From assembly GCF_026210795.1 (NCBI RefSeq), contig NC_089446.1, forward strand, positions 434,001 through 498,000: DNA of 64,000 nucleotides, in the 5' to 3' direction. Made by a program: the position numbers and the translations under genes. The notes beneath the pieces were generated by a model. It did no database searches and had not been told where the DNA came from. It saw only the letters and a list, made by a program, of their open reading frames with translations. This document shows, piece by piece, positions 1-64,000 of this stretch (the first letter of the stretch is position 1; the number at the start of each line of letters is the position of its first letter). The stretch is from Rhizophagus irregularis. Lineage: Eukaryota > Glomeromycota > Glomeromycetes > Glomerales > Glomeraceae.

Positions 1-1
1 G

Positions 2-280
2 ATTATCTGTGAAAATCTACATAATTCGTTACTAGATGGGTTAGATGGGTACGGCACTGGAAGCCACGCGGCTTTTGCTGTATAATCGGGGCTTTTCGTG
101 GCTCTGTCGATGGCTTCTAACCCCGGAAGTGTGCTCAATTGGTTACCTCATAAAAATCTTGATTTCGGGAATCAGTATAACGATTTCTTAGGTTTCTTAT
201 TGAAGAACGCATTTTGTTTTTGTTTACTCATATTTATAATTCCTTTTCAACTAAATTTTTTTTTTTGCTCTTTGATTTAA
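2..280 (+). other. coding-like fragment at left edge, unidentified
   Basis: This frame is open from the window edge except for one TAA at about position 92. It then runs through an ATG at 98 to a stop at 280. The first 190 bases are clearly richer in G+C than the surrounding DNA and encode a varied peptide (for example DGLDGYGTGSHAAFA and SNPGSVLNWLPHKNLDFG), which suggests an old exon; the last 30 codons are AT-rich and look like read-through into non-coding DNA. I do not recognise the family. It could be the 3' end of a gene lying outside the window, with the TAA marking decay. Confidence 0.3.
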
Positions 281-497
281 ATTAAGAATAAAAGGATTAA
301 ACAACAATCTACTCAATTTAATCAGTTAAATTAAAATTACAAAATCATACAGAGTTGTTCTCAGAGTACTCTTTTGATTCATCTTATTCGTTGTTGCACA
401 ACTTCAAGCGTATAAAATAAAATATAATTGAAATTTTTTAATTACTAAATACCTCGTTTCTACTGCTTTAGAAAAGGAATTATTGAATTTTTTAATC

Positions 498-2949
498 ATG
501 AGTCTCAAAGATTTTCGTGTTGTAGTCGCTATAGGTATTCTTTGATCGACTTCTTTTCTTTAGTTTTTCAATATGGACCTAATTAATATCTTTTTCTCAA
601 TCCAATATTTTGAAGACTTTGGAACTACATACTCAGGTAAAAAAAAAAAATTTAATAAAATATAAAATATGTAACATTAATTATTTAATTTTTTAATACA
701 AACCCTTCACTGTATATTATATTTAGGATTCGCTTATGCAAATCAAATAAACCCGGATATCACAGTTAACGAATTATGGTAAATGGGATTATCTTTTCCG
801 TAGTATTATTAAAAAACGAAATTATTTTTTTACCCTTTTTATGCATTTTTTATTCTCTATTAGGCCTGGACAATTTAAAACAAGATTAACTATGCATAAA
901 ACAAATACAGTTCTTCAATATAATACAACGTCATCGGATCCAAAAAAATGGACAGTAAATTATTGGGGATTTCCAGCGTTAGCTCAAGAACCAACAAAAA
1001 GATCTCGTCATCAATCCTCGGAGACTAATAATACTTTACCTGTTGAATTATTCAAATTACTTCTAGCCGATAATCTTAGAAATTATGAAAAACCTTATCT
1101 TCCTAATGGTCTTGATTATGAAAAAGCAATTTCTGATTATTTTTCTCAGATGAAATCTGTAAATATTAGAAACAATTAAATTATACTTTCTTTCTTTTTT
1201 TCTTTTTTTTTTGAAGAAATTGATTAGAAACTGCATCATTTTTTTTTATAGTTAATTGAAGAGGTTTTGAACAAGCGATGGCCTGGTATTAAATTTACTC
1301 AAGTTCGATTCGTCTTCACCGTACCAGCTGAATGGTAACTATTCGTTTTACTCCATATAATTTTTACACCACCTTATCAGTGCCCCACTTTTAGAGAATT
1401 CCGTTTTGTTGGCCGAATAGTCACATGATTATTTCTTTATTTTTAAAAATTAAATTTTTGTAGGAGACCTCATACTATTGGTATTCTTCAAGATTGTATT
1501 CATAAAGCCGGATTTACTGAAACAAAACACTTAAATAATAATTTAGAATTTACGACTGAACGTAGGTGAAAAGAGTCAATTATTTAATCTCGAAATAGGT
1601 TCTTAAAACATTTCTTTAAATTATAGCGGAAGCCGCAGCAATTTACGCCATGGGAAAACTTGGGGAACATAGGATCCAAGAGGGATGTAAGCAAAACATA
1701 TTTATTTGTCTTATTTATTTATAAATAATAAGTGATAATATAATAAAATATATTCCATTAATACATTGTCTATATTAGCCTCATTTATGGTCGTCGATTG
1801 TGGCGGTGGTACAGTCGATTTGACAACACGAACGTTGTTACCTAATAATAAATTAAGTGAAATTACGGAACGTACGGGCGGTCTATGTGGAAGTACATAT
1901 ATTGATAGAGAATTTGCTAGATTTCTCGAAAAGAAATTAGGATTCGCAGCTGTGGATAAATTCAGAAGGGAAAATTATGGACAATACCAATCTTTAATCC
2001 ATCATTTCTTTTGTCCAAGAATAAAATTTGAATTTATTGATGAAAAAGATGTTTTTCGTAACATCGATTTGGATATTGAAAGAACATGTCCAGCATTAAT
2101 TGAATATATCAATAAAGAAATAAGGGATGCAATAGAAGATGATGATTGGTTGATCGAAATTAAATATGAAGATGTTTTGACTATGTTTGAACCTGTTGTT
2201 GAGAAGATTTTAAATTTAATTAGAGATCAATTGGCTTCTTCTAAACAAAGATGTTCTACAATGTTTTTGGTTGGTGGATTCGCTGAAAGTCCATATTTAG
2301 TTAAAAAAATAAGAGATACTTTTGTATCGGTAGTGCCTATAATTACTGTCCCACAAAATCCGATCACAGCTGTGCTGTCATGTATGGACTTAACAAAGCA
2401 GCAGTTGCCACTCGCGTTCTCACCATGAATTATGGTAACGTATCAAAAACAAATTATTTCTTTAAAAAAAAAAAGTATCTGTTAAAAAAATATTCAACTT
2501 TTTTAATTATTTTGTGCTGATTAAAAGGAGTCCGAGTTTATCCTTTGTGGCGCGCTGGAGTTGACCCAAAGAAAAGAAAAACTTCCGACGGACGTATTTA
2601 CAAATTCAGCTGTATAGCAACTCGAGGTAGAGAAGTTACACCAGATGAACCATGTTCAGGAACATATTATCCAATTTATCCAGATCAAACTTCTATTTTG
2701 TTTGATGTTTATGTTACATCTAGAAAGAATGCAAGATTTTGTGATGAAGAAGGTATGCGTAAAATTGGAGATTTAGAAATTGATATACCGGATATAGAAG
2801 GTGGTACTGATAGACCTGTAGAATTTAGTTTAATGTTTGGAGAGCTATTAATTACTGCTACTGCTAGAAATATGAAGAATCATAAAATTTATTCAGCTAA
2901 ATTCGATTATGTTAAAAATAGCTCTTATTTTGAAGCTACGGAAATTTAA
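498..2949 (+). pseudogene. Hsp70-like (Hsp12A-type) ATPase-domain gene, broken by a small deletion
   Basis: Nine exons can be joined with GT-AG introns: 498-534, 616-636, 727-778, 864-1158, 1252-1334, 1464-1561, 1627-1686, 1779-2434 and 2528-2949. The product has the Hsp70/actin-fold ATPase motifs: phosphate-1 DFGTTYSGFAYA (split over exons 1-3), phosphate-2 DCGGGTVDL (about 1795) and adenosine motif LVGGFAESPYL (about 2265). Near 2370-2380 the frame breaks. The first frame ends at 2428, while the expected continuation (AVMYGLNKAAVATRV) is in another frame up to the donor at 2435. The summed exon length is one base short of a multiple of three after allowing for a loss of about 10 bases there, so I read this as a deletion. 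Exon 9 encodes the usual C-terminal lobe. The family is large and lineage-expanded in these fungi, and its substrates are unknown. The start at 498 is the first ATG before the VVVAI strand; an upstream exon is possible. Confidence 0.75.
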
Positions 2950-5522
2950 GGGTATGTATTTATATTGTCATTGTATAATATGTGATGTCAGACGTCATTA
3001 TACATCATTATTTATTGTTGTGTCAATAAAGTAGAGCATTTTCTATTATCAACATTTTTTTTTTCTTTTTATTTCGCAACTATTGTATTTATTTAAATAT
3101 TGGACTTATCTATGTCCACAGTGCAATGTTACATCATTGTACAACTACTGCTGTATATAACTAAAAAAAAATTCCCATATAAATAATTTGTATTATATAA
3201 TATGAAACGCATGATGTATCTACGCCTGATCCATTTCGTATTTATTATAGGATGAAAGATTACGTTTTTTTTTAAAAAAAAGATATATAAAGGGTCAATC
3301 CAAATTATTTCAAAAAAGAATTTTCTTTCATCGAATTAAAAATGGGAAATAAAAAATTCAGCTTCTCAATATCAAATTGAATCATGCATACTTGGATTTT
3401 TGTGACTAATCCAATTCCGGCTAATGAAATTTTTGATCAGATATTTTGTTTTAAAGTAGGATCAATTTTTGAAGATTAAAAGTTAATTCATTTTTTATAC
3501 GATATTACATAATATGCTTATATAATTATTGCTTTATTAATTTAGAAAAAATTTCAACTGTATGTTAATAAGTGACCAGTATTTTAAATTTTCTTTGAAG
3601 ATTGTGTAAGTTAGAAAAAAATTAAATTATAATATACGTTTTGATAAATATGCGTTACGTTGGAAGAATAATTTATTATTTGGAAATAATAAAAATTGGA
3701 TTAAGAAAAAGTGTACAATTAGATATAAGGTAGATATGTTGGACTCGACACAATCAGAAGATATATTTCATAATAATGTATTATGGGAGATTTATATTTA
3801 TTACAATTAAATATAAAACGTAAACTTTTAATTCAATCAAAGACGTTTACGTCGAATAATGACACATATGAAAGAGCGTGCAAAATAAAAATTTTATTTA
3901 AGAACTTCCAACGTACGAAACTTTGTTCGGGCATCAAGTAATCATATTTGGAAATGTGAAAGAATGAATATACTGAAATTGAAGTAATTATTTACAATGA
4001 TTGAATTAGAAGATCATTACGAGAAAACTGATTTGGAGCACTCTTGACAATTAATGATTCTTTCTTTTATATTTTACAAGTGCCTTCCAAAATTTTAATT
4101 TTAACAAGGAGAAAAAAGTTACAAAATTAAAACGTGGATTATATAATCGCAAATTAGATACGTATAGAGAAAATTTGATAGGAACATGTATATAACAAAT
4201 AGACAGGAATTTTAATTTAGGTTTTTTTCAAGGTTCAAAATAGTAGTTTTTGATATTATGGCTACAACAATATTTAATATTGTGTTAGTTGAATAGTTTA
4301 AAGCATCTTATAAAATTCTTAGAAATAAATTCATAAGAAATACGATCCTTTTTTGTATGATGTATAATTATATATAAATATTGAGTATATTATTTAATAA
4401 ACATGTATTGCCACTTACTCCAGCAGTAATATAAATGTTGACAAACTAACTCTGATAAATGATCATTTTTCTAGTTTTAATTCTGAAGAAACTCAGACAC
4501 GTGATCATTTTTCTGAAAATTTTTTATGGGCTCTTTTAGTCCTTTGACCGGATTTAAGTTTTTATCCATAGAATAATGTGTAGATCCTTCCTTTTTGGAT
4601 AATGTCATGCTGCATCACGTAATTCTGGCCCTGAAGAGATGCTTAGTGGCGCAAATTTTTGTGACAAAGTGACAAATCAGTTAGAGCTAATAATAAATGA
4701 ATGCCGACCTTTTGTTTTACCGAATATTTCTTTTACTTATTTATTATTACAGTATCTAACAAAATTTACAAATAACTTGACTAATCAATATTAAATAAAC
4801 CTGAAGTTAGATTATTCTGTTTGGTAGTTCTTCGATGTACGTGGAAATTGCATATTTTCCCTTTGATATGATTCAAAACAGTTATTATTATAAAAATTTT
4901 GTTTCTATGCATATGTCTTTTATCATGCTATTTGATTATTGCTATTTTTTTTTAACTTACTAACTAATTTTTATACATGATAGCAAAGCAGATGAAATTA
5001 AAATATTGCATTTGTAAACCAGTATTATATAATATACAGTATTTTATTAATGATTTAATTATTTTTTGATTATTATGTCACGAACTGATTGAGCTAAATA
5101 TTATATCTGTGTTCAAGTGTTGAATACATATGAAAGATTATAATTTCAGAATTATCTGCACATGAAAGTTACAAACTAAAAATTAATTTTCCTCATTAAC
5201 CGAGTTACTGCAACTTTTTTTTTGCTAAATTGTCTTATTTTAATAGCGAAAAAATTTACCGTAAAAGTACACTTGCTATTGTTAATTTTAAAAAATCTTT
5301 TGTAATAATATTTTTGTAAGTATTAACAAAAACTATTAATATTTATTATCGAAAATGTTGAATTTACCAAAATAAGTACATTCTTAAAATTATTAATTTA
5401 ATTTGTTAAATGAAGTATAATTAATTCATCATTTATTATATAAATTGTTTTCTTTGTTATTTAAAAAAAAAAGTACAAATATATTTAAATTTTAAAACAA
5501 AATATCTGAAAAATTACTAATC
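2950..5522. other. AT-rich intergenic DNA
   Basis: No recognisable gene. The only notable open frame is a 51-codon one at 4639-4794 (+), which extends upstream without a stop to about 4597 and encodes a varied peptide containing SGANFCDKVTNQLELIINECRP. It has no recognisable domain and may be a relic exon. The rest is AT-rich single-copy-looking sequence. Confidence 0.5.
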
Positions 5523-5774
5523 TTAAAATTCTAATATTTCAAAATTATAAATACTTGATTTACAATTTGAATATTGACCTAAATGAAGTATTCCAGCAAC
5601 TCTCAGTTTCCTTACTTTTGACTCTTCGGAATGGACTTTTTTGCTCAGGCATAAAAGCATATCGTGCATAGCTTTTCCTAGTTTGTATCCATCAGCAAGC
5701 AATTTGGTTTTTTAGAATTTCTTAACCACTTCAACTGCCTCGTACTCCCCGTACTCCATATTACCAACATACAT
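5523..5774 (-). pseudogene. relic of an unknown fungal gene, one in-frame stop
   Basis: On the minus strand an 84-codon frame runs from ATG at 5774 to TAA at 5523-5525, interrupted only by TAA at 5712-5714. The peptide is compositionally normal and helical (MEYGEYEAVEVVKKF, then ADGYKLGKAMHDMLLCL and SKVRKLRVAGILH), unlike the surrounding AT-rich DNA. That makes a decayed exon more likely than chance. I do not recognise a domain and cannot give a function. The last 20 codons are AT-rich and may be beyond the original exon. Confidence 0.45.
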
Positions 5775-8700
5775 TTGAAATATCCATCTATTCGATATCT
5801 CATCTTTTTATGTCCAACTTTAGCTTTAAACCTAGCTTATTGTTGTATATATTTCAATACATACAACACCAGAAAGATTTGTGATTCACTTTACAAGTGT
5901 TTTTATTAATATTAATAATGATTATATATTAATAATTAATTATTCCACTATGAATTAACATTATTTACTACATTTTTAAGTGGTAATTTCTCTGATTTTT
6001 AAAATTATTATTTCTTGCTAAATATGCTAAATACATTTAATAACTCTAAGGAACAGATAAATTATTTTATATATATAAAAATGCCTAAAGAAAAAACAAT
6101 TTATTATGTTTGAAAAATATATAATTATGACCTTATCAATCTACTTCATTCATTTACTGTTCATTCACATAAAAAAGGTATACAATGTAAAAATTCTTGA
6201 TATACAGTAAAATCTATATAACTAAAAAAAATTTGTCATATTGAGATTACAATCTTTTATAAATAATTTTAAATTGAATAACATAATATGCACCTGCATT
6301 AGTTTTTGGTTAATAAATTAAAGACTCAGTAAGTTTTACTAATACTAACAAGTAATACAATAGTATAAATAATTATAAAAATAATTATAAAAATAGTATT
6401 ATTTAATAAATATCATATAAAAAATCTTTTTGGGATGACTTTTTTTACCAATAACAGATTGCATGACCTTTTTATGTTTTTTATTTTATTTTATTCTTTT
6501 TATAATGCCTTTTTATTTCTTTTTATTTTCTTTCTTTATTTTTATATATTTTAATAATGATATTAGCTATAAATTTTTAATTATAAATAAATAAATAAAA
6601 AATTTAAGCTGTGAGAATATCGTCTAGAGCATTGTAATGAATATATTCTATTATCATATATAGTACTTATTTAGACTCATTGGTCCTGTAGGTTACTTAC
6701 TACTATAATAAACTAATAAACCAATTAAAATATTAGTTTAATATAATGAAAATAAGACTATTAATAAAATTATTACTGCCATAAGAGTATGTTAGCGTAG
6801 TTTGATATATTTATCAACAGGTTCAATGCATCTAAAGAAAAGGCCTTTATACTTGTATAAAATATAAAGAAAAAACTGTAATATAATTTGATTGTATGGT
6901 ATTATTATACAATTAATGATCGTTTGTTTCTATTTAATTATTATTTGTTAAGAATTTAAATATCTTATAAATGTATATCATAATAAAAAAAAATAATTAA
7001 TAAAAAAAATATAAAAAATAATAATAATAAAAAAAATAATAAATAATAAAAAATTAATGTCGGGGTAGACGATATCTCATATTGTTTTGTCTCCTACAAT
7101 GGCGATTCTAGTTTAAAAAATTTTTGCTATATTTATAGTATTATATCTTGTTATTTGTAATTTTAGTTGTTAATTTTTTTTTAAAATTATTCCTAATCAA
7201 TTAGTTTTCCGCTCTCATTTCTTGAAGCTATAGTTAATTGATTAGCATAGCAAGTTTAAAAATAATAAAGTTATTTAATTATTGTAATTAATTTCTATTT
7301 TTAATTATATACCAAATGTAAAATCAGTTAATAAAAATTTTAATTTGAAATATTTCAAATAGTGAATAATTAAAGTATACGAGATCTTTCTTGCATTTTC
7401 ATGTCATAAAATGATGATTCATTTTTCTTATGGCTCTTTCTGATAACAGCTTTATGAATGAATTTTTATAATCAATCATTATTGTATTTTATATATAAAA
7501 TCTTGATTGCAACCATAAAATAAATGAAGAATTTTTTGAGAAAATAATGGTAATATAATTTATCATGGTGTTATGTATTCCTTCAAAAATATTATTATAA
7601 ATGATATAAAATAATAAAAATCTGTCTTCAGTATATCTTTGGAGATTTTTTTTACCAATATGAAGTATTTATCGTAAATTACGATTTGATTCAACTTATT
7701 AGGATTATTTTGTACTACCCTATGCCAGTTTAACGTTAAATAAGAGAGAGTATTTTGTATATGTTTTTTTTGAATATTTTCAGTTGTATTAACTAAAGTT
7801 ATAGTTAAAAGAAAGTAAATATCCTAAAACTTTTGAAACTCCTTTCTTCATATCAACTTAAGTTGGAAGGAGTTCAAATATTGGTTCCTATTTATATTAT
7901 ACTGATATATATTATTATGTTATAAATATAGAATAATATTTTGTTATATTTAGGTAATTTTATTATAATCTTTATACGGTTAAATTAAAGTTCAAAAAAA
8001 AAAAAATCTTCAATTTTGTATACAAGTCTTAAAACGAATAACAATAAAAAAAAAATTCATTATGAAAATTTTATTTACAATATTCTCATTACAAATTTTA
8101 ATACGGCATGTAATAAATTTGTTGACTCCAAAGTTAATATAATCACGCGAATCTTATTTGAGGTATTATAGTAAATAAATAGTAATATCTTACTAAACTA
8201 GTATTGGCCATGTGAAAATAATTTCAGCTTTTGCTACCATTGTAATCCGAATTATTTTTATTGAAAAAAAAATCATTATCCTTTATTGTTTTACTTTTTG
8301 AACATCAATATTTTAAGCTGTATATGTTCCATAATCATAATTATTTCGTATTGTTATTCATAGATGTTAAAGCAGAATTCCTATTTCATCATGAGTCAAA
8401 CATTAGAAGTAGTAATCTAAGAATGATGTTCAGACTTCAGACAATCCAGGTACAATATGAAATTGATTAAAAAGAATTTCATTAGTTATTATTGGGAAGT
8501 GGATGAGAAGGTTTATATTATAATTCAAGAATTGTTCATAAATTTTGATTTTACTATTATTGTGATGTTGGTATTACCTGTTAAAGTTTACAATCGATTA
8601 AGTGAAGCGTCATTACATACTAAAAATGGTTACACTGTTTATTCAGGCGCTTAATTAGTCAAATCCTTCGATTTATTCCATTTCAAAGATTTTACTTGTT

Positions 8701-9007
8701 TTCTACTTGCTTTCTTATATATTTATATACAAATAATATATTAATATATCAATGTGATAAAAGTATATAAAATAGTGGTTATTCTAGTATTTTGCTGCTT
8801 CTATTAAATCTTTAGTATATATCGATATGATTCGATAAAGTATTTCAATATGATTACAAACATGTAAAAGTATTATAATCAATTCATCTAGGAATTCTAA
8901 CTAATTAAAATAATTATATAATTTGAACATATAAGGAAATTAATGAGATACATAATTAAAATTTTGTTAACTGATTTGTGTTAATAATAATTTTGTTCAC
9001 ATGATAA
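5775..9007. other. AT-rich intergenic DNA with weak coding-like patch at 8261-8654
   Basis: Mostly AT-rich DNA with low-complexity A/T runs (for example 6960-7060). Two overlapping open frames at 8261-8470 and 8457-8654 (+) give peptides of 69 and 65 residues. The middle part (DVKAEFLFHHESNIRSSNLRMMFRLQTIQ), preceded by a TAG acceptor and followed by GTACAA, resembles a single exon, but no family is recognisable. Nothing else is supportable here. Confidence 0.4.
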
Positions 9008-9168
9008 TGTTGTGCCCCAAATCTCAATATGCCCCAAATTGACGATAATCATCGATGATTACTATATGTGAAAAGTGATGCTTTGAAAATTCTTGAGGCA
9101 TTATAAAGATGGGCCGATAATTTAGGCCGATCGTTGATTTGGGGCAATCGTCAACTTGGGGCACAACA
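9008..9168. mobile_element. 161-bp terminal-inverted-repeat element (MITE-like)
   Basis: The two ends are perfect 13-bp inverted repeats: TGTTGTGCCCCAA at 9008-9020 and its complement ending at 9168. A second pair of CCCCAAA-type blocks lies just inside each end (GCCCCAAATTGACGAT at about 9031 and its relative near 9140), so the element can fold into a long imperfect hairpin. It has no coding capacity. Both flanks carry ATAA (9004-9007 and 9169-9172), a possible short target duplication. It is consistent with a non-autonomous DNA transposon; the superfamily is not assigned. Confidence 0.6.
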
Positions 9169-9902
9169 ATAATGTCTTAAAGTAGTTTAATATACTATAC
9201 ATATGTACGTTTCTTAACTTCTTTTTGTTCAACAATCTTTAGTTTATTATTTTTCTTTTAATCTGACCGTATACTTCAAAAGGATAATTCCAAAATAAAA
9301 ATAAAACTTTTTTTGATATAATATAAATTGTGCAGCTTATACTCACGTTCACATGATCAAATGATTTGTTTAGCGAAACGAAGAACTATAGAATTTCCAG
9401 ATATGGTTACGTCATATCAGTAAATAAACTAAACTTTTTAACTTTTATATACTGCTCTCTATTTCTTAGTTATTAAAAATAAACTATAATAAATCTAATA
9501 AAATCACCTTTAAATAATTATTTTATTTCTTTTTAAAAAAATATATATATATAGATATATGTAGATATATTAGCAAAATTCAATAGTTTTTAAATTAATT
9601 TCACGCATAACCGTTTAATCAAAATGTGTAAATAATCGATAATTAAAATTTTTAAAGTCTCAATTTTTATGGTTTAATTATGTAATATAATAATAATCAA
9701 AATTATCACTAGATTACTATATATCTCAAGTAAAATATTTCCGACAATATTTATTATATATAGCCGATCGACCCGATCGTTGATTCGTTGATCGTTGTCT
9801 ACAATGGCGCAGAAAAATTTCACATGATGTGCGGCGCGTGCAACAATTACAACATGTGTGACGTGCAACAATGCAATATCCCTTAAAATACGAAATTAAT
9901 TT

Positions 9903-9906
<4 letters not shown>

Positions 9907-9933
<27 letters not shown>
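9907..9933 (+). repeat. A27 homopolymer just upstream of an ATG
   Basis: An uninterrupted run of 27 A residues ends five bases before the start codon of the following Hsp70-like gene. It is likely in the 5' UTR or promoter. It could be an old retroposed tail, a nucleosome-depleting tract or simply a slippage-prone repeat; the sequence does not decide. Confidence 0.7.
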
Positions 9934-9937
9934 TTCC

Positions 9938-12525
9938 ATGGCTAATGAACGTTCAAAAGATAAGTCTCATGAAGTTGTTGAAAAACTTGGAATTGGTTTT
10001 AATAAATTAAATAATAAATTCGTTAATTTATTAGAAGAAAATCAAAAGATTAAACAACAATATAAAAATCATGAAGAAAAAATTCAAGAAATTTTACGTA
10101 CTAATTCTGAACTAAATGAAAAAAATAAAGAATTCTTACGTACTATTTCAGAATTAAATGAAAAACATCAAGAAATTTTACGTACAAATTCTAATTTAAT
10201 TGAAGAAAATAAAGAATTCACACGAATTAATTCTGAGTTAAAAAGTCAACTTCAAAAAAAAGATATACAATTTGAAAAACTTCAACAACATACTTCAAAT
10301 TTAGAAAAACAAAGAAATGAAGAATCACAACAAATACAACAACTTGAAATGATGAAAGAAACTTTAGAGAAGAATTTAGAAGTATTGAAATTAGATGAAA
10401 TTGATGAGAATATTATTAAAGCTCTTAAAGAAAATAATAAAGATTTTTCGTCAAATTTTTTCAATAAAGGTATGTAGAAGTTGTAGTTGGATTTTTTAAA
10501 AACCTTAATATTATCAAATAAAATAATGTAATAATGATTTTTTTTTGCTTTATAGGTTTAGAAAAAGATACAGAAAAACCTAAGCTTTATTCTGATATCA
10601 GAATTGTGGTTGGGTTAGACTTTGGTGTAAAGTACTCAGGATTCTCTTATTGCCATGTTGCTAATAAACAAAATATAACTTCAAATACTACATGGAATGG
10701 GCAAATGGGCTATTTAAAAACCAATACAGTTCTTCAATATGATGATGAATATAATAATGTGTTATTATGGGGTGCTCCAGCTTTGGCTAAAAAACCGAAT
10801 CGCCGAACCAAAAGTCAAAATAATGAAAGAAATAATCCTGTTGAATTATTCGCATTATATTTGAGCAGCCTAGATGAAAGCTCTAAACCAAAACTTCCGG
10901 TTGATTATAAAAAGGCTATTACTGATTATCTCAGAGAAATCGGCAAGGTACAATATTTTCTTATAATATTATTTTATTGTTAATTAAGGTTTTTTTTTAT
11001 TTACATGAGAATTGTTTTTTTTTTCAAGGTAATTAAAGAAACTGTTGCAAGGTGTTGGCCAAATGTTGATTACTTTAAGAATACACTTTTATTCATTACC
11101 GTTCCTGCAGAAATTTCTGAAAAGTCGAAAACAATTATGAGAACATGTGCATATAATGCAAGTTTGATCAAAGAAGAATATTCAACAAATTTGCAAATCA
11201 TTACAGAACGTAAGAATCTTCACAATTAATTTAAAATGATGGTTTTTTCTTTTTATATTTCTAAATTTGTTCTTCTATATAAAGCCGAGGCTGCTGTAAT
11301 GTATTGTATGAAAAATCGTGAAAACCAAGTTTTTGCACAATCAAATAGTATGTTAAATTTTTTTTCTTTCTTTTTTTTTTGTTGGTAGGTAAATCTAATT
11401 ACTTATTTATTTATAATTTATATATCAGCTAATATTATGATAGTTGACTGTGGTGATGATGTAGTGAATTTGACGACCCATAATTTTATAAATAATCACT
11501 TTGGAGAAATAACTAATAAAGCCAAAGATTCTTGTGGAAGTTCTTTCATTAATGCTGAGTTGATTAAATATTTACGAAAAAGACTTGGAGACAAACCTAT
11601 GAATTTGTTTAGAGATAATGATTATGGACAAATGCAATATTTGATACAACAATTTTGTAGAATTTGCAAATTTCCTTTTACAGGAGATGATCCAGATTTT
11701 ATATATAAATTGGATATTAAGCATACAGCTCCAGTATTATTACAATATATTACTAATGGAAAAATCAAAAATACCTTAGAGGAAGATGATTGGATAATTG
11801 AAATTGATTTTAAAACAATTAAATCAATCTTTGATCCTGTTATTCAGAAAATTCTTCATTTAATAAAAGCTCAATTAAATAATACTCATGAAACTTGTTC
11901 CGCAATGTTCTTAGTTGGAAGCCTTAGTGAATCAAAATATTTACAAAAAAGAATTAAAGAAGAGTTTAATCATCAAGTTAATAATATTTCAGTTCCCGCT
12001 CAACCTATAGCAGCAGTTTCACGTGGAGCTGTGATTTATGGATTAGAATCTATAAATTCAAACGGGACGAATAATTTAGAAAATAAAGATAGTATTATTC
12101 CTTCCAGGGTTCTTAAATTTACTTATGGAATTGGATTATGCTTGGATTGGAAAGAAGGTGTTGACCCTCCATCAAGAAAAACCTCTAATGGAAAAGTTTT
12201 TAAATTTAGTCCTTTGGTAAGGAGAGGAGCAGTAGTAGAAGTAGATCAAGTATTTAGCTCAAGTAACCATAGGCCATCTCTCCCAGATCAAATAGCAATG
12301 AACTTTAAGTTATATAGAACTTCCGAATTTAATGCAGAATATTGTGATGAGCCTGGAATGGAACTATTAGGGGAACTATATATTGACCTTCCAGATGTTC
12401 ACTTAGGTTGTGATAGAGTTGTTACTCTTGGACTTTCTTTTGATCAAACGGTAATTTCAGTATTTGCAATATATGAGGTCACTGGTAAAAAATATATAAT
12501 TAAACTTTTATGTAGTGAATATTGA
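9938..12525 (+). CDS. Hsp70-fold protein with N-terminal coiled coil and degenerate ATP motifs
   Basis: Five exons with GT-AG introns: 9938-10469, 10556-10947, 11029-11209, 11285-11347 and 11429-12525. They splice in frame to about 754 residues. Residues 1-177 are a charged coiled coil built on repeats such as EILRTNSELNEKNKEF. The rest is the Hsp70/actin-type ATPase fold. Key motifs are altered: phosphate-1 reads LDFGVKYSG rather than DFGTTYSG, phosphate-2 reads DCGDDVVNL rather than DCGGGTVDL, and the adenosine motif reads LVGSLSESKYL rather than LVGGF. The fold is kept through the C-terminal lobe and the frame is intact, so the protein is probably made. ATP hydrolysis is likely lost or much reduced (inference from motifs). 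It is the intact relative of the broken gene at 498-2949. The start at 9938 is the only ATG ahead of the coiled coil. Confidence 0.8.
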
Positions 12526-12959
12526 AGTTCAAAACATTAAATTCAAATTTTGTATTTAAATAAAATCTTTAATTTAATAAATTAGTCATTATATATAATA
12601 ATTTTATAAGTAAATTCCATGATAAAATGCGAATTTTATATTTGAAAATGCAGAATAAATAATTATAAAATTTCGAGATCAACAAAAAAATATATGTATA
12701 TAATGCAATTATCAAATAAAATGGTTTCTTTAAAGTTTTGATATTTATTGATGTAATTTTTAAAAAAACGATTACAAAGCTTATAATAAACTTTGGATTA
12801 TTTATAAGGCATTATCTATAAATAGAGATACTGTAAACTATTTAATAAATGAATAATGTAACTATTCTAAATTATATTTTTTACTACCAAATGACAACTT
12901 TTATACTAAGCACAAAACAATTTAATTGCTATAAACTCATCAACTTGTTTGATCATGGT
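12526..12959. other. AT-rich 3' flank
   Basis: Nothing recognisable beyond the 3' flank of the preceding Hsp70-like gene. An AATAAA-like signal (AAATAAAATC) lies about 35 bases after its stop codon. Confidence 0.4.
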
Positions 12960-13203
12960 TCATTTTTTGTCTGAAAGATAGTAATCATCTCTTTATTGTT
13001 TATGCAATGCTCTAAGCCACTCTTTTAATTGTACATATGAAGGATTGTAATGTGTTTGCAATGATCTTAAAAGATCAGGTACAAGTTTATGCCGAATTTT
13101 CTTTTTATTTCACAATTTCTGATTCTTTAATTTCCTCTAATAATCTTATAATGAATAATTCCAGAGCCCAAACTTGTTCTGGACTATTAAGTGTATAACT
13201 CAT
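12960..13203 (-). pseudogene. relic of an unknown helical protein gene
   Basis: The minus strand from ATG at 13203 reads MSYTLNSPEQVWALELFIIRLLEEIKESEIV and then a stop. A neighbouring frame continues with LVPDLLRSLQTHYNPSYVQLKEWLRALHKQ and, after another stop, RDDYYLSDKK. The changes of frame with good peptide quality on both sides point to a gene of about 80 codons broken by at least one indel and one or two stops. The family is not recognised. Confidence 0.4.
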
Positions 13204-15939
13204 TTTTTATTATTTTGAATAAACTAAATAATTGAAGTTAATTTTTCATAAAATTATAATAGATATACAGTACATTACCAGTTACAGCATAATAATAATG
13301 TAAGATCATTGGTGTTAAAATCCTTTAATACTATTTAATACTTTAATTAACTATATATTTATTTATGTTTATTTTTTTAATTAAATATAATATTATTATA
13401 TTTTACAATATTCCTTTTTTAAAAATCCTTTTTATATATGCTATTAAAGAAAACAATTATATTACTAATGTTTTCACATATAATAATTAATAAAATGGAA
13501 TTAGTTATATAATATAGTATTATAAAAAAGAAACATGGATGAACACCCATGCATCTTCTTGTAATAAAAAAAAATAAAATCATTAGGATGATATTAAAAA
13601 ATAGTCATACTACAAATTTTTCTTAATTTTAATAATAAAAAAAATTAACTAATAAGTTCCTTTCTCTTTCAAATACTTTCCAAAGGTGTAAGTATAATAA
13701 ATATATAGCTGAAATGTATTCTATTGTTAATTTTCAAGTTTAAAATCTAAGATATTTTCAACTACTTTTTAATTCAATCTATTATAAATTGTTTATTTAA
13801 ATGCTTTTGTATGTGATAATACTGTAATTATAATGAACAAGTATGTGATGATAAATTTTAACTGCTAGTATGCATCCAGTATTTCTTTACTTTTATATTG
13901 TTATATTAATAAACTAAACCTATATTTATATACAAAATGTCAATTATTTTTAATATAAAAATTTGATATTAAATACTTTTTACTATTTATTATTATTTTA
14001 CCATAATGGAATTGTTAGGAAAGAATTTTTATAAACAAAATAGAGCCATTATCATTGCTGAGTTTCGTTGGATTACAATTTGGATAGCTCCATTAATGTG
14101 GATTACCTTGGAAGTTGATGTGTACCAAGATGACTCATTTATATTATATCAGATCTTACAAAGCAATGATATATTAAAGATTTTACCAACTTTCTAGTAT
14201 GCTTTGCTGTGAATTCCATAAAGATATATACGTTTAGATTATTATTTCTTAAGTACAATAAAACATGTCCTAATTTTTTTTTCACCCTGATTCTTTCTTT
14301 AAATAGATAATATAGTTGAGAGAAACTTTTTGTATATAAATCAACTATCATGTTTAGTTAGAAAATCCTTTTTGATCTTTACTGGATGGTGACCTATTAA
14401 ATTTCAATATAAACTAGGAAATAAAATATTTACCATATATTTATTACTGCTAAATGGGTACAACTTATGCTTTATAACAATTAATCTCAAGTTCTTGATT
14501 TATTATTAAATATAACATTTGCATTCTTTTTCAATCTCATACAAAGAGTAAGAAATTTGATTTATTTAAATCTATTTCCATTATTTCAAGTTATACGGGT
14601 AGTGAAGTAATTCATCTTCTGTAAACAGTAATTAAATATATATAGTTAAAATGTTTTTAAAAACAAAAAAATATAATGTTGAAAAGGTTCAAAAAAAAAT
14701 AATAAATAAAAAAGTTTTTCTTTTAAAAAATAAAATATTTTTTGAAAAAGCAGTTTTATGGGAAAAAATATGAGTATAATTTATAAATAATGTTATTTTT
14801 AGGGGTAGGAGTCAGGCTTTCCATTTCTAGTAATTAATAACATACTTAATTTTGACTAAACATAATTTTAAATTTCCTAAAATGGATAATAATCCTCCTG
14901 AACATTTAGTTCACTCATAAAATATCATATATGGATAATAACCATCTTAATGGACCAATTTAATCAACAATCAACTAAATTTCTTGTTATCCAGAAAAAT
15001 TATTAAAGTGAATAAATTTCTGCCTTTCATCAATAAATTTGGTTGACAATATCCTGCATTATATATACTGTTTGGGTGAAAAACTATAGAAAGTAAAACT
15101 CCTGTTGCAAAATTTACAAGCATATTATAGAAGGAATAGAGTATGAGAAAACATGATACTTTAAAAAGTGTTTCATTTGTTATTAATAGATAGTTGTACC
15201 ATTCACTCACATTTAATTATTTCAAATACAATATTTTGGGAATCTATTTCTATCATCACCTATATTATTACACCAATACTGTAACATTTTAATTGCTCAT
15301 ATTCATTACTATTTTACAATTTCAAATTTATATGACATACTGTAAATTTAGAAAAGCAACCATGACATAAAATAAAAAGAAGAAAAATGTATTTTTACAA
15401 ATTTACAAAGAAACTTATTCTGTAAGAAAGATCTTTAAAAATGGATTGTTTTCTATAACTCAGGAAAATTTTGTATATTGCAGTAAATTGTACAATACTT
15501 GTATTATGGATAACGCATATCACACAAAATATCTTTGTTATATTAAATAAAAATTTGTAATGAATAAAAATTCATTATAATAAGAGTTATTCTATATATA
15601 TATTATATACACTGGTTATAGACTTACTTCATTAAACGGTATACAGCATTTTACTAATAATCTTTGGTATAACATGATTTTTTTATATGATAAAATTAGT
15701 ATAAACACTAAAGGTTCACTATATTAAGAAATTTGTTAAATCAAAATTTGTTGTAAAGTGAGTGGACTGTATATGAAATGAATTCCATAGATGAAAGTTT
15801 ATTAATTAAATCTGAATATAATATACTATCAGTTTGACAGGACTATTCATGTAATTTTTATAATTAACTTCTACCATTATTATTATACTATTAGTAATAT
15901 GGGAACAAATTCAAATCTAATTTATTAAAAAAACAAAAT
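13204..15939. other. AT-rich intergenic DNA
   Basis: No supportable gene. Short open frames at 14006-14197 (+) and 14971-15210 (-) give AT-biased peptides without domain features and are treated as chance. Confidence 0.45.
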
Positions 15940-16440
15940 ATCAAGTTTCACAAATGTTGCAAAACTTACCAAATTTAAATACTGAGCTCAACAAAACCTA
16001 TAAAAAAAAGTAAAAGAAACATTAAAAGAAGAAGTAATGATGATATCCAAGGCCAAGGTATAGGTAATTTATCCTGTATTACATGATTTTGAAATGTTGG
16101 ATTTTTTAGATTTTTTGCCTGATATATAAGATATTAGTTAGTAGTGTGAATATTTTATTTAGGATAAAGAAAGGCACATAGCTGATTCTTTGTAACAGAA
16201 TCAACAGACCTTTACCAACAACAAACTCAAGTCAAACTTAGGACACCTCAGATAGAAAGAAATTATACCAATCTACTCAAGTGGTTCTTGCATCACAAAA
16301 TGATACCGTGGTCCCTTCTGTCATGGTCCTTCAGGATACCACTGTTACAGAAAGATGATACCATGCTACCTAATATATGGTTCCTACTGTCATGGTCCTT
16401 CAGAATCCACTGTTGATGCCTAAAGTCCTAAGCCTACAGT
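15940..16440 (+). pseudogene. coding-like relic with an internal direct repeat
   Basis: 15945-16055 encodes a charged, coiled-coil-like stretch (LNTELNKTYKKK, ETLKEEVMMISKAK) ending at a GTATAG donor-like site. 16160-16440 is unusually GC-rich for the area and contains an imperfect direct repeat, 16312-16347 and 16382-16415, sharing CTGTCATGGTCCTTCAG. Stops occur in every frame, so no product can be proposed. It is probably a fossil exon pair. Confidence 0.3.
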
Positions 16441-17159
16441 AGATATTAATTTTTCAAAAATTGCAAAAAATATTGGATTTCAAAAAAATAAATTATAAAA
16501 AATATTGATTTCAAAAAAAAATAAATTGCAATTTTGATAAAAAAAAAAATTACAATTGATAAAAAAAAAATTACAAAATTACAAAAAAAAATATTTAGCA
16601 AATTACAGGTCTTTAAATAAAAAAAAATTGTCTTTGCATCATTTTCAATAATACTGAATAATATTGAATCATCTTTATTAATATTCCATCTTTTAAATAA
16701 TTATGCATTGATATCAAAATAATAATAAATATTCATATAATGACAATTTTTTTTTTATCAAAAAAGAAAAAAAAAATCTTACAAAAATTAATAAATATGA
16801 CTCATATTGATTTTATATAATCTTTTTATATTTTTCATTATATTCATAATTACACCAATATTTTATTATGATAATTTTTTTTTGTAATAGCAATATCTAT
16901 ATAAATCTGTATATCATATGACTCATAAAAAATTACCTGTACTACTCACATGAATAAAAATTGCTCATGCAAATTAAAGATCAGTACTATAATAAGAAAT
17001 ACACAATGGGCACCAGACAAGTGACAATCAATAATTTCACATGCATGATCTCATCCATTATAACTTAATTTAAAAAACAGCTTTTTATTTGTATAAATAT
17101 AATCTTAATATTATATATATTTTTAAGATGCAAGAAAATCATTTAATAATAAAGTATTT
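16441..17159. other. low-complexity A/T-rich DNA
   Basis: Runs of A and repeated ATTACAATTGATAAAAAAA-like segments (16490-16620). No gene seen. Confidence 0.5.
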
Positions 17160-17658
17160 CTTATATCCATTGGCAATTTTAAAAGTTAAAGCGGCATCCT
17201 TATGAGGTAAATTCTTAGAAAATGGATATCCACTCGTTATTTCCCGTAAGAAAACACCCAAAATATAGATATCAGACTTTGCATTTTGACATAATCTCCA
17301 TATTTATAACATTGTGGTTTGACATATGCCGGTATTCCATAAACTGCAGAATTTGATGAACCATCGGTGGTTAATTCCTTTGCTAATCCAAGATTCGCAA
17401 TCATTAGAGTACCATTGTGGACCAGTATATTTTTTGCATGCTATAAAAATAAAACATAAGTTATTTAATTTAAAACGTGAAAATAATATGAAATACAGAT
17501 CTCTATGAATAATTTTTGTGGAGTGTAAGTACTTCAATCCACAAGCAATTTCTGCACCCGAATTTTATCATTCGGCTTAAAATTGATTTTTAAATATTCT
17601 CTTAAATTTCCTTGATTCGCATACTGTAAGACCATTACATAATTGTTTGATGTCGGAT
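17160..17658 (-). pseudogene. protein kinase pseudogene (fragment)
   Basis: The minus strand encodes a typical fungal kinase core in pieces: DPTSNNYVMVLQYANQGNLREYL (from 17658, after a TAG acceptor), then in another frame CGLKYLHSTKIIHRDL (catalytic loop HRD). An intron of about 65 bases follows, then HAKNILVHNGTLMIANLGLAKEL and YGIPAYVKPQCYK. The DFG motif reads NLG, so the Mg-binding Asp is lost. There is a frameshift upstream of CGLKYLHS, and the subdomain IX Asp region (normally SDIYSLGV) is garbled, followed by stops. The glycine loop and N-lobe are missing. It differs from the tandem kinase family to its right (HRDLHAKN versus HRDFHCGN). Confidence 0.65.
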
Positions 17659-19189
17659 CTAAAAAAGATTTAGTTAATATCAGAACGAGATAATAGAAAC
17701 TAACGAAAAGTATATTTACCCCTTGTTATAAATTAAAATACCACATAAACATACATTCAATATATATGAAATGAATTTCATAAATGAAAGCTTATTAATT
17801 AAAACTGTATATATTAATACAATTTTTATAATAAACTTCCGCCATTATCATTATTATACTAATATGTAGTAATATGTGATAATTGACCAAAATAAAAATT
17901 ATGTAAAATTTGCGTGAACTTATGAGAATAGTTGACTCATATATAACCTATATCCTCTATACACATATACTTTATTACTGCTAAAATGTTGAACTAAGAG
18001 ACAAATTAATATTACATATCAAATAAAAAAGAATTCAAGACATGTAATCTGGATAGATTTTGATCCTAAATATTTAATTTAAATGGTTTTTTTTTATTTA
18101 ATGATAGTTATTTTTATTACGTACTATAATGGATAGAACTCCCCAAGCGTAATAGAGTTGTGATCCGTCAATCAGTAAATAAACAGATTTCAGCCATTTT
18201 GAATATTAAGTCAATTAAAAGAATTTTTTTTATAGATATCTTATGGATACCTAACAATACATAATATAAAAAAAAAAATTGTCTTTAAAAATAAAAGTAG
18301 AGAGAAATTTAAAACGGATTGAAATTCATGCGGATCAGATGAAAAACCAATCCGTTTTCATTTCTCTTTTTTTTTATATTAAATAGTAATTTTTTAAACT
18401 ACTAGATTGTGCATTGGGATGCAGTCTTATATATATAAAAAAAATTTAATCTTTATTAATTAAAATCCGTGTATAATTGCCAAAATGTGCCCTTTCGAAT
18501 TTATCCGGATCGTACGTAACCATTGTAATACCTAAGCCCGTGATAAGTCACGTTGCAACCTTAGATATTGACAAAATAATACTTTATTAAATAATATAAA
18601 TAAATACAATAATGTTTAATAATATTAAATAATGGTTAAATATTTATCCTAAAATTTCTTTTTATTTTCAAAAAGTTGTATCCTGATTTTTAACAAGATC
18701 CAAATAATCTGATATTTATAAGAATCTATGTATCGTAACCTCTCAATCGTATCTTTATATTTCATTTGTTTCATGATCTACATTATAATCACCTGATATT
18801 AATGTCACTTGACTACTAATTATGTCTAGTTTAACGTCATCTCGGACGTTACATTTAGAACGTCATACAATTTTAAAATACTAAAAATTTTATACACTAA
18901 TTCTAAATATAATACTGCGCCTCATAATTAATAAATTTACTAGGTATATTACGGCATTACACCATCGAAAAAGCTCGGGCACGTGATTCGTGTGATTTGA
19001 CTGTGGCTAAGTGTGGCTATGGAAATTGCACATATTAATTTTGTGGTTATCGATTTTTATTAAATAAAATTGTTTATCTTTATTAATTAAAAAAAATAAA
19101 AAAAATAAAAAAAAAGATTGATTTTATTTGAATCACAATCATTACTCTAACTCTCACTGTTAATCAAAAAATGAAAATTAGCACTAGTG
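17659..19189. other. AT-rich intergenic DNA with a hairpin
   Basis: No gene seen. It contains the inverted repeat at 18301-18367 described separately. A patch at 18480-18560 is less AT-rich but has no readable frame. Confidence 0.4.
18301..18367. repeat. 67-bp inverted repeat able to form a long hairpin
   Basis: AGAGAAAT (18301-18308) pairs with ATTTCTCT (18360-18367), and AAAACGGATTG (18311-18321) pairs with CAATCCGTTTT (18348-18358), leaving a loop of about 26 bases. The stem is almost perfect over about 20 bp and is followed by T9. It could be a MITE fossil, a hairpin RNA or a chance palindrome. Confidence 0.55.
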
Positions 19190-19790
19190 CTAGAGGTAAT
19201 AGATTCATTGTAATAAGTTCCCGATCCTAAAAGACAAAAAGAAATACTAAAAGAATATCTCTGGTCAAAAATTTTTTTAAAAACAATTAGAGAATTTGTG
19301 CTTACTGTAGTGCTGCAATGGTAAGAGCATCTCCTGATCCGTGAATTCTCAATACTAAAAGACAGAAAAAAAGATGGTAGTAAAAAAATAAAATAGAAAA
19401 AAAATATTATTCAAAAACGAAAAAAATTGAAATTGGTGTTTGCCATACATAGTACCACCGATAGTGCGTGGTAAGCGTATTTCCTAGTTTGTGAGTCTTG
19501 ATCTGAAAGGATGAAAAAGAAATTTTAAAAATATATTGATATTAGTAAAAAAATAAAAATAGAATGGGAGAAACAGCACTCACCGTAATACCTCCGTCAG
19601 CAGTAAGAATGCCATCTGATCTACAAGTTCTTGATCCAGGACGAAGAAATATTTTTTTTTTTTTTAGAAAAGTAATCAAACAGAAAACAAATTAAAAAAA
19701 ATTGGAACTGGTGCTTGCCGTAGTACCAATGCATCTCCTGATCTGTTGGTTGACTTGGTTCCAGATCCAAAAGGAGGATAAAAATTTTTC
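19190..19790 (-). other. ladder of related exon-like segments (about 120-bp spacing)
   Basis: Five short segments at about 19200, 19320, 19460, 19590 and 19720 share a plan when read on the minus strand: a pyrimidine tract, TAG or CAG, a GGATCAGGAGATGC-like core, about 30-50 bases, then a GTAAGC/GTGAGT-like donor. Two cores are nearly identical (GGATCAGGAGATGC at about 19340 and 19730). This looks like a gene tail made by duplication of one small exon, or a degenerate tandem repeat. No complete gene can be built. Confidence 0.3.
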
Positions 19791-19928
19791 TAGAACAATA
19801 AAATAGATTTATTATGTCTGATGAAAGGTGGAAGAACTTATTTAAGAACAAACAAATTTATTATTTTATCAAATCTTTATTGATTATTTCTGAAAATTAC
19901 TTTATCAATATCTGTCTGGAATTCTCGT

Positions 19929-20514
19929 TTAATTAAATGTGGCTAGACTAAAGTTACATGTTTGCTGTATTAAAAAATCGGATGTAATATCTTGAGAATT
20001 AAGTAAACATTTTAAAGTAACTGGAAAATTCTCATATTTCCTACAATAATATTTTCTTCTTGTCCATTTATTATTCTCAAAATCCCAACTTTCTATATAT
20101 CTATCTTTCAAATTGCTGTATAAATAGTTCAAAATCCTCCTTTTGTCAAATATTCAATATTTTCAAATCTATCATATTCAATCCATTCTAAAACTTCATC
20201 AATTTTTTTAGCTTTAAGTTGTATTTTCTGAATAAACTTATCAACTTCATGATTTCAACTAGTCCAATTTTTGAAACTTTGTTGAAAATCCTTAGAATTA
20301 CATGGATTACACTCATAACTCATTAAGCCAATAATTACCAGTATTAAGCTATTTACATTTTTTACATAAACCATACATACTGCTTGTAACGTTTTTTTAG
20401 TTCTTCATTTAATATTAACTTATTAATTAACAAACTTTGTTCTTCAGCTGGGTTAAGATAATTAAAATCTTTTATTTGCTCAAATATATTATCGTTAAGC
20501 ATAAATTCTTCCAT
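19929..20514 (-). pseudogene. relic first exon of the tandem kinase family (unit 0)
   Basis: From ATG at 20514 the minus strand follows the first exon of the three kinase genes to its right (EEFMLNDN, NFKNW, IEYDRFEN, WDFENNKW, CLLNSQDITSDFL). It carries several disabling changes: stops inside the region corresponding to NWTSGNHEV and in the glycine loop (GGF followed by TGA), another TGA for the Trp of AIWKDG, and indels. The second and later exons are absent: after SDFL the sequence diverges. The upstream flank matches the flanks of the other units, so this is a decayed, truncated member of the array. Confidence 0.75.
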
Positions 20515-21618
20515 ATCAGATTTAGATTAATAAATGTGACTTCAATTTTATGTCCAGACAGAATAAAAAAGTTTTTTTTTAAAAAAAAAAAGACGCCTTT
20601 TAAAACGTATACAGTTGCACAGCAGCAATGACAAAATTATTTTTATTAGGTCAAATCAATAAAGTGCCAGAAAATCACAGATTATTGAGTGAGAAATTTC
20701 CTCTTTTATAAATCCCAAACAAAATACTTTCACAAAAAAAAGCTTTGTCGATCATCCAATACCAAAATATTATTTATTAGTACAATTATACTATACTTTA
20801 CTGAATTTCGAAAAATACAGCACTGTGCGCTCAATCAATATCAGTAACAATGTGTATTAAAATTACTATAATTAGAATCGTGTTAAAATTTTTGGATTAA
20901 AAAATTTTTAAAAAAATGTATTATCCAATTAGTTTAGTTGCTTTAAATCTATATTAAACTGAAAGAAATATTTTACCATTATTATATAATGAAGAAAATC
21001 CATATTAATAAATGAATTCAGTTGTAATAAAAATAATTATTGACAAAACAATAAATTATTAAAATTTCCATCTATTTTAATACTAATAAAATGAAATTTT
21101 ATTATAAAACAAATTGTTATTAATGACATACTAAATATTTTCGTAAAATTAAAAATATAATGACTTAATAACGTCAAAAGTAGCTACGCACTAAGATAGT
21201 ACTGTAATTATCTTATAATTACCACCGCTTCAATTGTTACAAGCTACAGCTCAAACACGTTAAACGAATTTTCTATATTTGTTCTTCCAAATGATGGTTT
21301 ACTTTCCCTTACTAATTGGTCACATTCATTTTACTGACCAATCATTTCACTTTATAATCATTTTTCTTAATAGGGTTTTGGCCTCCCTTTGAGTTGGATA
21401 ACTTTATAATAGGATTAACGTAAAATATAATGCAATTTTTTACTTTATTACAATTTTATAACATATTATATACAATTCATTCTATATATTTTTCATATAA
21501 TTTTATAAATATTACTTTATTTAATCATAAAAATAATTCCAATAAAAATATCATATCTGTAGTAATGTTAAAGAAAATAAATAGTAAATAATAAAGAAAT
21601 TTATACCCTTCCTTACTA

Positions 21619-23318
21619 TTATTCAGCTGCTTTTATAAGTGAAAAATAAATTATTAAATAATATTACTAATAAAATAAATCATATAAAAGATTAATGTAA
21701 ATAAGTACCTAGGTCTAGTTTAGTAAAATCTATTGCTTCTATTGATTCTATAATGTAAAAAAAATAATATATATACATCAAATAAAATATTTAAATAATG
21801 CTTTTGTAAAGTAAATTAGAAAATTAATTACCTGAATATTCTCCAAATGAATTATCATCATCCTTGTTATCAATAGCATTTTTTGGTTCTGGAAGATTTT
21901 TAAAATTTAAAAGCCTACTTGTGTAAACTGCTTGAGGATTTGTAGTATATGAAAGAGTAGGTCCAGTATATAATGATGATGATGATGTCAAATTTTCATT
22001 AATTTTATCTGCTTCTTCAATTTGCTTATTGATTTCATTTTCATGATTTTCACTTGAATAATGTAAATCACGTAATAAATCATGTAATTCGTTTGCTTTA
22101 GGTCGTTTTAAAGGATCAGCATCCCAACATTGTTTAATTATGGTTAGAATTAATTGAGGAATTTTATAATTTGATTTTGGCCTAAGTCCTTGACAAATGC
22201 TAATAGCTAAAAATTTATCATGAACAATATCATGGTAAGGAGGGAGCCCTGTACAAACTTCATACGCAATAATTCCAAAACCATAAATATCACTTTCTTG
22301 AGTATATTCCTTTCCTCTTAGAACTTCTGGTGCTACATAGGGTAATACTCCATATAATTCTTTACATTCATTTTGGGATGATTTTACATTCGCTGGTCGA
22401 CATAATCCCAAAACAGTAATAAAAGTAAAATTGTTATCTTTTAATATATTACCACAATGAAAATCGCGATGAATTAATCCTTTTTGATGAATAAAATCAA
22501 GGCCTTCTGCAATTGTTTCTAAAATATCCAACTTTTCATACCAATTTGTTGAATTAAAACTATTATTTAAATGTTGTCTTAAACTACCATCTTTTGCATA
22601 TCCCATTACCATCATAAAATTTCTAGATTCTGGATCTTTAGTAACGCCATAACACCATGATGTTAAACTATCATAATATCCTGAAAAAAACACATGTGTT
22701 TCAATCTAAAAAAGAATCCATAATAACAATAATTAATAGATAGTTTAACATTTATAATAGGACAATATCTTGAAATTATATACAAAATAATTAACTTACT
22801 TCTCTTAAAAAATCGGATGTAATATCTTGAGAATTATATAAACATTTTAAAATAACTGGAAAATTCTCATAATGCCTACAATAATATTTACTTCTTATCC
22901 ATTTATTATTTTCAAAATCCCAATCATATATATATCCATCTTTCCAAATTGCTTCATAAATAGTTCCAAATCCTCCTTTTGTCAAGTATTCAACATTTTC
23001 AAATCTATCATATTCAATCCATTCTAAAACTTCCTTATGATTTTTAGCTTTAAGTTGTGCTTTTTGAATAAACTTATCAACTTCATGATTTCCACTAGTC
23101 CAATTTTTAAAATTTTGTTGAAATTTACATTGATACCAATTATGGGGAGCCTTAGGTTGCTTACATTCTTTGCATAAACCATTCCGTTTATAACATATTT
23201 TTAATTCTTCATTTAATATTAACTTATCAATTAACAAACTTTGTTCATTGGTTAGATTCTGATGGTCAAAATCTTTTATTTGCTCAAATACATCATCATT
23301 GAGCATAAATTCTTCCAT
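21619..23318 (-). CDS. protein kinase, copy 1, with the DFG-type Asp replaced by Val
   Basis: Exons on the minus strand: 23318-22800, 22705-21832, 21747-21709 and a last short exon near 21630-21619; about 480 residues. The N-terminal region has one CxxC pair (CKECKQ) and NFKNWTSGN. The kinase domain has the glycine loop TKGGFGTIYEA, the beta-3 Lys in VILKCL, a catalytic loop HRDFHCGNIL, the P+1/APE region YVAPEVLRG and DIYGFGIIAYE. The DFG-equivalent reads VLG (codon at 22412-22414), whereas the sister copies read DLG, so the Mg-binding Asp is lost. The second CxxC pair of the N-terminal region is also missing, through a deletion of about 10 codons. The frame is otherwise open. The Ser-rich tail (TSSSSLYTGP) is typical of the family. 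It is probably a pseudokinase or a dying copy. The last splice acceptor is altered by a 4-base loss and is uncertain. Confidence 0.75.
22715..22760 (-). other. intron 1 of the kinase family (conserved in all copies)
   Basis: The intron between SDFLRE and IETH is about 95 bases (22706-22799 in this copy; the span given is its middle) and is nearly identical in copies 1-3. Its donor is GTAAGT in copies 1 and 2 and GTAGGT in copy 3, and its acceptor is TTTTTTAG. It is the key to joining the two kinase lobes, because the glycine loop and beta-3 Lys are in exon 1 and the catalytic loop is in exon 2. Confidence 0.7.
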
Positions 23319-24484
23319 ATTGGATTAATAAATGTAACTTCAATTTTATGTCTAGACAGAATAAAAAGGATTTTTTTTTTCTAAAAAAAAAAGACGCCTT
23401 TTAAAATGTATTACAGTTACACAGCAGCGATTGACAAAATCATTTTTATTTAGGTCAAAACAATAAAATGTTCAATAAGTCAGCTGATGATCACAAAAAT
23501 CACAGATTATTAGGAAATTTCCTTTTTTATAAATCCCAAACAAAATACTTGTTTCACAAAAAAAAAAGCTTTGTCGATCATCCAACATCAAAATATTATT
23601 TGTTAGTACAATTATAATATTATATAGACAGTCAATCAATATCATTATCAGTAACAATGTGCATTAAAATTACTATAATTAGAATCATGTTAAAATTTTA
23701 GGTTAAAAAATTTTTAAAAAAATGTATTATAGTTACATAAAACTAAAAGGAAATATTTTACCATTATTATATGAAGGAAATTCATATTAATGAATAAATT
23801 CAGTTGTAATATAATTCGTCATTAAAGTAGGTAATACTTATAAAAATTTCAAACTGCTTGTAAATAAAAAAATAATTATTTATACAAAATAATAAATTAT
23901 TAAAATTTCTATCTATTTTAATATCATTTTTCCTAATAACATGAAATTTTATTATAAAACAAATTATTATTAATGAATAATAATGACATATTAAATATTT
24001 TCTTCAAAAAAATCAAAAATATAATAATTTAATAACGTCAAAAGTAGTTACGCTCAAAGGTACTGTAATTATCTTATAATTACCACCACTTCAATTGTTA
24101 CAGGCTCAAACACATTAAACGAATTTTCTATATTCACTTCAAATTTATATTATTCTTCCCAATGATGGTTTACTAATGGGTCACATTCATTTTACTGACC
24201 AACCATTTCACTGACCCTATAATCATTTTTCTTAATAGGTTTTTGGCCTCCCCTTGAGTTGGATAAATTTATAATAAGATTAACATAAAATATAATATAA
24301 TTTTTACTTTGTTACAATTTTATAACATATTACATACAATTCATTCTATTTATATTCATATAATTTATAAATATTACTTTATTTATCATAAAAATACATT
24401 CCAATAAAATATCATATCTGTAGTAATGTTAAAGAAAATAAATAGTAAAATAATAAAGAAATTTATACCCTTCCTTGCTTTTAT

Positions 24485-26209
24485 TCAGCTGCTTTTATCT
24501 ATAAGTGAAAAATAAATTATTAAATAATATTATTAATAAAATAAATCATATAAAAGGTTAATGTATATAAGTACCTAGGTCTAGTTTAGTAAAATCTATT
24601 GCTTCTGTTGATTCTATAATGTAAAAAAAAATAATATATATACATCAAATAAAATATTTAAATAATGCTTTTGTAAAGTAAATTAGAAAATTAATTACCT
24701 GAATATTCTCCAAATAAATTATCATCATCCTTGTTATCAATTGTATTTTTTGGTTCTGGAAGATTTTTAAAATTTAAAAGCCTACTTGTGTAAACTGCTT
24801 GAGGATTTGTAGTATATGAAAGAGTAGGTCCAGTATATAATGATGATGATGATGTCAACTTTTTATTAATTTTATTTGCTTCTTCAATTTGCTTATTGAT
24901 TTCATGATCTTCACTTGAATATTGTAAATTACGTAATAAATCTTGTAATTTGTTTGCTTTAGGTCGTTTTAAAGGATCAGCATCCCAACATTGTTTAATT
25001 ATGTTTAGAATTAATTGAGGTATTTTATAATTTGATTTTGGCCTAAGTCCTTGACAAATACTAATAGCTAAAAATTTATCATGACCAATATCATGGTAAG
25101 GAGGGAGCCCTGTACAAACTTCATACGCAATAATTCCAAAACCATAAATATCACTTTCTTGAGTGTATTCCTTTCCTCTTAGAACTTCTGGTGCTACATA
25201 GGGTAATACTCCATATAATTCTTTACATTCATTTTGGGACGATTTTACATTCGCTGGTCGACATAATCCCAAATCAGTAATGAAAGTAAAATCGTCATCT
25301 TTTAATATATTACCACAATGAAAATCACGATGAATTAACCCTTTTTGATGAATAAAATCAAGGCCTTCCACAACTGTTCTTAAAATATCCAACTTTTTAT
25401 ACCATTTTATTGAATTAAAACTATTATTTAAATGTTGTCTTAAACTACCATCTTTTGCATATCCCATTACCATCATAAAATTTCTAGATTCTGGATCTTT
25501 AGTAATGCCAAAACACCATGATGTTAAATTATCTATTTCAATATCTATATTTTCTGAAAAAAAAATATGTGTTTCAATCTAAAAAAGAATCCATAATAAC
25601 AATAATTAATAGATAGTTTAAAATTTATAGTAGGACAATATCTTGAAATTATATACAAAATAAGTAACTTACTTCTCTTAAAAAATCGGATGTAATATCT
25701 TGAGAATTATATAAACATTTTAAAACAACTGGAAAATTCTCATATCGCCTACAATAATATTTATTTCTAATCCATTTATTATTTTCAAAATCCCAACTTT
25801 TTATCCATCCATCTTTCCAAATTGCTTTATAAATAGTTCCAAATCCTCCTTTTGTCAAGTATTCAACATTTTCAAATCTATCATATTCAATCCATTCTAA
25901 AACTTCATGTACATTTTTAGCTTTAAGTTGTGCTTTTTGAATAAACTTATCAACTTCATGATTTCCACTAGTCCAATTTTTAAAATTTTGTTGAAAATTC
26001 TTAGCATTACATGACATACACCAAATAATATAATTAGCAGTGTTAAGCTGCTTACATTTTTTGCATAAACCATTCCGTTTATAACGTATTTTTAATTCTT
26101 CATTTAATATTAACTTATCAATTAATAAAATTTGTTCTTTAGTTAGGTCCTCATGATCAAAATCTTTTATTTGCTCAAATATATCATCAGTAAGTATAAA
26201 TTCTTCCAT
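24485..26209 (-). CDS. protein kinase, copy 2 (intact member of the array)
   Basis: Exons: 26209-25673, 25578-24699, 24613-24575 and 24498-24485, joined by GT-AG introns with consistent phase; 489 residues. The N-terminal region has two Cys pairs (CKKC and CMSC, a possible zinc ribbon) followed by FQQNFKNWTSGN. The kinase domain is complete: TKGGFGTIYKA, VVLKCL (beta-3 Lys), HRDFHCGNIL, TDLGLCRPA (DFG equivalent), YVAPEVLRG, SDIYGFGIIAYE and a C-terminal Arg (KRPKAN). A Ser-rich tail follows. Exon 2 begins IETHIFFSENIDIEIDNLTSWC and has no ATG until 25476, so a start there would be wrong. It is a predicted cytosolic Ser/Thr- or dual-specificity kinase of the large tyrosine-kinase-like expansion in Glomeromycotina; its substrates are unknown. 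Confidence 0.85.
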
Positions 26210-27392
26210 ATTGGATTAATAAATGTGACTTCAATTTTATGTCTAGACAGAATAAAAAAGATTTTTTTTTTAAAAAAAAAAGACGCCTTTTAAAACGTAT
26301 TACAGTTACACAGTAGCGATTGACAAAATCATTTGTATTTAGGTCACAACAATAAAATGTTCAATAAGTCAGCTGATGATCACAAAAATCACAGATTATT
26401 ATGAAATTTCCTTTTTTATAAAACCCAAACAAAATACTTGTTTCACAAAAAAAAAGCTTTGTCGATCATCCAAACCCCAAAATATTATTAGTACAATTAT
26501 ACTTATATTATATAGGTACTTTATTGAATTTTGAAAAAATACAGTACAGTCAATCAATATCATTATCAGTAACAATGTGTATTAAAATTACTATAATTAT
26601 CGTGTTAAAATTTTAGGTTAAATTTTTAAAAATGTATTATAGTTGCATAAAACTAAAAGGAAATATTTTACCGTTATTATATGAAGGAAATTCATATTAA
26701 TGAATAAATTCAGTCATAATATAATTCGTCATTAAAGTAGGTAATATTTATAAAAATTTCAATCTGCTTGTAAATAAAAAATAATTATTATGATAAAACA
26801 ATAAATTATTAAAATTTCCATCTATTTTAATATCATTTTTCCTAATTTTATTATAAAACAAATTGTTATTAATGACATATTAAATATTTTCTTCAAAAAA
26901 TTCAAAAATATAATAATTTAATAACGTCAAAAGTAGTTACGCTCAAAAATACTGTAATTATCTCATAATTACCACCGCTTCAATTGTTACAGGCTCCAGC
27001 TCAAACACGTTAAACAAATTTTCTATATTCACTTCAAATTTATTTATATTACTCTTCCCAATGATGGTTTACTTTTCCTTGCTAATGGGTCACATTCATT
27101 TTACTGACAATCATTTCACTGACCCTACAATTATTTTTCTTAATAGGTTTTTGGCCTTCCCATGAGTTGGATAAATTTATAATAAGATTAACATAAAATA
27201 TAATATAATTTTTTACTTTGTTACAATTTTATAACATATTACATACAATTCTATTTATATTCATATAATTTATAAATATTACTTTATTTAGTATCATAAA
27301 AATACATTCCAATAAAATATCATATCTGTAGTAATGTTAAAGAAAATAAATAGTAAAATAATAAAGAAATTTATACCCTTTCTTACTTTTAT

Positions 27393-29130
27393 TCAGCTGC
27401 TTTTATCTATAAGTGAAAAATAAATTATTAAATAATATTATTAATAAAATAAATCATATAAAAGGTTAATGTATATAAGTACCTAGGTCTAGTTTGGTAA
27501 AATCTATTGCTTCTGTTGATTCTATAATGTAAAAAAAAATAATATATATACATCAAATAAAATATTTAAATAATGCTTTTGTAAAGTAAATTAGGAAATT
27601 AATTACCTGAATATTCTCCAAATGAATTATCATCATCCTTGTTATCAATAGCATTTTTTGGTTCTGGAAGATTTTTAAAATCTAAAAGCCTACTTGTATA
27701 AACTGCTTGAGGATTTGTAGTATATGAAAGAGTAGGTCCAGTATATAATGATGATGATGATGTTAACTTTTCATTAATTTTATCTACTTCTTCAATTTGC
27801 TTATTGATTTCAGTTTCATCATCATATGCATCATATAATCCATTCCATAAATTATATAGTAAACTACTTAATTCTTTTGCTTTAGGTCGTTTTAAAGGAT
27901 CAGCATCCCAACATTGTTTAATTATGTTTAGAATTAATTGAGGAATTTTAAAATTTGATTTTGGCCTAAGTCCTTGACAAATGCTAATAGCTAAAAATTT
28001 ATCATGAACAATATCATGGTAAGGAGGGAGCCCTGTACAAACTTCATACGCAATAATTCCAAAACCATAAATATCACTTTCTTGAGTATATCCTTTTCCT
28101 CTTAGAACTTCTGGCGCTACATAGGGTAATACTCCGTATAATTCTTTACATTCATTTTGGGATGATTTTACATTCGCTGGTCGACACAATCCCAAATCAG
28201 TAATAAAAGTAAACCTGCTATCTTTTAATATATTACCACAATGAAAATCACGATGAACTAACCCATTTTGATGAATAAAATCAAGGCCTTGTGCAATTGT
28301 TCTTAAAATATTCAACTTTTCAAACCATGTTGTTGAATTAAAACTATTATTTAAATGTTGTCTTAAACTACCATCTTTTGCATATCCCATTACCATCATA
28401 AAATTTCTAGATTCTGGATCTTTAGTAATGCCATAACACCATGATGTTAAACTATTATTACTAATATCCATATGTTCTGAAAAAAACATATGTGTTTCAA
28501 TCTAAAAAAGAATCCATAATAACAATAATTAATAGATAGTTTAACATTTATAATAGGACAATATCTTGAAATCATATAAAAATAAGTAACCTACTTCTCT
28601 TAAAAAATCGGATGTAATATCTTGAGAATTATATAAACATTTTAAAATAACTGGAAAATTCTCATATTCCCTACAATAATATTTATTTCTTATCCATTTA
28701 TTATTTTCAAGATCCCAACCATCTATCCATCCATCTTTCCAAATTGCTTTATAAATAGTTCCAAATCCTCCTTTTGTTAAGTATTCAACATTTTCAAATC
28801 CATCATATTCAATCCATTCTAAAACTTCCTTATAATTTTTAGCTTTAAGTTGTGCTTTTTGAATAAACTTATCAACTTCATGATTTCCACTAGTCCAATT
28901 TTTAAAATTTTGTTGAAAATTCTTAGCATTACATGACGTACACCAAATACTATAATTAGCAGTGTTAGGCTGCTTACATTCTTTGCATAAACCATTCCGT
29001 TTATAACGTATTTTTAATTCTTCATTTAATATTAACTTATCAATTAATAAAATTTGTTCTTTAGTTAGGTCCTCATGATCAAAATCTTTATTTGCTCAAA
29101 TATATCATCAGTAAGTATAAATTCTTCCAT
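27393..29130 (-). pseudogene. protein kinase, copy 3, frameshifted in exon 1
   Basis: Exons by alignment to copy 2: 29130-28595, 28501-27607, 27521-27483 and 27406-27393. Exon 1 is 536 bases against 537 in copy 2. One base is missing from an A run (T run on the plus strand, about 29087-29090), which shifts the frame right after FEQI and brings an early stop. Exon 2 is fully open and has HRDFHCGNIL, TDLGLCRPA and YVAPEVLRG, so the catalytic lobe is intact. The homopolymer context means that an assembly or sequencing error must be excluded before calling it dead. It differs from its sisters by a few extra residues near the tail (NGLYDAYDDE). Confidence 0.75.
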
Positions 29131-29502
29131 ATTGGATTAATAAATGTGACTTCAATTTTATGTCTAGACAGAATAAAAAAAATTTTTTTTTTTTAAAAAA
29201 AAAGACGCCTTTTAAAACGTATTACAGTTACACAGCAGCGATTGACAAAATCATTTTTATTTAGGTCAAAACAATAAAATGTTCAATAAGTCAGCTGATG
29301 ATCACAAAAATCACAGATTATTAAGAAATTTCCTTTTTTATAAATCCCAAACAAAATACTTGTTTCACAAAAAAAAATCTGTGTCGATCATCCAACACCA
29401 AAATATTATTATACAATGGTACTTTATTGAATTTTGAAAAATACATTACAGTCAATCAATATCATTACCAGTAACAATGTGCATTAAAATTACTAATAAT
29501 TA

Positions 29503-29809
29503 GGCCACACAAATTCGAATTTTCGGTTCACTTCACCCGGCCGGGTCACTTTTTCAAATTTCAATAAAAAAAAGTTTATATATAAAAAGTTTATCACGTG
29601 ATCAGGACGTAATTTTATTGGCGGGCAAGTTTATCACGCGGCTGAGAACTTCTAGAGCGAAAATAAATTCCTCCCTTTTAAAAGTCAACCAATCAAATGT
29701 CACGATTTTATATATAAACTTTTTTTACTAATAAACAATAAACCCCGGGTCCCCGGGTCGATTTTAAATTTCAATGTTACGTGAACCGAAAAATTGAATT
29801 TGTGTGGCC
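29503..29809. mobile_element. 307-bp MITE-like element with 29-bp TIRs and TTA target duplication
   Basis: The ends are inverted repeats starting GGCCACACAAATTC and reaching the GGTTCAC block, about 28 of 29 matching. TTA flanks both sides (29500-29502 and 29810-29812). The same place in unit 1 (about 23668-23685) has a single TTA with no insert, giving an empty site inside the tandem array. TTA target duplication and short GC-rich TIRs fit PIF/Harbinger-type non-autonomous elements (established knowledge of that superfamily). There is no coding capacity. The interior has further inverted blocks (TTTATATATAAA and CACGTGATC). Confidence 0.8.
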
Positions 29810-30180
29810 TTAGAATCGTGTTAAAATTTTAGGCTAAAAAATTTTTAAAAAATGTATTATAGTTGCATAAAACTAAAAAGAAATATTTTACTATTATTAT
29901 ATGATGGAAATTCATATTAATGAATGAATTCAGTTATAATATAATTCGTCATTAAAGTAGGTACAGTAATACTTATAAAAATTTCAATCTGCTTGTAAAT
30001 AAAAAAATAATTATTTATGACAAAACAATAAATTATTAAAATTTCTATTTTAACATCATTTTTACAAATTTTATTATTAAAACAAATTGGTATTTAATGA
30101 CATACTAAATATTTTTTTAAAATTCAAAAATATAATAATTTAATAAATGAACGTCAAAAGTAGTAGTTACGCTCAAAGGT

Positions 30181-33100
30181 ACTGTAAATTATCAAGCATC
30201 AGCAGCAAGTTGTCAGTAAAATAATTTGATTGCATTATTTGGTTTCCATCATCTATAAAAAATTATTATTATAAATAATCATTGCTATATTTATAAATGA
30301 AATAATTAGAAAGGAAGTTATTTGAAAATATCATAACTTTGCTTACATATGTGGATAAATGAGGGGCGGTCAGTATTTTCAATTATGGACATGTGAACAA
30401 AGTCAGCTTAATAACCAGCCAAACAAGAGTAAATGTTAAATATGACAGTAAGCTTTACCAAATAGTAAAATTTTATTATAATTAGATTTAATGTTTTGAA
30501 AAAATTAAATTTTAAGTACGAAAGATAAACAAAAAAAAATCAAAAAAAAGAAACTGATTGATAATCAGCTAAGCATATCCAGGTTATTTCTGTGTCACAT
30601 GCAAGATCTCTTGACTGAACCTAAAGAAAAAAAAATGAAGAAAATAAATAATTTTTAATTTACACCCAACAATTTACTATCAAATTAAAAAATATATAAC
30701 TTTAAATATAAGTACTATATTTGATTATAAATCCGTAGCACCGCAGCTTTTTCGATCTGATTATCAAACCTGGTCTAAACCTTAAAACGAAAAAAAACAA
30801 TAATTTGTTCTTGGTAAAAGAGTTATTTTCTTTTTGGATGTCTTTTTAAATAAAAAAATTTCAATTGTTTTAATTTCAAAATAGTTAGTATTTTGAGTAT
30901 CTCTTATATAGCTATTTTATACTAAAGATAAAAGTATGTACTGTACCTTTTTCAAAAATAAAAAAAAAAATTTAAATCAATTGGCATGGATAATTTAATG
31001 TGCTCAGTTTTATTTTTTTTTTATGGATGGCGAAAATTTTACGTTATCTCTCTCTATAAAATTATTTGTATCATATACAAGTTTAAAAACTTAAAAATTT
31101 TTTTTTATATAATAATTATATTAAATCTTTCTATTGATTATTATTATAATAATATAGAATAAATAAATGTAAATTCTCATAAAAACAATAATTTTTGAAG
31201 ATTTTTTTTGTTTCATTTATTTGATGATTTTTTTTTTATAGCGATAGATGGTAGATCCAGCGTAAAGTTATACAATTCGAAAATATATAAAACAATAATA
31301 TTAAAAAAATTTATTTTTTTTTTGTAAGTTTAAAATAATATATACAATTGATATTTATCTATTAATAAATAAAATATTTTTAAAAAAATTCGAACTAATA
31401 GCAATATATAAAGCATCCAGTTCATTAAGGAAATAGAAAAAAGAGAAATATTTATTATTTTAAAAACTAAAAAGTTAGGATAACCAATTTGAATAAAACA
31501 ATCAACATGTTATTGTTTCGAATTCAAAGGGAAAATCAATTCACCGTTTTGAAGCCAAGAGCTGAACTTAAAAAAAAAATAAATAAAAATAAAAATAAAT
31601 AATAAATTAAACTAAATAAAACAAATTATTATTAATTTTTCTATTAAAATAAATAAAAACTTACCTAAAAGAATCTAAAAAATATTTAATAAATAAATCA
31701 ATTCTAAATCAAAGAGAATCAAACGCCTGTAGCGCTGTACCAATTGTCGAATAAATTGGCCACTCCATCGGTTTTGAAGCCAGAAAACCAAAGAACCTAA
31801 AGAAAAAATAAAAAATATTTTAGTCATTCAATTTATTTACTTAATAATTATAAATTATTAATCAATAAAAACAAACGCATAACCTATTACTGAACGACCT
31901 ACATCTCAATAATCCCCGAAGCCAGGAGTCAAACCTAAAAAAAGCTAATGTCAATTTTAAATGAATAAAAAAAGGAATAGTACCTATCAAATCATTGCAA
32001 CAACACAAGATGATTCCGAATGAATTAGCCACCCATCAATTTTATCGTCTTTTTGATCTAACCGAGTTTAGATTAGGATAAATAACCATTTCGGAAATAT
32101 CAAATATCCGCAGCAGACAATAGCAAATGGTGAAATTGATTCATCATTAATTTAAAATTATTGAAAAAGAGATTGATTCGAATTTTTTTTTTAATTAAAT
32201 TGTTCAATGAATATTTCTTAGCGTGTTACTAAATATTGGAACTAGTTCGCGCTTAAATAATGATATCACGTGACTTTGAGATTTCAAACAGAATTTTGTA
32301 ATCGACTAATAAAAAAGTTAGTAAATAATTCGTAATTCGTATATCTAAAAATTCATTACCAAATATTTATTTCTAAATAAAGTTTTCTTCCTTGGAAACA
32401 ATCAATTTCAAACTTACTCTTCATTGCTTTTATAATTGTTCTTTGTGCGAAAGTAATATGAATTATTTGAAAAAAAGGGTTTTTATTTTTCCAAGTCTAG
32501 ACAAATTGCGTAACCTTAAACTCCATTATCAAACATAACTCCGAAGTAAAACTTAAGGGTGCGTTTTATGCACTATGCATAAAAAATAAAATTTCTTGGA
32601 AAAATACGTATACATTGATTGAAAAAAGCTAAAATCTTAAATTTGATCAAGTTAAATCTAATGATTTAAGGTTGACACTATAAAAATAAATAATAATACT
32701 AAATATACTACCTAGTATTGAATATTTCTCTTATTAATTTATATTTAGTTGTTAGTATTATTTATTAGCGCAATTATTTAGAAAATTGAAGACGGTGAAT
32801 GAAGAAGAAAAAATGACCATGCTAAAATAAGCAAAGTAAATAATAGATTTTTTTTATACTGATAATAAAAATAGTAATTAAAAATTGAAAATTTGACATA
32901 TTCTTGAAATAGTGACTTCAACAAGTGTATAGTACAAAATCTTTTTGTAAAGAAAATGCCTTAAATTGGTTCACAGAAGCGTCTTTCCACTATTTGCAAG
33001 GCCGGCGTTATAAAAAGGTTCGGCCAGAATCATGTAGCTCGTGGGAAGCAAGGAATAGTTGTAGCATAAATAGTAAGATTGACCTTTAATTATCACCTGA

Positions 33101-34512
33101 GTGATGGATTACCGGGTTACACGTTTTTGGTTTAGTAATTATTTATAAAGAAAAAATAATTCAGCTGAATTCATTGACCACTATATGGACAAGTGGCAAA
33201 TTAATTTTGCAACCGGCATATCGGCAGATTTGATTACACTATAATCAATTTGATAATTTTTGTTACACAAGCATTACATAAGGCGTAGTAACTTAAAAAA
33301 ATTTTTATTTAGTTTTGCTATACAATAATTTGATAAATTCTTCTTTTAAGTCAAAAATATAATAATAATCTCCGTTATGGGATCTCACTTTGCGCAATAA
33401 TTTCTGGATTTTTTTTTGAAAGTATATATGTTTTACAATCAGTTTGAGTGTAAAGTTCCTATAACGTGTACAATAAAATAAATGTGAATTTAATAGTTAT
33501 ATGACTTAAAAAATATAAAAACTAGGCAATTTTATAAAAATTATTATAAAAAAAATTTTAAATTTTAAACAATATTCATTGAGTTTTAAATATTTTTAAA
33601 ATATTCATAGCTATTTTACATTTTGTTTTATTAAAGAATACTTAATTTTCTAATTTTGCGTTTACTTTATGAAGTATTAAATGTTAACTTATTATTTAGT
33701 CAAATGAGATAGTCTATCAGGTGATTTTTGGTATTACAAACATAATTTTGGGTAACGGAAATTATGAAAATCTTTCAGATTTAGCGTGAAGCTATTCAAC
33801 GAATCCCTTGTACTGCAGTTAGCGATTGGGAAAGGGTCAGCACCTGATCCTAAATAAAGGATGAATCCGTTGATTCAGATTACAATCCGGATGACTCTTT
33901 AAGAATAGGATCGGAACACTACTGAAACCGGAATTATTTCCGAAAACCAGGATTAATAATTCTAAATTAAATATAATAAGATTATACATTCAGACTTGCT
34001 TTGATGAACGAGTAATTTTCCAAGTAAATTATCCTAAAGTTTTAAAATTCTATCTATAACTTGGTATTTAAGGTAATGCTGTAAATTTTAATGGATATAT
34101 GATGACTTTAAGAAACATGAAATAACTCATTTTCACCCGGAACTTCTAAAGAAAAATTTTTTCTTATCGGAATGAAAGATTTGATTATTATTATTGAAGT
34201 ATTAATGGCTTTAAAAAACGAGAGATTTTATGGAAAAGACAGATGTTTTGGAATATTTTTGCGAAATTTGAAACGAAAATGTTAAGTTATTAAGGATTAA
34301 AAATAATATGAAATTTATTATAAATTTATTATGATTATAGCATAAATTACAATACTGTATAGTTTATACAAAAAAAATTTCCAAGTAATTTTTACTATAC
34401 GACTTGATATACTTTTGTTAAACTATGTCCCATTGAACCGTGCATCGTATATGGATTCGTCCATCTTAGAGAAAAAAATTATATAAACTGAAAAAATCCT
34501 ACTGCCCGTAGT
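30181..34512. other. intergenic DNA with minus-strand exon-like scraps
   Basis: No complete gene. Between 30530 and 32050, several short segments on the minus strand each follow a pyrimidine-rich tract and TAG or AAG (near 30623, 30785, 31570, 31798 and 31940). Three of them share a CTTGGCTTC/CTGGCTTC core followed by AAAACGGTGAAT or AAAACCGATGGA. They resemble duplicated small exons, as at 19190-19790. 32100-34512 is AT-rich with nothing recognisable. Confidence 0.3.
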
Positions 34513-34746
34513 ACTTACTTACGCACTGAATTGTATACACACGAGCTTTCTTACAAGGAACTGTTTCAAGTAGTTTGTTCAAGATTCGCATTGCATTACG
34601 GCTAAGATTTACCTTATCATCAACTTTTACCTCTTGAGAATTCGATAATTATTACTTTCTGATGGGTTCTTTTTTCTTGTCTTAAGAATCATCAAAGTAC
34701 CATCAATTTTGTGATTCTTTGTTTCTTCAGTGAGCATTTCCATCCT
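34513..34746 (-). pseudogene. relic coding segment, unknown family
   Basis: The minus strand from ATG at about 34744 reads MEMLTEETKNHKIDGTLMIL and continues to SNNYRILK. After a shift of frame it reads VDDKVNLSRNAMRILNKLLETVPCKKARVYTIQC. Peptide quality on both sides of one break suggests a decayed exon pair. No family is recognised. Confidence 0.35.
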
Positions 34747-35223
34747 GAATCAAATAAAAGGAAATTAACAGATACAACTCAAACTTTATATTGGAAATTC
34801 AAAATTGAACATTTACCATTTCTGATTTACCAAATTCTTAGGGTCAGGGTGAAGAGTAATACGAATAGTAGTATAGTATGGTGAACCAAATGATTATCGT
34901 ATAGTCATGTGAAATGATCATTTTGTAAACCTACTACTGCGTATATACTTAGTATGTTGCAATTATTGCGTATATATGTACTACAATAATCAATGAGTAA
35001 TACAAATATAAATAAAATTTCCATTTAGAGGATGTAGGTGATGTAAGTTACTGCGGAAATTGCGTAATTATATACGAGTCTATCAATGTCATCACATTAT
35101 TAGTTACGAAGTTTATTTAAGTATAAATATACACACCAAACTTCTTTTACATAAAAAATTTTTTATTCAGTCTTCTTACATAAAAATTTTTTTACATAAA
35201 CTTTTTACCTAAAAATTTTTGCT

Positions 35224-37605
35224 ATGATGTTTGACTCAAAATCAATTTCCCAATATGTTGATTTTTTTGTTAAGGAAGAAAAACCAATACCAACCACATT
35301 TTTTAAAGAGTTCAGCTTTTCCTCAAAGAAGGAAGGTGTTTCAAATTGGTACACCACTCTCAGGAAGAGCCTTAAAATTTATAATGATGATCCCACACTT
35401 AATGAGATCAAACAAATACATAAAAGGCCATTATAGGCAAAGCATTGATGATTATTTCTGACCTTCCAAAAGTGCTCAGAAGGAAAAGGTTTGTTGAACT
35501 TACTTATGTAGCTGGTTTATTAAATTTATTTTATCTAAGCTATTCTTTGTCAGACCTTCATTGATATGATCTTAACCAATAAAACTGGTAAAGTGATTTG
35601 AAGATGTGTAAACAATCATCTTCCAGAAGAAAATGACGAACAGAAACCTCCAAAAAAACCTTGTCTAAGAGAGTCAAACCAGGAAATAATAAATCAAGGA
35701 AATTCATCTATAAATCTTGATTTTGAACATTTCAAAACTCAGGAATTATTAAATAATAAAAAGGGTATTGTCATTTATCAAATACAGGCAAGATAAAACA
35801 TATTTATTAACTAACCATAAATGACACAAAATTTCTATTCGTGGGAGGATGCCATTAATAAGATCAATTTTAGGACTTCCTCTAAAGATGATGTAAATAT
35901 TACACCATTTATTACATTTATTACATTCACTACACGTACTTATGCATTAATAATATTTTTTAGTGGATTTATAAGAGCTTTAATCTTTCTGCAGAGTTCC
36001 AAAATTTTCAAAAATCAACAATTGCCTGATCAAATTAAAAAAAATCCAATACTATCCTATAAAACTGATATTCAAAAAATTCTGTATGTAAATTTTAATC
36101 AGATTTATTTGACTATTAATATTGTATTCATTATCCTTAAAATAGCAAATATAATACTAATCGAACATATAAAGCCATTATTTTTTCATTCCTGCAAGAA
36201 ACATGGGAGCAAATATGGGAAAGAAAATTACTACCAAATTTGCCTTCAATAATAAATAAAATAGCTCTTGAATATTCTTCTGTAAGTTTACTTATTACTT
36301 TCAAACTTTAGTTTCTAGAAATGAGACTAAGTACTTTTTAATTCTAGATGTTAAATAGTTTTATACCAATGAAAGATATTCATGATAGATGGAGTAATAA
36401 TTTTTCCAAAGCTGTAGGATTAGTAAGTCGAAATATGGAGATTTTTAGTCAAACTCAAGTAATCTTTCAAAATTTGTAAGTGTGTCTATTGTAATTAATA
36501 ATTATTGTAACAATGAAATAACTTTTGTTTGTAGTTTATTTCTATGTGAGAAAGGTATCGATACAAATAACGAGGACACATTTGTTCATGGAATGTTGCA
36601 TGATTTACTTAATGAGATTTTCCGTGATCCTACGTTTGAACTAATTTGGGCGAATAGTGAAAGGTTCGTTTCCAAAAACTGTCATACAAGTACTTCAGGT
36701 AATAAGGAAAATAATAGAGGTGAAAAACCTGATTTTAAAATTATTACAAATTTAAAAGAAGAAATACTTTTTGATGAGATAAAACCTAAAGATTCAACAT
36801 CTTTATTGGTTGGTAAAGACCTCATCAAGTTGTCAAATTTCCAATCGGGTGCATTAGATGAATTAATTAAACACATGGAAATAAGATTGGTCTAGCTTCA
36901 TTTGGAGTTTGAGTTAGTGGTAAGTGTATAAATTTGGAGTACATTTACTAATAAATGATGGTATATATTAATATTTTAATGCATATTTGGTTCCATTTAC
37001 AGGCTCATGCATTTGGATTTATGAAATGGATCTCAATTATGATGGAATATATAGAATGTTTTTAAAAGCAAATGTTATGATCCAAACAGAAACATCAGGA
37101 AGTTTTTAGATGGGTCAGTCCATGTAATTCCACATGGGTTTGCTCAGAAATACGTGGAATTCCACACATTCCCAATATCCTACATGGATCCACACTGAAT
37201 TTTGTGGACTTATGCTGAAAATACCATGTGTTTTGTCACAGGGTATTTGGAAAATACTGGAACTGTTTAGATTTCCACATATTTCCATAGTATTTGATGT
37301 GGATTTCCATGTGGATTTTAAATGGAAAAAAATTCCTGATGAAGAGCACAATTCTTAAATCTAATACCAGTATTAGACGCATTATATGGTGTCAAAGTAA
37401 GTAATAAATAGTGGTTTTTGTTTATTATTTTTAGTGAGGTTGCATTTAACACCATATGACTTTAAGGATCATATGTCTGAAGTTCTAGAGATATTTGCTT
37501 CTGATACTCTGCCAAGTTCGCCATGCTCTACCTATCAGAATGCCTATTCCGCCACCAAAATTAGTAAAGATACCAATTGTTCAGTCATCCTGCGCCACTT
37601 CTAAC
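35224..37605 (+). pseudogene. multi-exon gene of unknown function with PD-(D/E)XK-like motif, broken
   Basis: Several plus-strand segments read as one gene: 35224-35500 (SISQYVDFFVKEEKPIPTTF; frameshift near 35420, then GKALMIISDLPKVLRR), about 35605-35770 (RCVNNHLPEENDEQKPPKK), 36191-36281 (FLQETWEQIWERKLLPNLP), 36349-36476 (MLNSFIPMKDIHDRWSNNF), 36535-36940 (DTFVHGMLHDLLNEIF, KPDFKII, ILFDEIKPKD) and then 37003-37090 and 37434-37605. GTAAGT donors and TAG acceptors separate the last five. The pair KPD ... ILFDEIK, with about 12 residues between, fits the PD-(D/E)XK nuclease signature. Disabling changes are a frameshift near 36890, TGA near 36912 and a foldback insertion at 37092-37345. I cannot name the family; it recurs in these fungi as far as I recall. 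Confidence 0.45.
37092..37345. mobile_element. foldback/MITE-like element, about 254 bp
   Basis: The outer ends are inverted: CATCAGGAAGTTTTT at 37092-37106 and AAAAAATTCCTGATG at about 37331-37345. Inside them CCATGTAATTCCACATGG (about 37121-37138) faces CATGTGGATTTTAAATGG (about 37308-37325). The interior is full of TCCACATGGA-type blocks in both directions. It lies between coding segments of the broken gene at 35224-37605 and probably interrupts an exon. No clear target duplication was found. Confidence 0.5.
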
Positions 37606-38064
37606 TAAACAAATATATGTTACACTATTTATTAGTAATATTAGTAAAAATGCAACATCATCTTTAAGTAAATTCATTATTTGTATAATGCAAAATTAAA
37701 ATATTATTATACTCCGCGTTATTATAATTTAATGTTAAATTTAATTGCTTATTTAAGATTATTTAATGATTTCATAACATGATAAAATTATTTATATGAC
37801 AATATCTTTTTTATTGTAAGTTTAGCAATAAAAAATTTAAAAATTTGATAATAATTCAATCTTAATGTTTAATTAAATATTTAATATAATTTAATTGATT
37901 TTTTTCTTATTTTTGCCTTGTAACGCAAGTGTTATTTATTTTTTTCTATTATTTCCATAAAGTTCCCATACAAAGATCTTTAAAACACTTGCAATAAATA
38001 CTCTTTTGATTATGATCTACTCATACGTTTAAGGAATTTTTTTGGGTGAAATTTTAAATAATTA
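37606..38064. other. AT-rich spacer
   Basis: Nothing recognisable between the broken gene and the truncated end of the hAT relic. Confidence 0.5.
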
Positions 38065-38152
38065 TTAATCGGAAGGAGAAGCATATTTTATTTCTAACAT
38101 TACATCTTTTACTTTAAAATCTGGCGTAATCCATGTAGCAGTGATGCCAATA
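38065..38152 (-). pseudogene. hAT transposase relic, downstream part
   Basis: On the minus strand this encodes the segment after KHGY of a hAT-family transposase: ITATWITPDFKVKDVMLEIKYASPSD, then TAA at 38065-38067. It is the direct continuation of the fragment ending at 60035. The two halves are separated by the Tc1 element inserted at a TA. Removing the Tc1 and one TA rejoins the codons exactly. The remainder of the hAT catalytic domain is missing, so the copy was already truncated on this side or an intron follows. Confidence 0.75.
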
Positions 38153-38324
38153 TACACTCCCGCGCCAAAAGTTTAGGACCACCTTTATGATCGGCATAAA
38201 CAACACCTAAACAGTAATAATTACGCATTTGTGTAACATAAATAAAAACTATTTACGTTATTTATTGATTAGTAATGATAATTACACAAAATTTTAGCGG
38301 CTTTTTTTTTTGTTTAAAAGCAAA

Positions 38325-39007
38325 ATGGTTAAAAAAAGAGAACTAACGGATTTTGAACGTGGAAAAGTTATCGGTTTTTATGAAGCTGGTGATTCAGAAA
38401 GAGCTATTTCAAATAAAACAGGCTATGGAAAAACTACAATTCATAATATAATAGCAAAATATCGTGAAACTGGTGCTGTTACTGTCGCTCCCAGAAGTGG
38501 TCATCCTAAGAAACTAACTGAACGGGATAAACGGCATCTTAAAGCTATTATTAATAAAAACCGACGTGAACCTGAAGAAAAAATTAGAAAAATTTTTATG
38601 GAATCCACTGGAAATGATGTAGGTAGGCGCACCATACAACGAACATTGTATGGAATGGGATATAATAGTTGTGCAGCCTTAAGAAAACCCTGTGTTAGTG
38701 AGTGTAATCGAAAAATACGCTTAAATTGGGCTCGTGAAAGACGCTTATGGACTATAAATGATTGGAAAAAAATTGTATGGAGTGATGAGTCTCGATTTAC
38801 TATGTTCCAGAATGATGGAAAAATTCGGGTTTGGCGTCTTCAAAAAGAAAAATATGATATTAATTGCCTTGTTCCAACCATGAAGCATGGTGGAGGTGGA
38901 GTCATGATGTGGGGGTGTTTTACATGGTTTGGATTGGGCCCTTTGGTAAGAATTGATGGTCGAGTTAATAGTCAAAGGTATATAGAAGAGATACTTGGCT
39001 ATCACGT
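38325..39007 (+). pseudogene. Tc1-family transposase, N-terminal part
   Basis: From ATG 38325 the product begins MVKKRELTDFERGKVIGF, a helix-turn-helix DNA-binding region (ERAISNKTGYGKTTIHNII). A second HTH-like region (LKAIINKNRREPEEKIRKI, RRTIQRTLYGMGY) follows, then the first catalytic Asp in IVWSDESRF and the GGGGVMMWGCF motif. The reading frame then runs into the Gypsy A LTR at 39008. The catalytic triad is completed at 59226-59580. The frame is clean up to the insertion, so the gene was probably intact when it was hit. Confidence 0.9.
39004..39007. repeat. 4-bp target duplication of Gypsy A, left copy
   Basis: ACGT at 39004-39007 precedes the LTR, and ACGT at 59222-59225 follows the other LTR. 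Keeping one copy restores the Tc1 transposase reading frame through ILGYHVIPFLERF. Confidence 0.9.
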
Positions 39008-39596
39008 TGTTAACCGATTCGGTACGTTGAATAGATTAACTATGATTTGCAGTCAGGGAGATTAAGTACGTTTAACTATGACTGAAATCCAATCAAACAA
39101 GACACGCTTAAAAATAGGGAGTTCGTTTATAGTGTAAAAGGTTATACTTTATTATAGAACTTTATGATTACAAGAATAAGAATTACGGAACTAAAGGTAA
39201 ACTAATTCGAACTGAAGGAACTTTTAACGAAGGAAAATACCAACGTTATTTATATAAAAGTTACTACATATAAAGATATAATAGATATAATAAATATAAT
39301 AAATATAACTAATATAATAAATATAACTAATATAATAAATATAACTAATATAATAAATATAACTAATATAATAAATATAACTAATATAATAAATATAATA
39401 AATAAATTAAATATAATAAATAAAATAATTATATCGATTATATTAAATATAATTAATATAATAAATATAATAAAAATAATAGGCTAAATAGGCTGTGGCT
39501 AAGTCAGCTTGGCACAGTTGGGCACAGTAGATCCTAATTTTCCACATGATCTTCTGGCGTAGTAAATTATAACTCTACACGTGACTAGGGGTAACA
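39008..39596 (-). mobile_element. Gypsy A 3' LTR (589 bp)
   Basis: On the plus strand the repeat starts TGTTAACC and ends GGGGTAACA; the element itself reads on the minus strand. Compared with the other LTR (58651-59221) I find three substitutions and one extra 18-bp unit (five versus four copies of AACTAATATAATAAATAT, from about 39307). Divergence of about 0.5 percent indicates a fairly recent insertion. A purine tract lies directly next to it. Confidence 0.9.
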
Positions 39597-39609
39597 GGTT
39601 CCTCCTCTT
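39597..39609 (-). other. polypurine tract of Gypsy A
   Basis: On the minus strand AAGAGGAGGAACC abuts the start of the 3' LTR (TGTTACC). This is the expected primer site for plus-strand DNA synthesis. Its 5' end overlaps the stop codon of the ORF at 39608-40021, so the accessory gene runs right up to it. Confidence 0.75.
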
Positions 39610-40021
39610 AATTTGCAGCTCCTGCGAAAATCAATAAATTATTTCTAAGTTTCCTTATCTGAGGTCTGGTAATTTTCCTAATAACCTGGACGTCTAGTTT
39701 CTTCGTCCTTAAGATTTGTTCTGGAAAAAACTCAAAAATATCAAAAGTCTTTTCTATAATTGTTGCATAATGTAATGACATTTTATGCTTGTATTTCAAT
39801 CGTTTGCTAGGAGTTGGTAGTTGGTCTAGGAGTTGTCCTAAATAGAAAGAGTTAATCATCGCCAATTGTGTGTCCTTTAGTCGTATTGACTTCGTTACAC
39901 TTCTTAGAGTTGCAGAAAATTTAACTTGGAAATCTTCTTCTTCCATGTAGGGCGGCGGTGGAAAATTAATTTCTTCTGAAGTAGTTTGTTGAATATCTTC
40001 TAATATTTCTGAAAAATCCAT
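39608..40021 (-). CDS. accessory ORF of Gypsy A, 137 aa, sense strand
   Basis: A clean ORF in the same direction as gag-pol, located between integrase and the 3' LTR, where some retroelements carry an env-like third gene. The product is soluble-looking and helical: an acidic N-terminus with PPPPYMEEEDF, then LAMINSFYLGQLLDQLPTPSKRLKYKHKM, TFDIFEFFPEQILRTKKLDVQVI and a short C-terminus. It has no signal peptide or membrane segment, so it is not an envelope protein. The YLGQLL...FEFFPEQI pattern reminds me of a domain seen in host proteins of these fungi, but I cannot name it. It may be a captured host gene. Confidence 0.65.
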   Translation of the reverse strand: MDFSEILEDIQQTTSEEINFPPPPYMEEEDFQVKFSATLRSVTKSIRLKDTQLAMINSFYLGQLLDQLPTPSKRLKYKHKMSLHYATIIEKTFDIFEFFPEQILRTKKLDVQVIRKITRPQIRKLRNNLLIFAGAAN

Positions 40022-40522
40022 TTTTCTTCAAGCGGTTTAAACTCTTTTGTCAACTTATCCACATCTATATATATGTTTTAAATTTCTGTAGATCGTTTTG
40101 CTGATTAGATTTTTGTTTATTTCTGATGAGATTTTTGTATTACTTATCATGTTTCACCACATCTATCAGTTATTTTTAGCGCTTAAATTATTTAACCGCG
40201 TTTTTCTATTTTAAGATTATTTTTCCTTGTTCTAAAAATATCTTCACATTTTTCTCTAGAACTTTCCAGAAATATTTTCAAAAGTGATTTTTGCACGTCT
40301 TACGCGTCCACATTTTTCATAATTTTTCGCGTCATGATTTTTTGTGATATTTTTGTTGTGCCTGATCTTAACGCGTTTTCGCGTCATGCCTATTTCTTAT
40401 ATAAGGTCTAATTTTTCCCTTTCTCTTTTTCTTATCTTCTCGTAAAAATCTTTGATATTATCCCAAAATTTTTCCAAAATTTTCTTTGTCTACCTATCTA
40501 TCTATCTACCAATCTATCTATC
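40022..40522. promoter_or_regulatory. divergent intergenic region inside Gypsy A
   Basis: The 137-aa gene (minus) and the coiled-coil gene (plus) start on either side of this 500-bp stretch, so it probably holds both promoters. The plus-strand side ends in a TCTA-type microsatellite (40492-40520: CTACCTATCTATCTATC) just before the ATG. Several GCGTC/GACGC-like motifs (ACGCGTCC, CGCGTCATG) lie at 40300-40390, on both strands. Confidence 0.4.
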
Positions 40523-41219
40523 ATGACCTGTCGTCGATCTAATACCTCACGTCAGAAATCTCGAGCAAGATTTCAAAGACTTAAAGAAGCGCGTAAGATG
40601 AAAGTTCGTCAACTTGAAGGTGGGTATTGTACGCAAGGTTCTTAAGATGTCTCTTGAACGGTATGATTGCCTGTAGACAGGGTTTCGACCTTATATCCGG
40701 TTCTTGAAAGGTTGATTTTGCGCAGCTTGTAGACGGAGTACTTGTACTTCTAGGATATTTAAGTCTTAAAAGGCCTCTACCTGTAGAACTTTTTTGTACT
40801 ATCGACCTTATTCACTTAGTTTTTAACTAACTTGGAGTGACCATAAATCTCCATTTTTATTTCTAATAGAGGACCTTACGAAAGCTAAGGAAGAAAAAGA
40901 AGATCTTCAAGAGAAATTTGAAAACTTGCTGAAAATGGGGACCCATAAAAATCTCGAGACAGAATTCCAAAATAAAATCTGGGCTGGGGAGCAGCGAAAA
41001 TTATGGGAGGCCCAAAAATTAATTATCGACCAGCAGCGAACAATAGAAGGTCTGGAAGAAGGCGTTTGTCAATTAATTTCACATAATATAGGCTTGCAGA
41101 GTAGTAGAGGTCATGCTGAAGCAGCATTTGAAGAAGCAAAACAAATGCTTTTTGAGGAATGTAATATAATTTTGTCAAACGGTTCTACTTCTAATCCTAG
41201 TTATGAAGAAGTTGATTAA
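40523..41219 (+). CDS. basic/coiled-coil (bZIP-like) accessory gene, antisense in Gypsy A
   Basis: Two exons, 40523-40619 and 40870-41219, joined by a GT-AG intron of 250 bases; 148 residues. The N-terminus is strongly basic (RRSNTSRQKSRARFQRLK, KMKVR) and runs into a coiled coil (QLEEDLTKAKEEKEDLQEKF) with Leu/Ala at residues 31, 38, 45 and 52, that is, heptad spacing. This resembles a bZIP DNA-binding protein, although the invariant Asn-x7-Arg spacing is not matched exactly (N7 and R14/R16). The C-terminal half is helical and acidic. It is transcribed against gag-pol. An intron on that strand would not be removed from the genomic RNA, so it survives transposition. It may be a captured regulator; host origin is inferred. 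Confidence 0.6.
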
Positions 41220-41436
41220 ATAAAAAAAATTTCTTCTTTCTGATTTTCCCTATAATTTTCTAATAATTTTTGTAATAAATTTTTCATTAAGTTTTTCACA
41301 ATAAAATTTCTAAAATTTTTCATCTTCTTAATAAATTTTTCTGGGGCATTGAGTCGCAAATTCATTTTGATCGTCTGTAACACTTGTAAATAAAATTAAC
41401 TATTTGCCACGAGTTGTAAATCTTAATCGTGACTAA

Positions 41437-42849
41437 TTATACCACAATTATTGGTTCCCAATTTTGTCGATCATGATACAATTTTAATAAACTTCCATTT
41501 ACAGGAGTTCGTAAGACTTTTCCATCTATAGTTCATAATTTGTACGCTCCTTTTTCTCCAACTTGATGAATATAGTATGGTCCTTTCCATTTTGGATTTA
41601 GTTTTCCAGTCCATTGCTTTTCTTTTGCTACGTCATAATATAAAACTTTATCTCCAATAGAAAATTTTATTTGATGACGTAATTTTCTATCATGTCGTTC
41701 TTTTTGTTTTTGTTGAGATATTTCAATATTTGTCTTAGCTATTTTGATTTCTTGAGGTAGTTGGTCAACTAAATTTTCTATGTGATTTATTAAAGTTGGA
41801 TTTCCATTATTTTCTAATGAATCAGTTGGTAGTTTAGCATCTCGTCCATATAATAAAAAGAAAGGTGCGATTTTTGTAGTCGAATGTTTTGTAGTACGAT
41901 AAGCAAATAAAATTGGTGCAATATAATTATCCCAATTATCAATATGATCTGTTGATAATTTTGCTAAAGATTCTGATAAAGTACGATTAAATCTTTCTAC
42001 AAGTCCATTTGTTTGAGGGTGGTATGGCGTTGAAAATAAATGTTTTATCTGAAATTTTTCCATTAGTTTTTCAATTATTTGATTTCTAAAATGAGTTCCT
42101 TGATCTGATAATATTTTTGCTGGACATCCATGTCGACAAATTATTTCCTCATAAATAAAAAGTGCAGCTTGTTCTGCAGTAGCTTCTTTAACAGGTCGTG
42201 CTTCTGGCCATTTTGTTAAATAATCCATTGCTGTAATTATATATTTATTTCCATTTGTAGTTATAGGTAAAGGTCCTACAAAATCTATTCCTATTTGATG
42301 AAAAGGACTTTCTACTGGAATAGGATGTAAAGGCAACTTTGTCTTTTGTTTTCCTCTTCGTTGACAAGAGTCACATGACATGACATAAGATCTGATGTCA
42401 TTGTACATTTGTGGCCAATAATATCTTGATTGAATTTTGTCAAACATTGTGTCAACTGAAAAATGCGCAGCAGTAAAATCATTGTGAAACATAAAAAGAA
42501 CTGGTTCCAATTCATGTCTTCTGATTACTCGTAATAAATTATTTTGTTTCTTTTTATCTTTTTTATAAATAAAATTATTTTTGATAATAAAATATACTGA
42601 TCGTTTTTGAATTTGTTGTTGTTGTTGGTTATTTAATGTAGAAGGTAATTGATTATATTTTAAATAATTATATATGTTATTATAATGTTCGATATCCATT
42701 TTTGAAAATTTAGGCTGTCTCGTCACGATGCGGACACTTTCGCTTTCACCCTTTGATACTTTGTTAATTATAATATGTAAAAGAGGTGGACTTTTAGTCC
42801 AAATTGGCAATGAAAGGTTCCAAAGATACTTTGTAAACTGGTAAATCAT
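41437..42849 (-). pseudogene. Gypsy A integrase with one in-frame TGA
   Basis: From about residue 110 it contains the zinc-binding HHCC domain (HNDFTAAHF ... CDSCQRRG), then the DDE core: IDFVGPLP (first Asp), LSDQGTHF (second Asp) and NGLVERFNRTL (Glu). All catalytic residues are present. The C-terminal domain has KWKGPYYIHQVGEKGAYKL and then TGA at 41533-41535, where the sister element's tail continues. After the TGA the same frame goes on (TIDGKVLRTPVNGSLL ... WEPIIVV) to TAA at 41437-41439. The upstream part (MIYQFTKYLWN) overlaps the preceding frame and marks a frame change near 42820. A single nonsense mutation near the C-terminus may not abolish activity. Confidence 0.85.
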
Positions 42850-43183
42850 TCATTAATCGTTCGATATATTTAAGATAATTGATATTATTTTCAAGTTGTA
42901 CTGCTTGAGGTTCTTTCCACCATTGATTATTAATAAGGAATTTAGGATTCATATCTGGCCTAATTTTTCCTAAAGTGAATCCAATGATACAGTCGTGTAT
43001 AGTAGTTCCATAAAATAGATTCTTCTTGCACATCATACAGTATGTATGCACGTGATGATTTTCTGTATCACATTCCATGGTACAACGACTTCCACCATGA
43101 TTGATTGGTTGACCGGCGATTACTTGTTTAATTTTATATTTTCCAAATACATATTTTCTAGAGCTTGACGGTTCATACCACAC
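42794..43183 (-). pseudogene. Gypsy A pol: Cys/His-rich insert between RNase H and integrase
   Basis: This frame overlaps the end of the upstream RNase H frame (43120) and the start of the integrase frame (42849), so it is pol continued after a frame change. It encodes a Cys/His cluster (RCTMECDTENHHVHTYCMMC, then TTIHDCIIGF), a plausible zinc-binding domain, followed by NPKFLINNQWWKEPQAV. Together with a Cys-rich stretch upstream (CICKVC, SCCNEIICQC at about 43300-43410), it makes a spacer of about 280 residues not usual in Ty3/Gypsy pol. Its role is unknown. Confidence 0.65.
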
Positions 43184-44539
43184 ATGGTCCAGGCGATATG
43201 TTCTTCAATATTAATCTGATTTTCTTCTGAATAATCAGAGAATGCATCTCCATAAATTTGTCTTTCCCACGAATTATTATATTCTTCTGTATCAATCGAA
43301 TAGTTATCTTCATTACACTGACAAATAATTTCGTTACAACAACTATATGGTGATGGTGAACGGGCTGGAGGAGGTTGACAAACTTTACAAATACAATCTT
43401 CTGGATGAGGTCCATTGGGGTTGTTAAAATCATATCGAATTCCTGAAATAATATTAATAGGAGAGTTATTTTCAGATCGTTTTTCAATGTAGCTTTGCAT
43501 ATCATATATTAGATTATCACAATGATTTAACAAATCGATAGCTCTTTGAGCAGGTCTATCAGTATAATCATCTTCTGAATCTGCATCATACTCTTCATGT
43601 ACTGGAGTAGAGCTTTCATTTACATTAGTTTGTCTTTCTTTTTCAATAGAAATCATGAAACAACTAAGAGTTTGGTTATCTTCTTCAAACATTCTGGATA
43701 ATGCATCTGCATTTGCATTTGCTTTTCCTGCTCGATGCTTAATATTAAAGTTGTACTGTTGAAGGTCCATGACCCATCTTGCACGGCGACCTTTTGGGAT
43801 TTTGGATGTCTTTAACCATTTTAGAGCAGAATGGTCAGTAACAATTGTGAAAGGTTTTAATCCTAAGTAGTGTTGGAAATGTTTAATAGCCCATACTATC
43901 GCAAGACATTCCTGGTCGGTTATAGGGTAATTGCATTCAGCCTTATTCAAAGATCTGCTGGCATAAGCGACTACATGTTCTTTTCCATTCTCTCTTATTT
44001 GAGATAACACAGCACCAAGTCCAGTTCCAGATGCGTCTGTATGGATAATAAAGGGTTGTTCAAAGTCAGGGTATGTTAAAATCGGAGATTTAACTAATCT
44101 TTCCTTTAAATAATCAAATGCAGTTTGCTGTTTCTCAGTCCAATGAAAAGGGGTTTCCTTCTTTAAAAGTAATAACATTGGTTTGGCTATTTTTGAGAAA
44201 TCTTTGATGAACTTTCGATAATAGGAGAATAAGCCTAATGCTGAGCGAAGTTGTGTTAGGTTTGTTGGGACTGGAAAAGTTTTAATTTTCTCAATTTTTT
44301 CTGGATCAGGACGGATACCTTCTCGTCCTACTACATGTCCTAGGAAATGAATATTTCCAAGGCAAAAATAACATTTCTTTAGTTTAATCTTCAAATTTGC
44401 TCATCTAAGAGTTTCAAATACTTGTCTAAGATGGTCCAAGTGTTGCTCCAAGGTTCCTTTTGAGTAGATGATTACATCATCTAAATATACTGCTACAAAT
44501 TTCCCTAGATACTCCTGGAGTATTCTATTCATTAATCGT
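43120..44539 (-). pseudogene. Gypsy A pol: end of reverse transcriptase and RNase H, with one TGA
   Basis: This resumes immediately after the Gypsy B insertion with RLMNRIL and the RT active site VYLDDVIIYS. TGA at 44401-44403 interrupts the frame between TLR and ANLKIKLKKC. Next come FLGHVVGREGIRPDPEKI and the RT connection, then RNase H with HTDASGTGLGAVLSQ, TDQECLAIVWAI and VTDHSALKWL, ending in NANADALSRM. After that the acidic and Cys-rich spacer begins. The TGA most simply came from CGA by one C-to-T change. Its next codon, GCA, is not a known leaky context. Confidence 0.85.
44536..44539. repeat. 4-bp target duplication of Gypsy B
   Basis: TCGT precedes the 5' LTR (44536-44539) and follows the 3' LTR (55146-55149). 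Keeping one copy joins Gypsy A pol as PGTFQR then LMNRILQEY without a frame change. Confidence 0.9.
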
Positions 44540-45776
44540 TGTAAACGGCCGAATATCAAGCACGAAAAGATGATAAAATTCAACCGCCAAATGTAATTAT
44601 CAAGTATTAAGAACAAACAAATTAATCGTGGATTGGTGTGGATGGATAAATAATTAGCCGAAAAGGATAAACATTTAAGAAGAGTAATGATCTACATGAT
44701 GTAATATTTATTGGATGATTGACAAAGAACCAATAGGATAAATAGAGTCGATCATTTGCGGCTTAGCGATCTTTAACAATGAGAACGACAAGAAAGAATA
44801 ATTATAAGCCACAAAAGGTAGATTATGAGCGAAACACATAAAGTGGATTAAAAGAATATATAAAATAATGTCGGAAAGATTGGAGAACATAAAATAATAT
44901 AGAAGATAATATGAAAAGATGGCATAAAGATGGAATATAAAAGATAACATATTAAAAAGAACATATATAAAAGATAACACAGCCACAAAAGATGAATTAT
45001 ATCTTTACGACATAATATTTGAAAGATTATTTTAAAGAAAAGATAGCACAGCCATAAAAGATGGGTTATAAATTATTTCTTTACGATGTAATATTTGAAT
45101 AATAGAAAAGATAATATATAAAATAATATATAGGATAGCATATTAAAAGATAGCGTATCTAAAATATAGATAGTATATTAGAAAGATAGTTCAAAGATAA
45201 TATGTAAAGAACATAAAAGATAGTATATAGATAGAATAGAAAGTAGCATAAAAATTGTATATATAGAGAACGGAATTCAAAGTAATTCCACAGTTCGCAT
45301 CCACAGAACTCAATAAAATATAAGTTTTATTTTTTAATTATTAATGAAGTTTAATATTAATTAAAGGTAATAGGTTCGCCCTAAACTTTAATTAATGTTT
45401 GATTAATTAATTTTAATTAATGAAAATTTAAGATGAATTAAATATATACCTTTGGAAGATAATAATTCGTAGCGAGAGCTATCGCAGTTTGAAATCGAAA
45501 GTGGATATAAATTGAGGAAAATCCAGAGAAGTTAATTTTATTTTATACCGTTCAACGCTTTATATTACTAACGCTATTTATTTTGTGAACCAAGAATGTT
45601 GTTGTATATTGTTCGCTGATGTTGTTGTTCGTTAATTATGTTTTGATCACGTGTTTGTTCGTTTGATTGCTCGTTCGTTCGTTTGTTTGTTCGCTCATTC
45701 GTTCGTTCGACCATGAGAATGCCCGTTCGATGTGGCAACCTTGTAAATTGATGACAGGGGGAATTGGGGGATCTCA
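44540..45776 (+). mobile_element. Gypsy B 5' LTR (1,237 bp)
   Basis: Starts TGTAAACGG and ends GGATCTCA. By eye it differs from the 3' LTR (53909-55145) at a single base (CAGTTCGC versus CAATTCGC, about 45293) and has exactly the same length. It holds AT-rich repeats of AAAAGATAAC/GGCATAAAGATGG type and a TTCG/TTTG microsatellite at about 45655-45710. ORFs read from it are not genes. A possible polyadenylation signal, AATAAA, lies at about 45311. Confidence 0.92.
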
Positions 45777-45778
45777 TA

Positions 45779-45795
45779 TGGTGCATGCTCCGAGA
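45779..45795 (+). other. primer-binding-site candidate of Gypsy B
   Basis: TGGTGCATGCTCCGAGA starts two bases after the 5' LTR. It begins with TGG, complementary to a tRNA CCA end, and the following bases would pair with an acceptor stem and part of a T stem. I could not match it to a particular tRNA. Gypsy A has the same two-base spacing before its own candidate. Confidence 0.5.
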
Positions 45796-47400
45796 AAGGA
45801 AATGATCATCATCACATGATTATTGTTATAATGAATATGAAAATTTAATTTCGTTAGTAAGTCACTGATATTATTAATCAATATTTTATTTTAGAATTTA
45901 TTTTTAGATTTCAGGTTTTGACGAGTTCAAAAGGAACCAATAAATCAATGAGGATTTAATGAGTTGAAAACTTGAAAAGGCGAAAGATTGGAGTTTGAAG
46001 TTGTGCAAGTAATCACTTAATCGATAGAAAGCACAAGAATGTTTCTTTCGGGAATAAAGTACCTGAGAAATTTCATAAGGAGATGTGGAAGTTAAAGATA
46101 AATTTTGGAATAAAGATTAATAATGGGAGAACACCAATGTATTATCCGGGGTTCATCTGTGTGGTATGGGTTACCTCTGAGTTTGGATTTTGGATAAATG
46201 CTCGAGATTGGAAAATTTTTATTCTTCGACATTAAAGATTATAACGTATGGGTTACGTCAAATCTGGATACCCAGCTCAATAACGCGCGAATTGCTTTGG
46301 GGACGGGGAATGAAAATTGTAAAGACACCTACTATCAAGAAACATTGAATGGATAAAATGGGACAAACCTGAAAACTGTCGTGCTTTTATTTCAATGTGA
46401 GGTATCTCCAGCGGGTAAAAGATAGAGATAAGCTCAGTATAGGTCCACCAATTTAAGAAAGTTGGTTTAGATGAGTTTTATGGATAGCTGATGACTTTTG
46501 AAACTGGATTTCGGAAGATTAGATTCACCCGTTAAGAGACGAGTCGGCCAACGAAGGAGGAAAAGACTGATATGTTGTATTGTTACAGGTCCTAGGCTAC
46601 ATTTCAGATGAGGGTTCCTGGTGTAGTGTCCTAGTTCACGCTTTCATTACAATGTTCTGTTAAAAGAAGAAAAAATAGAAGGATATTTACACATTAACGA
46701 GCCGTATAATGAACATTACGTGCAGTATTTAATAATAGAGTAAAATCCGAAAAGAAGGACATTTATTTAAAAGAAGAACATTTATTTGAAAAAGAATATT
46801 TATTTGAAAAAGAACATTTATTTGAAAAGAAAGACATTTATCTGAAAAGAACGACATTTTGTGTGTTATAGATTAATTTATATAATATAGAATATATAGT
46901 AAGAAGGATTTATGCGGACGATAAGAAAGATTGGAAATTCGCAAACCTTAAAACTCCAGAATTTTCATAAAGTTTGTGATATGTGAAATTATGGATCTTG
47001 GTGACAAAAAGATGTGACAAAAAGATGTGACAAAAAGAGGTGATAAGTGAAACTATGAATCACGGTGACGAAAAGATGTGACATGTGAAATTAGGGAAAT
47101 CGGTGATAAAAGATAAATTTTATGGCGCAGTAAAAAACCTCCGCAGCCTGAGGAGATCGTGGACTTAGAAAATTTTTTGAAATTTTAAGGCGCAGCAAAA
47201 ATTAATAGTAAAATATGACGAAGTAAATATATAGAACCGAAAGATGGAATCTAAGATTGAAAGAAGTAATCTATTTAAAGATGAAAGAATGTTTAGAAGA
47301 TCAAAAATAGAAATGATAAGAGTGAAATATATATATATAGAGAGAGGAATCCGATTGAGATTCTGGATGGATATTCATAGCAATTTAACTAAAGCATATA
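45796..47400 (+). other. Gypsy B leader region with short tandem repeats
   Basis: No long ORF except one of 63 codons (47244-47435) that overlaps the gag start and looks like chance. 46751-46860 carries about five copies of an 18-20-bp unit (AAAAGAACATTTATTTGA). 47001-47080 carries four or five copies of a GTGACAAAAAGAT unit. Such purine-rich repeats may belong to the packaging or translation leader. A cluster at 47115-47180 (GGCGCAG) is duplicated. Confidence 0.5.
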
Positions 47401-49668
47401 ATGGAATGGTACCATCAATGGGAAAGCGAATATAGAACACATAAAGAGGAACACGAATTAGGAACAGAAGAATTGGACGAATGTTTAAATTGTGAATTAT
47501 GTTATCCAATAGTAGATGAACCAATAGTATTCAAGAAATTTTGGGACGCATTATTTAAATTTGAAGATGCAATAATAATATATAATGACGTAACAATTAA
47601 GGGAGTATTAGATTTATTAAGTATGAACAATTCAGAAAGAGAGGATACAATACATAAAGGAAAATGCAGAGATATAATGGATAGAATAACAGAATCAATA
47701 AGATATAGAATACAACCAAAGATGAAAGAAAAAGGATTACGAACAATTATATTAGTAATTGTAAGAGATTGTATTGAAAGAAATCTGGAGAATGAAGTAT
47801 TTGATAGATTAATTGGAAATCCTGAATTAATAGAACACAAATATATTTTGGAAGATTGGGATGTTGAAAGAAGGTTTGAAAAATTTTGGCAATGGTATAG
47901 AATCACATCAAAAGAAATTGGACCATTACGAGTAAAGACGGGAGCAATAAAGACATTTAGGGAATTACTATATGAAGAAGAAGGAATAGTTATGAATGAA
48001 GAGAAAGTAAAGGAACTAATGTCCGATATAGAATATGAGAACATACATATAGAAAATGTTCACGAATATCACAAGAATATGGTACAGAAGATAATAAGAA
48101 TATTTATAGATACTAGGGGATTTACAAAAGAACCAGAAGATTCAGAAAGTGAGGATAGTCCAGCAAGTTACGAATTGGAAAATGATTCCGAGGAAGAATT
48201 AGAGATAATAATAGGAGATAAATCATGGAAATTTAGTGAATTAAGAAGAAGGTCAAATGTTATGGATGAAGATCAACTGAGGTACATTTGGAAGATAGGA
48301 ATAAAGTTGATGATAGAAATGGATATATTGGTAACGAGAATATTTATGGACAAAATTCAAGAGATAGAGGAATTGGATGAAAGAGAAAAAGAATTGAGGA
48401 TAAAAGAATGGTTAGAAAAAGAAACAATAATGTGTGAAAAATGTGGTAATAGAAGGTTCGAAATGGACGAAGCGGATAGCGAGTGCGGGGAATGTGTTAA
48501 AGAAGCGCAGAAGAATGAACAAGATGAGCTAATAGAATTAAGAAACAACTTAGAAAAATTGGGATATGAAATAGATGTGTCAGAAATTCAAAGAATGAAG
48601 AGTTTTGGGGTAAATAATCGAATAATGGTAACTAAAGAATTTGTGGAAGAATATATGGAAGTGATAGATTTGGAAGATAAAGAATTAAGAAAAGAAATCC
48701 ATAAGTGGTTAAACAAGAATACAACTTGGTGCGAAAGATGTGAAATAAGATGGATGAATGATATGTTTAGATTAGGATGGATGGATGATATGTCTAGAGT
48801 AAGAGGAATGGTATGCAAAGATTGTGAAGAAGAAAATATCGATGAAATTGATGATCGGGTAAAAAGATTACAGAAGATTTTTGAAGATATTGGAACAATA
48901 ATAACTGAAGAAGAATTGTTGAGATTAACTAGTATGGGATATACAGATGGAGAAATTTTAGATAAAGAATTCATTGAAATCTTTCAAGAAAATAAAAATG
49001 AGTCGGAAAAAGAATTGAAGAAAAAGCTAGATAAGTTGTTGAAAGAACAAACAGGAACAATAGATAGTGAAGAAAGTGGCGAAAGAAGCGATAATGAAGA
49101 ATCAGAAGAAGATAATACAGATGATTCAGAAAAGATTGGAGAAATACTAAGTCCGGATGAAAGATGGGATGAAGATATTGAAAATTTTAACGAAGAAGAG
49201 TTTGAAGATGAAGTTGAAAATGTTATAAATAGAGGGGATAGCGACTTAAGTCAAAACTCAGATACGAATAGTTCATTAAATATTAAAAATTCTGACAACG
49301 AAAGTGAATTATCTGATTACAATTTACAAGATTTATTTCAAGAGAATATATTGAAGATGGCAACTGAGGGTCAAATAAAAAGAGTGATAGAAAATGCTTT
49401 AGGTTTTCCAGCAAATACTTTGAACGCAGCAGTAGGAGCAGGAGGAAGTTTGATAGAAAGGATCGAAAATGCAGGAAATGAAGCAGGAGGAACAATTAGT
49501 ATACCACTCTTTTATGGAAGAGAAGATGAAGATGTTACTGATTGGGTTAGACAATTCGAGGTAGCATTTGCAGCAGTCGGAAAAGCAGCGGGGGCTAATG
49601 GCGTAAGACAAGCGGTATACGCAGCAGCACATTTAAGAGGGCAGCAGCACAATGGTATAATGAAATGA
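47401..49668 (+). CDS. Gypsy B pre-gag and gag N-terminal ORF, 755 aa
   Basis: The N-terminus has ECLNCELCYP at residues 27-36, the position where Gypsy A gag has YCIQCYP. Next comes a helical module with FKKFWDALFKF, repeated as FEKFWQWYRITSKEIGPL, which also occurs once in Gypsy A (FEKFWLWISIQ). Residues 330-560 hold two tandem modules of about 99 residues, each with CxxC ... CxxC (C345/C348 and C444/C447 begin them) and a helical EYMEVIDLEDKELRKEIHKWL-like part, suggesting zinc ribbons. An acidic stretch follows, then a gag capsid-like start (IPLFYGREDEDVTDW, about 697). The frame ends at TGA 49666-49668, after which gag continues in the -1 frame. The long pre-gag extension is unusual; its function is unknown. 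Confidence 0.8.
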   Translation: MEWYHQWESEYRTHKEEHELGTEELDECLNCELCYPIVDEPIVFKKFWDALFKFEDAIIIYNDVTIKGVLDLLSMNNSEREDTIHKGKCRDIMDRITESIRYRIQPKMKEKGLRTIILVIVRDCIERNLENEVFDRLIGNPELIEHKYILEDWDVERRFEKFWQWYRITSKEIGPLRVKTGAIKTFRELLYEEEGIVMNEEKVKELMSDIEYENIHIENVHEYHKNMVQKIIRIFIDTRGFTKEPEDSESEDSPASYELENDSEEELEIIIGDKSWKFSELRRRSNVMDEDQLRYIWKIGIKLMIEMDILVTRIFMDKIQEIEELDEREKELRIKEWLEKETIMCEKCGNRRFEMDEADSECGECVKEAQKNEQDELIELRNNLEKLGYEIDVSEIQRMKSFGVNNRIMVTKEFVEEYMEVIDLEDKELRKEIHKWLNKNTTWCERCEIRWMNDMFRLGWMDDMSRVRGMVCKDCEEENIDEIDDRVKRLQKIFEDIGTIITEEELLRLTSMGYTDGEILDKEFIEIFQENKNESEKELKKKLDKLLKEQTGTIDSEESGERSDNEESEEDNTDDSEKIGEILSPDERWDEDIENFNEEEFEDEVENVINRGDSDLSQNSDTNSSLNIKNSDNESELSDYNLQDLFQENILKMATEGQIKRVIENALGFPANTLNAAVGAGGSLIERIENAGNEAGGTISIPLFYGREDEDVTDWVRQFEVAFAAVGKAAGANGVRQAVYAAAHLRGQQHNGIMK

Positions 49669-50993
49669 AAGAAGTAAATGCGGGAAACTTAGTGAATTGG
49701 GCAGATGCAGATAATGATAATGATTTAAAGCATAGAATAAAAAGAAGATTTACCAGAGAGGATGTTAGAAGAAAGAAAATGCTAGAATTAAGAAAAACCC
49801 GACAAGAAACAAGTGAAAGTGTTGAAGAATATACAAGAAGATTTAGACAAATATTAAGAATAGCAACTAGAGGACATGCATTAGCAGATGAATATCAAGT
49901 AGATTTTTACATCGAAGGATTAGAACCAACAATAGGATATCAAGTTAGAAGACAGAATCCAGCGAACTTAAATGGGGCGATAGAAATAGCGGTAAGAGAA
50001 GAAGGTGCAAAAGACGAATTTTTAAGAAAAGCAATAGGAACACCAATTAGTACGAAAATAGATATCGGAAAAGATGACAATAGACAAAATATGTTCGCAA
50101 AACCATTGAACGAAAATTATGAGGACGAATTAGCTGAAATGTTTAAAGAGAAGGCGAAAATTAGTAAATTAGAAAGAATGGTAGCAAATATGGAGAGAAG
50201 ATTAAACAACGATAATAGGGATAGGTATCAACCAAATATGGGAAGGAGATTAAATAATGGTAATAGGAATAGTTATCAATCAAACCAGATTAGGGTACCA
50301 ACATGTTACGGATGTAATAGAGTGGGGCATTATAAGAATAATTGTCCTGAAGGAAGGAAAGCAAGATTAAATATGATAGACGAATATGATGATCAAGAAG
50401 AATACTATTATGATGAATATGGATACAAGGAACCACAATACGGTGAAATGTATTATACACAAGGCTATTACGATGATTATGAAGATAGAGAATTAAATTA
50501 TCATAGTGAATTATACGCAAAAGATGACGCAGTAAAAGGAAGAAGACAATCAAGAAGAACGAGTCCAATAGTGGGATATAAAAACAATGATGAAGGAAGA
50601 AATTTACAAGAAGAATTAAGAGAAGCAGGAAATAGAATGGATGATAGAGAAATACCAACTGGTACAACAGCACCAAATTATATACCTGAACGAACTGAAC
50701 AAAATGGGGATAGACCAATGGGACCAAAAGGAATGAGGTGGAGTAATAAAAGGCAAGCTTATTACGACCCAACAGAAGGACTAAGAAAATGGAGAGAAGC
50801 AGGAGGACCAACAAAGCCCAGAGAATATGGACCAAGACTAACTGACGGAATACCACCTTATGATATTGTGGAAGATGTGAAAAATTGTAGAGCGAATATA
50901 ACATATGGACAATTAGTAAACGGGAATCCTAAGTACCATAAACAATTAAGAGAAGGAACATATAGACCAAGAAGTATAAACGAGAAAAATTGA
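49665..50993 (+). CDS. Gypsy B gag C-terminal part with CCHC zinc knuckle
   Basis: The -1 frame relative to the upstream ORF. The good join is HLRG then AAAQWYNEM, so one G is missing from a GGG run near 49640, or a -1 slip occurs there. It carries the gag helices (VEEYTRRFRQILRIATRG, YQVDFYIEGLEPTIGYQV), a short coiled coil (KLERMVANMERRL) and the zinc knuckle CYGCNRVGHYKNNC (about 50305). A Tyr/acidic tail and a region rich in RPMGPKGMRW come next. It ends at TGA 50991-50993 followed by CTA, with the same frame open into protease. In a working element this protein would be the nucleocapsid. Confidence 0.85.
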   Translation: MKEVNAGNLVNWADADNDNDLKHRIKRRFTREDVRRKKMLELRKTRQETSESVEEYTRRFRQILRIATRGHALADEYQVDFYIEGLEPTIGYQVRRQNPANLNGAIEIAVREEGAKDEFLRKAIGTPISTKIDIGKDDNRQNMFAKPLNENYEDELAEMFKEKAKISKLERMVANMERRLNNDNRDRYQPNMGRRLNNGNRNSYQSNQIRVPTCYGCNRVGHYKNNCPEGRKARLNMIDEYDDQEEYYYDEYGYKEPQYGEMYYTQGYYDDYEDRELNYHSELYAKDDAVKGRRQSRRTSPIVGYKNNDEGRNLQEELREAGNRMDDREIPTGTTAPNYIPERTEQNGDRPMGPKGMRWSNKRQAYYDPTEGLRKWREAGGPTKPREYGPRLTDGIPPYDIVEDVKNCRANITYGQLVNGNPKYHKQLREGTYRPRSINEKN

Positions 50994-50996
50994 CTA
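50991..50996 (+). promoter_or_regulatory. in-frame UGA-CUA between gag and protease (candidate read-through site)
   Basis: The gag frame stops at TGA (50991-50993). The next codon is CTA and the same frame then continues through HSVGTMKDEEKR into the protease. UGA followed by CUA is an established leaky stop context in several RNA viruses and some cellular genes. A stop at exactly the gag/pro boundary, with no loss of frame, is what gag-pro read-through would require. It is a single example, so a nonsense mutation is not excluded. Confidence 0.5.
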
Positions 50997-51002
50997 CACT
51001 CG

Positions 51003-51506
51003 GTGGGAACTATGAAAGATGAAGAGAAAAGAACTACAGCGATGAGAACGGAATTAGAAGTTGAAGATCAATTAGTGAGTGTAATAATAGATACCGGAGC
51101 AGCAGTAAGCGTGATAACAGATAAATTAAGAAGAAGATTGAATATACCTATATTTGGAAAAAGTAAATTTAGATGTACAATAGCAAATGGGCAAAAGATA
51201 GCAGCATTAGGGAAGGCAAATATAACTTTAAGATACAAAGATGAATTAGAGATATTAAGAGACGTTGAAGTAATCGATTCAGAAGAGGAGGATCTAATTT
51301 TGGGAAATGATATATGGAAGCTGTATAATGCAAAAATAAATTTCGAAGATCATACCTTAAGAATAGAAGAACGGGGAGAAATAATAACGATCCCAGTAGG
51401 ATATGAAAGAGAAGCAATATATGAAAGCGAAGAGAGCGAGGACGATGAAGAATATGAAAGTAACGATGAGGGAGAGGTATTCAAAATGCACCAGAATTTT
51501 AAATAG
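51003..51506 (+). CDS. Gypsy B aspartic protease
   Basis: A retropepsin-like domain: SVIIDTGAAVSVITDKL holds the catalytic DTGA (about 51090), with the flap region CTIANGQKIAALGKANI and the second half LILGNDIWKLYNAKI (ILG motif). The ATG at 51012 is probably not a true start; the domain should be made as a gag-pro fusion by read-through of the upstream UGA. An acidic tail (EESEDDEEYESNDEGE) follows. The frame stops at TAG 51504-51506. The RT frame is offset by -1, and the sequence around the change (TTTTAAA) is not a canonical slippery heptamer in this phase. Confidence 0.85.
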   Translation: MGTMKDEEKRTTAMRTELEVEDQLVSVIIDTGAAVSVITDKLRRRLNIPIFGKSKFRCTIANGQKIAALGKANITLRYKDELEILRDVEVIDSEEEDLILGNDIWKLYNAKINFEDHTLRIEERGEIITIPVGYEREAIYESEESEDDEEYESNDEGEVFKMHQNFK

Positions 51507-51541
51507 AGAGTCTTGGCTCTGAAGAGAGAGAGACGGAAAAG

Positions 51542-53623
51542 ATGCTCGAACCAAGTGAAAAATTTATGCAAAAATTAAGTATAGGGAAAGTAGAAGAACC
51601 AATTTGGGAAAATATGGTAAAATTATTATTAGAATACCAAGATATTTTGGAATATGACAAAGAAATAGAAGGAAGAACAAAAGCGGCGCAACATGAGATA
51701 AAAATAAAAGATGGGGTAGAACCAATAAAGCAAAGAAGATACAAAGAAACAGATGAGAAGGCAAAATTTATAAGCGAAGAAGTAGATAAATTATTAAGAC
51801 AAGGAAGGATAAGAAAATCAAAAAGTCCATGGAGTTCACCGGTTACATTAGCAGGAAAGAAAACGGGAAAATATAGATTCTGTATTGATTACAGAAAGTT
51901 AAACAAGATAACTATAATGGATAGTTTTCCTTTACCAAGGATGGATGAATTGTTAGACAAATATAGAAAAGCAAAATGGTTTTCAAGTATAGATTTAGCG
52001 GCGGGATTTAATCAAGTAGAAATGAAAGAAGAAGACAAAGAAAAAACAGCATTTGTATGTTCAAAGGGATTATTCGAATATAATGTAATGCCGTTCGGTT
52101 TAACGAACGCACCAGCAACATTTCAGAGATTAATGGATGAAATATTAGAAGAATACATAAACGATTTTGTGGTAGTATATATCGATGATATTATGATATA
52201 TTCAGAAAATTTAAAAGACCATATGGAACATGTGGAAAAAGTATTAAAGAAGCTACAGGAGAATAATTTGATAATAAAATTAAAGAAATGTAGATTTTTG
52301 GAAAGAAATATAGAATTTTTAGGACATATAGTAGGAAATGATGGATTAAGGCCAGACGATAAAAAGATAGAAAAGATAAAAGAAATGAAGGCACCAACAA
52401 CAGTGAAAGAAGTTAGATCATTTTTAGGACTTTGCTCATATTACAGAAAATTTGTGAAGAATTTTTCAAAGATAGCAAGACCAATAAGTGATTTGAGAAA
52501 GAAGGGAATACCTTTTATTTGGGGAAGAGAACAACAAGAAGCGTTTGAAAAATTGAAAGAAAAGTTAATACAATATCCAATATTGCGACATCCAGATTGG
52601 AAGAAAGAATTTTTATTAATAACAGATGCATCAGGAAAAGGATTAGGCGCAGTATTGAGTCAAAAAGATGAAAAAGGAAAAGAAGTAGTAATAGCATATG
52701 CAAGTAGAAGTTTATTACCAGCGGAAGAAAATTATCCGATAACAGAATTGGAATGTTTAGGAATAGTTTGGGGAATTCAACATTTTCATAAATATTTAAT
52801 CGATAGAAAATTTAAAGTAATAACAGATCACAGTGCATTAAAGGGATTAATGAATGCAAAGATACCAAAAGGAAAAAGAGCAAGATGGGTGATGGAATTA
52901 CAGCAATATAATTTCGAAGTAATACATAGGTCGGGAAAAGAAAATACGAACGCCGACGCATTAAGTAGGTTATTAAAGATAGTAGAGGACCAACCAGAAA
53001 TAGTAATAATTGATGGAGTAGACGGATTAGGGAAAACAAGTATAGTACAAAATTTAATTAAAGAATGGGAAGAACAAGGATTAAAAGTAAGATTCAATAC
53101 TTATAAAAGAAGAAGAAAAGATAAAGATGAATTTCACGAATCAAAGATGGATACAGAATGGAAATTCAGAAAAGAAGTAGTGGAACAAATAAATAGAAGA
53201 ATGGTAGAATACGATGAAGATACAGATATAATAATTTTGGACAAATCACCATATTGTGAATATTATTACCAAAAGACGAAAAGTTTTGACAGAGGATTAA
53301 TTACTCCACATGGAAATCATGAGATGGAGAAAGAAATATTCAGACTGAAAGAAACAATAGATAAATCAATAGTGATATTTTTAGAAAAAGATGGCAATGT
53401 ATGTTGGGAAAATTACATTGGAAGAGAAACAAAGAAAACGGAAAAATCATCATATCCAACATTAAAGAAGGATGAATATTTGGACATGGTTAAAATGTTT
53501 GAAGAAAATCAGAGTGTGTACAAAGATACCAAAAGATACAGTCGAGTAAAAGTTAAAAATGACAATAGTAGTTGGAGAAAAGTATTTAAAGAGGTGGAGA
53601 AATGGAGAAGAACACAGAACTAA
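51542..53623 (+). CDS. Gypsy B reverse transcriptase, RNase H and thymidylate/deoxynucleoside-kinase-like domain
   Basis: One uninterrupted 693-codon frame. Residues about 45-330 are RT: FCIDYRKLNKITIMD, MPFGLTNAPATFQRLM and active site YIDD at 213-216. About 355-477 are RNase H: TDASGKGLGAVLSQ (D362), ELECLGIVW, TDHSAL and the closing NADALSRL (about 470). Then, where Ty3/Gypsy pol has integrase, residues about 485-690 form a P-loop nucleotide kinase: a beta strand EIVIIDG, Walker A GVDGLGKT at 492-499, TYKRRRKD, FRKEVVEQI, a second strand IIILDKSPYCEYYYQ (DK/RS-type motif at 567-569), a third strand SIVIFLEKDG, a lid-like basic segment GRETKKTEK and a C-terminal helix. This is the thymidylate kinase/dNK architecture; DK replaces the usual DR. 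No DDE core or HHCC is present. It might phosphorylate dTMP or deoxynucleosides for reverse transcription (inference). Confidence 0.88.
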   Translation: MLEPSEKFMQKLSIGKVEEPIWENMVKLLLEYQDILEYDKEIEGRTKAAQHEIKIKDGVEPIKQRRYKETDEKAKFISEEVDKLLRQGRIRKSKSPWSSPVTLAGKKTGKYRFCIDYRKLNKITIMDSFPLPRMDELLDKYRKAKWFSSIDLAAGFNQVEMKEEDKEKTAFVCSKGLFEYNVMPFGLTNAPATFQRLMDEILEEYINDFVVVYIDDIMIYSENLKDHMEHVEKVLKKLQENNLIIKLKKCRFLERNIEFLGHIVGNDGLRPDDKKIEKIKEMKAPTTVKEVRSFLGLCSYYRKFVKNFSKIARPISDLRKKGIPFIWGREQQEAFEKLKEKLIQYPILRHPDWKKEFLLITDASGKGLGAVLSQKDEKGKEVVIAYASRSLLPAEENYPITELECLGIVWGIQHFHKYLIDRKFKVITDHSALKGLMNAKIPKGKRARWVMELQQYNFEVIHRSGKENTNADALSRLLKIVEDQPEIVIIDGVDGLGKTSIVQNLIKEWEEQGLKVRFNTYKRRRKDKDEFHESKMDTEWKFRKEVVEQINRRMVEYDEDTDIIILDKSPYCEYYYQKTKSFDRGLITPHGNHEMEKEIFRLKETIDKSIVIFLEKDGNVCWENYIGRETKKTEKSSYPTLKKDEYLDMVKMFEENQSVYKDTKRYSRVKVKNDNSSWRKVFKEVEKWRRTQN

Positions 53624-53832
53624 AATTACAGAACAAATGGAAAGGACCATATTTAATTCACGAAGAATTTGGAAATGGGGCATATAAACTCAAAGAATTG
53701 GATGGAAGAATACTAAAGACACCACAAAATGGAGAATGGTTAAAGAAATTTTATGATCGAGGGGGATTTACACCAAAAATAGTAATTAAAGGAAAAGAGG
53801 TATTCGATAAGACCCGAGTTCGATTCAATTAG
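53602..53832 (+). CDS. integrase C-terminal tail left in Gypsy B
   Basis: This overlaps the end of the pol ORF by 22 bases in the -1 frame. From residue 12 it reads KWKGPYLIHEEFGNGAYKL, ELDGRILKTPQNGEWLKKFY and TPKIVI. The integrase C-terminus of Gypsy A has the same pattern (KWKGPYYIHQVGEKGAYKL ... DGKVLRTPVNG ... EPIIVV). It is therefore the last 60 residues of a Ty3/Gypsy integrase with nothing of its catalytic part before it. It may be a separate small protein from ATG 53602, or the tail of pol after a -1 shift. This segment helps define where the kinase domain was swapped in. Confidence 0.85.
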   Translation: MEKNTELKLQNKWKGPYLIHEEFGNGAYKLKELDGRILKTPQNGEWLKKFYDRGGFTPKIVIKGKEVFDKTRVRFN

Positions 53833-53894
53833 AATTATTACGAACGAGACCCGAGTTCGATTCTTTTAAAGTTATTTGTGAGGTCACAAATAGC

Positions 53895-53905
53895 GAAGAG
53901 GGGGA
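53895..53905 (+). other. polypurine tract of Gypsy B
   Basis: GAAGAGGGGGA lies three bases before the 3' LTR (TGTAAACG at 53909), the expected position for priming plus-strand synthesis. Confidence 0.75.
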
Positions 53906-53908
53906 TAA

Positions 53909-55145
53909 TGTAAACGGCCGAATATCAAGCACGAAAAGATGATAAAATTCAACCGCCAAATGTAATTATCAAGTATTAAGAACAAACAAATTAATCGTGG
54001 ATTGGTGTGGATGGATAAATAATTAGCCGAAAAGGATAAACATTTAAGAAGAGTAATGATCTACATGATGTAATATTTATTGGATGATTGACAAAGAACC
54101 AATAGGATAAATAGAGTCGATCATTTGCGGCTTAGCGATCTTTAACAATGAGAACGACAAGAAAGAATAATTATAAGCCACAAAAGGTAGATTATGAGCG
54201 AAACACATAAAGTGGATTAAAAGAATATATAAAATAATGTCGGAAAGATTGGAGAACATAAAATAATATAGAAGATAATATGAAAAGATGGCATAAAGAT
54301 GGAATATAAAAGATAACATATTAAAAAGAACATATATAAAAGATAACACAGCCACAAAAGATGAATTATATCTTTACGACATAATATTTGAAAGATTATT
54401 TTAAAGAAAAGATAGCACAGCCATAAAAGATGGGTTATAAATTATTTCTTTACGATGTAATATTTGAATAATAGAAAAGATAATATATAAAATAATATAT
54501 AGGATAGCATATTAAAAGATAGCGTATCTAAAATATAGATAGTATATTAGAAAGATAGTTCAAAGATAATATGTAAAGAACATAAAAGATAGTATATAGA
54601 TAGAATAGAAAGTAGCATAAAAATTGTATATATAGAGAACGGAATTCAAAGTAATTCCACAATTCGCATCCACAGAACTCAATAAAATATAAGTTTTATT
54701 TTTTAATTATTAATGAAGTTTAATATTAATTAAAGGTAATAGGTTCGCCCTAAACTTTAATTAATGTTTGATTAATTAATTTTAATTAATGAAAATTTAA
54801 GATGAATTAAATATATACCTTTGGAAGATAATAATTCGTAGCGAGAGCTATCGCAGTTTGAAATCGAAAGTGGATATAAATTGAGGAAAATCCAGAGAAG
54901 TTAATTTTATTTTATACCGTTCAACGCTTTATATTACTAACGCTATTTATTTTGTGAACCAAGAATGTTGTTGTATATTGTTCGCTGATGTTGTTGTTCG
55001 TTAATTATGTTTTGATCACGTGTTTGTTCGTTTGATTGCTCGTTCGTTCGTTTGTTTGTTCGCTCATTCGTTCGTTCGACCATGAGAATGCCCGTTCGAT
55101 GTGGCAACCTTGTAAATTGATGACAGGGGGAATTGGGGGATCTCA
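53909..55145 (+). mobile_element. Gypsy B 3' LTR (1,237 bp)
   Basis: Direct copy of 44540-45776, starting TGTAAACGG and ending TCTCA, followed by the target duplication TCGT. One substitution between the copies was found (about 54662). The open frames inside are the same chance frames as in the 5' LTR. Confidence 0.92.
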
Positions 55146-58100
55146 TCGTTGAAAAGTTCCAGGCGCATAAGCTAAACCAAAGGGCATTACTAAAAATTCA
55201 TATAATCCAAAGGGAGTAATGAAGGCAGTTTTCTCCACATCTGCTGGATCCATAGCTACTTGCCAATAACCACTGGCTAAATCTAATGTGGTAAACCATG
55301 TTGCATTACTAAAAGATTCGAGCATATCATCAATTCGAGGCAATGGATAGGCGTCTGCTTTGGTAACAGCATTCAATTTGCGATAATCTATGCATAAACG
55401 TTTTTCTCCTCCTTTTTTATCAACAATTACTACAGGTGAAGCCCAAGGGCTAGCTGATTTTCTTATAAGTCCTTGGCTTTCCATTCTTGTGATTTCACCT
55501 TGTAAAAATTCTCTATATTTAGGATTACATCGATAGGGTGGTTGAGAAATAGGCGTAGCATCTTTTGTAATAATTTTGTGCTTAATTACATTTGTTTTCC
55601 CAATTTCTGTTTGGCTTTTAGCACAAATATCTGCATAGTCACTCAAGAGTTGTTGAAATTGGTTTTGTTGGTGGTAGTCTAGTGGTCCTAAATGTAAGTC
55701 TGGATTGACTTTTTCTTCACTATATACTTCTGCTTGAGCTAAATAAATGGCAGGATTTGATTCTTCCAATTCTTCATCTTCATTATTTTGGTGGGCAGGA
55801 GATATTTCATTTTCCCAAGGGTTAAATTCAAGGGATTCTTCTGTAGAATAACCAGAAAAATCAGACATATAGATTTGAGCTTCTTCTAACTCTTCAGACT
55901 CATATTCCTCTTCGTCATCATACTCAAATGATTGCTTCATTTTAATGGGTTTTGGAAGAGTAAAAATCACAGGGACTGTTGTGGATCGTCCATTGTATCT
56001 AATGGTTAGTGTTTTCTTGTCCCAGTCAAGAGCAGCATTTACCTTTCTCATCCAGTTATTTCCTAGAATAAAAACACTATCGCTTGATTCTATGATTTGA
56101 ACATTGGTTTTAATAATTAAATTTCTGACTTTTAGGGGTAAATTTTGGATTTCTCCCAGTGATCTAACTCTAGTTCCATTGGCAGTTTTAATTACATATT
56201 CTGAAGGTCCATCGATAGTTAATTTCAAAATTTTCATCATGGCAGTTGTCATAATACTAACTGCAGCTCCACTATCAATTACTGCAATAACTGGTTGTTG
56301 ATTAATATGAAATTCACATTTGGCAGCGGTAGTAGGAGTTTCTTCTTCTGAGTTGGAGTCTCCATAGTAACTTTCTCCAATATAATTATTGTTATCAATC
56401 TTTTCACGCTTTCTCCTCATACTTTGAATTAATCCTTTCCTATAAACAGGAAGTTGAGCTGTTGCTTGACCGATAGATAGACCACAAGGAAGGTCACTAA
56501 TGTATTTAGCTATGTCAAATTCATTGACGTTTTCAATAGGTGCAGGGACCATTTTGGTTCTTACTTTTCTTTTTGTTGAAGATTCTGCTGTAGCATCCAT
56601 ATCCATTGGTGTAGAAGGAGTTACTGGAGGAATAGGTTGGGTACGTAATTGGTCTTCCTTTCGAGATTCTGAAAATCTTGTTCTTTTTCCTCTAGGAGAG
56701 GATATCTCATATGGAACAGATCTAGAACGAGTTGTGACATATGCTTCATATTCGTCTTCTTCCTCCCATTCTTCCTCATATTCATCCTCATATTCATCAT
56801 AATAAATTTCTGCTTCATCATCTGCATAGTTAATTGGTGTAACTGGTGCTCTTTGGCGAGGGCGATTATTATTATTATTACCATTAATATTTCCATTATT
56901 GGTATTTCTTCCCATTTGGCAGTTTCTGGAAATATGTCCTATATTTCCACATCTAAAACAAGTGATATTTGGATTGAAGGAATTCTGAGTAGGGGCTTGA
57001 CCATTTTGACGATTTTGATTGTTATTATTATTAGGTCTAGGTCTGGTATTTCGAGGAGTGCTTTGTTGAACCATTAAAACTGATGAAAGATTTGCATAAT
57101 TAAGAGCGAGTTGTTGCATTTGTTTTGTTAATGCTTCCATTTCATCTACTTGTGGAGTTGGTTTAACAGTAGTAGTAGTAGTAGTTGGAATAGGTTCTGT
57201 AGTACTAGTAGTTACAGGTGTTGTAGTTAAAAGAGTAGTATTTACACCTAATTCTACTAACTTGGCTCGGGTAATAGTTGTCTCCAAGGTATCAGCATTC
57301 CCAATTACTACCTGTCCAACTAAGAAGGACTTGAGACCATTAATATAGTAGTTAATTTGGTATCTTGCAGCTAAAGCTTCTCCTTGAGTAGCTTTATTTA
57401 ACAACTTCTTAAAACGTCGGGAGTAGTTTTCTACTGATTCATTGTCTCCTTGTTTAATATTTTGCAGTTCTCTGGTCCACTGATTCCTTCGAGCAGCAGT
57501 TGCAAAGTAGTTTATAAGTCGGGTGTCAAAGTTATCTGCATTGTTATCTATATGCCATTGATTGATATTTCCTCTATCCTCTTCATACCAATCTCGGGCA
57601 GCTTCCTTAAGAAATCCAGCGGCTAAAGCAATTTTTCGATTATCTGGCCATCCATTAGCATCAAAGGCAGCTTCAAAGAGTCGACACCATTCGTATGGAT
57701 CCTCATCATCACGTCCATAGAAAAAAGGAACATCCACAACTTTAGATGTAGTACGATTTTGGTTGGCAGTTGTAAGAGCATTAATGGCGGTAAGATTATT
57801 TTGTAAAGCAGTAGTAATAGCATTTGTATTGTTATTCAAAGTATTTTCCAAAAGGTTTCCAACATTTCTGGGGTTAGTATTATCAGCTGGGTCAGTTCCC
57901 CAGACCAACTTCATAAGATCTCTCATTTGACCTGCATCCATATTGGCATTGTTATTTACTGGTGTATTATGAAAAATTTGGTATGCGTTGGTTACTTGAG
58001 TATTAGTTGGTAAGCTCTTGAATCCGTTTGTTAATTCAAATAATTTATGTAAATAAAAGGATAATTCTAATAAAGGGGTATTTATTTGTCGAAACTTTAT

Positions 58101-58397
58101 ACTTTGTAAAATCTTAGTAGTTATACCAACAAGTGTATTGAGTTGTGTAGTTATAAAGAATTCAGTTTTTAATACTTTAAAAGCGGCTACTGTTGCTCCA
58201 GTATATTGTTTTGCTGTATACTGAATAGAAATCCAGAGCCAAAATTTCTCAAATCCGTCAGGGATATTGTCAGCTGGAATAGAATCTGTTGGGTAACACT
58301 GAATACAGTAAACTCCTTTTTGGTTGATCGCTCTTCCTCTACGATGTTTTCTTTGATGTGATTTTAATTCTGCTTTAGATAAATTGTAAAAGGGCAT
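55146..58397 (-). pseudogene. Gypsy A gag, protease and N-terminal half of reverse transcriptase
   Basis: From ATG 58397 about 1,083 codons are open up to the Gypsy B insertion. Residues 1-36 hold YCIQCYP and the next 60 hold the FEKFWLW module, both shared with Gypsy B. A gag domain begins near 221 (VPFFYGRDDEDPYEW). The zinc knuckle CFRCGNIGHISRNC lies at about 478-491, the aspartic protease VIAVIDSGAAVSIM has Asp at about 708, and the RT begins with SQPPYRCNP and has RLCIDYRKLNAV and MPFGLAYAPGTFQR, where it stops at the insert. Gag, protease and RT are in a single frame here, unlike Gypsy B. Apart from the insertion this part shows no damage. Confidence 0.9.
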
Positions 58398-58631
58398 TCA
58401 ATTTCAAAATTCAAATTGTTGCAAGTACGTCTGCTAATATCTCAAGTACGTCTGAGAAAGTAAATTTTGTTTGCAAGTGCGTCTGCAAGTATTCTCAAGT
58501 TCGTCTGAGAAAAGAAATTACGTCTGCAAGTTCGTCTGAGAAAAGAAATTACGTCTGCAAGTACGTCTGCAAGTATTCTCAAGTTCGTCTGAGAAAAGAA
58601 ATCAATTGTTAATTCACAGTATAGCCTTTTA
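58398..58631 (-). repeat. Gypsy A 5' leader with tandem repeats
   Basis: 58430-58605 is made of short units related to AAGTACGTCTGC, AAGTTCGTCTGAGAAAAGAAA and AAGTATTCTC, each present two to four times. On the transcribed (minus) strand they lie between the primer-binding site and the gag ATG, so they form the 5' untranslated leader. Confidence 0.7.
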
Positions 58632-58648
58632 CCTGGCAGGAATCACCA
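58632..58648 (-). other. primer-binding-site candidate of Gypsy A
   Basis: On the minus strand TGGTGATTCCTGCCAGG begins two bases inside the 5' LTR. It starts with TGG as needed to pair with a tRNA CCA end. The tRNA is not identified. Confidence 0.5.
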
Positions 58649-58650
58649 CT

Positions 58651-59221
58651 TGTTAACCGATTCGGTACGTTGAATAGATTAACTATGATTTGCAGTCAGG
58701 GAGATTAAGTACGTTTAACTATGACTGAAATCCAATCAAACAAGACACGCTTAAAAATAGGGAGTTCGTTTATAGTGTAAAAGGTTATACTTTATTATAG
58801 AACTTTATGATTACAAGAATAAGAATTACGGAACTAAAGGTAAACTAATTCGAACTGAAGGAACTTTTAACGAAGGAAGATACCAACGTTATTTATATAA
58901 AAGTTACTACATATAAAGATATAATAGATATAATAAATATAATAAATATAACTAATATAATAAATATAACTAATATAATAAATATAACTAATATAATAAA
59001 TATAACTAATATAATAAATATAATAAATAAATTAAATATAATAAATAAAATAATTATATCGATTATATTAAATATAATTAATATAATAAATATAATAAAA
59101 ATAATAGGCTAAATAGGCTGTGGCTAAGTCGGCTTGGCACAGTTGGGCACAGTAGATCCTAATTTTCCACATGATCTTCTGGCATAGTAAATTATAACTC
59201 TACACGTGACTAGGGGTAACA
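58651..59221 (-). mobile_element. Gypsy A 5' LTR (571 bp)
   Basis: Same ends as 39008-39596. It has four rather than five copies of an 18-bp AT-rich unit (about 58948-59020) and three base differences. Followed by target duplication ACGT at 59222-59225. Confidence 0.9.
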
Positions 59222-59580
59222 ACGTGATCCCTTTCTTGGAAAGATTTGAAGAAGAAAATGGTGATTATTTGTTCCAACAAGATAATGCACCGATTCATAC
59301 AAGTGCAAGAACAAGAGAGTTCTGTGAAGAAATGGGAATAAATTTGCTATCATGGCCGGGGCAGAGCCCAGACCTCAATCCCATTGAGCATCTTTGGGAT
59401 GAGCTTGAGAGGCGTATAAGAGCAAAGCAAAATCATCCTAAAAATTTAGGAGAATTGGAGGAACTTCTTCAAGAATGTTGGTCAGAAATTTCATGTGAGG
59501 TCTACCAAAAGCTTGTGGAGAGCATGAACCGTAGAATTGAGGCAGTTATAAAAGCTCGTGGATATCCCACAAGATATTGA
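59222..59580 (+). pseudogene. Tc1-family transposase, C-terminal part
   Basis: Continues the transposase interrupted at 39007. It holds the second catalytic Asp in FQQDNAPIHTS and the Glu in LNPIEHLWDELE, 34 residues apart, that is, DD34E as in Tc1 elements. The tail ESMNRRIEAVIKARGYPTRY ends at TGA 59578-59580. Together with 38325-39007 and one ACGT removed, the frame is complete, giving about 350 residues, a normal Tc1 size. Confidence 0.9.
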
Positions 59581-60003
59581 GGAATGTTTTAATTATATTT
59601 TTATAAAGTTAGTTTCGGTAAATTGGTTTTTTTGTTTACATTTTTACCAAAAATTAAGCATTTTTTATTAAAATTTTTTTTCATTATCTTAACTTTTAAT
59701 TTTGTGAAGTTATGGACCAGAATTTTTTTTTTTATTATACATAACAAGAGGTTTAATAAAAAGTTTTTATATTTTATTCATTTTACGAATTTTTTTCCTT
59801 CATCACGAAAAATCACGTGATGTAAACATTAGTCACGTGACTTTGCGAAATGCTGGATAACTAAATTACCGATAATTTATTTTTACATTTTTAACTAATA
59901 ATAAAAAATTGTTCTTTATCCATTAAAGTAATTATAAATTACTTTTTATAGTTTATTAAAATATTAGTTGGTTAAAAAAAACCATTTTTTTAAAAATTTA
60001 TTG
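59581..60003. other. 3' untranslated part of the Tc1 element
   Basis: AT-rich sequence between the transposase stop and the right terminal repeat. It contains CACGTGATGTAAACATTAGTCACGTG (about 59814-59839), an inverted pair of CACGTG motifs. No other gene. Confidence 0.6.
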
Positions 60004-60032
60004 GGTGGTCCTAAACTTTTGGCGCGGGAGTG
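60004..60032. repeat. right terminal inverted repeat of the Tc1 element
   Basis: 29 bp, perfect complement of 38155-38183 (CACTCCCGCGCCAAAAGTTT and onwards). Followed by the TA target at 60033-60034. Confidence 0.92.
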
Positions 60033-60034
60033 TA

Positions 60035-60800
60035 TCCATGTTTAGCTTTACTGGATCATAGATTGGTAGTGAGACACACCATTGCTGCAGTTTCACTTAA
60101 AATATTTTTTAAAACTTTTAATTATCATTGTTTTAATTTTTTGCTCACCAGGTACTACAAATGAAGGATCAAAATGTGCCATTTTTTCTTTATAAGCTGG
60201 ATTTGTAACAGTGGGAATAGGTTGGTTGGTAAGCAGCATCCATTTAAGAAGAGATTCTTCCCATTGTTTTTGATTTGCTTAGGGTAAAGTCAATGAGATT
60301 GAGCAAAATCAGTAATTTTCGTATTTTTTAACTAAAAAAAAAATCAATTAGTATTAAATTTTTACATCATAAACTTTAAACATTTGGATATTTTTTGGTA
60401 TAAGAATTACCCTTTTAGAATTATTCTCGCTTTCATCCTCATCAATAATTTGGTGAACATCTTGTAAGTGTGCAATAAGATTTCCGGTTGAGCTTGATAC
60501 ATTTTACCACATTGATTACCATCTTTATCTAAAATAGTACAAATATGGGTTTCTTCCTCCTTTATATTATTATATCCTTTTTCAAAATATTGTTTTGTAA
60601 ATGATGGTTTTTTATTTATACCTTGACTTTTTTGACCTCCACTTTCAGAACTTCTCTTTTTCTTAAAAAAAAATTAAAATTTATAATTTAGAAATTGAAA
60701 AATATTAACGTTAATTATTGAAATTTGGCATTACCTTTTTCTTTTCTGCTAAAGGATTATGTGTAATATCTTCATCCTCAATAATAATTTCGTCTGTCAT
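60035..60800 (-). pseudogene. BED-finger hAT transposase relic, upstream part
   Basis: The start ATG at 60800 gives MTDEIIIEDEDITHNPLAEKKK, then a GTAATG donor (60735). Exon 2 from 60661 has KKRSSESGGQKS, a BED zinc finger (HICTILDKDGNQCGKMYQ, then after a one-base shift TGNLIAHLQDVHQII) and an acidic end. Exon 3 (from about 60330) reads ITDFAQSH, a TGA, and then, after another shift, NQKQWEESLLKWMLLTNQPIPTVTNPAYKEKM, the hAT N-terminal domain. Near the Tc1 site it reads VCLTTNL, TGA (for the usual Trp), SSKAKHGY. It continues at 38152. Three or more disabling changes show it was already decaying; the Tc1 insertion broke it further. Confidence 0.7.
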
Positions 60801-61194
60801 TATTGATAATTCAAAAATTTTACTAGGTAATTTTTATAATGATTTATTTTGTAGAAAATTTCGTCTTCAAAGAAAAAAAAATTTTTTACGAATTTTATTT
60901 CATCACATGTTTCGATCGTTTCATGAAAATTGAATAAAAAAGGGGGTTTAAGGGTTACCAGCCAAGACTTATGACTTAATACATATGGTTCATGAGAAAC
61001 TTTTCGAAATGGCGGAAAACTGAAAAATTAAAAAAATATATATATATATATATCAGTAGCTTCGCACCGGAACCAATGATTTTGTTAAAATAGAAAATTT
61101 AGTATGATAACTAGGTGTAACCCATCACGTTGCAGCGGGAATGATACTTGCCCATCAAGTAAGAGAGTAATAAAGAGAGTAATAATAACACATG
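60801..61194. other. intergenic DNA
   Basis: No gene. A short TA run at 61036-61053 and nothing else recognised. Confidence 0.5.
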
Positions 61195-61410
61195 TCTCCC
61201 ATTACTCCTCTTCATCTTCTCATCACTTCTTTACGTCTCTCATCGCTCTTTTTCATATCCCATCACTCCTTTTCGTCTCCTATCACTCCTTTTTACCTCC
61301 CATCACTCCTCTTCGTCTCCCTCACTCCTTTTTACTTCCCATCACTCCTCTTCGTCTTCCATCACTTCTTTTCGTCTCCCATCACTACTTTTCATCTCTC
61401 ATCATGTCCT
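61195..61410. repeat. pyrimidine-rich minisatellite
   Basis: About ten imperfect copies of a 20-21-bp unit, TCTCCCATCACTCCTTTTCG, with degeneration at both ends (to about 61500). The long Ser/Pro/Leu open frames here come from the repeat and are not genes. Confidence 0.8.
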
Positions 61411-61499
61411 ATTTCTCCTTTTTGTTTCCTATCACTTCTAATTACTCTTTTTTTCTCTTTCATCTTCTATTACTTTCCATTACTCCATTGTTATTTCAT

Positions 61500-62079
61500 T
61501 TTTTTTTATTAGCATCTTTCTCCTTGGTCATTGTAATTTATTTACCTTTCTATTTATTGTTATTTTTTAAATACGGTGATTTTTTCTTTAAAATCGTAAA
61601 TGTGTGGCTTAAATTTTAATATTTGCAAATAAAATTTCATTAAATAAGATTATTTTGAATAAATATGCAAAAAAATTTTTTTTAAAATGTCTTCGCAATA
61701 AAATTTTAAGTTTAACCGATCAAAATAGCTATGTTAAAAAATCAGCCATCAGCCGACTAATAAATTTGTACATCATGTGACATATTTGAAAAAAACCCTC
61801 GGTTAGCAATCCTCCCAAAAAAATATCTCACATCCTCCAAAAATCAATTATAACAATCTATTGTCATGAAAAAACATTTTCCTATAGAATTTACTAAACT
61901 GATCTATTGTTACAAAAAATAAATAAGTAAATTAGTCTATTTATATTGAGCCTAAAAAATAATTAGGGAAAATATTATTACTTATAATAATAATAAGAAT
62001 CGGGAAAAAGGCAACTATCGTGGTGCCACAGCATCAATCCGATCACTGATCCAAATCTAAATGGTTTAAGAATATGGTT
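61500..62079. other. AT-rich intergenic DNA
   Basis: No gene recognised. Confidence 0.5.
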
Positions 62080-62950
62080 TGGAAAAAAAAAATAACAATG
62101 AAGAAAATTGAAAAAAAAGTGAAAAATAAAATGTGGGGGAAAAGAAAAAGGATAAGAAGGAATCCGTAAAAAAAATAAGTACCGAAAAAAATTCTGAAAA
62201 AAAAGAATAATCTGGTCCAAAAAAACTGAAAAAAAAAATTTTAAAATAAATTAATAATACGGTCTAAAAAAAAAGACCGAAAAAAATAATAATATAAAAA
62301 ATCGGTCTTAAAAAACTAATAAAAAAAAATTTTCAGTTTGGAAAAAAAACAATAAATTCTCGGGTTGGAAAAAAAACCAACCCGAAAAAAAGGAAAAAAA
62401 AAGGAAAAGAAAAAGGAAAAAGGTTCGAAAGAGAAAAGAAGAACTTAAAAAAAAAGAAAGAACTGAAAGTAAAAGATCGATTCAAGGAAAAAAAAGAAAA
62501 TTAAAAAAAAAAGGAAACTGAAAGAATTCAATTCGGCTCGAAAGAAAAGATAAAAATTTAAAAATAGGTTAAAAAAAAATGAAAAAAATAAATTGAAAAA
62601 ATCGGTCTAATAATCCGATTAAATTTCATTAACCGGAATTGGATTAGATTTAACAATATGACAAGCTATAAAGAATACCGATCAGCAAAATTAATTTATA
62701 CAGGTTAATCTAAACGTAACGGTTACACACCAATTTTTTTAGTATATTAACAAGAAATTGCCATTCGATTTATTCAAAGAATGAAAAAAATAAGAAAGAG
62801 AAAAAAAATGAAAAATTTTTTAAAAAAGAAAAAAAGGAAAAGAAAAGGTCTTTCGAAAGATAAATAATGAAATTTGAAAAAAAGAAAGAACCAGAGTAAA
62901 AGATTGGTTCAAAAAAAAAATTAAAATTAAAAAAAGGTAAACTAAAAAAT
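62080..62950 (+). repeat. purine-rich low-complexity tract
   Basis: Nearly 900 bases dominated by A with scattered G, organised around AAAAAAGACCGAAAAAA, GGTCTAAAAAA and GGAAAAAGAAAAGG variants. A less biased island is at 62590-62760. No coding potential. It may be a decayed simple-sequence array. Confidence 0.6.
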
Positions 62951-62959
62951 TTACTCAAG

Positions 62960-64000
62960 CAAAATCGTAGATGATCTTTCCGCACATGTTGCAGCGGGCT
63001 ACGCCACCGAGGCGCAGAAAATCTTATCGATGGTTAAAAACATAACAAAGAAGCCTGCCAAAATGATTTTACCACAATTAATGTTTCCATTAAAGCTCTC
63101 CAAAATGAAATGATTCGACTTGACGTTATGTTATGCGAAACCGAAAGGCTGGCCAATCAGAAACTTTAAGCCAATCACATGCAAATTCATCTGGAAGTTC
63201 TGGTTCAAAGTTAATGTTTTAACACGTCTTTTCTATACCAAATTGCCGATTATGTCGTGCGATATGAACACTATCGGCTGTATAAAGTTAATCTACAAGA
63301 AATTAAAATTCTTGTTGCTATAGATTTTGGAACGACTCATTCGAGTTTTGCTTATATGCGTAAAGAAAATTCGGAAAATATCGTAATAAACTCTAGTTGG
63401 TAAATTGATATTTTTCTTTTTAGTAAAATAATTAATTAATTAAAAGACCAGGGCGTTAAGGTAGTTATAACTTGAGTATAGGATTCATTATATTTAAGTA
63501 CTGTAGGAGTTTTATAAGTTGGATAATTTAGAAGAACGTTCTCGTTTAATTAAATTGTTTAAATTACATCTATTTAATTTAAGAAAAAAGGAACTATCTC
63601 CACATTACAAATATGACTAAAGTTTTGGAAATAATTTGGTCTGATTATTGCAGATTAATTTTATTAGCCAAAGATGATTTATTATGTCACACTTTACTTG
63701 TCTATAGACTTTAATATATGCACATCAATCCAAGGTTATATCAATTATAGGCAAGAAAAGAAAATCCTAAACTGATTTATAAGCATAGTGCAATCTTTTT
63801 CCAAACATAACCAATCTAGATCTTGATTAGAGTTATATTATTAAAGCCAGTGCTTCGCTCAAGATTTCTTAATCGTATCCAACTTGATCCATCTTATAGT
63901 GAAGGTCAACCATTCTATCACTAAAATCGCAAATAGAGATGCAATAAATGATATTGGTTATGGCGAAAATGCTAACTGTAAATTATTCTGTACTTACCTG
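62960..64000 (+). pseudogene. Hsp70-like gene, decayed, running off the window
   Basis: The phosphate-1 motif VAIDFGTTHSSFAYMRKE is at 63312-63365, followed by ENIVINSSW and a GTAAAT donor at about 63402. Upstream, 62980-63310 gives a helical coding-like stretch (SAHVAAGYATEAQKILSMV; then in another frame NVSIKALQNEMIRLDVMLCETERLANQKL; IADYVVRYEHYRLYKVNLQEIKIL) with at least one shift and two stops. Downstream, 63520-63650 encodes LDNLEERSRLIKLFKLHLFNLRKKE, matching the PVELFKLHL region of the family, with stops after it. The rest of the ATPase domain is outside the window or lost. It is the third Hsp70-like locus here. Confidence 0.6.

Follow-up and report, generated by a model that had tools for sequence, protein, structure and literature searches.

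Why does the polymerase of a Ty3/Gypsy retrotransposon contain a nucleotide kinase, and has that kinase taken the place of the integrase? Both questions are raised by one element in a 64,000-nucleotide stretch of the Rhizophagus irregularis genome (contig NC_089446.1, positions 434,001 to 498,000), which was analyzed as a whole and is called the window here. A first-pass annotation, made from the letters of the window, had read a P-loop kinase domain after RNase H in a single pol frame, followed by the far C-terminal piece of an integrase, and had proposed that the element captured a kinase at the cost of its own integrase. The features of the element are as follows.

44536..44539, plus strand: left copy of the target-site duplication TCGT; joining the flanks restores the 'Gypsy A' RT frame
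44540..45776, plus strand: 5' LTR with TG...CA ends, direct repeat of 53909-55145
47401..49668, plus strand: ORF of 755 aa before gag, with an end that reads like the start of a gag
49665..50993, plus strand: gag ORF with zinc knuckle (PF03732 E 9.1e-9, PF19259 E 1.7e-6, PF00098 E 0.003)
50991..50996, plus strand: gag stop in the context TGA CTA, in frame with the protease ORF
51003..51506, plus strand: aspartic protease ORF (PF13975 E 6.5e-9)
51542..53623, plus strand: pol ORF with RT, RNase H and kinase (ORF list and Pfam scan)
51857..52333, plus strand: reverse transcriptase domain, residues 106-264 (PF00078 E 5.7e-45)
52595..52909, plus strand: RNase H domain, residues 352-456 (PF17917 E 2.7e-37)
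52967..53620, plus strand: nucleotide kinase domain of predicted TMPK/dNK fold (the modelled stretch; core about 52997-53611), from profiles, AlphaFold model and fold matches
53015..53038, plus strand: Walker A motif GVDGLGKT, pol residues 492-499, containing domain Asp19 and Lys23 (55 of 55 aligned sequences)
53240..53272, plus strand: motif DKSPYCEYYYQ, paired by hhalign with ILDRxxxSTxxYQ of phage thymidylate kinases
53602..53829, plus strand: residual C-terminal piece of the integrase, KWKGPYLIH...GAYKL, an ORF in another frame than pol
53622..53626, plus strand: joint of a 1078-nt deletion that took most of the integrase ORF, from comparison with the locus L002
53909..55145, plus strand: 3' LTR with TG...CA ends, direct repeat of 44540-45776
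55146..55149, plus strand: right copy of the target-site duplication TCGT; joining the flanks restores the 'Gypsy A' RT frame

The two LTRs, each 1237 nt long, differ by one mismatch, and the description of the element as young stands. The whole of 44536-55149 is nested inside the RT gene of 'Gypsy A', which lies on the minus strand; when the element and one TCGT are taken out, an unbroken 'Gypsy A' RT frame runs over the insertion point, with one stop further on. Nearly identical LTRs, TCGT flanks and a continuous RT frame together indicate a clean, recent insertion and not an assembly join. 'Gypsy A', which had been treated as an internal control with a normal domain order, is thus the element into which the kinase-bearing one inserted. 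Two repeats adjoin 'Gypsy A': an AT-rich array of 9-nt steps at 58874-59134 and a direct repeat with 84-nt spacing at 58443-58602. The window also contains an ORF at 59206-59580 (DNAPIHTS...SPDLNPIEHLWDELERRI), whose sequence we take for the C-terminal half of a DDE transposase of Tc1/mariner type.

Upstream of pol, the 755-aa ORF has a long acidic N-terminal part and gave no above-cut-off Pfam match; gag, which starts at 49665, overlaps its end and continues its gag-like part. UGA followed by CUA is a known context for stop read-through. The TGACTA at the gag stop is common to the window copy, which belongs to the subfamily called A below, and to two loci of subfamily D, L033 (position 718) and L034 (position 722 of the reading strand), with the protease ORF coming next in the same frame. 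Pol would perhaps be reached from gag by read-through at this stop, followed by re-initiation or frameshift, and RT, RNase H and kinase would be made as a single protein; all three domains do lie in one open frame, as first described. When the four ORFs of 47401-53620 were scanned with Pfam, no dUTPase family appeared at E <= 1. The element has the TG...CA LTRs and short target-site duplication of Ty3/Gypsy elements, and its lineage has the order protease, RT, RNase H, integrase, with the H2C2 and DDE part gone from the window copy. We place it, as a young copy, in a lineage of Ty3/Gypsy-type LTR retrotransposons from Glomeromycotina.

The fate of the integrase can be read from the other copies. 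A search of the same genome for the kinase gave at least 151 matches. By identity, the matches listed fall into four subfamilies, namely A (56 near-full matches, 93-100% identity, 53 of the 56 without internal stop), B (22 matches, 83-87%), C (15 matches, 59-65%) and D (34 matches, 53-57%), the rest being fragments, broken or intermediate. In subfamily A, 44 of the 56 near-full copies were read (the 30 best and 14 of the remaining 26), and integrase motifs follow the kinase in 38 of the 44. Among the first 30, at least one integrase core motif was found in 25 and all four sought in 21; the five without are the window copy (L001), L013, L016, L025 and L028. Of the 14 lower-ranked copies, 13 have the motifs and L069 has none. 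The presence of motifs is not the same as an intact integrase, the integrase stretch being in frame in 15 of 28 equal-length subfamily A loci and free of stops in 12 of these 15. The six loci read from subfamilies B, C and D all carry an integrase after the kinase.

The window copy thus lost its integrase by a later deletion: compared with L002, its closest relative by kinase, it lacks 1078 nt at 53622-53626. The integrase tail reported by the first-pass annotation is there, in a reading frame other than that of pol. In L013, L016, L025, L028 and L069 the kinase frame is likewise open and the integrase motifs are gone. Five deleted copies compared with L002 have four different breakpoints, each with a BLAST overlap of 11-14 nt, and such overlaps would be expected if short direct repeats had mediated the deletions, for instance when the reverse transcriptase switched templates. 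The deletion joint of L013 lies at the same repeat as that of the window copy. Because the two have different nearest relatives and their kinases have diverged by 3.5%, two separate events through one short repeat are likelier than a shared deletion, if unproven. Insertion of the window copy would have required an integrase, encoded either by the element itself before it suffered the deletion or by another copy.

The proposal that the kinase replaced the integrase in the whole element family therefore describes the window copy and five others among the 44 read from subfamily A. The 38 A copies and six B, C and D loci that keep an integrase after the kinase rule out replacement as a family trait, and with the differing breakpoints they leave this explanation very little probability. 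The first-pass annotation had itself named an integrase at this place in the other copies as grounds for refutation; these grounds apply to the integrase loss but not to the kinase, which is no one-off, being present in the many genomic matches and in other Glomeromycotina.

The position of the kinase was compared between subfamilies in six loci outside A. In subfamily C (L031 and L032), RT, RNase H, a linker and the kinase are followed by a stop and then by the integrase ORF. Subfamily B (L035 and L036) has a C-like order with an extra small ORF in between; most subfamily B matches contain a stop, which in the four examined for it (L035, L036, L057 and L058) simply marks where the kinase ORF ordinarily ends. 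In subfamily D (L033 and L034), an RT-RNase H ORF and a small ORF precede an ORF in which kinase and integrase are fused, the fusion being broken near its end in L034. A Pfam scan of two of these loci, L032 and L034, detects H2C2 and rve domains in both. In all four subfamilies, the copies read therefore have the kinase after RNase H and before the integrase; in A to C it closes the RT-RNase H protein as its C-terminal domain, with the integrase in a later ORF, and in D it is the N-terminal domain of the integrase ORF. The short linker between RNase H and kinase noted at first is correct for subfamily A. Ahead of the kinase, B and C share a conserved stretch of some 55 aa (about 1836-1997 in L032) that A lacks. 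For the small pre-kinase domain of subfamily C (model residues 32-85) a confident fold is predicted (block pLDDT 80-97), and no Pfam family matches it at E <= 0.01.

A kinase could also end up in a pol frame through misassembly, or if a host kinase gene had fused by chance with a single copy. Many copies at different places in the genome, a kinase beside RNase H or integrase in other species too, the clean LTRs and target duplication in the window, and host TMPK-like exons (L038) that by eye are quite unlike the element kinase make this the least credible of the explanations, with hardly any probability.

The identity of the domain can be approached through profiles, fold and active site. In Pfam, PF02223 (Thymidylate_kin), one of the two families that the first-pass annotation had suggested testing, is the top match of the window pol besides RT and RNase H, but at 20.7-21.5 bits (E 2e-4) it stays under the curated cut-off of 27 bits, which the relative P0027 exceeds with 30.2 bits; the window domain is accordingly called TMPK-like and not a PF02223 member. 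Across the 13 kinase stretches of an alignment, at E <= 0.01, PF02223 matches 12 (best 3.3e-8), the generic AAA_14 also matches 12, and PF01712 (dNK) matches three (best 7.6e-4). The phage family phrog_761, 'thymidylate kinase', matches the window domain at E 2.8e-13 over residues 12-213 of 218 and matches all 13 members (best 4.9e-17), with a near-whole-domain span in the three detailed. Six phage proteins, fetched through weak tblastn matches, match the same PHROG. When a profile of five of these was compared with the element kinases by hhalign, a match of 97.8% probability (E 9.4e-13, 100 columns) was obtained, which covers the first half of the kinase domain and pairs the P-loops, and ILDKSPYCEYYYQ with ILDRxxxSTxxYQ. 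A PDB sequence search gave designed PPR chains, FtsY and other P-loop matches, most of them falling at the domain's P-loop end.

The AlphaFold model of the domain (mean pLDDT 92.7, pTM 0.89) shows a predicted TMPK fold. Its best fold matches are deoxyadenosine kinase (top in Foldseek), thymidylate kinases, AbmG and dCK, and the viral set gives TMPK/dNK likewise. In the fold searches, which also took in residues 88-296 of the subfamily C model, the scores of TMK, dCK, dGK and AbmG are tied, so the fold does not single out a substrate. Profiles and predicted structure thus place the domain among the kinases of the TMPK/dNK superfamily, with TMPKs as its nearest kin in sequence, which bears out the nucleotide kinase first proposed.

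TMPKs carry an Asp in the P-loop (GxDGxGK[ST]) and a DR motif at the end of a core strand. In the element kinases, the P-loop residues Asp19 and Lys23 and the residue Arg153 are each present in 55 of 55 aligned sequences, and a basic KRRR stretch is near-invariant. The place aligned with the DR motif is occupied by D-K-S, the D and the K being invariant in the 52 ungapped rows; with DK in place of DR, the active site is not textbook. Asp19 occupies what we take to be the position that contacts the 3'-OH of dTMP in TMPKs, where dNKs have no such residue. We assign a probability of roughly 0.6 to the reading that the retrotransposon encodes a kinase, most likely one that phosphorylates dTMP (or another dNMP), which would supply dNTP precursors for reverse transcription.

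An active kinase with a different substrate might instead act on a deoxynucleoside, on a ribonucleoside in the manner of AbmG, or on a nucleic-acid 5' end, with a role in salvage or against host defense. The deoxyadenosine kinase at the head of the fold matches, the cytidine-bound kinase that heads the VIA structure matches, the three members matched by the dNK profile and the DK in the motif would all agree with such a substrate. Thymidylate kinase nevertheless comes first in sequence profiles for most members, and the invariant Asp19 stands at the dTMP-contact place that dNKs lack; we consider another substrate unlikely, at about one chance in four. Enzymes that have lost their activity are known as scaffolds, and the domain could conceivably be non-catalytic, that is, a folded spacer or a dimerization or nucleic-acid-binding module of pol. 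Its fusion to RT-RNase H in subfamilies A to C but to integrase in D would suit such a part, as would the conserved basic stretch. A nucleotide site is dispensable in a scaffold, however, and the full conservation of the P-loop Asp, the Lys and Arg153 makes a non-catalytic domain quite improbable. A dNMP kinase thus remains our preferred reading.

In subfamily A, the kinases of all 28 equal-length loci are stop-free, with a median dN/dS of 0.066; the medians are 0.039 for RT-RNase H, which is in frame in 22 of the 28, and 0.075 for the integrase, calculated on the 15 loci in which it is in frame. The first 30 loci are the best protein matches, a choice that lowers pN, and for this reason the 14 lower-ranked copies were added: 12 of their kinases are stop-free, with a pN/pS of 0.103 among them, and the ratio over all 44 copies is 0.089. 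Variable kinase sites in these 44 copies number 39, 22 and 102 at the first, second and third codon positions. From the dN/dS and pN/pS comparison, constraint on the kinase within subfamily A is about that on the integrase. Kinase ratios elsewhere are 0.093 between A and B, 0.093 within C (12 loci), 0.152 within D (10 loci) and 0.413 within B, the last on 4 usable pairs; those between A/B, C and D (0.13-0.18) are rough, as dS is near saturation. The kinase is under strong purifying selection, a lasting component that selection maintains in the lineage.

Protein relatives that carry an organism name are all from Glomeromycotina (R. irregularis, R. clarus, R. diaphanus and G. cerebriforme), many rows having no name. 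P0001, from Rhizophagus irregularis DAOM 181602, is 98% identical over the kinase region. The first-pass annotation had suggested looking in Glomeromycotina genomes for RNase H next to this domain, and this arrangement occurs in other species: the R. clarus predicted protein P0029 runs unbroken from RNase H through kinase to integrase. P0034 has the same order, in a gene model without the DKSPYCEY stretch. In a kinase tree of 67 rows, A, B and three rows of unnamed source form one clade (100/98) and the D rows form their own (100/100). Three Glomus cerebriforme rows fall among the C rows with modest support, so the subfamilies may predate the species split or elements may have moved between hosts.

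Subfamily B has a mixed ancestry. In L036, the RT-RNase H is 76% identical to C and 68% to A, and the corresponding figures for the integrase are 81% and 58%; the kinase, conversely, is 85% identical to A and 61% to C. By these sequence identities, subfamily B is a chimera of C-like RT-RNase H and integrase with an A-like kinase (L036 was compared, and L035 is alike by eye), and the kinase therefore seems to pass as a cassette from one element lineage to another.

Profile similarity suggests a phage-type origin for the kinase. The phage thymidylate kinases of phrog_761 (for instance, those of Cronobacter phage CR5 and Erwinia phage phB78) are the closest sequence family found, and their P-loop and D(R/K)xxx(S/C)xxxYQ motif align with those of the element kinases, whereas they are stand-alone proteins of low identity outside retroelements. 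Phage tblastn gave no kinase match at E 0.1; at E 10 it gave 77 records, the best 25 of which, at E 0.6 or worse and 21-33% identity, include many annotated as thymidylate kinase. Pattern-plus-tblastn scans, a method blind to distant relatives, gave 112 pattern-matching stretches in viral contigs (IMG/VR) and 80 in prokaryote genome contigs, none of them confirmed. Host TMPK-like genes were rejected as a near source, the exons of L038 and the locus L037 sharing, by eye, the general TMPK pattern only. A plasmid search gave three records with RT/RNase H matches only. These records, one from Wolbachia and two from Bacillus licheniformis plasmids (NZ_CP087956.1, NZ_CP065944.1 and NZ_CP065945.1), are 27-46% identical in RT/RNase H and may be eukaryotic contamination.

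A dUTPase is a hydrolase of dUTP and not a P-loop kinase. Some retroviruses encode dUTPases, as do some LTR retrotransposons of rotifers and basidiomycetes; like the kinase, they are nucleotide-metabolism enzymes within pol, but the rotifer-element dUTPase lies between PR and RT (PMC5408684) and the kinase between RNase H and integrase. An AlkB-type m6A demethylase domain in orchid Ty3/Gypsy elements is likewise an enzyme captured by a Ty3/Gypsy lineage and is active in vitro; according to the portion available, it differs in being encoded in ORF2, in modifying RNA, and in host and function (PMC9289625). Surveyed fungal Ty3/Gypsy elements share PR, RT, RNase H, integrase and LTRs with the present one, and the accessible part of that survey describes the chromodomain as an extra domain and 'complex' elements with domains from nested insertions (PMC3248453). 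The word 'kinase' is absent from the text of the survey, and the available parts of two papers on R. irregularis transposable elements make no mention of a kinase-bearing element (PMC8647823; PMC11075540). A literature search conducted partly by title and abstract, and covering main texts and few subscription papers, found no retroelement with a thymidylate or deoxynucleoside kinase. Within the literature searched, the kinase is an accessory LTR-element domain of an enzyme class found in no described retroelement, and its nearest known case is the retroelement dUTPase.

Reverse transcription needs dNTPs, which are in short supply in cells that rarely copy their DNA. They may be scarce in AM fungi, the spores and hyphae of which hold many nuclei that may seldom divide. 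We infer that the kinase would be packaged together with RT; in the particle it would phosphorylate dTMP or another dNMP, and a host nucleoside-diphosphate kinase would, as in TMPK biochemistry, complete dTTP near the reverse transcriptase, to the benefit of reverse transcription. In its fullest form, which we put forward tentatively and at somewhat less than even odds, this account holds that a working dNMP kinase within the element's own polymerase, which descends from an ancient capture of a thymidylate kinase of phage or bacterial type and has persisted in two or more genera of arbuscular mycorrhizal fungi, delivers dNTP precursors where reverse transcription takes place and is passed between subfamilies as a cassette by recombination. 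Annotation of these genomes runs a risk, pieces of the element being named 'thymidylate kinase' in sources. The family itself offers many natural variants with intact frames, copies without integrase, and two fusions of the kinase, one to RT-RNase H and one to the integrase.
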